Of a stretch of 64,000 bases of DNA, positions 1 through 64,000 are shown in pieces; the stretch's first letter is position 1, and the number at the start of each line of letters is the position of its first letter. Origin of the DNA: Pseudomonadota bacterium (GTDB lineage: Bacteria; Pseudomonadota; Gammaproteobacteria; Burkholderiales; Thiobacteraceae); NCBI GenBank assembly GCA_021812385.1, contig JAKANO010000001.1, positions 124,001 to 188,000 on the forward strand, read 5' to 3'. A program made the translations under genes and the position numbers. The notes beneath the pieces were generated by a model. The model was not told where the DNA came from and ran no database searches. It was given only the letters and a program-made list of their open reading frames with translations.

Positions 1-950
1 TGAAAATTCGCTCTGTATTCATTGTGCTTGGGATGCTGCTGTTCTCGGCGCCTTCTTTTGCCGAAGTGAGCGTCAGGATCGGAATCAACTTGCCGGCATA
101 CCCGGAACTTATTCTCGTGCCAGGCTACCCGGTTTACTACGCGCCACAGCTAGACGTGAACTATTTCTTTTACGATGGCTTGTACTGGGTTTATCAGGAT
201 GATTACTGGTATGTAAGTTCTTGGTACGACGGCCCTTGGGAGTTTGTTGAGCCGGAGTTTGTGCCGGTTTTCATTTTGCGCATCCCGGTGCGCTATTACC
301 GCCGGCCACCTATTTATTTCCATGGCTGGCGGCCTGATGCGCCGCCGCGTTGGGGTGATCACTGGGGGCGCGATTGGGAGCGGCATAGAAGCGGTTGGGA
401 CAGGTGGGATCGTCAAACAATATATACGCCTGCGCCGTTGCCTATTTACCAGCGGCAGTATTCAAAGGATCGCTATCCCCGGCAATTGCAGCAGCAGCAA
501 GAGCTGCAACAGCGCAATTATCGCTACCAGGCGCGTGACCCGGTAGTGCGGGAGCGTTATCAGGAACGGGCCGTGCAAAGAGCGCCCGGAGCAAGTGGCT
601 CTAGGCAGCAAGAAATTCAGCGCGCTACGCCGCGCCGGCAAGAAGTTCCCGCCGCCCCGCGCGCACCGGCCACAGAACAGGCCAGAGAAAAAGCCACAGC
701 AAAAGAAAGAGTGCGCGAAGATGTCCAAAAATCCGCGCCAAGCGCACCAGCACAGCGGCGTCTTGATGTACAAGAGCGCAGCCGGCAACCAGAGCGCGAC
801 CAGCGTGAGCAGCAGAGTCCAAAATTGCGGGTTCCGGAAGATAGGCAGCAAGGCAAGGACGCGCCACGCGAACCGAAAGGCAAGCAAGGCCAAGGCCAGG
901 GACAAGATCAAGAGCGGGGTCGTGGCCATGATCGAGATCGTAATGATTAA
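1..950 (+). CDS. Secreted YxWV-type protein with disordered charged tail (5' end cut by one base)
   Basis: The window opens at the second base of what is almost certainly the ATG: reading in frame from there gives MKIRSVFIVLGMLLFSAPSFA, a clean signal peptide, so the full protein is about 316 residues. The mature N-terminal half is rich in Tyr, Trp and Pro (YDGLYWVYQDDYWYV), as in small exported proteins of Proteobacteria with YxWV-like repeats. The C-terminal half (from about residue 140) is Gln/Arg/Glu-rich, low complexity and probably disordered. I do not recognise a catalytic domain and the function is unknown; periplasmic or cell-surface location is inferred from the signal peptide. The next gene encodes another exported protein with a charged tail. 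Confidence 0.75.
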   Translation, partial: KIRSVFIVLGMLLFSAPSFAEVSVRIGINLPAYPELILVPGYPVYYAPQLDVNYFFYDGLYWVYQDDYWYVSSWYDGPWEFVEPEFVPVFILRIPVRYYRRPPIYFHGWRPDAPPRWGDHWGRDWERHRSGWDRWDRQTIYTPAPLPIYQRQYSKDRYPRQLQQQQELQQRNYRYQARDPVVRERYQERAVQRAPGASGSRQQEIQRATPRRQEVPAAPRAPATEQAREKATAKERVREDVQKSAPSAPAQRRLDVQERSRQPERDQREQQSPKLRVPEDRQQGKDAPREPKGKQGQGQGQDQERGRGHDRDRND

Positions 951-1045
951 TTAATCTTTGGGCTGACCCTGCTGCGCTTACATGGCGTAATATCAGTAGT
1001 GGCATTGAAGCTTGCTTGTAAATTAACTAACAAAGGTGACTCGAC

Positions 1046-1495
1046 ATGAAACGTTTACTGATCGCAGCCGCGGTAGCCGCTACGGCATTCACCATCCCAG
1101 CACGCGCTGCCGACGTTGCCGTCTCGGTGAGCATCGGCGAACCCGGCTTTTATGGCCGCATCGACATCGGAGGCTATCCGCCGCCACGCGTGATCTATCG
1201 CCAGCCGAGGATCGTAGAGCGGGTGCCAGTGAATCGGCCGCCGATTTATTTGCGCGTGCCGCCGGGCCATGCCAAACATTGGAGCAAGCACTGCCATGAA
1301 TACAATGCTTGCGGCGAGCGGGTCTACTTTGTGCAAGACAGCTGGTACAGCCGCGAGTATGTGCCGCGCTATCAGGAGCAGCACCGTGAGCGCCGAGATG
1401 ATCGCGGTGATGAACGCGGTGATGAACGCGGCGATCACGGTCGTGGGAAAAATAATAATAAGCACCATGGCAACGATCACGGCCATGATCATTAA
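1046..1495 (+). CDS. Small exported protein with His/Asp/Arg-rich tail
   Basis: A 149-residue protein with a signal peptide (MKRLLIAAAVAATAFTIPARA, cleavage probably after ARA). The middle is Pro-rich with many aromatic residues and two Cys (CHEYNAC) that could form a disulfide. The tail contains RGDE-type repeats (about residues 116-128) followed by Asn/His-rich sequence ending HGNDHGHDH, which might bind metal ions; that is only an inference from composition. A Shine-Dalgarno-like AAAGGTGA lies about 8 nt before the ATG. A strong terminator follows 30 nt after the stop, so this gene ends a transcription unit. No named family recognised. Confidence 0.75.
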   Translation: MKRLLIAAAVAATAFTIPARAADVAVSVSIGEPGFYGRIDIGGYPPPRVIYRQPRIVERVPVNRPPIYLRVPPGHAKHWSKHCHEYNACGERVYFVQDSWYSREYVPRYQEQHRERRDDRGDERGDERGDHGRGKNNNKHHGNDHGHDH

Positions 1496-1798
1496 AGGAT
1501 AGTGCCAAGCGCTTTGCGGCAACGCATCAAACCCTGCTTCGGCAGGGTTTGTTGTTTGCACGCCAGCGCATGGGCGTGACATTTGCTTTCGAAAATCTGA
1601 AACATTGCGCGTAATCGTATTCGCGATCAGCCGTGCAAAATGCGTGAACTCTATGGCGCAAAGCCTGTCGAAAAAAAGTTGCCGAGAAATATTTCGTGCC
1701 TGGGCGCAACGCCAAAATGCAGGCGACTCATTAATAAATGACCTTGTTTGCGATTTCTCAAGAAACATCATGAAGCATGAAACCATACGCTGGAAGCC
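1496..1798. other. Non-coding stretch between exported protein and zinc-ribbon gene
   Basis: Apart from the terminator at 1529-1550 I see no convincing gene or repeat. Open frames here lack a ribosome binding site and look like random frames. A promoter for the small downstream gene may lie in the AT-richer part near 1730-1790, but no clear -35/-10 pair stands out. Confidence 0.5.
1529..1550 (+). terminator. Rho-independent-type hairpin with UUCG loop
   Basis: A perfect 9-bp stem (aaaccctgc / gcagggttt) closed by a ttcg tetraloop, ending in TTT and followed by a T-rich stretch. It sits just after the His-rich exported protein gene and would end its transcript. Confidence 0.8.
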
Positions 1799-1990
1799 AT
1801 GTTTTTACGACCTATCATTGATTATCCAGGCGATCCTGCAAACAAACACGTTTGCCCCCGCTGCAAAGGTCCTGTAGACCGTGTGCGGCGCCGCTTTTTT
1901 GACCGGCTGGTGAGTTTGGTGAGGCCGGTGCGTCGCTATCGCTGCCGTGCGAAAGGCTGGGATTGCGATTGGGAAGGGACTCTCCGCTAA
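1799..1990 (+). CDS. Small Cys-containing zinc-ribbon-like protein
   Basis: A 63-residue basic protein. CPRC (residues 19-22) and a second pair CRAKGWDC further on resemble half sites of a zinc ribbon, with an Arg-rich linker (RVRRRFFDRLVSLVRPVRRYRC) between them. A possible ribosome site GGAAG lies close to the ATG. Such short treble-clef or ribbon proteins are common in betaproteobacteria and are often uncharacterised; nucleic-acid binding is a guess from charge. It is followed by zwf on the same strand after about 65 nt. Confidence 0.6.
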   Translation: MFLRPIIDYPGDPANKHVCPRCKGPVDRVRRRFFDRLVSLVRPVRRYRCRAKGWDCDWEGTLR

Positions 1991-2012
1991 GCACAGCGTC
2001 AATTCAATCGCT

Positions 2013-2024
2013 TGTCACATGGTT
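2013..2024 (+). promoter_or_regulatory. 12-nt motif upstream of zwf shared with xfp
   Basis: tgtcacatggtt occurs here, ending 32 nt before the chosen zwf ATG, and again at 7429-7440, ending 30 nt before the xfp ATG. The flanks are also similar (aatt upstream, a GT-rich run downstream). The copies lie in front of genes of the same pathway, so a regulator site or part of a shared promoter is plausible but unproven. Confidence 0.45.
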
Positions 2025-2056
2025 GTGTAACGCTAAAAAGAACAAGGGGTGGCGCG

Positions 2057-3469
2057 ATGATGAAGGGCGATAGCCGAATACTGCCGGCCGATGCGCTGGT
2101 GATTTTTGGCGCGACTGGCGACCTCGCGCACAAGATGATCTTTCCGGCGCTGTACGCGATGGTCAAGCGCGGGGTTCTCAAGGTGCCGGTGGTGGGGGTG
2201 GCCGCGTCGGCGTGGAGCCTGGCGCAACTACGCAAACAGGCGCGGGACAGCATCCGCCAGGCCGGCAAGATCGACGACCGCGCGGCGCTCGATCATCTGC
2301 TTACCCTGCTGCGCTATGTGGGCGGGGATTACAACAACCCCGACACCTTCAAGACGCTCAAGCAAGCGCTGGGTGCTGCCCAGCGCCCAGCGCATTACCT
2401 CGCCATTCCCCCTGCGCTGTTCCCGACCGTGATCAAAGGGCTTGGCGATGCTGGCTTGGCCGATCAGGCGCGCGTCATCGTGGAAAAACCGTTTGGACGC
2501 GACTTGGCCTCGGCGCGCGAACTCAACCGCATCGCGCTGTCGGTGTTCGAGGAAGACGCGATCTTTCGCATCGACCACTATCTCGGGAAAGAGGCAATCA
2601 TGAATATCCTCTATTTCCGTTTTGCCAATTCCTTCCTCGAACCCATCTGGAATCGCAATCACATCGCCAGCATACAGATCACCTTGGCCGAGGATTTCGG
2701 CGTGAAAGGTCGCGGCAAGTTTTACGAAAGCGCGGGCTGCCTGCGCGATGTGATCCAAAATCATTTGTTCCAAGTAGTCGCGCTGCTGGCCATGGAGCCA
2801 CCCGCGTATCAGGGCTATGGCGCGGTGCATTGCGAGAAAGCCAAGGTGTTCCAGGCAATGCGCCCGCTGCAAGCGGACGACGTGGTGCGCGGCCAGTACG
2901 CCGGCTACCGCCAAGAGCCGGGGGTGGCCAAGCGCTCGGATGTCGAGACTTTCTGCGCGCTGCGCTTATTCATCGACTCCTGGCGCTGGGAAGGCGTGCC
3001 GTGGTATTTGCGTTCCGGCAAATGTTTGGCGGCAACGGCGGCAGAGGTTCTGGTGGAACTGAAACCGCCACCGCAACGGCTGTTCGATGATTCGGCGCCG
3101 GTGGCCGGGCGCGCCAATTATCTGCGCTTCCGGCTTTCGCCGAATGCGGCCGTCGCGCTCGCCGCGCGCGTCAAGCGCGCGGGCAAGGAATTCGTCGGCG
3201 ATCAGCGCGAGCTGTTCTTGTTGGATGAACAAGCGGGAGAGGAAACCCCTTACGCGCGGCTGTTGAGTGACGCCATGGCCGGCAACGGTGCGCTGTTCAC
3301 GCGCGAGGATGCGATCGAGGCCGCCTGGGCCGTGGTGGATCCCGTGCTGGAGACGCACGCTCGGGCGTATGCCTACACGCCTGGCAGTTGGGGGCCGAAG
3401 CAAGCCGATGGGCTGATTGCGGCAGACGGCAGTTGGCACAATCCGATGCTGGCGCAGACGGCGAAATGA
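2057..3469 (+). CDS. zwf: Glucose-6-phosphate dehydrogenase (copy 1)
   Basis: Oxidises glucose 6-phosphate to 6-phosphogluconolactone with NAD(P)+, the entry of the oxidative pentose phosphate pathway in the cytosol. The dinucleotide-binding motif FGATGDLA is at about residues 17-24 and the substrate-site signature RIDHYLGKE at 171-179. The chosen ATG at 2057 follows an AAGGGG ribosome site; an in-frame start at 2012 would lack one and overlaps a putative control motif. From this start the protein has 470 residues, slightly short of the usual 490 or so but complete at both ends. A second, clearly different paralogue lies at 58034. Next in line are glgP, ackA and xfp on the same strand, which suggests a storage-glucose breakdown cluster. 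Confidence 0.95.
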   Translation: MMKGDSRILPADALVIFGATGDLAHKMIFPALYAMVKRGVLKVPVVGVAASAWSLAQLRKQARDSIRQAGKIDDRAALDHLLTLLRYVGGDYNNPDTFKTLKQALGAAQRPAHYLAIPPALFPTVIKGLGDAGLADQARVIVEKPFGRDLASARELNRIALSVFEEDAIFRIDHYLGKEAIMNILYFRFANSFLEPIWNRNHIASIQITLAEDFGVKGRGKFYESAGCLRDVIQNHLFQVVALLAMEPPAYQGYGAVHCEKAKVFQAMRPLQADDVVRGQYAGYRQEPGVAKRSDVETFCALRLFIDSWRWEGVPWYLRSGKCLAATAAEVLVELKPPPQRLFDDSAPVAGRANYLRFRLSPNAAVALAARVKRAGKEFVGDQRELFLLDEQAGEETPYARLLSDAMAGNGALFTREDAIEAAWAVVDPVLETHARAYAYTPGSWGPKQADGLIAADGSWHNPMLAQTAK

Positions 3470-3546
3470 ATGCATGCCGCAGCGGCGTAGCCGGGGTATG
3501 CGGCTATGATAAAAATTCGCTAGGATAAAAAATCAAAGGACAGCGC

Positions 3547-6093
3547 ATGAGCGAGCCCACCAGCATCAGCCACCAGAAGGAGCGTCCGCTATGCGCGGAC
3601 GTAGAGGGTTTCGATGCCTTGTCCGAGCTTGCGCTGGATCTGCGCTCGGCGTGGAACCATGCCTCCGACCAAGTGTGGCGGGCTTTGGATGCCGTGCTGT
3701 GGGAGTTGACCCAAAATCCCTGGGTGGTGTTGCAGACGGTGTCGCGGGAGAAGCTGCAGCGCGTTTTGTCCGACCCCGCATTTCGTAAAAATTTGGACGA
3801 TCTGGTGCAAGCGCGGCGCGATGCCGCGGAGGCGCCGGCCTGGTTTCAGCAGCAGCATCCGCAAGCGCAATTGCGCTGTGTTGCGTATTTCAGTATGGAA
3901 TACATGTTGAGCGAAGCCTTGCCGATTTATTCGGGCGGACTGGGCAATGTCGCCGGCGATCAGCTCAAGGCCGCCAGCGATTTGGGCGTGCCGGTGATCG
4001 GCGTGGGCTTGCTGTACCAACAAGGCTATTTCCGCCAGGTGATCGGCAAGGATGGCGCGCAACAGGCGCTGTTTCCGTATAACGATCCCGGTCAGTTGCC
4101 GATCACGCCCTTGCGCAAAGCAGACGGCGAGTGGTTGCGGCTGGAGGTCGCGCTGCCGGGTTACTCGATCTGGTTGCGCGCCTGGCAGGTTCAGGTCGGG
4201 CGCGTGAAACTGTATCTGCTGGATAGCAACGATGCCGCGAATTACCCCGCCTATCGCGGTATCACCAGCGAGCTTTACGGCGGTGGGCCGGAGTTGCGTC
4301 TCGAGCAGGAAATGCTGCTCGGCATCGGTGGCTGGCGCTTGCTCGCAGCGCTCGGCATCAAGCCCGAAGTTTGCCACTTGAACGAAGGGCATGCGGCCTT
4401 CGCAGTGCTGGAGCGTGCACGCAGCTTCATGGAGGAAAGCGGGCAAAATTTCGAGGTTGCGCTGGCCGTCACGCGGGCGGGTAATCTCTTCACCACGCAC
4501 ACGGCGGTGGCTGCCGGCTTCGATCGTTTCGCGCCGGCGCTCATCGAGCAATATCTGGCGGGCTATGCACGCACGCAGCTCGGGATCAATCGCCACGACC
4601 TGTTGGCCTTGGGACGGCACAACCCGAACGATGCTTCAGAGCCTTTCAACATGGCTTATCTGGCGATTCGCGGCAGCGGTGCGGTAAATGGCGTGAGCAG
4701 TTTGCATGGCAAGGTGAGCCGACAATTGTTCGAGCCGCTGTTCCCGCACTGGCCGACGGAAGAAGTGCCGGTCGGACATGTGACCAACGGCGTGCACATG
4801 CCGACCTGGGATTCGGCCGCGGCCGATGATCTTTGGACGGAAGCCAGTGGCAAGGAGCGTTGGCTGGGCGCAACAGCAACCCTGGAGCAGGATATACGCC
4901 GCATCTCCGACGCCAGGCTCTGGCAATTTCGCACCGACTCCAGCAAGTCGCTGGTTGAATACGCCCGCGAACGATTGGCGCGGCAATTGGCGACAACCGG
5001 CGCGCCGCCCGAGGCGGTCGATGCAACGCGGCACTTGTTCGACGCGAATACCCTGACGCTGGGTTTTGCGCGGCGCTTTGCCGCCTACAAAAGACCGAAT
5101 CTGCTGCTGCATGATCCTGAGCGACTGCTGCGGCTGCTGGTCAATCCGCAACGCCCGGTGCAGCTCATCATGGCCGGCAAGGCCCATCCCGCCGACCTCG
5201 AAGGCCAAGCCTTGATTCAGCAATGGGTCAATTTTACCCGGCGTCCTGAGGTGCGCCCGCATGTGATTTTCCTCAGCGACTACGACATGCATTTGACCGA
5301 GCACCTGGTGCAGGGCGTGGATGTTTGGCTCAACACGCCACGCCGTCCCTGGGAAGCGTGCGGCACCAGCGGCATGAAAGTGCTGGTGAATGGGGGGATC
5401 AATCTGTCTGAATTGGACGGCTGGTGGGCGGAGGCCTACACGCCGGAAGTCGGCTGGGCGTTGGGGGATGGCCAGGAGCACGGCGACGATCCCGCTTGGG
5501 ATGCGCGTGATGCCGAAGCCTTGTATGACCTGCTCGAACACGCAGTCATCCCGGAGTTCTATACGCGCGATGAACAAGGCATTCCCCGCAATTGGGTAAC
5601 GCGGATGCGCGAGAGCATGGCGCGCTTGACGCCGCGCTTTTCCACCAATCGCGTCGTGTGCGAATACACCGAGCAACACTATCTTCCGGCGGCCGCGGCC
5701 TATCTGCAGCGGGCGGCCGATAAAGGCGCCAGCGGCGTGAGCTTGGTTAATCGGCAGCGTGTGCTGGCGCAAAATTGGAGCGCGCTGCGTTTCGGCGAAG
5801 TGAAGCTGGAAAGCGCCGGCGGGCAGCACGTATTCGAGGTGCAAATGTATCTCGATGAGCTCGATCCCGAGGCCGTGCGGGTTGAGCTGTTTGCGAATGG
5901 CTTGAACGGCGCCGCGGCGGAGCGCGTGGAGATGCAGCGCGTGCGGCAACTGGTGGGCGCTACCAACGGCTACGCCTACCGCGCAGAAGTGCCGGCGGTG
6001 CGTCCGGCAACGGACTATACGGCGCGACTCATCCCGAACGGCGATGGCGTGGCGGTACCGCTGGAAGATGCGCATATACTGTGGCAGCGCTGA
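3547..6093 (+). CDS. glgP: Alpha-glucan (glycogen) phosphorylase, divergent GT35 type (copy 1)
   Basis: Releases glucose 1-phosphate from glycogen or maltodextrin with phosphate, using pyridoxal phosphate in the cytosol. At 848 residues it matches the divergent alpha-glucan phosphorylase family (TIGR02094-like) that begins with a DUF3417-like region (LSELALDLRSAWNHASDQVW). YSGGLGNVAGD near residue 138 and EACGTSGMK are family motifs; the cofactor lysine is predicted as Lys611. AAAGGA lies about 6 nt before the ATG. It starts 77 nt after zwf and is followed by ackA after 78 nt. A paralogue of nearly the same length is at 51429; the two differ widely in sequence, so they may differ in substrate length or regulation. 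Confidence 0.93.
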   Translation: MSEPTSISHQKERPLCADVEGFDALSELALDLRSAWNHASDQVWRALDAVLWELTQNPWVVLQTVSREKLQRVLSDPAFRKNLDDLVQARRDAAEAPAWFQQQHPQAQLRCVAYFSMEYMLSEALPIYSGGLGNVAGDQLKAASDLGVPVIGVGLLYQQGYFRQVIGKDGAQQALFPYNDPGQLPITPLRKADGEWLRLEVALPGYSIWLRAWQVQVGRVKLYLLDSNDAANYPAYRGITSELYGGGPELRLEQEMLLGIGGWRLLAALGIKPEVCHLNEGHAAFAVLERARSFMEESGQNFEVALAVTRAGNLFTTHTAVAAGFDRFAPALIEQYLAGYARTQLGINRHDLLALGRHNPNDASEPFNMAYLAIRGSGAVNGVSSLHGKVSRQLFEPLFPHWPTEEVPVGHVTNGVHMPTWDSAAADDLWTEASGKERWLGATATLEQDIRRISDARLWQFRTDSSKSLVEYARERLARQLATTGAPPEAVDATRHLFDANTLTLGFARRFAAYKRPNLLLHDPERLLRLLVNPQRPVQLIMAGKAHPADLEGQALIQQWVNFTRRPEVRPHVIFLSDYDMHLTEHLVQGVDVWLNTPRRPWEACGTSGMKVLVNGGINLSELDGWWAEAYTPEVGWALGDGQEHGDDPAWDARDAEALYDLLEHAVIPEFYTRDEQGIPRNWVTRMRESMARLTPRFSTNRVVCEYTEQHYLPAAAAYLQRAADKGASGVSLVNRQRVLAQNWSALRFGEVKLESAGGQHVFEVQMYLDELDPEAVRVELFANGLNGAAAERVEMQRVRQLVGATNGYAYRAEVPAVRPATDYTARLIPNGDGVAVPLEDAHILWQR

Positions 6094-6171
6094 TGCAGCT
6101 TTGCACGCTACGGGTGTGCAACAGCAGATCCACTGCCGCGAAAAAATGCACGGAAAAATTAAGGAACGAAC

Positions 6172-7359
6172 GTGAGCCAGACCAATGCAAGCGTGCTAAC
6201 CATCAACGGCGGCTCGTCGAGTATCAAATTCGCCGTGTATCAACTAGGCGCATCGCTCACGCGCACGCTGGTCGGAAAAATTGATCGCATCGGTTTGTCC
6301 GGCACGCATCTGAGTTTCAGCGCTCGTTCGCAAGCGCAGCCCGGCAGTCTTGCGGTCGCAGTGGACGATCACCATGCGGCGGCGAATTATTTGATCGATT
6401 GGCTCGACCGGCAGGTCGGCTTTAGCGCCATCAAGGCCGTGGGCCACCGTGTGGTGCATGGCATGCAGCACACCGATCCCGAGCTGGTTTCGCAGCCATT
6501 GCTGGATGCCTTGCAGCGCATCAGCGCCTACGACCCCGAGCACCTGCCGCATGAGATCGCCTTGATCGAGGCGTTCCGCCGGCGTTATCCGCAACTGCCG
6601 CAAGTGGCTTGCTTCGACACCGCGTTTCATCACAGCTTGCCGCGCGTGGCGCGGCTGTTGCCGATCCCGCGCCGCTTCGATGCGCAGGGCATTCAGCGCT
6701 ACGGTTTCCATGGCCTGTCCTATACTTTTCTCATGCAGGAACTTGCGCGCGTGGCCGGCGCAAAAGCCGCCCAAGGCCGCGTGATCCTGGCGCACCTGGG
6801 TAACGGCGCGAGCCTGGCCGCCGTGCGCGACGGCCGCAGCATCGATACCAGCATGGGCTTCACGCCGACCGGCGGTGTTACGATGGGTACGCGAACCGGC
6901 GACCTGGATGCCGGCGTAGCCTGGTACCTGATGCAGAGCGAGCAGTTGACCCCGCAACAATTCAATCACCTCGTCAATCATGAATCCGGCTTGCTCGGCG
7001 TGTCCGAAACCAGTTCCGATATGCGCGATTTGATCGCGCGCGAGGCGAGCGACGTGCGCGCGGCGGAAGCCGTGGCGCTGTTTTGTTATCAGGTTAAAAA
7101 ATGCATCGGCGCTTACGCCGCTGCGCTGGGCGGGTTGGATACGCTGGTGTTCGCCGGCGGTATCGGCGAGAACGCGGCGGTTGTGCGCGCGCGCATTTGC
7201 GAGGGGCTGGATTTTCTGGGAATTGCCATCGAGGAAAAGCGCAACGCGGCGAACGCCGGCGTGATTTCCGCCGATGCCAGCCGGGTCGCGGTGCGCGTCA
7301 TGCACACGGACGAGGAAGCGATGATCGCGAAATCGGTGCGCCAGGTTCTCGGCCTCTAA
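6172..7359 (+). CDS. ackA: Acetate kinase
   Basis: Interconverts acetyl phosphate plus ADP and acetate plus ATP. The GTG start at 6172 is preceded by AAGGAACG and gives 395 residues, the normal length. NGGSSS (residues 12-17) and YGFHGLSY with His180 are ASKHA-family acetate kinase motifs, and GTRTGDLDAG carries the conserved arginine region. No phosphotransacetylase gene accompanies it; instead phosphoketolase follows directly, so here the acetyl phosphate probably comes from pentose or fructose phosphate rather than from acetyl-CoA. The ackA-xfp pairing is common in bacteria. Confidence 0.95.
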   Translation: MSQTNASVLTINGGSSSIKFAVYQLGASLTRTLVGKIDRIGLSGTHLSFSARSQAQPGSLAVAVDDHHAAANYLIDWLDRQVGFSAIKAVGHRVVHGMQHTDPELVSQPLLDALQRISAYDPEHLPHEIALIEAFRRRYPQLPQVACFDTAFHHSLPRVARLLPIPRRFDAQGIQRYGFHGLSYTFLMQELARVAGAKAAQGRVILAHLGNGASLAAVRDGRSIDTSMGFTPTGGVTMGTRTGDLDAGVAWYLMQSEQLTPQQFNHLVNHESGLLGVSETSSDMRDLIAREASDVRAAEAVALFCYQVKKCIGAYAAALGGLDTLVFAGGIGENAAVVRARICEGLDFLGIAIEEKRNAANAGVISADASRVAVRVMHTDEEAMIAKSVRQVLGL

Positions 7360-7428
7360 ATTGTTGGAACATAAGCAACAAACACCACATTACTTTCGCC
7401 GGCATGACGCCAAATGAATTTGAATGCA

Positions 7429-7440
7429 TGTCACATGGTT
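7429..7440 (+). promoter_or_regulatory. 12-nt motif upstream of xfp shared with zwf
   Basis: Second copy of tgtcacatggtt, ending 30 nt before the chosen xfp ATG (see 2013-2024). It lies in the 111-nt gap after ackA, so xfp may have its own regulated promoter besides readthrough. Confidence 0.45.
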
Positions 7441-7470
7441 TTGTGGTGTGCGAAAGAAAGGATGATGCAC

Positions 7471-9858
7471 ATGGAAATGAAAGTGAAAAAAACCAAGCCC
7501 GCCGACCAGCCCTTGGCGCCGGATCTTTTGCGCAAGATGGACGCCTACTGGCGCGCCGCCAACTATTTGTCGGTCGGCCAGATTTATCTCTACGACAATC
7601 CGCTGCTGAAGAAGCCCTTGCAGCTGGAGCATGTCAAGCCGCGCTTGCTCGGGCACTGGGGCACCACGCCGGGCTTGAATTTTATTTACGTGCACCTGAA
7701 CCGGATCATCCGCCAGTACGACCTGAACGTGATCAATGTCACCGGTCCGGGGCATGGCGGCCCCGGGCTCGTAGCCCACACTTATTTGGAAGGGACTTAC
7801 AGCGAGCTGTATCCGAACGTCTCGCAGGACGAGCGCGGGATGAAAAATCTCTTCACCCAGTTTTCGTTTCCCGGCGGCATTCCCAGCCACGTCGCGCCGG
7901 AAACTCCGGGCTCCATCAACGAAGGCGGTGAACTCGGCTATGCCCTGTCGCACGCCTATGGCGCCGCGTTCGACAACCCGGATTTGCTGGTGGCCTGCGT
8001 GGTGGGCGACGGCGAGGCGGAAACCGGCGCGATGGCGACCAGCTGGCACTCGAACAAATTCCTCAACCCGGTGCACGACGGCGCGGTGCTGCCCATCCTG
8101 CACTTGAACGGCTACAAGATCGCCGGCCCCACGGTGCTGGCGCGCATTTCCCGCGACGAGCTGGAGGCCTTGTTTCGCGGCTATGGCTACACGCCGTATT
8201 TCGTCGAGGGCGATGAACCCGAGGCGATGCACCAGCGCATGGCGGCGACGCTCGATGCGGTGGTCGCGGAGATCCAGCGTATCCAGCGCGCCGCGCGCAG
8301 CAAGGGTTTCAGCGAGCGTCCGCGCTGGCCGATGATCGTCCTGTGTTCGCCCAAGGGCTGGACCGGCCCGCAAAGCGTCGATGGCAAACCAGTCGAAGGG
8401 ACATTCCGCGCGCACCAAGTGCCGGTCACCAATTTCGCGGCCGAGCCCAAGCACCTGAAGATTCTCGAACAGTGGATGAAGAGCTACCGTCCCGAAGAAT
8501 TATTCGACAAAGATGGCAAGCTCCTGGCGGAGTTGGCCGAACTCGCGCCGCAAGGCGAACGGCGCATGGGCGCGAACCCGCATGCCAATGGCGGCGTGCT
8601 GCTGCGCGATTTGAAAATGCCGGATTTCCGCGACTATGCGGTGAAGGTGCCCAAGCCCGGCAGCGTCAAGGCCGAAGCCACGCAAGTGCAGGGCGTGTTC
8701 CTGCGCGATGTGCTGCAAGGCAATGCCGAGGCGCGCAACTTCCGCATATTCAGCCCGGACGAGACCGCGTCCAACCGCTGGGGGGCGCTGTTCGAGGTGA
8801 CCAACCGCTGTTCCACCGCCGACATCCTACCCGGCGACGAGCACGTCGCGCCGGACGGCCGGGTGATGGAAATGCTGAGCGAGCACCAGTGCGAGGGCTG
8901 GCTGGAAGGCTATCTGCTGACGGGGCGGCATGGTTTCTTCTCCTGCTACGAAGCATTCATCCACATCATCGACTCGATGTTCAACCAGCACGCCAAGTGG
9001 CTCAAGGTGACGCGCGAGATTCCGTGGCGCCGCCCCATCGCCTCCTTGAACTTTCTGCTGTCATCGCACGTGTGGCGCCAGGATCACAATGGCTTCAGCC
9101 ATCAGGACCCGGGTTTCATCGACCACGTGATGAACAAGAAGGCCGACATCATCCGCGTCTATCTGCCGCCCGACGCCAACACGCTGTTGTCGGTGACCGA
9201 CCATTGCCTGCGCAGCCGCAACTACGTCAACGTGATCGTCGCAGGCAAGCAGCCGGAAGCGCAGTGGCTGGACATGGACGCCGCCATCAAGCACTGCACC
9301 GCCGGCATCGGCATATGGGAATGGGCGAGCAACGACGCCGGCGGCGATCCCGACGTGGTGATGGCCTGCTGCGGCGACGTGCCGACGCTGGAAACTTTGG
9401 CGGCGGTGAAAATCTTGCGCGAGCACTTTCCCGAACTCAAGATTCGCGTGGTCAACGTGGTGGACTTGATGACCCTGCAACCGCGCAGCGAGCATCCGCA
9501 CGGCCTGCTCGACCGGGACTTCGACGTGCTGTTCACGCAGGACAAGCCCATCATCTTCGCCTTCCACGGCTATCCCTGGCTGATTCATCGCCTGACCTAC
9601 CGCCGCACCAACCACGCGCAATTGCACGTGCGCGGCTACAAGGAAAACGGCACGACCACCACGCCTTTCGACATGGTGGTGCTGAACGACCTCGACCGCT
9701 ACCACCTGGTCGGCGACGTCATCGACCGCGTGCCGAGCCTGGGCGCGCGCGCCGCTTACGCCAAACAGTATCTGCGCGACAAGCTGCTGGATCACAAGGC
9801 CTACATCGAAAAGCATGGGGAGGACATGCCGGAGATACGCGATTGGCAATGGGAGTAG
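7471..9858 (+). CDS. xfp: Xylulose-5-phosphate / fructose-6-phosphate phosphoketolase
   Basis: Thiamine-diphosphate enzyme that splits xylulose 5-phosphate (or fructose 6-phosphate) with phosphate into acetyl phosphate and glyceraldehyde 3-phosphate (or erythrose 4-phosphate). From ATG 7471, set 8 nt behind AAGGA, it has 795 residues, the usual length; a longer frame from 7414 would include the shared upstream motif and is unlikely. [22 protein letters not shown] and the cofactor motif GDGEAETG (residues 179-186) are typical. With ackA upstream it would conserve the acetyl phosphate as ATP. Strongly consistent with the family from end to end. Confidence 0.95.
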
Positions 9859-9864
9859 ATAGAG

Positions 9865-9996
9865 ATGAAATGGGTCGTGCAGGCGTTTAGCGCAGCAACG
9901 CTATGCTTTTCATTGCTTGTCCTGGCGAGCAGCGATGCATTCTCCGCTGCCGCAATTAAAAAGGCGCCTGTACTTAAGGAGGCGCAAGCTCTTTAG
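9865..9996 (+). CDS. Putative 43-residue exported peptide behind xfp
   Basis: A short frame starting 6 nt after the xfp stop, with GGGAG overlapping the end of xfp as a possible ribosome site. It begins MKWVVQAFSAATLCFSLLVL and continues to a likely cleavage region SDAFSAAA, so it resembles a signal peptide followed by only about 14 residues (IKKAPVLKEAQAL). I know no family for it. A weak hairpin (gcgcct / aggcgc) lies in its last codons, so part of the stretch could simply be the end of the xfp transcript. Called on start position, ribosome site and signal-like sequence only. Confidence 0.4.
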   Translation: MKWVVQAFSAATLCFSLLVLASSDAFSAAAIKKAPVLKEAQAL

Positions 9997-10189
9997 ATGA
10001 TGATTATTGCGATCTTGCCGGATCAATATTCACCCCGGCGCGACCATGAAGAAATGTTCATCTGCCCACATTCTGCGCGCGGTGAAGATTTCTTAAGGTT
10101 TGCTGCAAGCTGCCGATATTTTGTTTGTGGGACTGCGGCACTAAAGTTGCGTACCTCTGTCAAAAAAAATAATGCCAATCTCCCATGAC

Positions 10190-10205
10190 TGGCATGCGCA
10201 TTGCT
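10190..10205 (+). promoter_or_regulatory. Sigma-54 (RpoN) promoter of prkA operon
   Basis: TGGCATGCGCATTGCT matches the -24/-12 consensus TGGCAYRNNNNTTGCW at every defined base, with exactly 10 nt between the GG and GC elements. Transcription would start near 10216, leaving a leader of about 44 nt before prkA. In E. coli the homologous yeaGH genes are known to be RpoN/NtrC dependent, which supports the call. I found no clear NtrC-type upstream site in 9997-10189. Confidence 0.8.
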
Positions 10206-10259
10206 AGTAATGCATCAGGGACTAGTTTTATGTGATCGTTTTTTACAGGAGTCGCCATT

Positions 10260-12179
10260 ATGAGCTTATTCAACCAGTACATCGCTCGCTATCGTCGTGA
10301 AGAGGACGAGTACTCTCTCGATGAATTCCTGAATATTTGCAAGAACGACCGCATGGCCTACGCCAGCGCTTCCGAACGCATGCTGGCGGCCATCGGCGAG
10401 CCGGAACTGGTGGACACGCGCCAGGATGCGCGTCTGTCACGCATCTTCTCCAATAAAATGATCAAGATATACCCGGCCTTCAAGGACTTCTACGGCATGG
10501 AGGATACGATCGAGCAGATCGTCTCTTATTTCCGCCACGCCGCGCAGGGCTTGGAGGAGCGCAAGCAGATTCTCTACTTGCTGGGCCCGGTGGGCGGCGG
10601 CAAGTCATCCTTGGCGGAGAAGCTCAAGCATCTCATGGAGCATGCGCCGTTCTACGCCATCAAGGGTTCGCCGGTGAATGATTCTCCTTTAGCGCTGTTT
10701 TCCCCTGATGAGGATGGCGACATCTTGGATCAGGAATACGGCATTCCCCGGCGCTATCTCGGCAAGGTGTTGTCGCCTTGGGCGGTGAAGCGCCTGCACG
10801 AGTACAACGGCGACATTACGCAATTCCGCGTAGTCAAGCGCTGGCCCTCGGTGCTGGGCCAAGTGGGCATTTCCAAGACCGAGCCGGGCGACGAGAACAA
10901 TCAGGACATCTCCTCGCTGGTGGGCAAGGTGGACATCCGCAAACTGGAAAAATTTTCTCAAGACGATCCCGATGCGTACAGCTATTCGGGTGGCCTGTGC
11001 CTGGCCAACCAAGGCTTGATGGAATTCGTGGAGATGTTCAAGGCGCCGATCAAGGTGCTGCACCCGCTGCTCACCGCAACGCAAGAGGGCAACTACAAAG
11101 GCACCGAAGGTTTCGGCGCCATCCCCTTCGACGGCGTGATGCTGGCGCACAGCAACGAATCCGAATGGCAGACCTTCCGCAACAACAAGAATAATGAGGC
11201 TTTTCTCGATCGTATCTACATCGTCAAGGTGCCGTATTGCCTGCGCGTGTCCGACGAGGTGAAGATCTATAGCAAATTGCTCAAGAATAGTTCCTTGTCC
11301 GAGGCGCCGTGCGCACCGGGCACGCTGGAAATGCTGGCGCAGTTTTCGGTATTGACGCGTCTGAAGGAGCCGGAAAACTCCAGCATTTTTTCCAAGATGC
11401 GCATCTACGACGGCGAGAACCTCAAGGACACCGACCCCAAGGCCAAGTCCTACCAGGAGTATCGGGATTTTGCCGGGGTGGACGAGGGCATGACCGGCAT
11501 TTCCACGCGCTTTGCCTTCAAGATTTTGTCCAAGGTATTCAACTTCGACCACAGCGAAGTGGCGGCCAACCCGGTGCACCTGCTGTATGTGCTGGAGCAG
11601 CAGATCGAGCAAGAGCAGTTTCCGCCCGAGGTGGATCAGCGTTACGTGGCTTTCTTGAAAGAGGATTTGGCGCCGCGCTACGCGGAGTATATCGAGAAGG
11701 AATTGCAAACCGCGTATCTGGAATCCTATTCGGAATACGGCCAGAACATTTTCGACCGCTACGTGACTTACGCCGACATGTGGATTCAGGATCAGGAATT
11801 CCGCGATCCGGATACCGGCGAAGTGCTGGACCGGGTGCAGCTGAACGGCGAGTTGGATAAGATCGAAAAGCCCGCCGGCATCGCCAATCCCAAGGACTTC
11901 CGCCACGAGGTGGTGAACTTCGTGCTGCGCGCACGCGCCCAGAATCACGGCAAGAATCCGGCCTGGACCAGCTACGAGAAGCTGCGCACGGTGATCGAGA
12001 AGCGCATGTTCTCCAGCACCGAAGACTTATTGCCGGTGATTTCCTTTAACGCCAAGGCCTCCAGCGAGGAGCAGAAGAAGCACCACGAGTTCGTGAATCG
12101 CATGGTCGCCAAAGGCTACACCGACAAGCAAGTGCGGCTGCTTGCCGAGTGGTACCTGCGGGCGCGCAAGGCCTCGTGA
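10260..12179 (+). CDS. prkA: PrkA-family serine protein kinase / AAA+ protein (YeaG)
   Basis: A 639-residue cytosolic protein of the PrkA family, with an N-terminal AAA-like ATPase part and a C-terminal kinase-like region; the E. coli homologue YeaG is involved in adaptation to nitrogen starvation and other stress. Walker A GPVGGGKSS lies at about residues 109-117 with Lys115. CAGGAG precedes the ATG. It is the first gene of a three-gene unit with the DUF444 protein and SpoVR, an arrangement conserved across Proteobacteria. The sigma-54 promoter just upstream points to control by nitrogen or another RpoN activator. Length and order are as usual for the family. Confidence 0.93.
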   Translation: MSLFNQYIARYRREEDEYSLDEFLNICKNDRMAYASASERMLAAIGEPELVDTRQDARLSRIFSNKMIKIYPAFKDFYGMEDTIEQIVSYFRHAAQGLEERKQILYLLGPVGGGKSSLAEKLKHLMEHAPFYAIKGSPVNDSPLALFSPDEDGDILDQEYGIPRRYLGKVLSPWAVKRLHEYNGDITQFRVVKRWPSVLGQVGISKTEPGDENNQDISSLVGKVDIRKLEKFSQDDPDAYSYSGGLCLANQGLMEFVEMFKAPIKVLHPLLTATQEGNYKGTEGFGAIPFDGVMLAHSNESEWQTFRNNKNNEAFLDRIYIVKVPYCLRVSDEVKIYSKLLKNSSLSEAPCAPGTLEMLAQFSVLTRLKEPENSSIFSKMRIYDGENLKDTDPKAKSYQEYRDFAGVDEGMTGISTRFAFKILSKVFNFDHSEVAANPVHLLYVLEQQIEQEQFPPEVDQRYVAFLKEDLAPRYAEYIEKELQTAYLESYSEYGQNIFDRYVTYADMWIQDQEFRDPDTGEVLDRVQLNGELDKIEKPAGIANPKDFRHEVVNFVLRARAQNHGKNPAWTSYEKLRTVIEKRMFSSTEDLLPVISFNAKASSEEQKKHHEFVNRMVAKGYTDKQVRLLAEWYLRARKAS

Positions 12180-12192
12180 GGAGGATGCGCGC

Positions 12193-13458
12193 GTGAGCAA
12201 CCTCGTCGACCGTCGACTCTCCGGCAAGAATCGCAGCGCCGCCAACCGCCAGCGTTTTCTGCGCCGCTTCAAAGGCCAAATTCGCAAGGCCGTGACGGAA
12301 GCGGTGTCCGGGCGCAAGGTGGCGGACCTGGAGCGCGGCGAGAAAATTTCCATCCCCTCCAAGGATCTCAAGGAGCCGGTGTTCCATCACGGCGCGGGCG
12401 GGCGGCGCGATGTCATCCACCCGGGCAACAAGGAATTCGTTACTGGTGACCGGGTGGATCGGCCCCAGAGCGGCGGCGGCCAGGGGAGCGGCGCCGGCGG
12501 CTCACCGGATGGAGAAGGTCTGGATGAGTTTGTGTTCCAGCTCAGCCAGGAAGAATTCATGAACTACTTTTTCGAGGATCTGGCGTTGCCGGATCTGGTG
12601 AAGAAGCAGCTCGCCGCCGTGCCCGAGGTGAAGCGCGCACGCGCCGGCTTCGTGAGCCAAGGCAATCCTGCCAATCTGCATGTGGTGCGCTCCATGAAGC
12701 AAGCCATCGGCCGGCGCTTGGCGATGTCCGCCGGGCCGCGCGAAGCGCTGCGCGAGGCGGAGGAGGCCCTGGCCGAACTGGAGGCGCAGGGCAAGGGCCG
12801 AAGCATGGAGGCCGAGGAATTACGCGAGGAGATCAAATCCCTCAAGGCGCGCGTCGCCGCCGTACCCTTCTTAGATACCTGGGATCTGCGCTATGCCAAT
12901 CGTGTGGATAAGCCCCAGCCCAGCAGCCAGGCGGTGATGTTCTGCCTCATGGACGTGTCCGGCTCCATGGACGAAAGCCGCAAGGATATTGCCAAGCGCT
13001 TCTTCATGTTGCTGTATTTGTTTCTCACCCGCAGTTACGAGCGTATCGACGTGGTGTTCATCCGCCACCATACGGTGGCCAAGGAAGTGGACGAAGAGGA
13101 TTTCTTCAGCTCCCGGGAGACCGGCGGCACGGTGGTCTCCAGCGCGCTGGAATTGATGCATGAAATCATTCTTGAGCGCTATCCCAGTGCAAGCTGGAAC
13201 ATCTATGCCGCGCAGGCCTCGGATGGCGACAACTGGGAGAACGACTCGCCGCGCTGCCGCGAATTGCTGATTCACTCCATCTTGCCGCTGGTGCAGTACT
13301 ACGCCTACGTGGAGATCGAAGAAGAAAACCCGCAATCCTTGTGGCGCGAATACGAATACGTGAAGAAGATGAATCGCCAATTCGCCATGCAGCGGATTTT
13401 GAGTTTGGAAGATATTTATCCCGTGTTTCGTGAACTGTTCAGGAAGAAGGCGGCATGA
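12193..13458 (+). CDS. yeaH: DUF444 / YeaH-like protein with VWA-like domain
   Basis: From the GTG at 12193, placed behind GAGGAGGA, the protein has 421 residues, close to E. coli YeaH. The N-terminal part is basic (DRRLSGKNRSAANRQRFLRRF), followed by a Gly-rich linker (about residues 95-110), and a von Willebrand A-like fold with a MIDAS-type DVSGSMDES beginning at residue 254. The biochemical role is unknown; gene fusion and neighbourhood data in the literature tie it to PrkA and SpoVR in stress responses. Its stop overlaps the SpoVR start (ATGA), suggesting coupled translation. Confidence 0.9.
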   Translation: MSNLVDRRLSGKNRSAANRQRFLRRFKGQIRKAVTEAVSGRKVADLERGEKISIPSKDLKEPVFHHGAGGRRDVIHPGNKEFVTGDRVDRPQSGGGQGSGAGGSPDGEGLDEFVFQLSQEEFMNYFFEDLALPDLVKKQLAAVPEVKRARAGFVSQGNPANLHVVRSMKQAIGRRLAMSAGPREALREAEEALAELEAQGKGRSMEAEELREEIKSLKARVAAVPFLDTWDLRYANRVDKPQPSSQAVMFCLMDVSGSMDESRKDIAKRFFMLLYLFLTRSYERIDVVFIRHHTVAKEVDEEDFFSSRETGGTVVSSALELMHEIILERYPSASWNIYAAQASDGDNWENDSPRCRELLIHSILPLVQYYAYVEIEEENPQSLWREYEYVKKMNRQFAMQRILSLEDIYPVFRELFRKKAA

Positions 13459-14969
13459 TGGGCGAGCATTCGGATAAGTTGCGGCAATATCTATCGGAAG
13501 GCTCTGACTGGACCTTCGAGCTGTTGCGCGAGTACGACCAGGAGATCGGCCGGGTGGCAAAGCACTACGGCTTGGACACCTATCCCAACCAGATTGAGGT
13601 GATCACCTCCGAGCAGATGATCGACGCCTATTCTTCGGTGGGCATGCCCGTGGGCTATCACCATTGGTCTTTCGGCAAGGAGTTCATGTCGACGCAGAAG
13701 AGCTACAAGCGCGGCCACATGGGCCTGGCCTACGAGATTGTGATCAACTCCAGTCCCTGCATCGCCTACCTCATGGAAGAGAACACCATGACCATGCAGG
13801 CGCTGGTGATTGCGCATGCTTCCTACGGCCATAACTCGTTCTTCAAGGGCAACTATCTTTTCCGCACATGGACCGACGCGGAAGGCATCCTCGACTACTT
13901 AGTGTTCGCCCGCAACTACGTCGCTGAATGCGAAGAGCGTTACGGCGAGCGGGCGGTGGAAGAGATATTGGACTCGTGCCATGCGCTGATGAACCATGGG
14001 GTGGACCGCTACAAGCGCCCGACCAAACTTTCGATGGCCAAGGAGCAGGCGCGCCAACTGGAGCGCGAAGACTACTTGCAATCCCAGGTGAATGATTTAT
14101 GGCGCACTGTTCCGGTGCGGGAAGCGGCCGAGCAGTCCAAGAAAGAGCATCGCTACCCCGCCGAGCCGCAGGAAAATCTGCTCTACTTTATTGAAAAGAA
14201 CGCGCCGCGCCTTGAGCCCTGGCAGCGCGAGATCGTGCGCATCGTGCGCAAGATCGCGCAGTACTTCTATCCGCAACGCCAGACGCAAGTGATGAACGAG
14301 GGTTGGGCCACCTTTTGGCATTACACGCTGCTCAACCATTTGTACGAAGAAGGCAAGCTCACCGACGGCTTCATGATGGAGTTCCTGCAGTCGCACACCA
14401 ACGTCGTCTACCAGCCGCCGTTTTTCCATCGCGGCTACAGCGGCATCAATCCCTATGCCTTGGGCTTTGCCATGTTCCGCGATATCCGTCGCATCTGCGA
14501 GACGCCCAGCGCGGAAGACCGGCGCTGGTTTCCGGAAATCGCCGGCACGGACTGGGTGAAAACACTCGACTACGCCATGCGCAATTTCAAGGACGAGAGC
14601 TTTATCGCGCAGTATCTTTCGCCCAATTTGATACGGGAGATGAAGCTGTTCTCGGTGCTGGATGACGACACCGAAGGCCAGTTGGGAATCGCCGCCATTC
14701 ACGACGACGCAGGCTATCAGCAGATTCGCCAGACCCTGGCCGACCAGTACAACCTGGGCAATCGCGAACCCAATATCCAGGTGTGGAACGTCGATGTTTA
14801 CGGCGACCGTTCACTGACCTTGCGCCACTACATGCACAATCGTCGGCCCTTGGGCGAGACCACGCCGGAGATGCTCAAGCATATCGCCCGCTTGTGGGGA
14901 TACGACGTGCGCCTGGAAAGTGTGGATGAGACCGGCCACGCGGAAGCGCTGGGCGAATGCAAGGTCTAG
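13455..14969 (+). CDS. spoVR: SpoVR family protein
   Basis: A 504-residue member of the SpoVR family, named after a Bacillus gene involved in spore cortex formation but widespread in non-sporulating Proteobacteria (YcgB in E. coli). Family sequences such as HHWSFGKEF, AYLMEENTMTMQALVIAHA and NEGWATFWHY are present. The start overlaps the yeaH-like stop by 4 nt; a second ATG lies one codon later. Molecular function is unknown. It ends the sigma-54 operon; no classic terminator follows, but several hairpins lie at 15019-15087. Confidence 0.92.
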   Translation: MMGEHSDKLRQYLSEGSDWTFELLREYDQEIGRVAKHYGLDTYPNQIEVITSEQMIDAYSSVGMPVGYHHWSFGKEFMSTQKSYKRGHMGLAYEIVINSSPCIAYLMEENTMTMQALVIAHASYGHNSFFKGNYLFRTWTDAEGILDYLVFARNYVAECEERYGERAVEEILDSCHALMNHGVDRYKRPTKLSMAKEQARQLEREDYLQSQVNDLWRTVPVREAAEQSKKEHRYPAEPQENLLYFIEKNAPRLEPWQREIVRIVRKIAQYFYPQRQTQVMNEGWATFWHYTLLNHLYEEGKLTDGFMMEFLQSHTNVVYQPPFFHRGYSGINPYALGFAMFRDIRRICETPSAEDRRWFPEIAGTDWVKTLDYAMRNFKDESFIAQYLSPNLIREMKLFSVLDDDTEGQLGIAAIHDDAGYQQIRQTLADQYNLGNREPNIQVWNVDVYGDRSLTLRHYMHNRRPLGETTPEMLKHIARLWGYDVRLESVDETGHAEALGECKV

Positions 14970-15018
14970 GAGCGTGCGGTCAGGTTTTTGAATTCATCCG
15001 AGCAGTTTGTGCCGGCGC

Positions 15019-15049
15019 CTGACATTCACCGATCGGTTACGAATGTCAG
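15019..15049. repeat. Inverted repeat downstream of spoVR
   Basis: ctgacattc and gaatgtcag form a perfect 9-bp inverted repeat around a 13-nt loop that itself contains the palindrome accgatcggt. A second short hairpin follows at 15068-15087 (gcctgac / gttaggc with one G-T pair). The sequence gttaggc at 15081-15087 equals the integron core consensus, so this could be a decayed cassette end; equally it could help end the spoVR transcript. Confidence 0.45.
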
Positions 15050-15123
15050 ATACATTTCTACAGCAGAGCCTGACGTTTGAGTTAGGCGTTCTTCGATCTC
15101 TTCGCGGTTAATAGCCACACCCA

Positions 15124-15172
15124 CAACAAACGGTTCAGATCGTGGCTGCGCACGATCTAACCTTATTTGTTG
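15124..15172 (-). repeat. Long imperfect hairpin after higA
   Basis: Directly behind the higA stop codon the arms caacaaa/tttgttg, ggtt/aacc and agatcgtg/cacgatct pair in order with unpaired bases between them and a 6-nt loop. There is no T-run after it on the minus strand, so it is not a classic terminator. Stacked arms with bulged bases are typical of folded attC sites, but the core boxes do not fit well. It may stabilise or end the higBA transcript. Confidence 0.45.
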
Positions 15173-15178
15173 GTCGTT

Positions 15179-15463
15179 TTATGCCGCAAGTTTTTTGACG
15201 CGCAACTCGCGGCGGTGCTGCTCGGCTTGCCAAAGATCATATTGGACTTGTTGATTCAGCCAGCTTTCAGAAGAGGTGCCAAACGCGATGGATAGGCGAA
15301 CAGCCATCTCAGGGCTAATGCCGGCACGTTCATTAAGTATGGAGGAAAGCGTTTTGCGTGAAACGCCAAGAGCTTCGGCCATTTGCGTAACGGTTAAGCC
15401 CAATGGTTCAAGGCACAATTGTCTAAGCACTTTTCCGGGGTGGGGGGGGTTATGCATCTGCAT
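15179..15463 (-). CDS. higA: HigA-type antitoxin (XRE/HTH)
   Basis: A 94-residue protein with an Xre-type helix-turn-helix: [20 protein letters not shown], then [20 protein letters not shown], about residues 9-50. This is the HigA antitoxin fold, which binds and silences HigB and represses its own promoter. It starts 11 nt after the higB stop, the usual toxin-first order of higBA. The pair sits between attC-like sequences and carries its own promoter and operator, as expected for a toxin-antitoxin gene cassette. Confidence 0.9.
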
Positions 15464-15474
15464 GATAAATTACC

Positions 15475-15753
15475 TCAGTGATAGTCTTCATAATCTACGT
15501 TTACCGCATGACCCTCAATAAATGAGAACGTCACGCGCCAATTGCCGCTGACTCTTACTGCCCATGTTCCTTTTCGGCTCCCTGTTAATGGATGCAGCAT
15601 GAGACCAGGAAGGCTCATATCTTCGGGAACGACCGACACATTCAAACGGCCGAGGATAAGCTCCAGCCTTTCGGCGTGCTGCGCTTGGATGCCCGCCTTG
15701 GTGCCTTTAAGGAAAAAGCGCTCAAGGCCTTTGTGTTTGAATGTGCGGATCAC
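15475..15753 (-). CDS. higB: HigB-type toxin (RelE superfamily mRNA interferase)
   Basis: A 92-residue protein starting at GTG 15753. FKHKGLERFFLKG near the start and GTWAVRVSGNWRVTFSFIEG with the ending VDYEDYH are hallmarks of HigB/RelE-like ribosome-dependent mRNA endonucleases. No Shine-Dalgarno is visible before the GTG and the predicted transcription start lies almost at it, so translation may be leaderless. Its antitoxin follows on the same strand. The toxin looks intact. Confidence 0.9.
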   Translation of the reverse strand: MIRTFKHKGLERFFLKGTKAGIQAQHAERLELILGRLNVSVVPEDMSLPGLMLHPLTGSRKGTWAVRVSGNWRVTFSFIEGHAVNVDYEDYH

Positions 15754-15762
15754 TTAATCAGT

Positions 15763-15786
15763 GTAACGCGGAACGCCCCGCGTTAC
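15763..15786 (-). promoter_or_regulatory. higBA operator overlapping its promoter
   Basis: A perfect inverted repeat gtaacgcgg-6 nt-ccgcgttac, 9 nt upstream of the higB start. On the minus strand TTGTAA (15790-15785) and TACACT, 17 nt apart, can serve as -35 and -10 boxes around it. A repressor on the palindrome would cover the promoter, which fits autoregulation by HigA. Confidence 0.7.
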
Positions 15787-15791
15787 AAGTC

Positions 15792-15866
15792 GCCCAACGT
15801 AGAAGTGACCGGCGCTGCGCGGCTTTATCGCGCAGCGTCCAGCGACCGAAGGGAGCGAGGTTGAAC
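15792..15866 (-). other. attC-like integron recombination site 1
   Basis: Read on the minus strand the 75-bp segment runs from GTTCAAC (RYYYAAC box, 15866-15860) to GTTGGGC (GTTRRRY box, 15798-15792). Between them lies a perfect 9-bp stem (cgctgcgcg 15813-15821 with cgcgcagcg 15829-15837, 7-nt loop). Both core boxes fit the attC consensus and the size is typical. It lies between the small membrane protein gene and higBA, in the orientation of both. I see no integron integrase in the window. Confidence 0.7.
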
Positions 15867-15882
15867 GCCGGATTAGGGTTGC

Positions 15883-16152
15883 TTACCTAGAACCGGCCTT
15901 TGAGTGAAAAATGGCGTGGACCCCTAGACCTACGCCTGCCGCAACGGTACCTGCAAATAGCTGAGCGATTGGCCACATGCTTGCACCACCACCCTGGTAT
16001 GGAACGAAGTACTCGTGATAGAGCAACCAAGCAAGCATTCCCAGCCAAGGGAGCAATGCCGATAACACCCACGCGATGGTGCCGGTGAGAAGACGAGAGC
16101 ATAAAAAGCCAGCCAGTGCTGAAAACCCAATGATCACGAGCCAGTCAGTCAT
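15883..16152 (-). CDS. Small integral membrane protein in putative gene cassette
   Basis: Starting at ATG 16152 the protein has 89 residues with three hydrophobic stretches: WLVIIGFSALAGFLCS, AWVLSALLPWLGMLAWLLY and IAQLFAGTVAAGVGLGVHAI. A longer frame from 16227 would run through the attC-like palindrome and is unlikely. The start codon lies only 5 nt from the presumed cassette boundary at 16158, as often seen in gene cassettes, and an attC-like site follows the stop. No known function; small hydrophobic proteins of this kind are common in chromosomal integron cassettes. Confidence 0.65.
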   Translation of the reverse strand: MTDWLVIIGFSALAGFLCSRLLTGTIAWVLSALLPWLGMLAWLLYHEYFVPYQGGGASMWPIAQLFAGTVAAGVGLGVHAIFHSKAGSR

Positions 16153-16157
16153 TGAAA

Positions 16158-16212
16158 CCCTAACAGTTAATATACGGACGCTAGCGCCCGTACAACAATT
16201 ATTATTTAGGGC
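16158..16212 (-). other. attC-like integron recombination site 2
   Basis: A 55-bp imperfect palindrome. Its outer arms are cctaa and ttagg. Its core has tacgg/ccgta arms (16173-16177 and 16188-16192) around cgctagcg with one A-C mismatch. On the minus strand the inner-end box reads GTTAGGG, one base off GTTRRRY; the other box has lost its AAC. Orientation agrees with site 1, so the membrane protein gene would lie between two sites like a mobile cassette. Confidence 0.55.
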
Positions 16213-16393
16213 GCTCATTATGCCCACGCAATTCGCTGATGCACAAGAACTGACATTTTATTGCGTTTCTATAATACCCCCCCCCAATCATACGGACAGC
16301 AGGGATGCATTCGAATGGCTGCCGGCGGGCTCACATTTGGCAATCGGTGAGCATGACCACTACAGCGGATTCTTTGCAATGCGTCGACTGGAT
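16213..16393. other. Non-coding stretch beside cassette region
   Basis: Contains a run of nine C at 16277-16285. No gene with a ribosome binding site or recognisable product is seen; a plus-strand frame through it continues antisense to the next gene and is treated as a shadow. It may be the former border of the inserted cassettes. Confidence 0.4.
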
Positions 16394-17629
16394 TCAGCGC
16401 TGCGCTTCCGCTTCCAGTTCCATCAGCTTTTCCTCAACCCCCGCCGCGTGCGTAAGTTCGGCGACGTTTTCCTTGGTGAAGAATCCCTGAAAATCGCCGA
16501 AGCGTTGCACGTACTCCACGATCAAGGACGAATACTCCGAAGCGCTGGAGAACACTTGCTTGAGGCCTTCTTCGCGCGAGCCGATCACATCCAGCAGAAA
16601 ATCCTTGCCGCACGCGCGCAGGGTGTCCACTACATAATCGATATTGGCTTTGCCGGCGGTATCGCCGTCGGCCACGGCCACCGCGAGATGATGCAAGCGT
16701 GGGCCGTAGTTGCGCACGAACTGTTCGGTGGGCGAGGGCAGTTTGAGCAGGTGGTTGACGAAGTAGGGGTGATTGGCGGCGGTGAATACCTTGGCCGGGC
16801 TTTGCAATTCACTGGGGAAGTGCACGCTCTTGGTGACGTTGGTGGAGGAGTTCTGGCTGGCGATGTCGTAGGAGCCCCAGTAGTAATAGCTGGTGAGGGT
16901 GAGGTATTCGAGAATCGCGGCTTCGCGGTTTTGGCTGTAGACGCGGGTGGCGAGGTGGTCGATCGGCAGCAGCAGATTCTTGATGCCGAGCTTGTCCTGG
17001 GTTTCCTTGGCTTCGAGATAGGCGGCGTTGACGTCGTCGCGGATGCTGCTCCAGCCCAAGGCATACACGCGCACATCGGCGTCCGGCCGTTCCCAATAGC
17101 CGACGATGTTGTGGGTGTAGGGCGAGGGCTTCACCACGGCCATATTGCCGGGCAACTCCAGCTTGCGAATCTGATCCTGGTTGAAGAAACGCACATCGCG
17201 CGATTTTTGCAGCTCGACTACTTCATGCAGATTGCTGACGCGCAGCACTTCGCCCATGTAGCGCGAGTTGGGTTTGTAGGCGCCGATGGGATAGACCTCG
17301 TTCAGGCTGCGGAAGATGCCGCGCGTGTTCGGGTCCTTGACCTCGCGCACCAGTATATCCGGCGCGTGCATGTCGATGCGCAGGATGTGCGTGGCGTGGT
17401 CTTGCGATTCCAGCGTCACCAGGTATTCGTAGGGCGTCATCAGGCACAGTTCGCGCACATAGGCCAGCGAGTTGCCGGGCTCGACCGTGATCATCAGCGC
17501 GTCGATCTGCTGGATCATGTCGGTGAGGCCGATGCGGTCGCGCTCCGCCATGAGCTGCTGCAAATATTCCTCGAAGAACGGCGAGTTTTGCTTATCGCCA
17601 TAACGCGGGAAATTCAGGGATGGCGTCAT
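16394..17629 (-). CDS. Conserved-looking 411-aa protein of unknown function in ATP-grasp/alpha-E operon
   Basis: I do not recognise a named family with certainty. The 411-residue protein has no signal peptide or membrane segment and looks like a soluble enzyme. GPRLHHLAVAVADGD at about residues 311-325 resembles the metal-binding strand of vicinal-oxygen-chelate (glyoxalase/dioxygenase) proteins, with His-His placed as in HHLA motifs; this is a weak hint. Its ATG overlaps the alpha-E stop by 4 nt, so it is co-translated with the ATP-grasp and alpha-E genes and is probably part of the same pathway. The usual third partner of such loci is a transglutaminase-like protein, which this is not. Confidence 0.75.
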   Translation of the reverse strand: MTPSLNFPRYGDKQNSPFFEEYLQQLMAERDRIGLTDMIQQIDALMITVEPGNSLAYVRELCLMTPYEYLVTLESQDHATHILRIDMHAPDILVREVKDPNTRGIFRSLNEVYPIGAYKPNSRYMGEVLRVSNLHEVVELQKSRDVRFFNQDQIRKLELPGNMAVVKPSPYTHNIVGYWERPDADVRVYALGWSSIRDDVNAAYLEAKETQDKLGIKNLLLPIDHLATRVYSQNREAAILEYLTLTSYYYWGSYDIASQNSSTNVTKSVHFPSELQSPAKVFTAANHPYFVNHLLKLPSPTEQFVRNYGPRLHHLAVAVADGDTAGKANIDYVVDTLRACGKDFLLDVIGSREEGLKQVFSSASEYSSLIVEYVQRFGDFQGFFTKENVAELTHAAGVEEKLMELEAEAQR

Positions 17630-18633
17630 TGCACTTGCGCCATGGTTTGGGCAGGGGTCTGGGCCGGGGTCTGGGTAGCCGCGCTCGGCGTGGTCTGAAA
17701 GTGATGCAGGTAGAAGTACTGCTCAGACAACCGGTCGTGGATGGCGGCTAGGTCGGTCTGCACTTGATCCAGATATTCATGCAGCACCACTGGCGTCAGG
17801 CCTTCCACTTTCATGCCGGTGACGCGGCGCCAGGCCAGGCGCACCGCGCGCATCGGCGCGACATGGTGCGGCAGCGCGGCGAGGCAGCCTTCGATCTCGC
17901 TCAGGCAGTGCACCACGGTGCGCGGAAAGTCCTGGTTGGTCAGCATGTAGCTGACGACTTGGCCGGGGCGAACATGCACGCCGACATGGCGCCGATACAT
18001 CTGGTAGGCCGAGAGCGTGGTCAGCACGCTCATCCACAAGCGCTCTTGAATGGCATCCGGCAGCACGTCGCCGCCCGGCGTGAGAATCGCGCAGTTCACG
18101 TCCAGGATGCGCGTGGTCATGTCGGCGCGCTCCTGATTGCGCCCCAGTTTGATGAATTGATAGGCCAGGTCGTGGCTCATGGAACCCATGAGCAGGCCGA
18201 CGATGGATTGCCGGCCCTCGATGATGCCGTTCAGTACTTGGTAGCGCTGGCCGCGACCCGCTACGGCTTTGGAGGCGTTTTCCTTGGCGTAGAGATACAG
18301 GCTGTTGATGCGTTCCCACATTTCGTTCGGCAGCACTTCGCGGAAGGTGCGGGTGTTCTCGCGGGCGAGGCGGGTGCAGGCCAGGATCGAGCTGGGATTG
18401 CGCTCGTCCTCAATCAGGAAGCGCATGATGTTGTCTTCGTTGGCTTCGCTGTAGGACTTGCGGAACTGGCTGTCCAGGCCGGCCACCTTGAGCAGCACGT
18501 CCCAGCCGAAGGACGCGCCGCGCGGCAAATCGAGCAGCAGCTTGGTGGTGGTGTTGATCAGGCGCGCGGTGTTCTCGCTGCGCTCGAGATAGCGCGCCAT
18601 CCAGTATAGATTTTCGGCGACTCTAGATAACAT
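17626..18633 (-). CDS. Alpha-E domain protein (DUF403)
   Basis: A 335-residue all-helical protein of the alpha-E family, with the typical opening MLSRVAENLYWMARYLERSENTARL and the later GRNQERADMTTRILDVN. Alpha-E proteins are regularly encoded beside circularly permuted ATP-grasp enzymes and are thought to act with them in forming or modifying a peptide; the reaction is not established. The tail carries a short TQTPAQTPAQ repeat. The start shares one base with the stop of the 44-codon ORF before it (TGATG), and the end overlaps the next gene by 4 nt, so the unit is very compact. Confidence 0.92.
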   Translation of the reverse strand: MLSRVAENLYWMARYLERSENTARLINTTTKLLLDLPRGASFGWDVLLKVAGLDSQFRKSYSEANEDNIMRFLIEDERNPSSILACTRLARENTRTFREVLPNEMWERINSLYLYAKENASKAVAGRGQRYQVLNGIIEGRQSIVGLLMGSMSHDLAYQFIKLGRNQERADMTTRILDVNCAILTPGGDVLPDAIQERLWMSVLTTLSAYQMYRRHVGVHVRPGQVVSYMLTNQDFPRTVVHCLSEIEGCLAALPHHVAPMRAVRLAWRRVTGMKVEGLTPVVLHEYLDQVQTDLAAIHDRLSEQYFYLHHFQTTPSAATQTPAQTPAQTMAQVQ

Positions 18634-18767
18634 CAGACACCCCCCATAAAGCTACTGCGCTTGGCCGGCCGGCCTTCGGTCACTCGCCGTACCCGGTTTG
18701 TACTGTCTCGTTCCCTCAAGCCGGCTGGCCTGCGCTCGCGACGCTTTCTGGTGGGTGTCGAGTTCAT
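18633..18767 (-). CDS. Arg-rich 44-residue ORF coupled between ATP-grasp and alpha-E genes
   Basis: The ATG overlaps the ATP-grasp stop (ATGA), with GGAGG ideally placed 5-6 nt upstream inside the last ATP-grasp codons. The stop overlaps the alpha-E ATG (TGATG). The product begins MNSTPTRKRRERRPAGLRER and ends AKRSSFMGGV; it has 13 Arg, 2 Lys and no Cys. The position looks like genuine translational coupling. It could be a small partner or peptide substrate of the neighbouring enzymes. Alternatively it is a mobile short repeat that happens to be open in this frame: the composition reminds me of short Arg-rich ORFs scattered in betaproteobacteria, which I cannot check here. Confidence 0.55.
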   Translation of the reverse strand: MNSTPTRKRRERRPAGLRERDSTNRVRRVTEGRPAKRSSFMGGV

Positions 18768-20218
18768 ATTTCCTCCGTATCCACGATCCAGGTGTCTTTG
18801 CTGCCGCCACCTTGGGAAGAATTGACGATCAGTGAGCCGGCCTTCATGGCCACCCGCGTGAGGCCGCCGGTGGTGACGAATAGCCGATTGGATTGCAGCA
18901 CGAAAGGGCGCAAATCCAGATGACGCGGTACGAGTTGCTCGCCATCCAAGGTAGGCGCGGTGGAAATATCCAGCGTTGGCTGCGCCATGTAGTTGCGCGG
19001 ATTTTCGCGGATCAGGTCGGCAAAGTGGGCGCGTTCTTCCTCGCTGGCACGTGGGCCGATCAGCATGCCGTAGCCGCCGGATTCGTTGGCGGGTTTGACC
19101 ACCAGCTTGTCCAGGTTCGCCAGCACGTAGTCGCGCTGATCCTCGAACATGCACAGGTAGCTCGGCACGTTGGGAATGATCGGGTCCTGGTCCAGGTAGT
19201 ACTTGATGATCTGCGGCACGAAGGTGTACACCACCTTGTCGTCGGCCACGCCCGAGCCGGGGGCGTTGGCGATGCCGACATGGCCCTTGCGCCAGGCGCG
19301 CATCAGGCCCGGCACGCCGAGCGTGGAGTCGGGGCGGAACGCTTCCGGGTCCATGAAGTCGTCGTCGATGCGGCGATAGATCACGTCGACGCGGGTCAGC
19401 CCGGTGACGGTTTTCATGAAAACGTAGTCGTCCTTGTCCACGATCAAGTCCGAGCCTTCCACCAGATACGCGCCCATCTGCTGCGCCAGATAGCTGTGCT
19501 CGAAATAAGCGGAATTGAAGATGCCGGGGGTGAGCACGGCGACCACCGGCCAGTTGGTCTGGCGCGGCGACAGTGCGGCCAGCGTGTCGTAGAGTTGGGT
19601 CGGGTAGTCGTCGACCGGGAGGATGGTGCTGGACTGGAAAACTTCCGGGAACAAGCGCTTCATCACCTCGCGGTTGCCCAGCATATAAGATACGCCGGAG
19701 GGCACGCGCAGATTGTCTTCCAGCACATACACCACGCCATCCTTGTCGCGCACCAAGTCAGTGCCGCAGATATGCGCCCAGACACCAAAGCGGGGCGTGA
19801 TGCCCCGGCACTGCGCGCGGAAATTCTTGGAGCCGGCCAGGACCTCGATCGGGAATACCCCGTCCTTGACGATGCGCTGCTCGTTGTACAGATCGTCGAT
19901 GAACAGATTGAGCGCGCACAGGCGCTGCTTCAGGCCTTCCTCGATGCGCAGCCATTCCGACTTGGCGATGGTGCGCGGCACGATGTCGAAAGGCCAGGCG
20001 CGGTCGATGTTGGTGCCTTCGCTGTAGACCGTAAAGGTGATGCCCATGGTCAAGATCGCCGCCTCGACCGCTTGCCGGCGCGTTTCCAATTCGCCGGGCG
20101 GCAGCGCGTTCAGGTAGTCGAACAGCGCCTGCGCCGCCGGGCGCGGCTGTCCATCCCCGCCCAGCAGCTCGTCGAAGGCGGTATTGGCGCCGTACTCGTT
20201 TTCATTGATCTGGATCAT
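18764..20218 (-). CDS. Circularly permuted ATP-grasp protein (DUF404/DUF407 type)
   Basis: A 484-residue member of the circularly permuted ATP-grasp type 2 family, related to glutathionylspermidine-synthase-like amide ligases. Typical sequences are VYSEGTNIDRAWPFDIVPR, LFIDDLYNEQRIVKDGVFP, YVLEDNLRVPSGVSYMLGNR and the ATP-site region VVKPANESGGYGMLIGPRAS. It would form amide bonds with ATP; substrates are unknown. First gene of a four-gene minus-strand operon with the small Arg-rich ORF, the alpha-E protein and the 411-residue protein. Its start is in a divergent gap shared with comEC that contains a palindromic repeat. Confidence 0.92.
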   Translation of the reverse strand: MIQINENEYGANTAFDELLGGDGQPRPAAQALFDYLNALPPGELETRRQAVEAAILTMGITFTVYSEGTNIDRAWPFDIVPRTIAKSEWLRIEEGLKQRLCALNLFIDDLYNEQRIVKDGVFPIEVLAGSKNFRAQCRGITPRFGVWAHICGTDLVRDKDGVVYVLEDNLRVPSGVSYMLGNREVMKRLFPEVFQSSTILPVDDYPTQLYDTLAALSPRQTNWPVVAVLTPGIFNSAYFEHSYLAQQMGAYLVEGSDLIVDKDDYVFMKTVTGLTRVDVIYRRIDDDFMDPEAFRPDSTLGVPGLMRAWRKGHVGIANAPGSGVADDKVVYTFVPQIIKYYLDQDPIIPNVPSYLCMFEDQRDYVLANLDKLVVKPANESGGYGMLIGPRASEEERAHFADLIRENPRNYMAQPTLDISTAPTLDGEQLVPRHLDLRPFVLQSNRLFVTTGGLTRVAMKAGSLIVNSSQGGGSKDTWIVDTEEI

Positions 20219-20527
20219 GTTGGATGCGCTCCGTTACTGGATCCTTAGCAGAAACCGTACCTGATTTGATTTTGCCTAAAAATGGCAATGCATTTACCAC
20301 AGAGACACAGAGGCACAGAGAAAAGCAAGACAAGAAATAATGAAATAACAACCGTCACCTCTCTGGTGAAACCTGAGCGCGGTGCTTATCTATTCGTTTT
20401 CAACTCCGTGCCTCTGTGGTGAACTGTTTTTTATAGATTTAAGCCTTCTCGAAGAGAATGCTTTTGTCATTGTGTGATAAATTGCCCTGCTATTAAAAAA
20501 ACAATGTTCTGATGGGGAGGGCGTTCC
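20219..20527. other. Divergent intergenic region between ATP-grasp operon and comEC
   Basis: Most of it is occupied by the palindromic CACAGAG element (20296-20421). Promoters for the two divergent units must lie here, but no clear box pair can be picked. GGGGAGG at about 20513-20519 is the comEC ribosome site. Confidence 0.5.
20296..20421. repeat. CACAGAG palindromic element, copy A
   Basis: The left arm has repeated cacagag units (accacagagacacagagg and on to 20320); the right arm ctccgtgcctctgtggtg (20404-20421) is its reverse complement with a few changes. About 83 nt lie between. A second element with the same arm sequence is at 46231-46340, so this is a dispersed repeat family resembling a MITE or REP-type element. 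Confidence 0.75.
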
Positions 20528-22882
20528 TTGCGTCTGGGGATTTTGGCTTTTGTAGCAGGAATTGCTTGCTTGCAGCAGCAGGGCGGCTTGCCGCCGCTGT
20601 CCTGGGCGCTGCTGCTGTTGCTGACGCCGCTGGTTTTTTGGGTCAAACCCAGCGTGCTGCGGCGCGGTTTATGCGTGGCTGCGGCCTTTGCCGCGGGCTT
20701 TTTTTGGGCCGCCGGTTTTGCTACCTGGCGTTTGTCCGATGCGCTGCCGCAAGCCTGGGAGGGCAAGGACATCCAGGTGATCGGCGTGGTGTCCGCGCTG
20801 CCGCAATTTACCGAGCGCGGCGTGCGCTTCGAGTTTGATGTCGAACAAGTGCTCACGCCGAACGCCCATGTGCCGCATCATATTCAGCTGGTTTGGTTTA
20901 CGCGCGCCGTCGATGCCGAAGCCTATGACAGCGAAGGCGCGCATTTGAATCCGAGTCGACTGCGCGCCGGCGAGCGTTGGCAATTCGTGCTGCGCTTGAA
21001 ACGCCCGCACGGTACGGCCAATCCGCAAGGCTTCGATTTCGAGGCATGGCTGTTGGAGCAAAATATCCGCGCCACGGGTTATGTGCGCAAAGAGCCGGAT
21101 AACTTTCGTTTGAATCAATTGGTGCTGCGCCCCGGCTATCTCATCGAGCGCGTGCGCGACAGCGTGGCGCTACGCTTGAAACGCGTGTTGCAGGACGGCG
21201 CCTACAGTAATGTGCTGACAGCCTTGGCCATCGGCGATCAGCACGGGATTCCGCAAACGCAGTGGCGCATCTTCTTGCGCACCGGCGTGAATCACTTGAT
21301 CAGCATTTCCGGCCTGCACATCACCTTGTTTTCGAGTTTGATATTTTTATTGGCGCAAGCGCTATGGCGGCGCAGTGCGCGCGCCACGCAATGGTTGCCG
21401 GCACGCAAAGCGGCGGTGCTGTTCGGTGTTGCGGCGGCGCTTTCCTATGCCTTAGTCACCGGCTTCGCGGTGCCGGCGCAGCGCACCTTGTACATGCTGG
21501 CTATCGTGGCCATGGCCTTGTGGTTCGATCGCCTGTCCTCGCCATCGCGGGTATTGGCGCTGGCCTTGCTGGTGGTGGTGGTGTTCGATCCCTGGGCGGT
21601 GTTGTCGCCGGGGTTTTGGCTGTCGTTCGGCGCGGTGGGCGTGATTTTTTATATCCTCAGTCAGCGTATCGGCGCGGAAAAACCTTGGCTTCAAGCACTG
21701 CGAGTGCAGGGTGCTGTGACCTTGGCGCTGGTGCCGACGATGCTGCTGTTGTTCCAGCAAGTTTCTATCGTTTCACCCTTCGCCAATGCGATTGCGATTC
21801 CGGTGGTGAGTTATTTGATCGTGCCCTTGACCTTGCTCGGCGCATTTTTGCCGCTGGATTTTCCGTTGCATATCGCGCATGCAATCATGGCGCAGCTGAT
21901 GCGTTTGCTGGCGTGGTTCGCGCAAGTGCCGGATGCGATTTGGCAACAGCATGCGCCGCCTTTTTGGACAGTGGCCATCGCCGTGGCGGGCAGCGCCTGG
22001 ATGCTGGCGCCGCGCGGCTTGCCGGCGCGTTGGGCGGGAGCGTGCCTCTTGTTGCCGATGTTTTTATGGGCGCCAGCGCCCTTACCGACAGGCATGGTGC
22101 AGCTCACGGCGCTGGACGTGGGGCAGGGCTTGGCGCTGGTGGTGCGAACGCAGCAGCACGCGCTGGTGTACGACACGGGAGCGAGCTATAGCAGCGAAGT
22201 CGATGCCGGCGCGCGCACCGTATTGCCCTATCTACGCGCCAGCGGCATCAAGGCGCTGGATGGTTTGGTGATCTCGCACGCCGACAACGATCACAGCGGC
22301 GGCGCGATTTCCGTATTGGATGGCGTGCCGGTGTCCTGGCTGCTGTCGAGCTTGCCGGCGGAAAATAGGATTGTGCAACACGGCGTGCATTCGGTTACTT
22401 GCGTGGTGGGGCAACACTGGGTTTGGGATGGCGTCGCGTTCGAAATCTTGCATCCCCGGTTTGATTCCTACACGGAAAAACACAAGAGCAATGATCGCGG
22501 TTGCGTCCTGCGCATTGTCGCTGGACCGCATGTGCTGCTGCTGCCTGCGGACATCGAGGCGAAAAGCGAGCGCGAGCTGTTGGCGCGCGATGCACAGGCT
22601 TTGCGCGCCGAAGTGCTCATCGTTCCGCATCACGGCAGCCGTACATCCTCCACGCCGGAGTTTGTGGCGGCGGTGCAGCCATCGGTGGCCGTGTTTACCG
22701 TCGGCTATCGCAACCGCTTTCGCCATCCGCGACCCGAGGTGGTGGAGCGCTATCGCGATCTTAAGGCGCAACTTTTGCAAAGCGATGCGGATGGGGCGAT
22801 TGAGATCATGGCACCCAGCGACGGGCCGCTGGATATCGCGGCTTATAGAAAGCAAAACCCCCGCTATTGGCGGGGGTTTTGA
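20528..22882 (+). CDS. comEC: ComEC/Rec2 family DNA-uptake channel protein
   Basis: Inner-membrane protein that forms the channel for transport of single-stranded DNA in natural transformation. Start TTG 20528 behind GGGGAGG gives 784 residues, normal for the Gram-negative type. Order: two N-terminal membrane segments, a DUF4131-like periplasmic part (about 80-200), the Competence channel domain with many membrane helices (about 215-500), including GVNHLISISGLHITLF, and a C-terminal metallo-beta-lactamase-like domain with HADNDH at 584-589 and later PHHGSRTSS. The last codons form a perfect terminator hairpin. No other competence genes are nearby, as is usual. Confidence 0.93.
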   Translation: MRLGILAFVAGIACLQQQGGLPPLSWALLLLLTPLVFWVKPSVLRRGLCVAAAFAAGFFWAAGFATWRLSDALPQAWEGKDIQVIGVVSALPQFTERGVRFEFDVEQVLTPNAHVPHHIQLVWFTRAVDAEAYDSEGAHLNPSRLRAGERWQFVLRLKRPHGTANPQGFDFEAWLLEQNIRATGYVRKEPDNFRLNQLVLRPGYLIERVRDSVALRLKRVLQDGAYSNVLTALAIGDQHGIPQTQWRIFLRTGVNHLISISGLHITLFSSLIFLLAQALWRRSARATQWLPARKAAVLFGVAAALSYALVTGFAVPAQRTLYMLAIVAMALWFDRLSSPSRVLALALLVVVVFDPWAVLSPGFWLSFGAVGVIFYILSQRIGAEKPWLQALRVQGAVTLALVPTMLLLFQQVSIVSPFANAIAIPVVSYLIVPLTLLGAFLPLDFPLHIAHAIMAQLMRLLAWFAQVPDAIWQQHAPPFWTVAIAVAGSAWMLAPRGLPARWAGACLLLPMFLWAPAPLPTGMVQLTALDVGQGLALVVRTQQHALVYDTGASYSSEVDAGARTVLPYLRASGIKALDGLVISHADNDHSGGAISVLDGVPVSWLLSSLPAENRIVQHGVHSVTCVVGQHWVWDGVAFEILHPRFDSYTEKHKSNDRGCVLRIVAGPHVLLLPADIEAKSERELLARDAQALRAEVLIVPHHGSRTSSTPEFVAAVQPSVAVFTVGYRNRFRHPRPEVVERYRDLKAQLLQSDADGAIEIMAPSDGPLDIAAYRKQNPRYWRGF
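22854..22880. terminator. Bidirectional terminator inside last codons of comEC
   Basis: An 11-bp perfect stem (aaaacccccgc / gcgggggtttt) with loop tattg, flanked by A-run and T-run so it works on both strands. It lies entirely before the last bases of the comEC stop, so coding and terminator overlap; it also serves the convergent psiF-like gene. Confidence 0.85.
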
Positions 22883-22900
22883 GGGTGGGCCTGAAAAATA

Positions 22901-23230
22901 TTATTTCTTGGCGCCGCCCTTCAAGCATTCGCTCATGAATTTTTTGCGCTCAGGACCTTTCAAGGCTTTTTCCTTGGCTTCTTTGTTGCAGTTTTGCATT
23001 TTCTGTTGCTGCGGGGTGAGTTCTTTTTTCGGTTCTGCGGCAGCGGCCGGCTTGTTGCTCAGGCAGGATTTCATGAAGGCTTTACGATCAGCTCCTGTCA
23101 GCGCTTTTTCCTTGGCTTCTTTGTTGCAATCCGCCATTTTGCTTTGCTGCGCGGTAGGGGCTTTTTCGTCTTTGGCGAAGGCGGCGCCGGTGGCTAGGGT
23201 CAGGCAGAGTGCGATTAATAGTTTTTTCAT
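22901..23230 (-). CDS. psiF: PsiF-repeat periplasmic protein
   Basis: A 109-residue exported protein with signal peptide MKKLLIALCLTLATGAAFA. It contains two PsiF repeats, MADCNKEAKEKALTGADRKA and MQNCNKEAKEKALKGPERKK, each with a later Cys (KSCL, SECL), giving two Cys pairs that may form disulfides. PsiF is named from phosphate-starvation induction in E. coli; its function is unknown. No Pho box could be recognised with confidence upstream. It converges on comEC with a shared terminator. Confidence 0.85.
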   Translation of the reverse strand: MKKLLIALCLTLATGAAFAKDEKAPTAQQSKMADCNKEAKEKALTGADRKAFMKSCLSNKPAAAAEPKKELTPQQQKMQNCNKEAKEKALKGPERKKFMSECLKGGAKK

Positions 23231-23423
23231 TTAATACTCCTCACAAGGGTGGTTGGGGTAAACAACAATGCCATTGTAATGACGTGGACATTCTTTGGCT
23301 AGCAGCGTCAGGACAAGGAGCTAGCTGCATCTCAATAACGATTGAGCTAGGCCGCGGTTGACCAGAATGCTGTTTAAACAAACATTAACTTAAAGGGCTT
23401 GCGGGCTGTGTTAGCGTGGAAGC

Positions 23424-23831
23424 ATGAGAAAAATCCAGAAAAAACTGATATTGGGTGTGGGCGTGTCAGTGCTGTTTGGGGCGCTGACTGGATGTGAAAC
23501 CATCGCCCTGACTGCGCTGGGTATTGGCGCTTCTACCGGGGTTTCACATACCTTGAGCGGGATTACCTATCGTACTTTCACTGAGCCGATGCCCAGGGTC
23601 AAGGGAGCAAGCTTAAAGGCTTTGCAGCGCATGCGCATTAAGGTTGCTTCAACCGGCAAGATCGAACACGGCGAGTCCATTACGGCAAATGCCGTTGACC
23701 GGGATATCAGTATCGAGCTGGAGGCCATTAGCCCGAACACCACGCGCATCCGTGTCACGGCGAGCAGCGGCCTGTTTCGCGATAGCGCCACGGCAACGGA
23801 AATTATCATGCAAACAGAACATTTCCTCTAA
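23424..23831 (+). CDS. DUF3568-like lipoprotein
   Basis: A 135-residue protein with a type II signal sequence ending in the lipobox LTGC, so the mature protein is probably a membrane-anchored lipoprotein starting at Cys25. The rest (TYRTFTEPMPRVKGASLKAL and ISIELEAISPNTTRIRVTAS) fits the small DUF3568 family of periplasmic lipoproteins. Function unknown. It is followed after 18 nt by another exported protein, probably in one transcript. Confidence 0.8.
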   Translation: MRKIQKKLILGVGVSVLFGALTGCETIALTALGIGASTGVSHTLSGITYRTFTEPMPRVKGASLKALQRMRIKVASTGKIEHGESITANAVDRDISIELEAISPNTTRIRVTASSGLFRDSATATEIIMQTEHFL

Positions 23832-23849
23832 ACCCAAAAGGAGCAAATC

Positions 23850-24785
23850 ATGCTGAAGCCATTTAGCCTTAATACGCTTGTATTCGCTTTGAGTTTGATT
23901 TGGATGTGGCCAAGCTGGGCTGGCGATGACACCACGGTGCTGATGACGCAGTCGAGCACCATGGATCAACTGACGCGTAAGCAAAGCACTGCTACGACCA
24001 CCTCGAAATTTGCAAGTGACTTCAGCACCTTTTCCGGATCACAGGAAAATGCGGAGGCGCTGATCATGGGGCTGCGCAATGGCACGTCGATTACCTTGGT
24101 TGGGGAGAATGCCGGAGCCACCATAACGCCACCCACCAAACCCATGGGCTATGGCAATACTTACATTTCGCTGAGTTTGGCCAAGGCGCAACTTGCACAG
24201 TACGGCATCACGGAGCCGACGCCGCAGCAAATTAATACGGCACTAATGGGCGGCACGTTGACCACACCATCGGTTGCTGCAGATGGCAAGGTCTTGACTA
24301 AGACGGTGACGCTGGATGGCATCCTTACGCAACGCGCTGCCGGCCTGGGTTGGGGGCAGATCGCGAAAGCCAATGGCTTCAAGTTGGGGCAGGTCATCAG
24401 CGACATGAAAGCGACGAATAAGCGCATTGCAGCAGAGCATACGCACCTGAGTAAGGCCGTGACTGATACCGCTGCCAAGCACGAAAACACCCATAAAACC
24501 ACCTACAAATCGACACATTCAAGCATTAAGTCCGCCGCAGAATGGCATCCTGAAAAATACAAGTACAGCAGATCGGATCGCGGCATCACAACTGCGTTGA
24601 GTGGGGGTGGTGTGGTTTACGGGGAACGGCAACAAAAATTCAGCACGAATGCGAGCGGGCTAAACCGCCAAGCTGCCAGCAGTGCGTCGTACACGCAGCG
24701 CGTCAATATCGTCACGGCTACGGGCGAGTCCGCAGTGCACGGTAACTCGCTTAACGCTGCGGGTCGCAGCAAAGGCCCAAAGTAA
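23850..24785 (+). CDS. Exported protein of unknown function
   Basis: A 311-residue protein with an N-terminal signal peptide (MLKPFSLNTLVFALSLIWMW, cleavage after SWA). AAAAGGAG lies 7-8 nt before the ATG. The mature part is rich in Ser, Thr and Ala. A middle part, LDGILTQRAAGLGWGQIAKA followed by GFKLGQVISDM, is reminiscent of short motifs in secreted proteins of Burkholderiales and Nitrosomonadales that lack known function. A Lys/His/Thr-rich stretch (about 205-225) and a Gly/Ser-rich tail follow. No catalytic motif is seen. It lies behind a lipoprotein gene and before a strong terminator. Confidence 0.7.
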   Translation: MLKPFSLNTLVFALSLIWMWPSWAGDDTTVLMTQSSTMDQLTRKQSTATTTSKFASDFSTFSGSQENAEALIMGLRNGTSITLVGENAGATITPPTKPMGYGNTYISLSLAKAQLAQYGITEPTPQQINTALMGGTLTTPSVAADGKVLTKTVTLDGILTQRAAGLGWGQIAKANGFKLGQVISDMKATNKRIAAEHTHLSKAVTDTAAKHENTHKTTYKSTHSSIKSAAEWHPEKYKYSRSDRGITTALSGGGVVYGERQQKFSTNASGLNRQAASSASYTQRVNIVTATGESAVHGNSLNAAGRSKGPK

Positions 24786-24800
24786 AATCGGTACAGAAAT

Positions 24801-24828
24801 AAAAATGCCCCGCTGTCGGGGCATTTTT
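24801..24828. terminator. Bidirectional Rho-independent terminator
   Basis: A 12-bp perfect stem (aaaaatgccccg / cggggcattttt) with loop ctgt and T-run on either strand. It separates the exported-protein gene from the convergent lyase gene. Confidence 0.9.
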
Positions 24829-24848
24829 TCAGCGCTGAATGGATGGCA

Positions 24849-26231
24849 TTAGACTTTTCCATCCCTAGCGGCTTTTAATACCAGCGCATCGAATTCCTCG
24901 CGGCTCATGATCTGGTGATGCGCCACGATCTCGCGCACCGGCTTGCCGCTTTTCTCCGATTCCTTGGCGATGTCCGCCGCCTTCATGTAGCCGATGGTGG
25001 GGTTGAGCAGGGTGGCGAGGCCGACGCTGTCGTGAATGAAGGTGTAGCAACGTTCGCGATTGACGATCAGACCCTTGAGATTTTTTTCCGTGGCGGCGTG
25101 CATGGCATTGGTGAGCCAATCCATGGCGTCGAACAGCGCCGAGCCGAGTGCGGGCATCATCACATTCAATTCGAGTTGACCGGCTTGTACCATGTAAGCC
25201 ACGGCCGCGTCTTGTCCCAGCACTTGATAGCACACTTGGTTCAGCATTTCGAACATCACCGGATTGACTTTGCCCGGCATGATGCTGGAGCCCGGCTGCA
25301 CCGGCGGCAGGGTGATCTCGCCGAGGCCGGTGCGCGGGCCGGAGGCGAGCAGGCGCAGATCGTTGGAGATGCGCGTCAGTTCCAAGGCCAGGCCGCGCAT
25401 CGCAGCGGACAGCGTTTGCAAATCCAGCATGGATTGCATTTGCGCGGCGAGATCGGAGGCGACGATGGCTTCATTGGTGAGCTTGGCCAGCTCGGCGGCG
25501 ACGCGCTTTGGATAATCCGGCGCGGTGTTGAGACCGGTGCCGGCGGCGGAACCGCCGAGGCCGATTTCGCACAGGCGCGGACGCGCTGCGGCGATTTGCT
25601 CCCCGGCGCGGCGCAAGGTCCAAGCATAGGCGGCAAACTCGCGCCCTAGCGTCGTGGGCACGGCGTCTTGCAAATGGGTGCGGCCGCTTTTGACCGTATC
25701 GCGCTCCGCATGGGCGATACGCTCGAATTCACTCGCCATGCTATCTACGGCGGCGAGCAAGCGCGGCAGCTTGGCCAGGCAGGCGAGGCGGATCGCGGTG
25801 GGGATGGTGTCGTTGGTGGACTGACCCATGTTGACGTCGTCGTTGGGATGGATCGGCGCGTATTTGCCTTTTTCACCTCCCAAGGCCACATTGGCCAGAT
25901 TGGCAATGATCTCATTGCTATTCATGTTATGGCTGGTGCCGGCGCCGGCTTGAAAACGGTCGACCACGAATTGATCCAGATGCTCGCCTTGCAATACGCG
26001 CTGGCAGGCGCTGACAATGGCGTCGCGTTTAGCGGCGCTGAGCCAATCGGGCTGGCAATTGGCGTGCGCCGCCGCCAGCTTGATGGCGACATGGGCGCGA
26101 ATAAAATCAGTATCGGGTTTGCGTCCGGATATGGGAAAATTATCCACGGCGCGGGCAGTCTGTACCCCGTACCAGGCATCATGCGGAACTTTAAACTCGC
26201 CGAGCGAGTCTTTCTCATTGCGGAAGGCCAT
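24849..26231 (-). CDS. aspA: Aspartate ammonia-lyase-like enzyme (fumarase/aspartase superfamily)
   Basis: A 460-residue cytosolic lyase. The superfamily signature GSSIMPGKVNP lies at about residues 315-325. Details favour aspartase (L-aspartate to fumarate and ammonia) over class II fumarase: WYGVQTARAVDNFPISGR, FQAGAGTSHNMNSNEIIAN and GRTHLQDAVPTTLGREF resemble aspartases. HPNDDVNMGQSTND and PGKVNP are closer to fumarase C, so fumarase activity cannot be excluded. The gene stands alone on the minus strand, converging on a terminator and diverging from the thioredoxin-like gene at 26280 with only 48 nt between the two starts. Confidence 0.8.
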   Translation of the reverse strand: MAFRNEKDSLGEFKVPHDAWYGVQTARAVDNFPISGRKPDTDFIRAHVAIKLAAAHANCQPDWLSAAKRDAIVSACQRVLQGEHLDQFVVDRFQAGAGTSHNMNSNEIIANLANVALGGEKGKYAPIHPNDDVNMGQSTNDTIPTAIRLACLAKLPRLLAAVDSMASEFERIAHAERDTVKSGRTHLQDAVPTTLGREFAAYAWTLRRAGEQIAAARPRLCEIGLGGSAAGTGLNTAPDYPKRVAAELAKLTNEAIVASDLAAQMQSMLDLQTLSAAMRGLALELTRISNDLRLLASGPRTGLGEITLPPVQPGSSIMPGKVNPVMFEMLNQVCYQVLGQDAAVAYMVQAGQLELNVMMPALGSALFDAMDWLTNAMHAATEKNLKGLIVNRERCYTFIHDSVGLATLLNPTIGYMKAADIAKESEKSGKPVREIVAHHQIMSREEFDALVLKAARDGKV

Positions 26232-26279
26232 AACGCTACTTTCGTTGGACAGAAAAATAATATTTTATAGGAGCATACC

Positions 26280-26804
26280 TTGTTAAGGAAAATCGGGTTA
26301 CGGAAAATCGGGTTACGGAAAATCGGGTTGCGGAATATCGGTTTGTTGTTGATCGCGATGTTATGGGTTTCTGCAGCGGCAGCTGAAGGTTTTACAGTCG
26401 TCGATACAAAGGGCAAAAAGCATCATTTGCAGAATTACAAGGGCAAATGGGTGCTGGTGAATTTTTGGGCGACTTGGTGCCCGCCGTGTCTGGAAGAAAT
26501 GCCGGATCTTCAGAAATTGCACGAAACGCGCAAGGATCTGGTGGTGATCGGCATCGCCATGGATTATAAAGACCCGAGCTATGTGATTTCGTTTGCCGAC
26601 GATTTGCTGGTGACGTTTCCCATCGTGTTGGGGGATCAGGAAATCGCTGCTCAATTCGGCAGGATTAACGGCTTGCCGACCACTTATCTATATAGCCCGC
26701 AAGGCAAGTTGGCCGCGAAAAATGTCGGCGCGTTGACGCGCCAAGCGGTGGAACGTTATATTGATCAATGGCACGCAAGCTCTAAATCCCCGGCGCAAAA
26801 ATAG
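26280..26804 (+). CDS. TlpA/ResA-like exported thiol-disulfide protein with repeat in leader
   Basis: A 174-residue thioredoxin-fold protein starting at TTG 26280 behind AGGAG. The active site WCPPC is at residues 66-70 inside FWATWCPPCLEEMPDL, followed by the cis-Pro region LPTTYLYSPQG, as in periplasmic TlpA/ResA reductases of cytochrome c maturation. The N-terminus is odd: RKIGL three times and RNIGL once, encoded by four tandem 15-bp units, precede the hydrophobic signal core (LLLIAMLWVSAAAA). Next comes a second thiol protein after 8 nt, so a joint role in redox maintenance or protein folding in the periplasm is likely. Confidence 0.88.
   Translation: MLRKIGLRKIGLRKIGLRNIGLLLIAMLWVSAAAAEGFTVVDTKGKKHHLQNYKGKWVLVNFWATWCPPCLEEMPDLQKLHETRKDLVVIGIAMDYKDPSYVISFADDLLVTFPIVLGDQEIAAQFGRINGLPTTYLYSPQGKLAAKNVGALTRQAVERYIDQWHASSKSPAQK
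26283..26342 (+). repeat. Four in-frame 15-bp tandem repeats in a signal-peptide region
   Basis: Units: ttaaggaaaatcggg, ttacggaaaatcggg twice, ttgcggaatatcggt. Each adds five residues (LRKIG) to the positively charged start of the thioredoxin-like protein. Copy-number change would keep the frame but alter the leader length. Confidence 0.85.
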
Positions 26805-26812
26805 TCCTTTCA

Positions 26813-27343
26813 ATGATCAAATCCTTGCTTAAGTATCAACTATTGGCGGTGTGGCTGTTGTGCTTGGCCAGCGGCTTGGCCAGTGCCGAAACGCGCGATG
26901 TTAACAAGTACTTTTTCGATCAAAACTTGGGCGATTTCAAGGCTGAATTGGCCAACGCCAAAAAGGCCGGAAAGCAGGGCATCCTGCTGATGTTCGAGCA
27001 AGAGGATTGTCCTTGGTGTGAGCGCATGAAAAATACCATCCTGAACCAATCCGAGGTGCAGGATTATTTCAAAAAGAATTTTTTGATTTTCATGGTCGAT
27101 ATCAAGGGCGGTACCGCGCTGGTCGATTTCCAAGGCGCTGACACGACCGAGAAGAATTTTTCCGAAAAGTATCGGGTGCGCGCCACGCCGGTGTTCGGTT
27201 TTATCGATCTCGACGGCAAAATGGTGTATCGCTTTACCGGCGCCGCCAAGGATGTGAATGAGTTTCTCTTGCTTGGGCGTTATGTCGTCGAAGGCGCATA
27301 CAAGACCCAAGCGTTCTCGGTCTACAAGCAAGTCGTGAAATGA
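26813..27343 (+). CDS. Exported thioredoxin-fold protein with CPWC motif (SoxW-like)
   Basis: A 176-residue protein with signal peptide (MIKSLLKYQLLAVWLLCLAS, cleavage near ASA). FEQEDCPWCERMK places CPWC at residues 66-69; RVRATPVFGFIDLDGK is the cis-Pro loop. It belongs to the thioredoxin-2/SoxW-like group of periplasmic thiol proteins. SoxW acts in sulfur oxidation in some bacteria, but no sox genes are in the window, so that role is not supported here. It overlaps the TolC-like gene start by 4 nt, linking it to the following efflux-type genes. Confidence 0.85.
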   Translation: MIKSLLKYQLLAVWLLCLASGLASAETRDVNKYFFDQNLGDFKAELANAKKAGKQGILLMFEQEDCPWCERMKNTILNQSEVQDYFKKNFLIFMVDIKGGTALVDFQGADTTEKNFSEKYRVRATPVFGFIDLDGKMVYRFTGAAKDVNEFLLLGRYVVEGAYKTQAFSVYKQVVK

Positions 27344-28638
27344 GACTCCGTGCAGTGTTTTTACCCGCCCATGTTTTGCGGGCTGTTTTTTTATGTTGCC
27401 TTTCTGTCAGCGCGTTCGCGCAAGATGGTAAGCCCCTTACTTTAGCGCGCGCCTTACAAGCCGCCGAAGCGCCGCATCCCGATTTGCAGATTGCCGAAGC
27501 GGAGCGCGATATTGCACTGGCCGACCAAGCGTTTGCCGGCTCCCGACAAGATCTTTCGGTCACCCTGGAAGGGCGCGTGCAAGGGGCGCAATCTTCTCTT
27601 CCGGGCGCTGATTTTGGCGCCGATAATAGCGTGCGCCTGGTGGCGCGTAAAAATTTGTTCGACTTCGGGCGCAGCGCGAATAGCGTCGGTGCCGCGCGTG
27701 CCGTGACGGAAGCGCGCGACCGGAGTTTGCTGGAGGCGCGCGACCAGCGGCGCATCGACATCATGGCGCGTTTTTTCGATGTATTAATGGCTGACTTGCG
27801 CTATGTCGCCGATAGCGAATTCATGACCGTCGCTTACCTGAATTTCGATAAAGGGCGCGATCAATTCAACCAAAAATTGCTGGCGAAAGTAGACTTGAGC
27901 GCGCTGGAAGCGCATTTTCAAGACTTATTGGTTAAGCGCAATCAAAGCCAGCTACAGCAGCGCTTAACGCGGGCGTTGCTGGCCGATGCCATGAATCAAC
28001 CTGGGCAATTGGTTTCCGATTTAGAAGATCCCAAACTGCCGGATAATCAGCGCGCTTTGCCTTCTTATGAAACGCTCATGGCGCTGCTTGATCAAAGCCC
28101 GCGCATACAAAGCAGCAAAAAACTTCTGGAGGCTTCGCGTCAGCGTTTAGAAGCGCTGCGTGCGGATAACAACCCCAACCTGGATGCCGAAATAGAAGCC
28201 AATGATTACGCAAATCGTCGGCTGCAGGGGCGCGATGCCGTTCGCGCCGGCTTGGTGCTGTCATGGCCGGTGTATCAGGGCGGGCGCAATGCATCGCAGT
28301 TTGCGCGTGAGCAAGCGCAGTTCCACAAGCTGCAGGCAGAAGCGGAAATAACCAAACGCAAAGTTACGCAAGCCGTACTCAAGCTATTGCTAGAGGCCGA
28401 GCAGCTGCAAAAAACCGCGCGCAATGCAGCGCAGGTGCAAGCGGATTTTCGGGATTTGGCCCTGGATCGCGCGCGTGCGCAATATGAGGTAGAGCTTAAA
28501 ACCAATTTAGGCGAAACCGAGGCGTTCACCATCGAAGCCAAGTTGCGGCAACGCGCAGTCGAGTATCAACTGGCGCTGACCTTGGCGAAACTAGAGGCTT
28601 TGCTCGGCCAACCGCTACCGAAGCCGGTTGTAAAATAA
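27340..28638 (+). CDS. TolC-like outer membrane factor
   Basis: A 432-residue outer-membrane efflux protein family member with signal peptide ending SAFA. Two TolC-type helical repeats are visible: SGSRQ-type and LVARKNLFDFGRSANSVGAA in the first half and GRDAVRAGLVLSWPVYQGGR in the second. The coiled-coil parts are Ala/Gln/Arg-rich. It would form the outer-membrane channel of a tripartite exporter. It is translated with the SoxW-like gene (4-nt overlap) and followed after 11 nt by a periplasmic adaptor gene, but no inner-membrane pump is present in the cluster. Confidence 0.87.
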   Translation: MRLRAVFLPAHVLRAVFLCCLSVSAFAQDGKPLTLARALQAAEAPHPDLQIAEAERDIALADQAFAGSRQDLSVTLEGRVQGAQSSLPGADFGADNSVRLVARKNLFDFGRSANSVGAARAVTEARDRSLLEARDQRRIDIMARFFDVLMADLRYVADSEFMTVAYLNFDKGRDQFNQKLLAKVDLSALEAHFQDLLVKRNQSQLQQRLTRALLADAMNQPGQLVSDLEDPKLPDNQRALPSYETLMALLDQSPRIQSSKKLLEASRQRLEALRADNNPNLDAEIEANDYANRRLQGRDAVRAGLVLSWPVYQGGRNASQFAREQAQFHKLQAEAEITKRKVTQAVLKLLLEAEQLQKTARNAAQVQADFRDLALDRARAQYEVELKTNLGETEAFTIEAKLRQRAVEYQLALTLAKLEALLGQPLPKPVVK

Positions 28639-28649
28639 GGAGACGTAGC

Positions 28650-29405
28650 ATGAAATTTATTTGCGCATTGTCATTGATGTTCGTTTGCGTAGCGCCCGTT
28701 TGGGCGCTTGATGTGCCGGCGCAGCTGCAATGGTCGCAACGTGTGGAGCTGACCACGAACGTCTCAGGTGTTGTGCAATCGGTGCAGGCGAATGTGGGCG
28801 AGCGCGTGAAAAAAGGCCAAGTATTGGCCGCGCTGGATGCCAGCGGCTATCAAGCGCAGGTGGCGGAGGCGCAAGCGGTCATCGCGCGCAGCAAAGAAGA
28901 GCAGCAGGATGCCAAGCGCAATCTCGATCGCGTCGAGGAGCTGTATAAGCGCACGACCATTTCAACCTCGGAACTCGATACCGCGCAGACGCGCCATGCG
29001 CGCGCAACCGCGCAACTCAACGAGGCGCTAGCGCACCAGCGGCGTACGCAAAAAACACTCAATGATGCCACGCTGCGCGCGCCTTTCGACGCAGTGGTTT
29101 TGGAGCGGCATGCGGAGCCCGGGCAAATTGTCGCCAGTCAATTTCAACCGCAAGCCTTGTTCGTGATTGCGCGCGCCGGCGAAATGATTGCACGCGCCAA
29201 GGTGACGCTCGCGCAAATTGAAAAATTAAAAGTAGGCGATGCAGTGACGGTGGAAGTGAACAAACAAAGCTACGGCGGCAAGATTAAACTGTTGGGCCTG
29301 GAGCCGCTGGGCGAGAAGGGCGATATCGGCTATCCAGTCGATGTTATTTTCGCGGTCAAGGAAGTCTTGCGCGCCGGAACGCCGGCCACGCTTAAATTGC
29401 CTTAG
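28650..29405 (+). CDS. HlyD/RND-type periplasmic adaptor protein
   Basis: A 251-residue membrane-fusion (adaptor) protein with signal peptide (ends VWA). It has a lipoyl-like half SGVVQSVQANVGERVKKGQV (about 35-55), a coiled-coil hairpin (about 65-135), the second lipoyl half LRAPFDAVVLERHAEPGQIV, and a short beta-barrel end. It is shorter than full RND adaptors. AAGGAG precedes the ATG. The partner is the TolC-like protein encoded just upstream; the transporter they serve is not in this window. Confidence 0.87.
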   Translation: MKFICALSLMFVCVAPVWALDVPAQLQWSQRVELTTNVSGVVQSVQANVGERVKKGQVLAALDASGYQAQVAEAQAVIARSKEEQQDAKRNLDRVEELYKRTTISTSELDTAQTRHARATAQLNEALAHQRRTQKTLNDATLRAPFDAVVLERHAEPGQIVASQFQPQALFVIARAGEMIARAKVTLAQIEKLKVGDAVTVEVNKQSYGGKIKLLGLEPLGEKGDIGYPVDVIFAVKEVLRAGTPATLKLP

Positions 29406-29434
29406 TTATACCGCCTGGTTAGCGCGCTTGCTGC

Positions 29435-29457
29435 ATCACCCGGCAAACCGCGGTGAT
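29435..29457. terminator. Hairpin between convergent genes
   Basis: atcacc/ggtgat with inner cgg/ccg pairs and a caaa loop, one unpaired base, between the adaptor gene and the convergent CZB gene. There is no T-run, so it is only a possible terminator. Confidence 0.35.
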
Positions 29458-29474
29458 CCAAGCCGCGCACTGTT

Positions 29475-29840
29475 TTATTCAGCGCCATCCAAACTGGCGC
29501 CAACTTCCTGGGCGAGCGCGATGATGTCGCGTTTCAGATTGTTGGAGACGCGGGCGTATTCGCCGTTCAGCACCTCGGTCGCCATGTCGCGGTCGCCGCG
29601 ATTGACGAAGGTTACGACGGCTGCGGCGTGCTTGTGGAATGCGGCATGCGCGCTGCGAACCTTCTCGAAATGCTTAGCTGCGGTGTAAGCTTTTCCTTCG
29701 CCGTAAATCCATTTGCCGAGCCGGCATTGATCGTCGCGACAGATCACGGCAGGGTCAAGCGGCTCCGATTTTTCTTGAATGTACGTGAGCAGGCGTTGTT
29801 TCCAGCGCACATGGGCGCTGATCATTTCCAGAAAATTCAT
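29475..29840 (-). CDS. Stand-alone CZB (chemoreceptor zinc-binding) domain protein
   Basis: From ATG 29840, with GGGAG upstream, the protein has 121 residues; a longer frame from 29936 overlaps the previous gene without a ribosome site. It is almost only a CZB domain: HVRWKQRLL supplies the first His, CRLGKWIYGEG the Cys, and HFEKVRSAHAAFHKHA the other His ligands for one zinc ion. CZB domains usually sit at the end of chemoreceptors or diguanylate cyclases and sense zinc or oxidants such as hypochlorous acid. Here it is free, so it could act on a partner encoded elsewhere. It lies behind the transglycosylase gene on the same strand. Confidence 0.85.
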   Translation of the reverse strand: MNFLEMISAHVRWKQRLLTYIQEKSEPLDPAVICRDDQCRLGKWIYGEGKAYTAAKHFEKVRSAHAAFHKHAAAVVTFVNRGDRDMATEVLNGEYARVSNNLKRDIIALAQEVGASLDGAE

Positions 29841-29872
29841 ACGCGGCTCCCGAGCCGGGCGCGCGTGTTGTG

Positions 29873-30514
29873 CTAGCCCGGTTGTTTTGGCGTGTTTTGC
29901 GCGATGGTCCTGTTGGGCGTGTAATTCCATGCCCAATGATTTTTCCAGGCGCCCAATACCATGTTCGGATAATCCGGCTGGCCGAGGCTGCCGTTGTAGC
30001 GCCCGAGGGCGCGGTACAGATTGCCCTTTTCCATATCCAGATAATGCCGCAGGATGGTGCAGCCATAGCGCAGGTTGGTGCGCTGGTGAAATAAGTTATT
30101 GTCCGGCGTGCCGATGAGCTTGACCCAGAACGGCATGATTTGCATGTAGCCGCGCGCAGAGGCGCTGGAGACGGCGTATTTCTTGAAGCCGCTTTCCACT
30201 TGAATCAAGCCCAGCACCATTTGCGGATCGAGTCCGGCGCGCGAGGCTTCATACTGCACCGTGACCAGAAAGTCGCGGCGCTCTTGTTCATCGGGGAAAG
30301 CGCGCTTCAGGCGTTGCGACATCGAAGCCAGCCAGGCTTCGCCTTCCTGCTTATTGATAAAAGCCAATCTGGGGCTGGCGCTATCCGATACGGATTTGTT
30401 CAAGGCTGCGCGCACGCTGGCGGAGAGCTCCTCATAAGCTTGCGCGCCGGCGAAGGCCAGGCTGGGCAGCAATGCGCTCAGAATAAAAATGATGGTTTTG
30501 ATTTTTATCATCAT
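29873..30514 (-). CDS. Periplasmic lytic transglycosylase (SLT domain)
   Basis: A 213-residue exported protein (signal peptide ends SLAFA) with a C-terminal SLT/goose-lysozyme-like domain. IQVESGF holds the catalytic Glu107; [12 protein letters not shown] and ALGRYNGS are the following motifs. It cleaves glycan strands of peptidoglycan to give anhydromuropeptides. The start overlaps the proS stop by 4 nt, an arrangement (proS followed by a transglycosylase) often seen in betaproteobacteria. Confidence 0.92.
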
Positions 30515-32223
30515 GATTCCAACAGTTTTGATTTTAGAAATTCCACCGCATTTTTCAACTCCAGGGGCTGGGATTTTTCATCGCAGCGTCCCTGATACTC
30601 GATATTGCCTTCCTTCAGGCCCCGCTCACCGATCACGATGCGGTGCGGGATGCCGATCAATTCCATATCAGCAAACATCACGCCAGCTCGCTCATCCCTA
30701 TCATCTAAAAGGACTTCCAGCCCGGCGGCCAGCAGCTCAGTGTAAAGTTTTTCGACAGTTTCACGCACCAAATCGCTCTTTTTCATGCCGATGGGCACGA
30801 TCGCCAAATGGAAGGGCGCCATGGCGCGCGGGAAAATAATGCCGCGTGCGTCATGCCCTTGTTCGATGGCGGCGCCGACGATCCTGGATACGCCGATGCC
30901 GTAGCAGCCCATCTCCAGCACTTGCGATTTACCGGCTTCGTCCAGGTACACCGCGTTCATCGCCGCCGAATACTTGGTGCGCAACTGAAAAATATGTCCG
31001 ACCTCGATGCCGCGGCACAGCTCCAATGCACCCTTGCCGTCCGGGCTGGCATCGCCCGTCACCACATTGCGAATGTCGGCAACGCTAGGTTCCGGCAGAT
31101 CGCGGCCAAAATTCACACCGGTGAGGTGGAAGCCATCTTCGTTGGCGCCGCACACGAAATCGCTCATGGCGGCGACTGCGCGGTCTGCAACGACTGGAAT
31201 CTTCAAGCCAATCGGCCCCAAAGAACCCACCGAACAGCCCACGACTTCGCGGATACGCGCATCCGTTGCGAAACCTTTCAGGGTGCCGCCGAGTTGCACT
31301 AACTTGCCGGCTTTCACTTCGTTCAGCTCATGATCGCCGCGCAATAACAATGCCACCAGGCCTTCTTCACCTTCCACGATTAAAGTCTTAACGACCTTAT
31401 CCGCGCTCACCTTGAGGAAGTCTGTCACTTCCGTAATGGTGTGGCGCTTGGGCGTGGCGACTTTTTGCATTTCTTGTGTGGCCGCGCCGCGCGCAGTTGC
31501 CGGGGCAATAGCCTCGGCCAACTCCACATTCGCCGCGAAATCAGAAGCTGGGCAGAAGGCGATAGCGTCTTCGCCCGAATCCGCCAATACATGAAACTCA
31601 TGCGAACCGGTACCGCCGATGGCGCCGGTATCGGCACTCACGGCGCGGAATTTCAAGCCCAGGCGTTCGAAGATGCGCGAGTAGGTGTCGTACATCACAG
31701 CGTAGGTTTGCTGCAGGCTCTCGAAGTTGGCGTGGAAGGAGTAGGCGTCCTTCATCATGAACTCGCGCGCGCGCATTACGCCGAAGCGCGGGCGAATCTC
31801 GTCGCGAAATTTGGTTTGAATTTGATAGAAGTTCAGCGGCAGTTGGCGATAGCTCTTGATCTCTTTGCGCGCGACATCGGTGATGACTTCTTCATGCGTC
31901 GGGCCGAAGCAGAAATCGCGCGCGTGGCGATCCTTGATCTTCAGCATCTGCGGGCCGAACACCGCCCAGCGCCCGGTTTCTTCCCACAACTCGGCGGGCT
32001 GTACCGCAGGCATCAGCAATTCCACCGCGCCGGATTTGTTCATTTCCTCGCGCACGATCGCTTCGACCTTGCGCAGCACGCGCAGGCCCAGCGGCATCCA
32101 GGTATACAGCCCGCTGCCCAGGCGCCGGATCAGGCCGGCACGCAGCATCAGGGTATGGCTGATCAGCTCAGCTTCGGAGGGGGCTTCCTTGAGCGTGGAG
32201 ATAAAGAAGTTGCTAACGCGCAT
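30511..32223 (-). CDS. proS: Prolyl-tRNA synthetase
   Basis: Charges tRNA-Pro with proline. The 570-residue protein is of the bacterial type with class II motifs: motif 1 and 2 regions in the first half ([40 protein letters not shown]), a YbaK-like editing insertion (about 230-390) with [20 protein letters not shown], motif 3 ([18 protein letters not shown]), and the anticodon-binding end ([20 protein letters not shown]). The start codon is the first ATG of the family alignment. Complete. Confidence 0.96.
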
Positions 32224-32310
32224 GATCTTGTTCTTAATGCGAAAAATGGGCGCTTATTGTACAACAGATCATGCCGGCACGGCGCGTAGCGCCCATGCCC
32301 GTGTTTTTCG

Positions 32311-32574
32311 TTATGACTTATCGGTTTTCTGGTCGGTTTTCTGGTCGGTTTTATGGCCGCAACAGGCTGACTGCGCGCGCGCTTCTTGGATTGGGGGGCA
32401 GGGAACCGTGCCGTAGGAGCAGTACACGCAACAATCGCCAGCCTTGGGCTTGAGTACGGTGTGGCAATGCGTGCATTCGTAAAACCATTGGCAGGCATCG
32501 GTCGGCATGGTTTCGGTCTTGGCAAAACCGCACACCGGGCAGGTAATGGTCGAATCCGGAATAAAATTGGGCAT
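32311..32574 (-). CDS. GDCCVxC-domain Cys-rich (zinc) protein
   Basis: From ATG 32574, with AGGAAAA upstream, the protein has 87 residues. Pairs CPVC (12-15) and CTHC (34-37) frame a probable zinc site, followed by the signature GDCCVYC (47-52) that defines GDCCVxC-domain proteins, some of which are selenoproteins elsewhere; here all positions are Cys. A further CC pair is at 71-72. The tail is a small repeat (KTDQKTDQKTDK) coded by a 12-bp tandem repeat near 32317-32355. Function unknown; metal handling is suspected from the Cys content. Confidence 0.8.
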   Translation of the reverse strand: MPNFIPDSTITCPVCGFAKTETMPTDACQWFYECTHCHTVLKPKAGDCCVYCSYGTVPCPPIQEARAQSACCGHKTDQKTDQKTDKS

Positions 32575-32724
32575 GTATTTTCCTGGCAGAAACAGATAAT
32601 GAATGAGCATGGTAAACCCTGTACCACGGTACGGAGTCAAGCGCGAATTCGCTGTATTTGATTGCTAACAATCGCAGTGGGCGCGGCATTGGCGCTAACA
32701 AGGCAGGAATGATATAAACCGCCC

Positions 32725-33513
32725 ATGGGATTTTTGGCGCGTTGGCGCATACATAAAAAAGTCGTGGCGAGCAGCCAAGTCGAGGTGAGCGAGAAGGATG
32801 GCGTGCGCCGCATGCATTTCGGCACCGAAACCATACAAAGCGCGATGCGCGTGGACGATCCGTTTGCGCTGGAGATTTCCTACACGCGCAGCATGATGGC
32901 GTTTTTATTGTTCCATCCCAAGTCGCAAGATTTTTTGATGGTCGGCTTGGGTGGCGGATCCACGGCGAAATGGGTGTATCAAAACCTGCCGGCCGCGCGT
33001 ACCACCGTGATCGAGCTCAATCCGGAAGTGGTGCGCATCGCGCGCGGCTATTTTCATGTCCCGGCCGACGATGAACGGCTGCGCATTTTAATCGGCGATG
33101 GCGCGGAATATCTGCGCAACAGTCCTCCGGCCTACGATGTCATCATGGTCGATGGCTACGACGAATTTGCCCAGGCAGCATCGCTCGGTACGCCGGAGTT
33201 TTATGCGAGCTGCCGCGCCGCACTTAAACCGCACGGCATGCTGGTGGTCAATTTATGGGGCTCCGATCCGCGCTACCACGAGTATGTCGCAACCATTACC
33301 GAACAATTCGAGGGCTTGTCGGTATGCCTGCCCGCCGAGCAGCGTGGCAACATCATCGTATTTGCTTTCGAGCGCAGCCCGAATATGCCGAAATGGGATG
33401 ATTTGCGCAGCGCCGGCCGCCGTTTGGAAGCGCAATATGGAATGGAATTCGTGCGCTTTGCGGAAGGACTCAGAAAGCTGAATTTGCATACCGAAAAGCG
33501 CTTGCTAATTTAA
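32725..33513 (+). CDS. Spermidine-synthase-like methyltransferase-fold protein
   Basis: A 262-residue protein with the Rossmann fold of polyamine aminopropyltransferases. VGLGGGSTAKWVY near residue 73 is the nucleotide site, VIELNPEVVRIARGYF the acidic loop, and DVIMVDGYDEFAQAASLGTP the catalytic-region equivalent. It lacks the usual N-terminal tetramerisation domain, so it may act as a spermidine synthase-like enzyme on an unknown acceptor. No adenosylmethionine decarboxylase gene is nearby. Confidence 0.82.
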   Translation: MGFLARWRIHKKVVASSQVEVSEKDGVRRMHFGTETIQSAMRVDDPFALEISYTRSMMAFLLFHPKSQDFLMVGLGGGSTAKWVYQNLPAARTTVIELNPEVVRIARGYFHVPADDERLRILIGDGAEYLRNSPPAYDVIMVDGYDEFAQAASLGTPEFYASCRAALKPHGMLVVNLWGSDPRYHEYVATITEQFEGLSVCLPAEQRGNIIVFAFERSPNMPKWDDLRSAGRRLEAQYGMEFVRFAEGLRKLNLHTEKRLLI

Positions 33514-33660
33514 GCCTGAACGAAGCGGCAATCCCACTGAACGGTTTTACCAGCACTCAGCAATCTTTTGTGTCCCAGCTGCGCTCAAGATACCCATTCT
33601 GCATTAAAGGATGATGCAATATTGCCGCTAATGATTAAGTTCTAATGCCTGGTTTTCTTG

Positions 33661-37554
<3,894 letters not shown>

Positions 37555-37588
37555 CGGGCATAGGTATAGCAACAGACAGGGGTGACTG

Positions 37589-38344
37589 ATGCGACACTTT
37601 TTTTTGATGTGCGTTATGACCGCACTTGCGGCATTCGCCAGCCAAGCATCGACTGCGGATGCTGCGCGCAAGCGATTGCAGTTGACGACTGTCGCGCAAC
37701 CGCCGCTCGGTTCCACCCAGCAAGGGCCGGGATTTCTCGAACAGGTGGCGCGCGAAGCCTTTCGTCGCATCGGTCGGGAAATCGACGTCGCCACCTTGCC
37801 GGGCGAACGTTCGCTGATCAACACGGAATCCGGTTTGGATGACGGTGACCTGATGCGTGCGCCGGGTTTCGAGAAGGCTTACCCAGACCTGGTGCAGGTG
37901 CCGGAGAAAATGGGCGATATGGATTTCGTGGCCTACGCCAAGCGCAAGGACATTAAAGGCCCCATCACCTGGGATACGCTCTCCAACTATGTCGTCGGCT
38001 ATGCCGTCGGCTGGAAGATTTACGATCGCAAGGTCAAGGCGCGCGATGTGGCGAAAGCCCGTACCCTTGACGAACTATTTCCCTTGCTGGATCTTCAGCG
38101 CGCCGACTTGATCCTGATCGACCGCTGGCAGGGGCAGTACGCGGCGCGCATGCATGGCGCGGCGGTGCGGCTCATCGAGCCGCCTTTGGCCAGCTCCCCG
38201 ATGTTCATGTACCTGAACAAGAAGCACGCCGCCATCGTTCCCGCGTTGAGCCGTGCGCTGGCCGCCATGAAGGCCGACGGTACTTACCAGCGGATCTACA
38301 ACAGCACCTTGAAGCCATTCGAACTGCGTCAGGAAATTCCATGA
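37589..38344 (+). CDS. Periplasmic solute-binding protein (SBP family 3-like)
   Basis: A 251-residue exported protein (signal peptide MRHFFLMCVMTALAAFASQA) of the extracellular solute-binding family 3 type: RLQLTTVAQPPLGSTQQGPG at the start, WDTLSNYVVGYAVGWKIYDR and LDLQRADLILIDRWQGQYAA in the middle, and the ending LAAMKADGTYQRIYNS. No ABC transporter gene is nearby. Its stop overlaps the start of the next kinase by 4 nt, so it probably gives a ligand signal to that membrane kinase rather than feeding transport. Confidence 0.85.
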   Translation: MRHFFLMCVMTALAAFASQASTADAARKRLQLTTVAQPPLGSTQQGPGFLEQVAREAFRRIGREIDVATLPGERSLINTESGLDDGDLMRAPGFEKAYPDLVQVPEKMGDMDFVAYAKRKDIKGPITWDTLSNYVVGYAVGWKIYDRKVKARDVAKARTLDELFPLLDLQRADLILIDRWQGQYAARMHGAAVRLIEPPLASSPMFMYLNKKHAAIVPALSRALAAMKADGTYQRIYNSTLKPFELRQEIP

Positions 38345-40644
38345 AGCCCAGCGTGGCCGGCGCGAAAACCTGGCGCTTCGACGGACTCGCGCGGCACTTG
38401 ATCCTGTCGCTGATCCTATTCAGCTCGCTGATCACCGCACTGATTACCGCGATCGACTTGTACTCGGACTACAAGCGCGACATCGGCGGCATCGAAAATC
38501 GCATGCGCTTTATCCGGGAAAGCTATTTGCCGACCTTGGTCGAGAGCGTGTGGGTGGCCGACAAGGTGCAGATCGACACGCAACTCGAAGGCCTTTCGCG
38601 CTTGCAGGATATCGAGTATCTCGCCATCGGCGTTGCGGGGCAGGAGCGTTGGCGCGCCGGTGCGCTGCGTTCGAAGCGTCGCATCGCAAGCGATATTCCT
38701 CTGCTGCGCAACTATCGTGGGCGCGCTGTGAACATCGGCACGCTGCATATCGTGGCGAGCGTCGACAATGTCATGGATCGGCTATGGAACAAGCTGCTGG
38801 AGACCTTGCTTAGAAATTTGGGCAAGAGTTTTCTGGTGGCGGTGTTCATGGTGTTTATATTTCAACGCCTAGCCGGGCGCCATCTGGAAACGATTGCACG
38901 GCACTTGCGGCTGCTGGGTCGCGAGCCGCATTCTGCACAAGTGCTGCGACTGGATCGGCCCGCGCAGGGCCGCTGGCGTCCCGATACGCTCGACGACGTG
39001 GTCTCCGCCGTGAATAGCATGCATCAGGATATCGGTCGATCGCACGCCGAGATTCTGGCGCTCAATGCCGAACTGGAACAGCGTGTGGCGGAACGCACCC
39101 ACGATTTGGAGCGCCAAAATCTTCGCAACGAGCTGATCCTGGACACCACGGCCGATGGATTTTTCGTCGTCGGGCTGGATGGGCGCATATTGGACGTCAA
39201 CCCGGCCTATTGCCGCATGCTTGGTTATACCCGTGGCGAATTGTTGCAGCTCATGGTTCCCGATGTGGAGGCCAACGAGAATGCGCAGGAAGTGGCCGCA
39301 CATATTGCCAAGATCCTGCACGATGGCCACGACCGCTTCGACACGCGCCAGCGGCGCAAGGACGGCAGCCTCGTTGCGGTGGAGATCAGCGTGAATCTGG
39401 TCGCACTCGGCGACGAGAAAATGTTTTACGCCTTCGTGCGCGACATCACCGAGCGCAAGCAAGCGGAGCAGGCCTTGATCCTCACCAAGAACGAGGCCGA
39501 GCGCGCCAACGCCGCCAAATCCGAGTTCCTGTCGCGTATGAGCCACGAGCTGCGCACGCCGCTGAATGCGGTGCTCGGCTTTGGAGAATTGCTGGAAACC
39601 GACACCGCACATAGGTTGACGGAGGAGCAGAATGACCATGTGCGCGAGATCCTGCATGCCGGCAATCATCTGCTGGCAATGGTTAATGAGGTGCTGGATC
39701 TAAGCCGCATTGAAAGCGGGCGCTTGGAGGTCAGCCTCGAACCGGTCGCGCTCGCGCCGATGATCGAGATGTGCGTGGCACAGCTCCGGCCGCTGGCTGC
39801 GCAGCGCGGTATCAAGGTTACTCTGGAACTGGAGCCGAACCTACTTCATACGGTGCAGGCGGATCGTACGCGGCTCAAGGAAGTGTTGCTCAATCTGCTG
39901 TCCAACGCGGTCAAATACAACCGCGAGGGCGGCGCTATCGACGTGCGTTGCACGCCGCTGGAGAACAAGCGCCTGCGCATCAGCGTGCATGATACTGGGC
40001 ACGGTATTGTCGCCGATGCTTTGCCGCGGCTATTCCAACCATTCGAGCGTTTGGACTCGGCCTACACGGGTATCCAAGGCACCGGCATTGGTCTTGCGCT
40101 GTCGAAAATTCTGGTCGAGGCCATGCGCGGCGTCATTGGCGTGGAGAGCGTGCCTGGCGCAGGCAGCACTTTCTGGTTTGAGCTGCCCTTGGCTGAAGCG
40201 CGAGAATCTATTCCCGATGCTGCCGCAGCAATATTTGCCATAACGCCTATCTGCGCTAGCCGCCACAAAATCCTGTATATCGAGGACAACCCCGCCAATA
40301 TGCGTTTGGTGCAAAAGATAGTCACTAGCCGCGAGGGCATTGCGTTTCTGGAGGGCGTGGACGGCGAAGCCGGGCTGCTTATTGCCATCGAGCGGCAGCC
40401 GGATCTGATCCTGCTCGACATCAACTTACCGGGCATGGATGGCTTCGAAGTGTTGCGTCTGCTGCGCGAAAATCCGGTTACACGCGCTATCCCGGTGGTA
40501 GCCATCAGCGCCAACGCGATGAGCCGCGACATCGAGCGCGGCATGGCGGCGGGATTTAGCGACTATCTCACCAAGCCCTTGGAAGTGCAGCGACTCCTGT
40601 CGGTGGTGGATCGCATTCTCCGCGCTGGCGAGTATTTAAATTGA
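38341..40644 (+). CDS. Membrane hybrid histidine kinase: sensor-PAS-HisKA-HATPase-REC
   Basis: A 767-residue sensor kinase. Two membrane segments (about 18-40 and 156-178) bracket a periplasmic domain; then a HAMP-like linker and coiled coil ([20 protein letters not shown]), one PAS/PAC (about 262-375), HisKA with His402 ([10 protein letters not shown]), HATPase ([25 protein letters not shown]) and a C-terminal receiver with Asp693 ([11 protein letters not shown]) and Lys in TKPLE. The start overlaps the binding-protein stop by 4 nt, suggesting both act together: ligand-loaded binding protein could touch the periplasmic domain. Confidence 0.92.
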
Positions 40645-43238
40645 ATCATCCTTTTTCCGTCAGCGCTTCCAGCCGGTTGAATGCCGCATCCAACGCCGGT
40701 TTGAAGCGCTTGCTGATCGGGTTTGCACTCGTGGCGCTGCTGGTGGCGGCGATTACTTTCTACGGCGTGTATTCATACAGCCTGATTAAACAAGACATGG
40801 ATGAGATTGTTAACCAGTACTCGCGGCGTATTCAGCTAGTACACCATATGCAGGACTTAATCCAAAAACGGACCGCCTTGAAATATGAAATCGTGCAATC
40901 GTACGATGCCTTTGAGCAGGACGAAAAAATTCAGGCGTTTCACGCTATCGGGGGCCAATTCATTGCGACGCGCTTAGCGTTGACGCGCATGGCGCTGGAG
41001 CCGGAAGAGCGCAAGCTGTTGGAAGCGCAAAACACGGCGAGCAGTGAGACGCGGTTGCAGCAAGACGTAGTGATTGACCTGGCGCTGGCACAAAAGCGTG
41101 AGGCAGCCAACCAATTGTTGCTGCATGAGGCCATTCCGGGACAAGCCAAGGCCTTGGCGGCCTTGGCAAAGCTGGTCGAATTTGATCGCGGGGAAATAGA
41201 GAAAATTCAACGCGCAGCATTGGTGCGGAGTCAAATGCAACGGCATATTTTAGCGGCGGCTGGCAGCTTTGCGATGTTGCTGACGCTGGGCATAGGCTGG
41301 TACGTTTGGCGCCGTATGCGCGATTTGATGCGGGGGATCAACCTGACCCAGCAGGATCTGAGCGCGTCAGTGCGCGCCTTGGAATATCAAAAAATCGCAA
41401 CGGATGAGCACGATATCGTCAGCATCGCCGATGCTGCCGGCTTGATCACGATGGTCAACCAAAAGTTCTGCGAGATTTCGCAATACAGCGCAGACGAACT
41501 CATCGGCCAAGACCACCGTATCCTCAATTCAAAGCATCATCCGCGCGAATTTTTCATCGACATGTGGAAAACCATTGGCCGTGGAGATGTCTGGCACGGC
41601 AAAATCCGCAACCGCTGCAAGGATGGGAGTTTCTACTGGGTGCAAACCACGATTGTGCCGTTCTTGGATGAGGCGGGAAGGCCTTACCAATATGTTTCGA
41701 TACGGACGGACATTACGCCACTGGTGGAAGCGGAGCAGATGCTGCGCTTGCAGCGCGATTTTTCGCTTGCGGCCATCGACGCCCAGCCCGGTATTTTCTT
41801 CATGCTGTCCATGGCCGGGCAGTTCATACAAACCAATGAAAATTTCACGCGCATTTCCGGCTATAGCCCAATGGAAATCCTGCAAATGAATCCTGCGGAG
41901 ATGGTTGCCGCAGCGGATCTAGAGACATTCGCGGACGGTATGCTGTCTTGCTTTGCGCAAGGCTCGGCGCAGTTTGAGTCCATGTTGCGCACTAAATCCG
42001 GTGAGCAAATCCCCTTTATGTTTCAGTTTGTGGCGGTTGAATTGAATGCGCAGCGTTATCTCATCGGCACCGGGATCGATATTTCTGCGCTGAAAAAAAC
42101 CGAACAGGCCATGCTCGATGCAAAGTTGGAGGCCGAGCATGCCAACCAAGCCAAATCGCAGTTTCTGGCCAGCATGTCGCATGAATTGCGCACGCCGATG
42201 AATGCCGTGCTGGGCTTTGCGCAATTGATGGAAGTGGATGCGGCCTTGTCTCCCGAGAATCAGGATAACGTCAATGAAATTCTAAAGGCCGGCCGGCACC
42301 TGCTGGAACTCATTACCGAAGTATTGAACTTGGAAAAAATCGAGAGCGGCAACATCAAGCTTTCCATGGAGCCGGTCAGCTTGTGCGAGGTCGTCGACGA
42401 ATGTCTGGCGCTGATTCGGCCGCAAGCGACGGCGCTCAAGGTTCAAATTGTGAGCACTGATTGCGCCAAGACCGTACTGCGCGCCGACCGCATGCGCCTG
42501 AAGCAAGTGCTGCTCAACTTGCTTTCCAATGCGGTCAAATACAATCGGCCCGGTGGGTGTGTAACGCTGCATTATTCGCATCAAGAAGGCTTGCTGTCGC
42601 GCATTCTCGTGAGCGATACCGGCCCAGGAATTCCGCCTAACCGCATGGGCGAGATCTTCCAACCTTTTAATCGCTTGGGCGCCGAGGGGGGAAATGTCGA
42701 GGGCACCGGCATCGGCCTGACCATCAGCCGGCAATTGGTGGAGTTGATGGGCGGCACAATCGGCGTCGAGAGCACGTTAGGGACGGGCTCGACATTCTGG
42801 TTTGATTTGCCGCGGGAAAGACGGACGAACGCGCGCACCCACGGTCACGCGCAACCGGCGATCTTGTACCTCGACGACAACCCGGCCAACCTCAAGACGG
42901 TGAGCCGCATGCTTGGCCAACGCCCGCATATTCGTTTAATGACGGCGCAGACTCCGCTCGCCGGTATCGAGCTGGCAGTTGAAAACAACTTTGATTTGAT
43001 TTTGCTGCATCTCAATATGCCCGGCGTGAATGGTTTTGTCGTGTTGAACCAATTGCGCGAACACAGCCTGGTCCGCGATGCCGAGGTGATCGCCGTGGAA
43101 ATGAATGATGCCGAGTATGACATCCAGCAGATTCTTGCGGCGGGCTTTAACGGCTACCTGACGCTGCCAATGGATATAAATAAATTATTTAAAATAGTTG
43201 ATCGCCGTATACCCAGTCGCCCGGAGGCGGAAGCCTGA
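40641..43238 (+). CDS. Membrane hybrid histidine kinase with degenerate receiver
   Basis: A 865-residue kinase starting at a TTG that overlaps the stop of the previous kinase (TTGA); no in-frame ATG exists before the first membrane segment (about 24-46). A helical periplasmic sensor and a second membrane segment (about 205-227) follow, then two PAS/PAC units (about 250-490), HisKA with His514 (SHELRTPMNA), and HATPase ([25 protein letters not shown]). The C-terminal receiver keeps the acidic pair (YLDDNP) but the phosphoacceptor Asp is His790 (LLHLNMPGVNG) and the conserved Lys is Leu842. It therefore cannot be a normal phosphoreceiver. The first PAS resembles that of the 33661 kinase. Confidence 0.9.
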   Translation: MNHPFSVSASSRLNAASNAGLKRLLIGFALVALLVAAITFYGVYSYSLIKQDMDEIVNQYSRRIQLVHHMQDLIQKRTALKYEIVQSYDAFEQDEKIQAFHAIGGQFIATRLALTRMALEPEERKLLEAQNTASSETRLQQDVVIDLALAQKREAANQLLLHEAIPGQAKALAALAKLVEFDRGEIEKIQRAALVRSQMQRHILAAAGSFAMLLTLGIGWYVWRRMRDLMRGINLTQQDLSASVRALEYQKIATDEHDIVSIADAAGLITMVNQKFCEISQYSADELIGQDHRILNSKHHPREFFIDMWKTIGRGDVWHGKIRNRCKDGSFYWVQTTIVPFLDEAGRPYQYVSIRTDITPLVEAEQMLRLQRDFSLAAIDAQPGIFFMLSMAGQFIQTNENFTRISGYSPMEILQMNPAEMVAAADLETFADGMLSCFAQGSAQFESMLRTKSGEQIPFMFQFVAVELNAQRYLIGTGIDISALKKTEQAMLDAKLEAEHANQAKSQFLASMSHELRTPMNAVLGFAQLMEVDAALSPENQDNVNEILKAGRHLLELITEVLNLEKIESGNIKLSMEPVSLCEVVDECLALIRPQATALKVQIVSTDCAKTVLRADRMRLKQVLLNLLSNAVKYNRPGGCVTLHYSHQEGLLSRILVSDTGPGIPPNRMGEIFQPFNRLGAEGGNVEGTGIGLTISRQLVELMGGTIGVESTLGTGSTFWFDLPRERRTNARTHGHAQPAILYLDDNPANLKTVSRMLGQRPHIRLMTAQTPLAGIELAVENNFDLILLHLNMPGVNGFVVLNQLREHSLVRDAEVIAVEMNDAEYDIQQILAAGFNGYLTLPMDINKLFKIVDRRIPSRPEAEA

Positions 43239-43252
43239 GCCGGGAATCACTG

Positions 43253-45226
43253 CTAGCGTATATGTATTTTTTGCACTTTAAACCGCCGCACTAAATCTTC
43301 TAAGTCCTTCACCCATTCCGCCTTGGTATCGGCGCCATAGCGCAGCGCCACATATAGGCGCGTGATGGCATCGATGTTCGACGCTTGACCGGGGTATTGT
43401 GTTTTAACCCGGGCGGCGAAGTCGAGCGGGCCTTCGGCAGGGTCGCGTGCCATGCCGGCCAGTGCCAAACGCTTGCAAAAGAGGGCGTAGGCGCGCTCCA
43501 CTTTGCCGCGATGCGGATGGCGGGTGCGCAAGGTGAAGAGGGCGAGCAAGCCGAATGCGCCGCCGATGCCGATGAGCAGATAAAGCCCCAGATCTTGCCA
43601 GGACAGGATGCCGAAACCCAGGCGCGCGAAGAAAGACACTTGGCGCTCTTGGTCGTAGCCCAGTACCCATTGATTCCAGCTGTTGTTGAAGGCATCCCAA
43701 GAGAATTTCAGTTGTTTCAACCACGGGCTCGGCTCGCTTAAAAACAGCGCTTCGCCCGCCGGCAGCGCGTTGGCGATGCCTTGTTCGATGCGGTTGGGCG
43801 CCACAGCGGCGGTTGGATCGACGCGCACCCAGCCGCGATCGGCCAGCCAAACTTCGCTCCAAGCATGCGCGTCGGCTTGGCGCACGATGAGGTAGTTGCC
43901 CAGCTTGTTGTATTCGCCACTGAGATAACCCGTGACGATGCGCGCGGGTACTCCGCCGGCGCGCATCAGAAAGGTAAAGCTGCTGGCGTAGTGCTCGCAG
44001 AAGCCGCGCCGGGTGTCGAACAGGAATTCATCGACGCTGTTCGAGCCTAAGCGCGGTGGATTCAAGGTGTACACATAAGGCTCGTTGTGAAAGCGCGCCA
44101 GGGCCTTGTTGATGAAATCCAGGTCGTCGCGGCTGCTGCGGCGCAACTGGCCGGCGAGTTCGCGCGCGCGCGGATTGACATCGGGCGGCAAATCCAAGTC
44201 ACGCGACAAATGATCGGCATCGCTATCGAGCGTATTGCCCAGGCTGACATATGCCGCTGCGCTGTAGCGCTTGCGCTGCTGTACCAATTCTTTTTGGGTC
44301 ACGCTGAAGTCGGTGTTGAGCTGGCTGCCCAAGGGCAGCGCAGCAGGGTCGGCAAAATCCATCACCGGCAGCCAAGGTTTGTTGTGCGGCTCCAGCGTGA
44401 GCGTGTAGCGGATGGCGGCGCCCTGGCCATGTACGGCTGCGGTCAGCGGCCGGGGTCGGCTGGCGCGCCAGGCGTAGCCATCGAAGCGGTCGAGTACCAG
44501 CACGCGAAAATAGCGTTGCGTGGACGGCGGTAATTTCCCCGCGTATTCGACGCGGAACGCAACGCTATCCGATTGCGCGAGTTGGCTGATCATGCCCGGC
44601 GCCATGCTGTCGGATAGCCCGGTTTGGCCTGAGGTTGCATCGCTCGGCAAATTCCACAGCGGGCCGCTGATGCGCGGAAACAGCACGAACAGAATCAGCA
44701 TGACCGGCACCGCTTGCAGCAGCAGTTTGGCGCTGAGCTTGAATTGCGCACGCCAGGGCATTTGCGCGCGCGGTTGGCTAAAGGCGATTAACAGCGTGGT
44801 GAACAACCACGACACCACGATCAGGTAGGCTGCGATGAATAGGCTTTGGTTGTAGAGAAAGTGCGTCAGCACCAGAAAATAGCCCAGGAACACGATGAGC
44901 CAGACATCGCGTTCGTTTTTTACTTCGAGCAATTTCAGCGTCATCATCAGGGTCAGCAGCGCCACCCCGGCTTCGCGGCCAAACACGGTTTTATATTGCA
45001 GAATAACGCCGGCGACGGAGGCAACGGCGAGCGCATACAGCAGCCATTTACGCGGCAGGGCAATATTCTGGCGCGCCATCCAATAGCGCGCGCCCAGGAT
45101 CGCGGCGGTCAAAAGACTGAGCCACAGCGGCAGGTGCGCGGCATGCGGCGCGATGACCAGCGCTAGCGTGGCCAGCAAGCCATTCAGCAAGGGGCGCGGC
45201 GGCCAGGCGGATTTAAGACTTTGCAT
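43253..45226 (-). CDS. tgpA: TgpA-like transglutaminase, membrane protein
   Basis: From ATG 45226 the protein has 657 residues. The N-terminal third has about six membrane helices (DUF3488-like, to about residue 180). The periplasmic transglutaminase core includes RRGFCEHYASSFTFLMRAGG with the catalytic Cys, HAWSEVWLADRGW with the His, and VDPTAA with the Asp. One more membrane helix (about 553-573) and a short cytosolic end (DUF4129-like) follow. Related to Pseudomonas TgpA. The start overlaps the DUF58 gene, the order moxR - DUF58 - transglutaminase being a known conserved unit. Confidence 0.88.
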   Translation of the reverse strand: MQSLKSAWPPRPLLNGLLATLALVIAPHAAHLPLWLSLLTAAILGARYWMARQNIALPRKWLLYALAVASVAGVILQYKTVFGREAGVALLTLMMTLKLLEVKNERDVWLIVFLGYFLVLTHFLYNQSLFIAAYLIVVSWLFTTLLIAFSQPRAQMPWRAQFKLSAKLLLQAVPVMLILFVLFPRISGPLWNLPSDATSGQTGLSDSMAPGMISQLAQSDSVAFRVEYAGKLPPSTQRYFRVLVLDRFDGYAWRASRPRPLTAAVHGQGAAIRYTLTLEPHNKPWLPVMDFADPAALPLGSQLNTDFSVTQKELVQQRKRYSAAAYVSLGNTLDSDADHLSRDLDLPPDVNPRARELAGQLRRSSRDDLDFINKALARFHNEPYVYTLNPPRLGSNSVDEFLFDTRRGFCEHYASSFTFLMRAGGVPARIVTGYLSGEYNKLGNYLIVRQADAHAWSEVWLADRGWVRVDPTAAVAPNRIEQGIANALPAGEALFLSEPSPWLKQLKFSWDAFNNSWNQWVLGYDQERQVSFFARLGFGILSWQDLGLYLLIGIGGAFGLLALFTLRTRHPHRGKVERAYALFCKRLALAGMARDPAEGPLDFAARVKTQYPGQASNIDAITRLYVALRYGADTKAEWVKDLEDLVRRFKVQKIHIR

Positions 45227-46214
45227 CGCCCACCCCGAATAGTGCCAATGCCTTGAGGCAGCGTTCGCGTTGGGCGGCGCCCAAACCCGGCGCAAATTCG
45301 CTGCCGGGCAGGCGCAGGCCATAGGTTTGTCGCGCGCGTTCCGCCGCGAGCACCATGTCGGTCAGGCGCGACAAGCGCGTTTCGGTATCGGCGTCGCCGA
45401 GCAGCTGCCAATCGAGCCACAAGGTGGCTGCGCCGGGGTTGATGAATTGCTTGGTTAACAGGCCATCGCCTTTGGTCGAGGCTTTCCACGCGACATGGCG
45501 CGGCGCATCGCCTAAGCGATATTCGCGCAGGTTGGAAAAATCATCCGCGCCTTCTTGCTGGGTGTTGAGCGTGCCGCCCTGTTCGGTGTGCGCACCTTGA
45601 AGCAATAAGGGGCTGGGCAGGGGGCGCGGGTAGACCAGGCAACGCGTGCCAAAATCGACATAACTCCAGGCGCGAAACAACCCTAAGGGGAAATTGGTGA
45701 ATACGGTAAATCGTCCGGGGACAAGCCAGCCACGCTGCGTCGCGGCCAGCGGAATCGCCACGCTTTGCGCACCGGGCTCCAGCAAATCGACCCACGCCGG
45801 GGACTGCCTATTAAAGTGCAAACCAATCGCCGGGCGCGCGCCAGGCGCTTCGATGCTCACCTGAAATTGCGCGGTCTCGCCAACGAACACCGGACTTGCT
45901 GCAACGGCGTTGATTTGTATCCCGCTCAAGTTGCGGTAAGTGTGCAGCATGGCCACATGGCCCAAGCCCGCCAAAAGAAAAGTCAGCACAAAGCCCAAGC
46001 TCAAGGCGTAGTTGATCGAGCCTAATAACAACAACAGGAGCAACAGGCCAAAGAATAAGCCGCGCCGCGTGGGCAGAATGTAGATGCGCCGCCGATTCAA
46101 GGTCACGCGCCCAGTATCGATGCGCGGGCCGCGAATCAGATTCGACAGCATGGGGAAAAGGCTGGAGAGCAGGTTCGAGGGCATCGCGTAGGAAGTTAAA
46201 TAGTCAGTGCTCAA
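45213..46214 (-). CDS. DUF58 protein (VWA-like partner of MoxR)
   Basis: A 333-residue protein of the DUF58 family with two adjacent membrane segments (about 51-95, LFFGLLLLLLLLGSINYALS region) and a conserved C-terminal domain: DDFSNLREYRLGDAPRHVAW is the family signature, followed by LWLDWQLLGDADTETRLSRL. Starts at 46214, 46184 or 46151 are all possible. DUF58 proteins work with MoxR ATPases, perhaps as chaperone-like systems; the precise role is unknown. A palindromic element lies between this gene and moxR. Confidence 0.88.
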   Translation of the reverse strand: MSTDYLTSYAMPSNLLSSLFPMLSNLIRGPRIDTGRVTLNRRRIYILPTRRGLFFGLLLLLLLLGSINYALSLGFVLTFLLAGLGHVAMLHTYRNLSGIQINAVAASPVFVGETAQFQVSIEAPGARPAIGLHFNRQSPAWVDLLEPGAQSVAIPLAATQRGWLVPGRFTVFTNFPLGLFRAWSYVDFGTRCLVYPRPLPSPLLLQGAHTEQGGTLNTQQEGADDFSNLREYRLGDAPRHVAWKASTKGDGLLTKQFINPGAATLWLDWQLLGDADTETRLSRLTDMVLAAERARQTYGLRLPGSEFAPGLGAAQRERCLKALALFGVGDAKS

Positions 46215-46230
46215 TAAAAATCATTTGTTT

Positions 46231-46340
46231 GCCACAGAGGTCACAGAGAACACAGAGAAAAACTGTAGGACACACTTTCCAGTATTGGGTGCGCAGGCTA
46301 AACAAAAGGTTCTCTCTGTGAACTCTGTGACCTCTGTGGC
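46231..46340. repeat. CACAGAG palindromic element, copy B
   Basis: Near-perfect 30-nt terminal inverted repeats (46231-46260 and 46311-46340) of cacagag units enclose 50 nt. The arm starts gccacagaggtcacagag and the right arm ends gacctctgtggc. It is inserted between moxR and the DUF58 gene within one operon, and the same arm type is found at 20296-20421. Confidence 0.85.
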
Positions 46341-46350
46341 AAATAGCTTT

Positions 46351-47283
46351 TTAAGGAATTGCCACTGAAGCGAGCAAGGACTGCGCGGCTGCGCTGCCGG
46401 ATTCGTTGCCGCCGACTGGCCGCAAGCGATGGCCGGCGACGGCGACGAACACGGCTTGGATGTCTTCCGGTACCACGCTGCGCCGCCCATGCAGCAGGGC
46501 CCAGGCTTGCGCGCTGCGTATCAGGCTGATGCCGCCGCGTGGCGAGAGGCCGAGGCTGAAGCGCGCACTTTGGCGCGTGGCGGCGATCAGGGCTTGCACG
46601 TAATCTACCAGCGCTTCCGACAGATGCACGGCGCCGACTTCGGCTTGCAGCGCGGCGAGATCGTTCGCTTCCAGCAAGGGCGCAAGTTGCGCCAGCATGT
46701 CGCGCCGATCCAGGCCGGTGAGCAAGGCGCGCTCGGCTTGGCGATCCGGATAGCCGAGTTCGATGCGCAGCAGGAAGCGGTCGAGCTGCGATTCCGGCAA
46801 GGGATAAGTGCCGACTTGATGCGAGGGGTTTTGCGTGGCGATGACGAAAAACGGCTCGGGCAGTTTGCGCGTTTCGCCCTCGGCCGTGACTTGATGTTCT
46901 TCCATCGCCTCCAGCAAGGCGCTTTGTGCTTTGGGCGTGGCGCGGTTGATTTCGTCGGCCAAGATCACTTGCGCGAAAATCGGGCCGGGGTGAAACACGA
47001 AGCCATTGCGTTCGCGGTCGTAGACCGAAACGCCCAGCAGGTCGGCCGGCAGCAAATCGCTGGTGAATTGGATGCGGTGAAACTGCAACCCCAGGATTTG
47101 CGCCAGCAAATGCGCCAAGGTGGTCTTGCCCATGCCCGGCAGGTCTTCGATCAGCAAATGGCCGCGCGCCAGCAAGCATGTGATGGCGAGGCGAATTTGA
47201 TGCTCCTTGCCCAGGATGATTTGCGCGGCTTGCTGTACGGTTTGCTGGAGTTTTGCGGCTAGCGGGTCGGTGTGAGCGTTCAT
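46351..47283 (-). CDS. moxR: MoxR-family AAA+ ATPase
   Basis: A 310-residue AAA+ protein with Walker A GMGKTTLAH (near residue 50), Walker B VILADEINRATPKAQSALLE and the sensor region FFVIATQNPSHQVGTYPLPE. MoxR ATPases act in the cytosol in maturation or assembly of partner proteins, often with DUF58/VWA proteins, and this order is conserved. It is the first gene of the unit; the two downstream genes follow after the palindromic element. Confidence 0.93.
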   Translation of the reverse strand: MNAHTDPLAAKLQQTVQQAAQIILGKEHQIRLAITCLLARGHLLIEDLPGMGKTTLAHLLAQILGLQFHRIQFTSDLLPADLLGVSVYDRERNGFVFHPGPIFAQVILADEINRATPKAQSALLEAMEEHQVTAEGETRKLPEPFFVIATQNPSHQVGTYPLPESQLDRFLLRIELGYPDRQAERALLTGLDRRDMLAQLAPLLEANDLAALQAEVGAVHLSEALVDYVQALIAATRQSARFSLGLSPRGGISLIRSAQAWALLHGRRSVVPEDIQAVFVAVAGHRLRPVGGNESGSAAAQSLLASVAIP

Positions 47284-47330
47284 GGAATAATTAACGTCCC
47301 AGAATGGCCTAAGGTTTAGAAAAAAATAAA

Positions 47331-48266
47331 TTAAGCCGAATAAATGCGCGGTGCGCGCAGTTTCTCGTGCGCCAGGGCGCGATACACTTTCAAGCGGCGC
47401 GGGTCGATTTTCCCTGCTGCTTCGGCGCTATCCAGCGCGCAGCCCGGCTCGACCAGATGCCGGCAATTATGGAAGCGGCATTGTCCGAGAAACGGGCGAA
47501 ACTCGATGAAGGCCCGGGCGATATCTTCAATCTGCAAATGGTGCAGGCCGAACTCTTGCAAGCCTGGCGAGTCGATGATGTGGCTGTCGCCATCCAAATG
47601 GTAGAGCGTGGCCTGGGTGGTGGTGTGCTTGCCGGAATCGAGTGCGGCCGAGATGTCGCCTTCGCGGATATGGGCGTCTGGCAGCAGCCCGTTGATCAGG
47701 GTGGATTTGCCCATGCCCGATTGCCCAACGAATACGCTGGCGTGGTGCGCCAGTGCAGCCCGCAGCGGCGCCACATCTTGTTTCGCGCACAAGTGCAGCA
47801 GCGGGTAACCCAGGGACTCATACAAGGCGAGCGTTTGTTGCGCGGCGGCGCTTTCGGGTAGGTCCATTTTATTCAGCACGATCAAGGCGCGGATGCCGGC
47901 GGTTTCCGCCGCGACCAGGCAGCGGTTGATCAACTCTTCGTAAAAGCTCGGCACGGCAGCGACGACGATGACGATTTGATCGACATTGGTGGCGATGATT
48001 TTTTCACGGTAAAGATCGGAGCGGTACAGCTGGGTTTTGCGTTGCGCGATGCGCTCGATCACGCCTTGATCGCTTGCCGTGAGGGCAATTTCCACACGGT
48101 CGCCGCAAGCGGTCCCGGTTTTCTTGCCGCGGGTGACGCAAGAGATGATGCGGCCATCGTCCAATTCGGCGCGATAGTGCTTGCCGTGCGCGGCGACAAT
48201 CAAGCCGGGGAGTAAATGTGTGGAATTCGCAGCCGGTTTTTTTGCGACAGCGCGCACGGCGGTCAC
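47331..48266 (-). CDS. rsgA: Ribosome small subunit-dependent GTPase A
   Basis: Helps late maturation of the 30S subunit. From the GTG at 48266 the protein has 311 residues: OB-fold N-terminus, then a circularly permuted GTPase with LNKMDLP (G4) before VGQSGMGKSTLIN (G1) and IDSPGLQEFGL (G3), and the C-terminal zinc site with Cys-rich sequence CRFHNCRHLVEPGC. The start is uncertain since no ribosome site is clear; the first conserved residues begin near residue 18. Next to the pterin dehydratase gene as in many betaproteobacteria. Confidence 0.92.
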   Translation of the reverse strand: MTAVRAVAKKPAANSTHLLPGLIVAAHGKHYRAELDDGRIISCVTRGKKTGTACGDRVEIALTASDQGVIERIAQRKTQLYRSDLYREKIIATNVDQIVIVVAAVPSFYEELINRCLVAAETAGIRALIVLNKMDLPESAAAQQTLALYESLGYPLLHLCAKQDVAPLRAALAHHASVFVGQSGMGKSTLINGLLPDAHIREGDISAALDSGKHTTTQATLYHLDGDSHIIDSPGLQEFGLHHLQIEDIARAFIEFRPFLGQCRFHNCRHLVEPGCALDSAEAAGKIDPRRLKVYRALAHEKLRAPRIYSA

Positions 48267-48314
48267 AGGAAAAACTGCATGACTAAAGCGCAGGTCGCGC
48301 GCTGCACGTTGTGG

Positions 48315-48650
48315 CTAGATTTCAAACAAGGCATCGATTTTCGCGGCGCAGATGAAATCATTTTCGGACAAGCCGCCAATGGCATGGGTGCTGTAGCGTA
48401 CGCGACATTTGTTGTAGCCGACTTCCAGGTCGGGGTGGTGGTCTTCGCGATGCGACACCCAGGCGGCGGCGTTGACGAAGGCCATGGTCTCGTAATAATT
48501 CTTGAAGCTGAAAGTCTTGGCGATTTCGCCATTCACCACTTCCCAGCCAGTGAGCTGGGCGAGATTGGTTTTTACCTCTGCTTCGCTGAGCGGCGGTACG
48601 CCGCCCTCGCAAGGTTTGCATTTGCCTTTAGCCAGGTCGCAGACAGTCAT
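48315..48650 (-). CDS. phhB: Pterin-4a-carbinolamine dehydratase-like protein
   Basis: A 111-residue cytosolic protein. WVSHREDHHPDLEVGYNKCR is the family active-site signature with the His pair. It dehydrates 4a-hydroxytetrahydropterin made by aromatic amino acid hydroxylases, but many bacteria carry it without such an enzyme, perhaps for molybdopterin or other roles, and no hydroxylase gene is in the window. The N-terminus has three Cys (CDLAKGKCKPC). It lies between the cytochrome c gene and rsgA, all on the minus strand. Confidence 0.93.
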   Translation of the reverse strand: MTVCDLAKGKCKPCEGGVPPLSEAEVKTNLAQLTGWEVVNGEIAKTFSFKNYYETMAFVNAAAWVSHREDHHPDLEVGYNKCRVRYSTHAIGGLSENDFICAAKIDALFEI

Positions 48651-48662
48651 GGCGGCTCTTCT

Positions 48663-48968
48663 TTATTTGAATTTGTAGTAGGTCTTGTTCAGATACGCGC
48701 CAACGTCGGTTTCGTCTTCCGGGAACAAGCCGGCGCCGGTGTTGGCGTTGCAGCCGGAAATGCGCGCGGCGAGCTGGGCGGCGGTTTTGACCTTGTGGTC
48801 GGCGCGCGTGTAAACGCCGGAGCCATCGCCCTTGAATAATGAAATATGGCAGGACGCGCATTGCTTATCGACGATTGCCTTGCCCTTGCCGGCGTCGCCT
48901 TTATCGAATGGCGCAGCTTGAGCGGATACAGCAACACACAGGGCGGACAGCAGCAGTAAATGACGCAT
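48663..48968 (-). CDS. Small periplasmic c-type cytochrome without Met ligand
   Basis: A 101-residue exported protein (signal peptide ends AQA) with one heme motif CASCH at residues 37-41. Mature protein contains no methionine at all, so the usual sixth ligand of class I cytochromes c is missing; His58 (RADHKV) or a water could take its place. Two more Cys-free helices (AAQLAARISGCNANTG, DVGAYLNKTYYKF) complete the fold. A role in electron transfer is expected, but the redox potential would be unusual. Encoded between the M48 peptidase and pterin dehydratase. Confidence 0.88.
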   Translation of the reverse strand: MRHLLLLSALCVAVSAQAAPFDKGDAGKGKAIVDKQCASCHISLFKGDGSGVYTRADHKVKTAAQLAARISGCNANTGAGLFPEDETDVGAYLNKTYYKFK

Positions 48969-48980
48969 GGTTAAGCTCCT

Positions 48981-50225
48981 TTAAGTTGCAGCCATTTGCA
49001 AACGCGCGATGCGAATGCCGGCGGGGGGATGAGAATCATAGAAGGCGGAATGCACCGGGTCCGGTGTCAGGGTTGCGGCGTTGTCCTCGTACAGTTTCAC
49101 CAGTGCCTGGATCAATGCGGATGCCGTTGCGGTTTGCGCCGCGTATTGATCGGCTTCGAATTCATGCTGGCGCGACAGGCGTGCCAGCAAGGGGTGTAAG
49201 AGGAAGGTAAATACCGGGCTGACAACGATGAACAATAAGAGCGCGGTCGCGGTGGTTTGCGTTGTCACGCCCAAGCCGCTATAGAACCAATCCGCTTGCA
49301 TCAGCAGCGCAAGCACCCATAAGGCGACCAGGCTGCCGGCGAATAACCAGGCCATGCGCTTCATGATGTGGCGGCGCTTGAAGTGGCCCAGCTCATGCGC
49401 GAGCACGGCTTCGATTTCGTCGCCGCTCAAATTATTCAGCAAGGTATCGAAGAACACGATGCGCTTGGTTTTGCCGAAGCCGCTGAAATAGGCATTGCCA
49501 TGACTGCTGCGCTTGGAGCCGTCGATCACGAACAAGCCGCTGGCGTGAAAGCCGCATTTGACCAGCAGCGCTTCGATGCGCGCTTTGAGTTGCGCATCTT
49601 GCAGAGGCTGGAATTTATTGAACAGCGGCGCGATGAAAGTCGGGTAAATGGCGATGATGAGGAGATTGAACGCCATCCAGGCCAGCCATACATAAAGCCA
49701 CCAGTATTCGCCCATCGCGCCCATCAGCCACAACACGCCCAAGAGCAGCGGTCCGCCCAAGGCCAGCGCCAGCGCGGTTTGCTTGAACAGGTCGAGGATA
49801 TAAAGTTTCGGCGTGATTTTGTTGAAACCGAAGCGCGCTTCGATGCCGAAGGTGCGGTACAGGCTTAAGGGGATATCCAGCGCCGCCATCAGCAGCAAGG
49901 CGCTGAGGATTAAGGCGGTGCCTTCCAGCACGGCCGAATCGAATGCGCCATGCCAGGCTTGGGCCAGGAATTCCAGGCCGCCGCCCAGGGTGAATGCCAA
50001 TAGCACCAGCGCTTCTAATACGTGCTGCAAAATGGAAACGCGGGTTTTGGCAACGGTATAATCCGCCGCCTTTTGGTGCGCCTCCAGGCTGATTTTGTCG
50101 CTGAAGGCGGCTGGGACTTGGGCCTTATGCGTTAGAATGTGCGCAATGTGTCGGTGTGACAGCCAAATTTGCAGCGTCAGGGTCAAACCCAGCGCGGCGA
50201 GAAATGTAAGGGTGAAAACGTGCAT
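48981..50225 (-). CDS. M48 family (Ste24-like) zinc metalloprotease
   Basis: A 414-residue integral membrane protease. HELGH at about residues 275-279 (VLAHELGHFKRRH) is the zinc site, with a further Glu in QHEFEADQYA. Membrane helices occur at the N-terminus, around 60-120, 150-200 and 290-340. It belongs to the CAAX-prenyl-protease/Ste24 group; in bacteria it probably cleaves membrane or periplasmic proteins. The start is divergent from orn with a gap of only 37 nt, in which both promoters must lie. Confidence 0.92.
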   Translation of the reverse strand: MHVFTLTFLAALGLTLTLQIWLSHRHIAHILTHKAQVPAAFSDKISLEAHQKAADYTVAKTRVSILQHVLEALVLLAFTLGGGLEFLAQAWHGAFDSAVLEGTALILSALLLMAALDIPLSLYRTFGIEARFGFNKITPKLYILDLFKQTALALALGGPLLLGVLWLMGAMGEYWWLYVWLAWMAFNLLIIAIYPTFIAPLFNKFQPLQDAQLKARIEALLVKCGFHASGLFVIDGSKRSSHGNAYFSGFGKTKRIVFFDTLLNNLSGDEIEAVLAHELGHFKRRHIMKRMAWLFAGSLVALWVLALLMQADWFYSGLGVTTQTTATALLLFIVVSPVFTFLLHPLLARLSRQHEFEADQYAAQTATASALIQALVKLYEDNAATLTPDPVHSAFYDSHPPAGIRIARLQMAAT

Positions 50226-50262
50226 GCTGATAGGGTTACTTCAAAAAATTTAGGAAAACATT

Positions 50263-50817
50263 ATGGCACAAGAGCCGAACAATAATAATCATCTAGTCTG
50301 GATAGACATGGAAATGACGGGTCTGTTCCCGGACACGGATCGGATTATTGAAGTTGCCCTGGTGGTAACGGACTCCGAATTGAATCCGATTGCGGAATCG
50401 CCGGCCTTGGTGGTGCACCAGAGCGATGCGGTCATGGATGGCATGGACGATTGGAATAAGTCGACGCATGGCCGTTCCGGCTTGATCGACAAGGTGCGGG
50501 CTTCTACGTTGGTTGAAGTTGAAGTCGAGGCGCAAATGATCGCCTTTCTCGAGCCGCTGGTCGGCAAGGGTAAATCGCCGATGTGCGGCAATTCGATTTG
50601 TCAGGATCGGCGCTTCCTGGCGCGCTATATGCCTTTGTTGGAAGCTTATTTCCACTATCGCAATCTGGATGTCTCGACCTTTAAAGAATTGGTGAAGCGC
50701 TGGAAACCGGAAATTGCTTCGGGCGTGACCAAAGAAGGCAAGCATACCGCCTTGGCGGATATTTACGAATCGATCGCGGAATTGAAGTATTACCGCGAGC
50801 ATTTCATCAAATCCTAG
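50263..50817 (+). CDS. orn: Oligoribonuclease
   Basis: A 184-residue 3'-5' exoribonuclease of the DEDD family that degrades two- to five-nucleotide RNAs and pGp[10 protein letters not shown] carries Asp15 and Glu17; [10 protein letters not shown], and the later [11 protein letters not shown] with Asp, complete the metal site. AGGAAAAC lies before the ATG. Encoded divergently from the M48 protease and followed after 5 nt by the retropepsin-like gene. Complete and typical. Confidence 0.95.
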
Positions 50818-50822
50818 GCGAT

Positions 50823-51332
50823 ATGCCGGAACAAAATCCGCACCGGCGCTCCGGCGTTATCATGCTTTGGATTGCTTGGCTGCTGGTTCTGGGGGGCGGC
50901 TGGTGGATAGCGGATCGCTGGTTACACCATCAGGAAAATCCGAACCAGCGTCCCGCGCTGAACGCGAATGGTGCCGTGGTATTGGAGCGCAATCGTCAGG
51001 GGCATTATGTCGCGACGGGCGAAATCAATGGCCGCAAGGTCACGTTCTTGCTCGATACGGGTGCAACTTCGGTGGCCTTATCCGCGCGCCTGGCACGCGA
51101 ACTCGATTTGCAGCGCGGGGCGGAGATTCGGTTGGATACGGCGAATGGCAGCGTGGTCGGCTTCACGACACGCCTCGATTCGGTGCGGCTTGGGGACATT
51201 GTCGTGCATGGGGTGAGCGCGGTTTTTTCCGAGGGCATGATGGACGACACCGTATTGCTGGGGATGAGTTTCCTCAAGCACCTGGAATTTACCCAGCGCG
51301 AGAATCAACTCATTCTCCGTGCCTTGCGCTGA
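50823..51332 (+). CDS. Membrane-anchored retropepsin-like aspartic protease (clan AA)
   Basis: A 169-residue protein with one N-terminal membrane helix (about 11-30) and a single retroviral-type aspartic protease domain. FLLDTGATSVALS has the catalytic Asp78-Thr-Gly; SFLKHLEFTQRENQLIL is the C-terminal conserved strand. It belongs to the TIGR02281-like family. Such proteins need to dimerise to be active. It follows orn by 5 nt, probably co-transcribed. Confidence 0.87.
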   Translation: MPEQNPHRRSGVIMLWIAWLLVLGGGWWIADRWLHHQENPNQRPALNANGAVVLERNRQGHYVATGEINGRKVTFLLDTGATSVALSARLARELDLQRGAEIRLDTANGSVVGFTTRLDSVRLGDIVVHGVSAVFSEGMMDDTVLLGMSFLKHLEFTQRENQLILRALR

Positions 51333-51428
51333 CTGGCCATTGTCACGTCCATTTCCTATGATGACGATACGTGGTTTGCTTATTTGATTACCTGCGGATT
51401 CGCAGAACAATAACGATCGGGAGTTACG

Positions 51429-53984
51429 ATGAAATCCGGCAGCACGTTTAATATTGAAGTGACACCCAAGATTCCGCGCAAAATGGCGCGCTTGGAAGAG
51501 TTGGCAAACAACCTGTGGTACAGCTGGGATAAGCCGACGCGCACCTTATTTGCGCGCTTGCACCCGGGCTTGTGGGGAGTGGTCGGGCATAATCCGCGCG
51601 TGTTCTTGCGCCGCATCGACGAGCAACGTTTAGTCGATGCGATCGACGACCAGGTTTTCTTGGCGACCTACAATCGCGTGCTGTCCGCCTACGATACTTA
51701 CCATAGCGAACCGATGCGCGCGCCGAGCCATGAGGAGCTGAAGGAAAGCGATCTGGTCGCCTATTTCTGCTTCGAGTTCGGCTTTCACGAAAGCTTTCCC
51801 ATTTATTCCGGCGGCCTGGGAATTTTGGCGGGCGATCACTGCAAAGCGGCGAGCGACATGCGTTTGCCGTTTGTGGCGGTCGGCCTGTTGTATCGCCAAG
51901 GCTATTTCACGCAAACCATCGATGCGGAAGGGCGGCAAGTGGCGAGCTATGCCGATTCCGATTTCGATGATTTGCCGATTACGCCGGCGCGGCTGGAGGA
52001 CGGCTCCGAGTTGAAAATCGTCGTGCCCATGCTGGGTCGCAAAGTGGCGGTCAAGGTTTGGGAAGCGACGGTCGGTCATGTGCGCATGGTTTTGCTCGAC
52101 TCCGACCTGGAAGAGAATACAGCGGAAGACCGCGATATCGCGCATCAGCTGTATGGCGGCGATCGCAATTTGCGCATTCAGCAGGAAATCATGCTGGGCG
52201 TCGGCGGCGTGCGCGCGCTCGACGCGATGGGCCTCAAGCCCACGGTATGGCATATCAATGAAGGCCATGCGGCGTTCATGATGTTGGAGCGTATCCGCTT
52301 GCTGCGCTTGCATGGGCTGGATTTCGCCAGTGCCATGGAAGCCGTGGCGGTGAATACGGTGTTTACCACGCATACACCGGTGCCGGCCGGTCATGATCAT
52401 TTCGCAGAAAGCATGATCGAGGCCTACTTTCATGACATGTTGCCGGAACTGGGCCTTACGCATCGGGAGTTCATGGCCTTGGGGCGCAAGGACGATGGCG
52501 CTGATTTCAATATGACTGCCTTGGCGATACGCGGTTCGCGCCACCACAATGGCGTTTCGCGCATTCATGGCGGCGTGTCGTCGCATATTTGCGCCGATAT
52601 GTGGCCGCAGGTCGATCCCAACGAAAGCCCGATGAGTTATGTCACCAACGGCGTGCATGTGCCGACTTTCCTCGCGCTGGAATGGGCGGATTTGTTTGAC
52701 CAATATCTGGGATACGAGTGGCGGCACCGGATGTCGGATGTCGAGTATTGGTCGAAGATCGAGGCCATTCCCGATCACTTGTTTTGGAGCGTGCATCAGT
52801 CCTTGAAGTCGCAGATGTTGCAATTGGTGCGCACGCGCCTGACGCAGCAGCATATGCGTAATCAAGGTTCGGAAGCGCACCTGGATCGCATGTTCCGCTT
52901 GGCCGACTCCGGCAACCCGAACGTGCTCACGATCGGTTTTGCGCGCCGCTTTGCCACTTACAAACGTGCGACGCTGTTGTTCGAAAACCTGGACTGGCTG
53001 CGCGAGATCATGTCCGATGCGGACCGTCCGGTATTGTTCCTGTTCGCCGGCAAAGCGCATCCGGCGGATCACCCCGGGCAAGAATTGATTCGCCAGGTAT
53101 ACCAAATCATGCACATGCCGGAATTCGTCGGCAAAGTACTCATGACCGAGGGTTTTGATCTGGGCTTGTCGCGGCGCATGGTGTCGGGCGTCGACGTCTG
53201 GCTGAATACGCCGATTTATCCGCTGGAGGCGTCCGGCACTTCGGGGATGAAGGCGGGCATTAACGGTGTGATCAATTTGTCCGTCATGGATGGCTGGTGG
53301 GGCGAAGGCTACGACGGCAAGAACGGCTGGGCGATCAAGCCGCCGCCGGAATATATGGATGAATATCGGCGCAATAAAGAAGACAGCCAGACCTTGTATG
53401 AGTTGCTGCAAGATCAAATCATTCCGCTATATTATCGGCGCGACAAATTAGGCTATTCCGCCGAGTGGGTGAAAATGGCCAAGCACTCGGTGGCTTCTCT
53501 GTTGCCGCGTTTCAACGCCAGCCGCATGGTGGGCGAATATGTGTCGAACTTTTACTTGCCGGCGAGCAAGCAAGGCCGCTTGTATGCGCAAAATGATTTT
53601 GAAAATGCGCGCACCCTCGCCGCCTGGAAAGCGCGCATCCTCGCTGCTTGGCCCAAGATCAGCTTGCGGCGCATGGATACGCCGAAAAAGCGCATTCAAT
53701 TCGGCGACTCCTTGCATTTCGAGGTGCTGGTGAATATGGATGGTTTGCAGCCTTCGGACGTGGTGGTGGAAATGTTGTTGGCGCGCCCGAACAAAGAAGA
53801 GAAGAAGGATTTCAGTCACCATCGCTTCGAATGCGTCGGCGTTGAAGCCAGCACCGGAGAGCAGCGTTTTACCATGGAGCTTGCGCCGAATTTATGCGGC
53901 CGTCTCGATTACAAAATCCGCATCTACCCGGCACATTCGCTGTTGACGCATCCCCTGGAGATGGGACTCATGGTGTGGCTGTAA
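51429..53984 (+). CDS. glgP: Alpha-glucan (glycogen) phosphorylase, divergent GT35 type (copy 2)
   Basis: An 851-residue phosphorylase of the same divergent family as the gene at 3547: N-terminal DUF3417-like part (LEELANNLWYSWDKPTRTLF), YSGGLGILAGDHCKAASDM, and EASGTSGMKAGINGVINLS with cofactor lysine Lys608. TTACGATG is preceded by GGGAG, a good ribosome site. It converges on glgA with only 6 nt between stops and no terminator, so transcription of the two could interfere. Glycogen breakdown and synthesis genes are thus side by side. Confidence 0.93.
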   Translation: MKSGSTFNIEVTPKIPRKMARLEELANNLWYSWDKPTRTLFARLHPGLWGVVGHNPRVFLRRIDEQRLVDAIDDQVFLATYNRVLSAYDTYHSEPMRAPSHEELKESDLVAYFCFEFGFHESFPIYSGGLGILAGDHCKAASDMRLPFVAVGLLYRQGYFTQTIDAEGRQVASYADSDFDDLPITPARLEDGSELKIVVPMLGRKVAVKVWEATVGHVRMVLLDSDLEENTAEDRDIAHQLYGGDRNLRIQQEIMLGVGGVRALDAMGLKPTVWHINEGHAAFMMLERIRLLRLHGLDFASAMEAVAVNTVFTTHTPVPAGHDHFAESMIEAYFHDMLPELGLTHREFMALGRKDDGADFNMTALAIRGSRHHNGVSRIHGGVSSHICADMWPQVDPNESPMSYVTNGVHVPTFLALEWADLFDQYLGYEWRHRMSDVEYWSKIEAIPDHLFWSVHQSLKSQMLQLVRTRLTQQHMRNQGSEAHLDRMFRLADSGNPNVLTIGFARRFATYKRATLLFENLDWLREIMSDADRPVLFLFAGKAHPADHPGQELIRQVYQIMHMPEFVGKVLMTEGFDLGLSRRMVSGVDVWLNTPIYPLEASGTSGMKAGINGVINLSVMDGWWGEGYDGKNGWAIKPPPEYMDEYRRNKEDSQTLYELLQDQIIPLYYRRDKLGYSAEWVKMAKHSVASLLPRFNASRMVGEYVSNFYLPASKQGRLYAQNDFENARTLAAWKARILAAWPKISLRRMDTPKKRIQFGDSLHFEVLVNMDGLQPSDVVVEMLLARPNKEEKKDFSHHRFECVGVEASTGEQRFTMELAPNLCGRLDYKIRIYPAHSLLTHPLEMGLMVWL

Positions 53985-53990
53985 TGCTCT

Positions 53991-55460
53991 TTAAAGATTG
54001 AGCGATCGATACAGCTGCAAATATTCTTGCGCGCTTTTTTGCCAAGAAAAATCCTTAGCCATGCCGGCGATTTGCAATTGCCGCCAAACCTTCGGTTCAT
54101 GCCGGTACAGATGAATCGCGTGGCGCAAGGCGGCAATCGCGGTATGGAAATGCATGTCGTAAAACAGGATGCCGCTGGCTCGGCCGCTAGCAATATTTTC
54201 GGCAGTGGCATCGACGATGGTATCCGCCAGCCCGCCGGTTGCGTGCGCTACCGGCGGCGTGCCATAACGCTGGCTGTACATTTGGTTGAGCCCGCAGGGT
54301 TCGAAACGCGATGGCATGAGAAAGATATCCGCACCCGCTTCGATGCGATGCGATAAGCGCTCGTCGTAGCCGATATTGATGCTGATGCGGCCGGGGTGGT
54401 TGAGCGCCAGTTTGCGAAATGCACGTTCCAGTTCTTTGTCGCCGCTTCCGAGCAATACGAATTGCACGCCTTCGCGCACCAAGTCGTGCATCATCCCTAA
54501 AATAGTATCCGAACCCTTTTGATAGGTAATGCGCGAGACGATGGCGACTAAGGGCGCATGCGCATCCAGGTGCAGGCCTATGTCATGTTGTAACGCGGAT
54601 TTGTTCAGTGCCTTGTCGTTTAATTGCTGGGCGCTATAAGCCTTGGCCAGATGCGGGTCGGTTTCCGGATTCCATTCTTGGGTGTCGATGCCGTTGATGA
54701 TGCCACTCAGCACGCCGCGTCGTTCATGCAGCAAGCCTTGCATGCCGAAACCCAAGGTTTCATGCTGAATTTCGCGTGCGTAGGTGGGGCTCACGGTGGT
54801 GATGCGGTCGCAATAAAACAGTCCGGCCTTGAGGAATGACAGGTGGCCGTAATACTCCAGCCCTTGTAATTTGAAGCTCTCCGGCGGGAGGTGGAGCGCA
54901 TGCACCATATCCGCCGCAAACACGCCTTGGTAGGCGAGATTGTGGATGGTCAAGATGCTGGAGGCTTTACGCCCCGCCCAAAAGCGTAAATAAGCCGGGG
55001 CTAGACCGGTCTGCCAATCGTTGCAATGCACGATGTCCGGCTGCCAGGCGCTGCTATTGTCGCGGCTGCCAAGCCAAGCGGCGACGTAGGATAGCAGGGC
55101 GAAACGCTGCGGGTTATCCGGCCAGTCGTTGCCGCCGCCGGTTTGATAGGGGCCGCCGTCGCGGTTATAGAAGGCATCATAAGCGACGATAAGTACCGGT
55201 AAACCGCTTTCCGGTAAGCGCGATTCCATTAAATGGATTTCGCCGGGCGCGAACGGATTGGCTAGCGTTGCGAAGGGAGTCATGTCGCGGCACTTAGCCA
55301 AAACCGCGCGGTAGCCGGGAATGAGTAATTTGATATCGATGCCCAGGGCGTGCAAGGCGCTGGGCAAGGCGCCGGAAACATCCGCCAGGCCGCCGGTTTT
55401 AATCAGAGGATGGGCTTCCGAAGTGGCGAATAATACTTTTGGATGGCGTGCGCTTGTCAT
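53991..55460 (-). CDS. glgA: Glycogen synthase (ADP-glucose type)
   Basis: A 489-residue GT5 glycosyltransferase that elongates alpha-1,4-glucan from ADP-glucose. KTGGLADVSGALP (residues 21-33) binds the sugar nucleotide; VSRITYQKGSD and MPSRFEPCGLNQMYSQRYG are further family motifs. It is intact. A partial, broken second copy lies at 57490-57828, and the upstream sequences of both start codons are nearly identical (cttgtcatggtttaattgcgg on the plus strand), so the two derive from a duplication. gnd lies between them. Confidence 0.95.
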   Translation of the reverse strand: MTSARHPKVLFATSEAHPLIKTGGLADVSGALPSALHALGIDIKLLIPGYRAVLAKCRDMTPFATLANPFAPGEIHLMESRLPESGLPVLIVAYDAFYNRDGGPYQTGGGNDWPDNPQRFALLSYVAAWLGSRDNSSAWQPDIVHCNDWQTGLAPAYLRFWAGRKASSILTIHNLAYQGVFAADMVHALHLPPESFKLQGLEYYGHLSFLKAGLFYCDRITTVSPTYAREIQHETLGFGMQGLLHERRGVLSGIINGIDTQEWNPETDPHLAKAYSAQQLNDKALNKSALQHDIGLHLDAHAPLVAIVSRITYQKGSDTILGMMHDLVREGVQFVLLGSGDKELERAFRKLALNHPGRISINIGYDERLSHRIEAGADIFLMPSRFEPCGLNQMYSQRYGTPPVAHATGGLADTIVDATAENIASGRASGILFYDMHFHTAIAALRHAIHLYRHEPKVWRQLQIAGMAKDFSWQKSAQEYLQLYRSLNL

Positions 55461-55578
55461 GGTTTAATTGCGGAATGTGGTGCGTTACAGTGGAAAGCGT
55501 GAAAGTATAACAAAGCGCCGTGCATCATTTTTGGTTTGGCAGTTTTAGTTTCCTCTGTGATGTTAACAAGAAAAGAAA

Positions 55579-55702
55579 ACTAAAGGGGTCAGCTGCGCTT
55601 TGTTTTTTCTATCGATCGCCATACCCATCCTCTCCTGTTCAGAATCCGAAATCGACTGGTGTTTGTGTTTCACTCGGTTGATTCGATTTAGCCCCCTTTA
55701 GT
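55579..55702. repeat. Element with 10-bp terminal inverted repeats
   Basis: actaaagggg (55579-55588) and cccctttagt (55693-55702) are perfect inverted repeats 104 nt apart. The left end aaaggggtcag recalls REP sequences linked to single-strand transposases, but no transposase is encoded here. It lies next to the inserted gnd. Confidence 0.5.
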
Positions 55703-55773
55703 GCCTCCTCGCGCATCGGTGTGCCGCCGGCAGGGCGAAGAATTAGGCGGGTCGTCGTCGACGGGGGCCCCAA

Positions 55774-55807
55774 ACGAAAACGGCGACCCGCAGGCCGCCG
55801 TTTTCGT
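55774..55807. terminator. Terminator of gnd
   Basis: A 12-bp perfect stem (acgaaaacggcg / cgccgttttcgt) with a 10-nt loop, 17 nt past the gnd stop on the minus strand, followed there by TTTG. The A/T tracts inside the stem give both-strand potential. Confidence 0.75.
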
Positions 55808-55823
55808 CGTCAACTGATTGCGC

Positions 55824-57377
55824 TCAGCTGCGGTTCATGCCCATCTCGGAGAGCTTGAGCTGGGGACGCTTCGGGTCCGGCCAATCAATGTGGAACATCT
55901 CGCCGCGCGGCTGATCGGTGCGCTCGTAGGTGTGGGCACCGAAAAAGTCGCGCTGCGCCTGCAGGAGGTTCGCGGGTAACGTCTCGCTGCGGTAGCTGTC
56001 GAAGTACGAGAGGGCCGAAGCGAACACCGGGACCGGCGTGCCGTCGAGCGCTGCGCGGGCCACGACCTTGCGCCAGTTGCTCTGCGACTCGGTGACCTTG
56101 CCGGCGAAATACGGATCGAGCAGCAGGTTCTGCAACTTGGGGTTCTTCACGAAGGCATCGGTGATTTTCTGCAGGAATCCGGCGCGGATGATGCAGCCGC
56201 CGCGGAAGATCTTGGCAAGCTCGCCGAGCTTGAGGTCCCAATTGTATTCTTGCGATGCCGCCGCGTAGAGCGCGAAGCCCTGCGCGTAGCAGCACAGCTT
56301 GGAGCAGTAGAGCGCGTCACGCACGGCGTCGACGGTGATCTCCACGGCTTTGCCCAGGCCCTCGGATCCCTTGAGTACCTTGCTGGCGGCGACACGCTCG
56401 TCTTTGATGGCCGAGATGCAGCGCGCGAACACGGCTTCGGCGACGGAAGACGCCGGGACGCCAAGGTCGAGGGCGTTGATCGAGGTCCACTTGCCCGTGC
56501 CCTTTTGGCCGGCGGTGTCGAGGACGACGTCGACGAAGGGCTTGCCGGTGACCGGATCCTTTTGCTGCAACACGTCGGCGCTGATCTCGATGAGGAAGGA
56601 ATTCAGGTCGCCCTTGTTCCACTCGGTCATGATCGCGGAGATCTCGGCGGGGCTCTTGCCCAGCGAGTTGCGCAGGATCGAGTAGGCCTCGCAGATGAGT
56701 TGCATGTCGCCGTACTCGATGCCGTTGTGCACCATCTTCACGTAGTGGCCGGCACCGTCGGGGCCGATGTAGGTGGTGCAGGGAACGCCGCCCTTGACGG
56801 GCTTGCCAGGGGCCGCGCCTTCGAGGGGCTTGCCGGTCTTCTCGTCGACCTTGGCCGCGCAGGCCATCCACACGGGTTTGAGGATTTCCCAGGACTCGGG
56901 CTTGCCGCCGGGCATGAGCGACGGGCCGAAGCGCGCGCCTTCTTCGCCGCCGCTGACGCCGGAGCCGACGAAGAGCAGGCCTTTGGCGGTCAGGTCTTTC
57001 TCGCGGCGGATGGTGTCGGTATAGAGCGCGTTGCCGCCGTCGACGATGACGTCGCCCTTGTCGAGCAGTGGGACGAGCGAGTCGATGACCGCGTCGGTGG
57101 GCTTGCCGGCCTTGACCAGGATCACGATGCGGCGGGGCGTTTTGATCGATGCGACGAAGTCTTTGAGCTCAGCCGCGGGCACGAGGCCGCCGCCGGTGTC
57201 GCCGAAGACTGCGGGTGGATTGGCGTCGACGAACTTCTCGGTGGTCGCGGTGGTGCGGTTGTAGACGGCAACCTTGAACCCGTGGTCGGCCATGTTGAGA
57301 ACGAGGTTCTGGCCCATAACGGCCAGGCCAACGAGGCCGACATCGGCAGAATTGGGGGTGGGCTTTTCAAACGCCAT
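55824..57377 (-). CDS. gnd: 6-phosphogluconate dehydrogenase, probably acquired
   Basis: Oxidatively decarboxylates 6-phosphogluconate to ribulose 5-phosphate. The 517-residue protein is of the long (E. coli-like) type: [19 protein letters not shown] binds the cofactor, [20 protein letters not shown] and [18 protein letters not shown] with the catalytic Lys form the active site. An insert around residues 180-195 ([20 protein letters not shown]) is unusual for proteobacterial enzymes and recalls Planctomycetes/Verrucomicrobia sequences (impression only). Base composition seems richer in GC than its neighbours. It interrupts a decayed glgA copy and lies opposite to the following zwf, so it was likely gained to replace the lost native gene. 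Confidence 0.93.
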
Positions 57378-57489
57378 AATTTAGGACTCCGGGGGCTGGG
57401 GGTTAGAGATCAGACGCCGATGATGGGAATTTCAACGCCATTTTTTTCCACTTTTTTAAGTGTCCTGAGTTTTTTAGTCGTAGTCAATC

Positions 57490-57828
57490 TGTATTTGTGT
57501 CGAAGAATCGCATGGCGCAAGGCGGCAATGCAGCTGTGAAAATGCATATCGTAAAACAACTCGCCGTTATCCGTGCCGGGCAGCTTCGATTCGATGATGC
57601 GGATATCCCAAGGCCCAAAAGAGTTAGGGAGAATGGCGAAAATGTCGGTGTGGCGGCATTTATCCCACACCTCGCGGTAGCCGGGAAGCAGCCGCTTGTT
57701 AATATCGGGCCCTGGGTGTGCAAAGCCGCGGGCAGGGCACCGGATCCATCGGCCAGCCCGCCGGTTTTCATTAGGGGGTGAGCCTCTGAGGTCGCGAATA
57801 ATACTTTAGGTTGGCTTGCGCTTGTCAT
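57490..57828 (-). pseudogene. glgA: Remnant of duplicated glgA with internal deletion and frameshift
   Basis: Begins with MTSASQPKVLFATSEAHPLM and KTGGLADGSGALPAALHTQG, clearly the first 40 residues of GlgA. The frame then shifts; a second frame continues with KCRHTDIFAILPNSFGPWDI and IRIIESKLPG, matching residues about 62-86 of the intact copy, and jumps to FYDMHFHSCIAALRHAI, which matches residues near 435. Roughly 340 codons are missing. No glucan-synthase activity can remain. The homology ends near 57490, where unrelated sequence leading to gnd begins. Confidence 0.9.
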
Positions 57829-57946
57829 GGTTTAATTGCGGAAACTGGTGCGTTACAATGTTTTCAACGGCCAGCATAGCAAAGCGAACGTCGCGCTTTC
57901 GGCGGTGTAGGTATTTCTCCTCTTCAGTGAAGAAAAGGGTCTTAAA

Positions 57947-58024
57947 ATGAAAATCGTCATGATTGGCTTGGGTCGGATGGGTGGCAATATGGCGCGACGC
58001 TCAAGCGGCGGCGGGGAAAAGTAA
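57947..58024 (+). pseudogene. gnd: N-terminal fossil of a second type 6-phosphogluconate dehydrogenase
   Basis: An ATG-started 25-codon frame begins MKIVMIGLGRMGGNMARR and then hits SSGGGEK and a stop. This start is the cofactor-binding N-terminus of the shorter, decarboxylating 6-phosphogluconate dehydrogenase type (GndA/YqeC-like, TIGR00872-like). It stops 9 nt before zwf copy 2. In relatives such a gene often precedes zwf, so the native gnd seems to have been deleted almost completely. A very short leader peptide is an alternative reading. Confidence 0.75.
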
Positions 58025-58033
58025 CCCAAGCCC

Positions 58034-59521
58034 ATGAAAAAAAATTCCGTAACGGAAGCGCCTTGCAGCTTCGTGATTTTCGGGGCCACTGGAAATCTCT
58101 CGCAGATCAAACTGCTGCCCGCGTTGTATCACTTGGAGCGGGCACAGCGCTTGCCGACGGAAATGAGTTTGTTTGCCTTTGGCCGACGCCCTTTTTCCCA
58201 GGAAGATTGGCGCGCCTTGATGGAAGAGGCGTTGCGTAAGAAGTTGGGCGATAAATTCGATGCGGATCTGTTCGATAAATTCGCCCAACGTTTTACCTAT
58301 GTCCAAGGGGAGCTGCATCGGCATGAGGATTACACCAAGCTGAAAGAAGCGCTCGCCACCCCGAAGATGGGCAGCTGCACCAATGTAATTTTTTATCTGG
58401 CGATCAAGCCGACGGAATTCGGCGCCGTCATCAACAACCTGGATAAATCCGGCCTGAATAAGCCGCGCGGCCTGCATCGCATCGTGGTGGAAAAACCGTT
58501 CGGCGAGGATATCGAAACCGCGCAAATGTTGAATGGCTTGTTGCATAAGCATTTCGACGAAGAGCAGGTGTTCCGCATCGACCATTACCTAGGCAAGGAG
58601 TCGGTGCAAAATCTGTTGGTGTTCCGCTTCGCCAATACGCTGATCGAACCGCTGTGGAACCGCAACTTCATCGACCATGTGCAGATCACCGTGGCCGAAG
58701 AAGTCGGCATCGGCAAGCGTGCGGATTATTACGACAAGACCGGCGCCATGCGCGACATGCTGCAAAACCATTTGATGCAATTGTTGACGGTGGTGGCGAT
58801 GGAGCCGCCGGCCAGCCTGGATGCCGACGCGGTGCGCGATGAGAAAGTCAAGGTGCTGCGCTCGATCCGGCCGATCTCCAAGCGCTCGGTGCATGCGCAT
58901 GCGTTCCGCGCCCAGTACGCGGCCGGCACGGTGAATGGCGAGCAAGTCCCGGCCTACGCTGACGAAGAAGGCGTGGAAGAAGATTCCATCACGGAAACCT
59001 TCGCCGCCGCCAAGTTCTATATCGATAACTGGCGCTGGCGCGGCGTGCCGTTTTATTTGCGCACCGGCAAGCGCATGGCGAAGCAGACCTCGATGATCGC
59101 CATCCGCTTCAAGCATCCGCCGCAACAATTGTTCCGCGAAACGCCGGTGGAAACCATCGCCCCCAACTGGGTGCTGCTGTCCTTGCAACCGGAGGAAAGC
59201 ATGCACATGGAAATCCACGTCAAGAAACCGGGCTTGGAGATGGATACGCGGGTGTTGAAGCTGAATGCCTCGTACCTGGGCAGCGGCGAAGCGGCGCTCG
59301 ACGCCTACGAGAACTTGCTGTTGGATGTGATCGAAGGCGACCGCACTTTATTCATTCGATTCGACGAAGTGGAATGGGCGTGGCGCGTGGTCGATCCCAT
59401 TCTCAAATATTGGGCGATGGAGCGTGATTACATCCATACCTATCCGGCCGGCACTTGGGGCTTGCATGAAGCCGGGCGCTTGTTCGACGGCGAAGATCAG
59501 GAGTGGCGCAACGAGGTGTAA
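58034..59521 (+). CDS. zwf: Glucose-6-phosphate dehydrogenase (copy 2)
   Basis: A 495-residue full-length enzyme with [16 protein letters not shown] at the start and [10 protein letters not shown] in the middle. It differs strongly from copy 1 (2057) and has the standard length, so it is likely the housekeeping enzyme of the oxidative pentose phosphate pathway. The ribosome site is weak (a GGGG run about 17 nt before the ATG), perhaps because the upstream gnd has been deleted. pgl follows on the same strand after 86 nt. Confidence 0.95.
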
Positions 59522-59607
59522 ACGGGCGCCGAGAATTTGGTTTTTAAAAAATAAAACATCGCAGGCCATGCTTGGCATTGGCGCGTGCAAATTCAATAGG
59601 GGGAGTC

Positions 59608-60291
59608 ATGGTGCGCTGGGAATGGTATGAGCAAGAGGCGGAGGTGCGCCAAGCGGCGACGCAGATGATTGCCCAAGCAGCGGCCGATGCGATTAAGGCG
59701 CGCGGCGCCTTCCATCTTGTATTGGCCGGCGGTAGCACGCCGCGTGCGGTGTATCAGACCTTGAACGCATTGCCTACCGATTGGTCCGCATGGCACGTTT
59801 ATTTTGGCGACGAACGCGTGCTCCCCGCCGATCATCCCGACCGCAATAGCGTGATGGCGCAAAGCGCGTGGTTGGGGCAATCGCCGATTCCGCGCAATCA
59901 GATTTACCCGATACCGACGGAACTCGGCTTAGAGGCTGCCCGGGCCAGCTATTTGCAAACGCTCGCTCCGCTGGGCGCTTTTGACCTGGTGTTGCTGGGC
60001 TTGGGCGAGGACGGGCATACCGCAAGCTTGTTTCCTGGGCATGATGTTGGTGCCGCGCAAGACGCATCCGATGTGCTGATGGTGCTGGATGCGCCTAAGC
60101 CGCCTCCGCAACGAGTTTCATTGAGCGCCAATCGCTTATCAAACGCGCGCCAAGTGTTGTTTTTGGTCACTGGGGCCGGCAAGCGTGAGCCCGTGCAACG
60201 CTGGATGAGTGGCGAGGAGATACCCGCTGCATCGATTCAGTGCGCAAATGGTGTCGATGTATTGTTGGATCGCGCCGCCTGGCCCGATTAG
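59608..60291 (+). CDS. pgl: 6-phosphogluconolactonase
   Basis: Hydrolyses 6-phosphogluconolactone to 6-phosphogluconate. From ATG 59608, behind AGGGGGAG, the protein has 227 residues of the SOL/DevB type: FHLVLAGGSTPRAVYQTL, WHVYFGDERVLPADHPDRNS and LLGLGEDGHTASLFPGH are the family motifs. A longer frame from 59572 overlaps non-coding sequence. With zwf in front the pair covers the first two steps of the pathway; gnd, on the other strand, provides the third. Confidence 0.94.
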   Translation: MVRWEWYEQEAEVRQAATQMIAQAAADAIKARGAFHLVLAGGSTPRAVYQTLNALPTDWSAWHVYFGDERVLPADHPDRNSVMAQSAWLGQSPIPRNQIYPIPTELGLEAARASYLQTLAPLGAFDLVLLGLGEDGHTASLFPGHDVGAAQDASDVLMVLDAPKPPPQRVSLSANRLSNARQVLFLVTGAGKREPVQRWMSGEEIPAASIQCANGVDVLLDRAAWPD

Positions 60292-60453
60292 CCTTTTTTA
60301 AAGTTCGGTCATCCATCTTTAGCGCCTGCATGTTTTGGCGATGTCTGCTAAAACCTTATCCATGTCTTTAGTCCAGGCCGCGCTAAGCACAGCCGCAATA
60401 TACGCTCAGTTTTTGTCGGCTGGGCCGGATGTTTGCGGGTAAAATTACGGCCT

Positions 60454-63400
60454 ATGTCTGATCCGTCTTTTATCCATCTGCGCCTGCATTCCGAATTCTC
60501 GATAGTCGATGGCATTGTGCGTATCGACGAGGCCGTACAGCGGGCGAGCGCGGACGCCATGCCTGCCCTGGCGCTCACTGATCTCAGCAATACCTTTGCC
60601 TTGGTGAAGCTGTACACCGCGGCACGCGCCAAGGGCATCAAGCCCATCATTGGCTGTGATGTGTGGATCAGCAATGAAACCAATCGCGATCAAGCGTCGC
60701 GCGTGCTGCTGTTGTGCCGCAACCGTGCCGGCTACCATAATCTGTGCGAATTGCTATCGCGCGCGTATCGTGAAAATCAGCACCGCGGTCGCGCCGAACT
60801 CAGAAAAGATTGGTTCACGGAGATGGAAAGCGAGGGTTTGATCGTGCTTTCCGGCGCGCATCTGGGCGATATTGGCCAAGCCTTGCTGCAGCAAAATACC
60901 GAGCGCGCAAACGCCTTGGCCGAGGAATGGGCCGCGCTGTTCCCCGGCAGTTTTTATATCGAATTGCAGCGCCCAGGCACGCCGCAATCCAATGCCTATG
61001 TGGCGCATGCGGTGGCCTTGGCGAGTGCCATGAATTTACCGGTCGTGGCGACGCACCCGATCCAGTTTCTCAATCGCGAAGACTACAAGGCGCACGAGGC
61101 GCGCGTTTGTATCGCCGAGGGCAATATGCTGGGCGACCAACGCCGCCCGCACCTGTTTACCGAGGAACAATATTTCAAGACGCAAGCGGAAATGGCGGCG
61201 CTGTTCGCCGATATCCCGCAGGCATTGCAAAATAGCGTGGAAATTGCCAAGCGCTGTAATCTCTCGGTGGAATTGGGTAAGCCTAAATTGCCGCAATTTC
61301 CCACGCCAAATGGGGAGAGCCTGGACGATTTCATGCTGGCGCAGTCGCAGGCGGGTCTGGTGCAGCGCTTGGCACAATTGTTCCTCGACCCCGCAGTGCG
61401 GGAACAAAAGCGCCCGGAATACGAAGAGCGCTTATTGTTCGAAGCCAAGACCATTATTCAGATGGGCTTCTCTGGCTACTTTTTGATCGTGGCCGATTTC
61501 ATCAACTGGGCTAAGCACAATGGCGTGCCGGTCGGACCGGGGCGCGGTTCGGGTGCCGGTTCCTTGATTGCGTATTGCCTCGGCATTACCGATCTCGATC
61601 CCTTGCGCTATGACTTGCTGTTCGAGCGCTTCTTGAATCCGGAGCGGGTGTCCATGCCCGACTTCGACGTCGACTTCTGCCAGGATGGGCGCGAGCGCGT
61701 GATCGAGTATGTGCGCAAGAAATATGGCTCGGATTCGGTGTCGCAAATCGTCACCTTCGGCACCATGGCGGCGAAAGCGGTGGTGCGCGATGTAGGGCGG
61801 GTGCTGGATCTGCCCTACAACTTCGTCGATCAGCTGGCGAAGCTGATTCCCTTCGAGCTCGGCATGACCTTGGAGAAAGCCAAGGCGCAAGAGCCGCAGA
61901 TTGTCGAACGCATCGAAAAAGAAGAGGAAGTGGCCGAGCTCTGGAGCTTGGGCGAAAAGCTCGAAGGCATGGCGCGCAACGTCGGTATGCATGCCGGCGG
62001 CGTGTTGATCGCGCCGGGCAAAATCACCGATTTTTGCCCCACCTATAACGCCCAAGGTTCGGAATCGGTCGTCAGTCAATTCGACAAGGATGACGTGGAG
62101 TTGGCCGGTTTGGTGAAGTTCGACTTTTTGGGCTTGCGCACGCTGACCATCATCGATTGGGCCGTGCGTTTTGTGCACAGCTTAAATCGCAAAGAAGGCG
62201 ATGCGCAGTTCAATATCGAAACCATTCCGTTCGACGATGCCGCATCGTTTCGATTGCTCAAGGCGTGCAATACGACCGCGGTATTCCAGTTGGAAAGTCG
62301 CGGCATGAAGGATTTGATCCGGCGTCTGCAACCGGATAATTTCGAGGACATCATCGCGCTGGTGGCCTTGTTCCGTCCTGGCCCGCTGCAATCCGGCATG
62401 GTGGACGACTTTATCAACCGCAAGCATGGGCGCGCGCGCGTCGATTTCATGCATCCCAATTTGGAAACCGTGCTCAAGCCGACCTATGGCGTGATCGTGT
62501 ACCAAGAGCAGGTGATGCAGATCGCGCAGATCCTGGGCGGCTATACGCTCGGCTCAGCCGATTTGTTGCGGCGCGCCATGGGCAAGAAAAAAGCCGAGGA
62601 AATGGCCAAGCATCGTTCCATTTTCGTGGATGGCGCGGTGGAGCGCGGCGTCGATCCCAAGCTCGCCACCGACCTATTCAACCTGATGGAGAAATTCGCC
62701 GAGTACGGCTTCAATAAATCCCACTCCGCAGCCTACGCCTTGGTCGCGTATCAAACCGCGTACTTGAAAGCACATTATCCGTCGGCGTTTATGGCGGCTA
62801 CGCTCACGGCCGATATGGGCGACACCGATAAAGTGTTCAGCTTGTACGACGATTGCCTTACTAACAAGCTGGAGTTGTTGGCGCCGGATGTCAATTACAG
62901 TGAATATCGCTTTGTACCGCTGAACGATACACAAATTCGCTATGGCTTGGGGGCGATCAAGGGCACTGGCGAAGCGGCAATCGACTCGATTTTGCAGGCG
63001 CGTCAACAAGGCGGCTTGTTCAAGGATTTATTTGATTTTTGCCGCCGCATCGATAAGCGCATCGTGAATCGTCGCGTGATTGAGGCGCTGATCTGCGCTG
63101 GGGCTTTCGATACGATTACCGATCATCGCGCCAGTCTGATGGCCTCGGTAGGGCACGCCTTGGAAGCGGCGGAACAAGCCGCCAGCAATATTAACCAAAG
63201 CAGTTTGTTTGGCGTTTTGGAAGCGGCGGGCGAGATGGATAACCAGCTTATTGCGACCGAGCGTTGGCCGGAAAAAGAACTGCTGCAGTTCGAAAAGAAA
63301 AGCTTGGGTTTCTATTTTAGCGGCCATCCCTTCGATGCCTACGTGCCGGACATTTCGGGTTTCGTCAAAACCAAGCTGGCGACTTTAGCGCCCAAGCAGG

Positions 63401-63903
63401 AAAAACAGCTTATCGCAGGGATTATTTATTCCCTGCGCACACAAATGACGCGGCGCGGGAAAATGGCTTTTGTGGCGCTGGATGACGGTGAGGCGCAAAT
63501 AGAAGTCGCCGTGTTTAATGAGGTGTATGAGCGTCATCGCGATATTCTTCGAGAAGATCAGCTGCTGCTGATCGAAGGCAAGGTCAGCAAGGATGAGTAT
63601 TCGGGCGGCCTGCGTGTTTCCGCCGAATCTTTGTACGACTTGTCCGGGGCGCGTACCCGTTTCGCCAAAGGCATGCGCTTGCAGTTGAATGGTCAGGCCA
63701 ATGCCGCCAAGCTCAAAGAAGTCCTCAGTCCTTACCGCCAAATGAATGAAGATACTGGTTGCCTGGTAACGGTGAGCTATAAAAATAATGATGCGCGCTG
63801 CGAAATGGCTCTCGGCTCCGCTTGGCGCGTGCAATTGCATGAAAATCTCATCAGTTCATTACAAGGCTGGCTTTCAGACGAAAACGTGGCTATACAGTAT
63901 TAA
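60454..63903 (+). CDS. dnaE: DNA polymerase III alpha subunit
   Basis: Replicative polymerase, 1149 residues from ATG 60454; an earlier TTG frame at 60433 adds seven residues without support. Order: PHP domain (HLRLHSEFSIVDG at the start), palm with catalytic PDFDVDFCQDGRERV (Asp403, 405 and 407), GPGRGSGAGSLIAYCLGITD, thumb and fingers with FNKSHSAAYALVAYQTAYLK, helix-hairpin-helix (about 830-900) and OB fold (about 990-1080). The C-terminus binds tau and clamp in relatives. The gene appears complete. Preceding intergenic sequence (60292-60453) shows no other feature. Confidence 0.97.
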   Translation: MSDPSFIHLRLHSEFSIVDGIVRIDEAVQRASADAMPALALTDLSNTFALVKLYTAARAKGIKPIIGCDVWISNETNRDQASRVLLLCRNRAGYHNLCELLSRAYRENQHRGRAELRKDWFTEMESEGLIVLSGAHLGDIGQALLQQNTERANALAEEWAALFPGSFYIELQRPGTPQSNAYVAHAVALASAMNLPVVATHPIQFLNREDYKAHEARVCIAEGNMLGDQRRPHLFTEEQYFKTQAEMAALFADIPQALQNSVEIAKRCNLSVELGKPKLPQFPTPNGESLDDFMLAQSQAGLVQRLAQLFLDPAVREQKRPEYEERLLFEAKTIIQMGFSGYFLIVADFINWAKHNGVPVGPGRGSGAGSLIAYCLGITDLDPLRYDLLFERFLNPERVSMPDFDVDFCQDGRERVIEYVRKKYGSDSVSQIVTFGTMAAKAVVRDVGRVLDLPYNFVDQLAKLIPFELGMTLEKAKAQEPQIVERIEKEEEVAELWSLGEKLEGMARNVGMHAGGVLIAPGKITDFCPTYNAQGSESVVSQFDKDDVELAGLVKFDFLGLRTLTIIDWAVRFVHSLNRKEGDAQFNIETIPFDDAASFRLLKACNTTAVFQLESRGMKDLIRRLQPDNFEDIIALVALFRPGPLQSGMVDDFINRKHGRARVDFMHPNLETVLKPTYGVIVYQEQVMQIAQILGGYTLGSADLLRRAMGKKKAEEMAKHRSIFVDGAVERGVDPKLATDLFNLMEKFAEYGFNKSHSAAYALVAYQTAYLKAHYPSAFMAATLTADMGDTDKVFSLYDDCLTNKLELLAPDVNYSEYRFVPLNDTQIRYGLGAIKGTGEAAIDSILQARQQGGLFKDLFDFCRRIDKRIVNRRVIEALICAGAFDTITDHRASLMASVGHALEAAEQAASNINQSSLFGVLEAAGEMDNQLIATERWPEKELLQFEKKSLGFYFSGHPFDAYVPDISGFVKTKLATLAPKQEKQLIAGIIYSLRTQMTRRGKMAFVALDDGEAQIEVAVFNEVYERHRDILREDQLLLIEGKVSKDEYSGGLRVSAESLYDLSGARTRFAKGMRLQLNGQANAAKLKEVLSPYRQMNEDTGCLVTVSYKNNDARCEMALGSAWRVQLHENLISSLQGWLSDENVAIQY

Positions 63904-63965
63904 TTTTCTCTTGGTAAAAACTGTATTTAAAAGTTCCAATGTTTTTAATTCATTGATTCTTATGT

Positions 63966-63997
63966 GCAAATCAAATTATTCTAAAGTTTTGATTTGC
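63966..63997. repeat. 10-bp inverted repeat downstream of dnaE
   Basis: gcaaatcaaa and tttgatttgc are perfect inverted repeats with a 12-nt spacer in AT-rich sequence at the window end. It could be a regulator site for the next gene or help end dnaE transcription; there is no GC-rich stem. Confidence 0.4.
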
Positions 63998-64000
63998 CAT

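Follow-up and report, generated by a model that had tools for sequence, protein, structure and literature searches.

A question raised by this locus is how a central metabolic gene can vanish from the front of an operon, and whether the piece left behind still serves the gene that follows. In the window, that is, the whole stretch of 64,000 nucleotides analysed here, zwf for glucose-6-phosphate dehydrogenase (58034..59521, + strand) is preceded on the same strand by a frame of 25 codons (57947..58024) which is translated as MKIVMIGLGRMGGNMARRSSGGGEK and then stops. The earlier note had read this frame as the cofactor-binding start of the native short-type 6-phosphogluconate dehydrogenase (6PGDH) gene, gnd, cut off after 18 recognisable residues and ending 9 nt before zwf. 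The 9-nt distance is correct, and the origin from gnd is confirmed at both the protein and the DNA level. Short- and long-chain 6PGDHs are established subfamilies (PMC8900737), and in a profile search the 25 residues matched the short-chain families NF007161 (E 2.1e-4) and TIGR00872 (E 1.1e-3) at model positions 1-23, these two ranking above all other families, and the DNA of the frame is 77-87% identical to the intact short gnd start of relatives over 54-82 nt (E down to 5e-13). The cofactor-binding start was thus rightly recognised, but the homology extends beyond residue 18 to about codon 22-23, after which come a short tail, which may hold the last codons of gnd, and the stop codon. In the relatives the intact gene is a member of the short-chain families; the stub corresponds to its first ~23 codons and scores 18.3 bits against TIGR00872 (positions 1-23), below the curated cut-off of 297.2 bits. 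As judged from these matches, the stub is a remnant of a short-chain 6PGDH and not a member of the family, and it is without enzymatic role, with nearly the whole of the cofactor-binding and catalytic domains missing.

The ancestral state of the locus can be read in the relatives, most of which are draft genomes. A TIGR00872 protein above the cut-off is encoded in six of the eight genomes from the same genus and in both from the family's other genus, and it is missing from exactly two genomes, that of the window (G000) and G004, which are those with a long-type gnd. In all eight relatives without the long type, a short-type gnd of 305 codons lies between zwf and an opposite-strand glgA (glgP> <glgA gnd> zwf>), and its TGA overlaps the ATG of zwf as ATGA. 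The order orn, glgP, glgA, gnd, zwf, pgl, dnaE is otherwise conserved within the reach of the draft contigs; the zwf-pgl interval is ~4 kb in G002 and G005 (L027, L028) and the pgl-dnaE interval ~3 kb in G001 (L024), as against ~0.1 kb each in the window. The comparison which the earlier note had proposed, for a full short-type gnd in sister species, placed between glgA and zwf, therefore came out in its favour, and neither of the two outcomes named there as contrary, a leader peptide conserved in relatives or no gnd there in any relative, was seen. It is hardly conceivable that the frame is instead a conserved zwf leader peptide merely resembling the start of gnd: it does stand before zwf in two species, but the same start codon opens the 305-codon gnd in eight relatives and in G004 the end of gnd continues in frame. 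The intact gnd which the relatives have in this place refutes a leader peptide of chance resemblance.

G000 and G004 are sister species, with 100/100 support in glgP, zwf, orn and pgl, and share a derived order of intact glgA, same-strand long gnd, decayed second glgA, gnd scar and zwf. The scar frame of G004 is translated as MKIVMIGLGRMDGNMARCLSGDGHAMNAGDGNKP and is 34 codons long, as against 25 in the window; its TGA overlaps the ATG of zwf as in the relatives, whereas in the window the overlap is replaced by the 9-nt gap. The front of the G004 frame matches gnd codons 1 to ~22-23 and its tail, GHAMNAGDG, matches codons 295-304 in frame (23/30 nt in G006). Among shuffled sequences none of 300 was as good for G006 and one of 300 for G005; the tail match is significant against the nearest relatives only, and in three of the eight relatives the best match is elsewhere in the gene. 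Because front and tail match the two ends of gnd, the G004 scar is, by alignment, an in-frame internal deletion which joins the first ~22 to the last ~10 codons, with ~270 codons gone. The hexamer GGCGGY occurs at both break points, codons 22-23 and 295-296, in the aligned sequences of close relatives. The nearly complete deletion claimed in the earlier note thus holds in so far as the gene is reduced to a scar, but it is an internal deletion that keeps the 3' end (G004) and not a simple truncation; a truncation after codon 18 is ruled out by the homology to ~codon 22-23 and by the in-frame 3' end in G004. In the window, the shared front is followed by SSGGGEK and the stop codon. The candidate GGGEK is plausible as a remnant of the gnd C-terminus, but its length is too small for proof, and in the simplest reading ~9 further codons would have been lost in the window relative to G004, again in frame.

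An assembly or binning error as the cause of the missing intact gnd can practically be dismissed. The assembly to which the window belongs is 93.8% complete and, as mentioned, most relatives are drafts, but the same arrangement and scar occur independently in G004, with different later decay, and this argues against assembly error. In addition, the window lies on a contig of 305 kb, and a search of the whole G000 genome with an intact short gnd as query gave only the stub (E 7.8e-5), the long gnd and a remote dehydrogenase, so that no second short-type gnd was found there besides the stub.

The long-type gnd, here called gndL, was correctly placed by the earlier note on the opposite strand of the locus. 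It occupies 55824..57377 (- strand), encodes 517 amino acids and scores 693.6 bits against TIGR00873 (cut-off 426.7). The copies of G000 and G004 are 97% identical, and the GC content is 63-68%, as against 52-58% in flanking sequence. In the tree, gndL is the sister of a Myxococcota MAG protein, to which it is 80% identical, and then of Phycisphaerae, with a support of 100, and its closest homologues elsewhere within the order are only ~61-62% identical. Because of this grouping, the GC excess and the low identity within the order, gndL most likely came from a source far outside the order. The gene retains the active-site stretch. Both enzymes also contain an Asn-Arg-X motif, NRS in the lost short type and NRT in the long type, and since this motif is typical of NADP-specific 6PGDH (PMC8900737), nothing points to a change of cofactor; the sequence agrees with the same reaction as that of the native enzyme. 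The region upstream of gndL (57378..57515, - strand) is found within the genus only in G000 and G004. Within it, 49 of 50 bases at 57453-57502 are the same in G004, no other same-genus genome having the region, and this segment is probably the promoter or leader of gndL.

A further component of the locus, absent from the earlier note, is a decayed duplicate of glgA (57484..57828, - strand) which sits between gndL and the gnd scar. The intact glgA is at 53991..55460 (- strand), and the spacer between it and gndL (55461..55823) is poorly conserved, with 177 of 363 bases alignable to G004. The fossil in the window comprises codons 1 to ~84, frameshifted, and then ~432-450, with an internal deletion of ~1.05 kb and the 3' end missing, and that of G004 comprises codons 1-114 and ~366-405; frameshifts are present in both species. 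The two fossils pair together (0.997) and then with the intact copies of G000 and G004 (0.999), and the homology between fossil and intact glgA reaches ~30 nt upstream of the start. Consequently, glgA was duplicated in the G000/G004 lineage around the incoming gnd, and an older, genus-wide tandem paralogue is ruled out by the tree. Either a tandem duplication with insertion took place, or a second glgA came in on an integrated fragment. Between the divergently oriented fossil and scar lies an intergenic region (57829..57946, + strand), the site of the old gnd-zwf promoter and leader; positions 57778-57877 are ~90% identical in G004.

That a foreign gene can take the place of an ancestral one is well established under the name of xenologous gene displacement (PMC1274311; compare the "gene displacement in situ" of Omelchenko et al. 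2003, as cited in PMC1274311 and PMC4481853), and the locus very probably represents such a displacement with its scar in place, the retained leader of zwf included. The ancestral gene is at the locus in every genus or family genome without gndL (8/8), the newcomer has its affinity to another lineage, and the ancestral gene is lost from the G000 genome with the stub alone left. In the proposed course of events, the long gnd would have arrived, together with the duplication of glgA, in the common ancestor of G000 and G004, and gndL would then have taken over the 6-phosphogluconate step, by which the native gnd and the second glgA were freed from selection. The native gnd would have lost its ~270 codons by the in-frame internal deletion, and the glgA copy would have decayed by frameshifts and by separate deletions in each species. 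The order of these events is not directly seen, because no genome is known which has an intact short gnd and gndL together at this locus. We infer gain of gndL before loss of the native gene as the economical order; the earlier claim that the loss was tolerated as another gene took over is thus supported by the relatives as to the displacement and remains inference as to gain followed by deletion. Co-existence of both types is viable, since an intact short-type and a long-type gnd occur together in five genomes (G034, G080, G196, G312 and G340) from one other family of the order. In these genomes the long types (L115-L119) are ~61% identical to that of the window, and the short types are L127-L131.

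It is also conceivable, though rather unlikely, that the cassette of gndL, glgA fossil and gnd scar arose in one lineage and passed to the other by recombination after the two species had split. The synonymous divergence of gndL between the species (NG86 0.35, YN00 0.57) is below that of seven neighbouring genes (NG86 0.82-1.81, YN00 0.78-1.29), and, taken in windows of 50 nt, the non-coding scar region has an identity of ~71-98%, as against 42-67% in control intergenic regions. However, high GC codon usage may depress the apparent synonymous change, the boundaries match gene ends with no stretch of glgA or zwf transferred along, and the two species are sisters in neighbouring genes, so that vertical descent from one event suffices.

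Like other cases of xenologous gene displacement, this one involves a gene acquired horizontally from another lineage, which has taken over the locus of the ancestral gene and its metabolic step. It differs from them in that a readable scar of the old gene persists in two species, in that the newcomer is from the other subfamily, being long-chain where the old enzyme was short-chain, and in that it lies on the opposite strand, outside the old operon, with glgA duplicated alongside. A search of the available literature found no report of this case; it is a well preserved example of displacement with a readable scar and not a new kind of system. For central metabolic genes, replacement by a foreign gene is as a rule deduced from nothing but trees. 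At this locus the state before (eight relatives), the state after (two species) and the physical scar are all readable, including the removal of the old gene without breaking of the operon behind it. Furthermore, the locus offers a direct test of whether a translationally coupled operon that loses its first gene must keep a translated stub of it.

Whether the stub has a present role is the part of the question to which two answers come into consideration. According to one, the remnant of the displaced gnd was taken over as a leader cistron which sets the translation of zwf and was kept by selection in two species. The deletion spared the promoter region of the operon, the start codon of gnd and a short frame that stays open as far as zwf or just before it, probably because zwf still depends on this leader. 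Removal of the first gene of the operon would thus have given a new regulatory mini-ORF, which, if active at all, would be a translated leader handing ribosomes on to zwf. We regard such a regulatory role as a tentative proposal, somewhat less probable than the other answer, to which we give about an even chance, namely that the history is the same and the stub is now debris without a role, still readable as the deletion is fairly recent or on account of its position between promoter and zwf. The latter contests the leader part alone and not the displacement.

The ribosome-binding sites are in keeping with the leader proposal as far as zwf is concerned. The predicted site of zwf is -6 to -10 kcal/mol in the relatives, where it lies within the gnd 3' end, as against -3.8 and -3.9 kcal/mol in the two scarred species, so that in neither of these does zwf have a good site of its own, a fact which speaks against mere debris. 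The predicted site of the mini-ORF is itself weak in both (-4.5 and -4.4 kcal/mol). Also against mere debris, the frame has stayed open in the two species and stops at or just before the zwf start despite later indels (ATGA overlap in G004, 9-nt gap in the window), while the adjoining glgA fossil is frameshifted in both; in the window, however, strict coupling has gone with the ATGA overlap. Over its first 54 nt the mini-ORF shows 94% identity between G000 and G004, as compared with 78% in the spacer before it, 49% in the tail behind these 54 nt, 73% in the glgA fossil and ~71-83% in most other parts of the scar region, and the control intergenic regions of 42-67% likewise tell against simple decay. 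This signal is short and modest, with p ~0.003-0.012 at the 17-20% divergence of the scar region, and fits neutral debris as well; two of the three differences within the 54 nt alter the amino acid, and the region has two further conserved islands, one upstream of gndL and one in the old glgA/gnd promoter region. A sigma-70 consensus scan found no + strand promoter ahead of the mini-ORF at the stringency used, an Rfam scan of the locus matched nothing, and the RNA fold of the leader is, in both species, no more stable than shuffled sequences, the last being a point in favour of debris.

As a leader, the mini-ORF would resemble the bicistronic leader-cistron designs, such as that of PMC5995908, in being a short frame ahead of an expressed gene with its stop at or just before the next start. 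Unlike those designs, it owes its origin to the deletion of a native gene, and it is a putative leader whose own ribosome-binding site is weak. In the window, positions 57958-57973, which fall in codons 4-9 of the mini-ORF, are complementary to 58024-58036 in the zwf start region (GGCTTGGGT with ACCCAAGCC, CATG with CATG). The helix is absent in G004 and the whole fold is no better than shuffles; by way of this window-only helix, ribosomes translating the mini-ORF could make the zwf start accessible.
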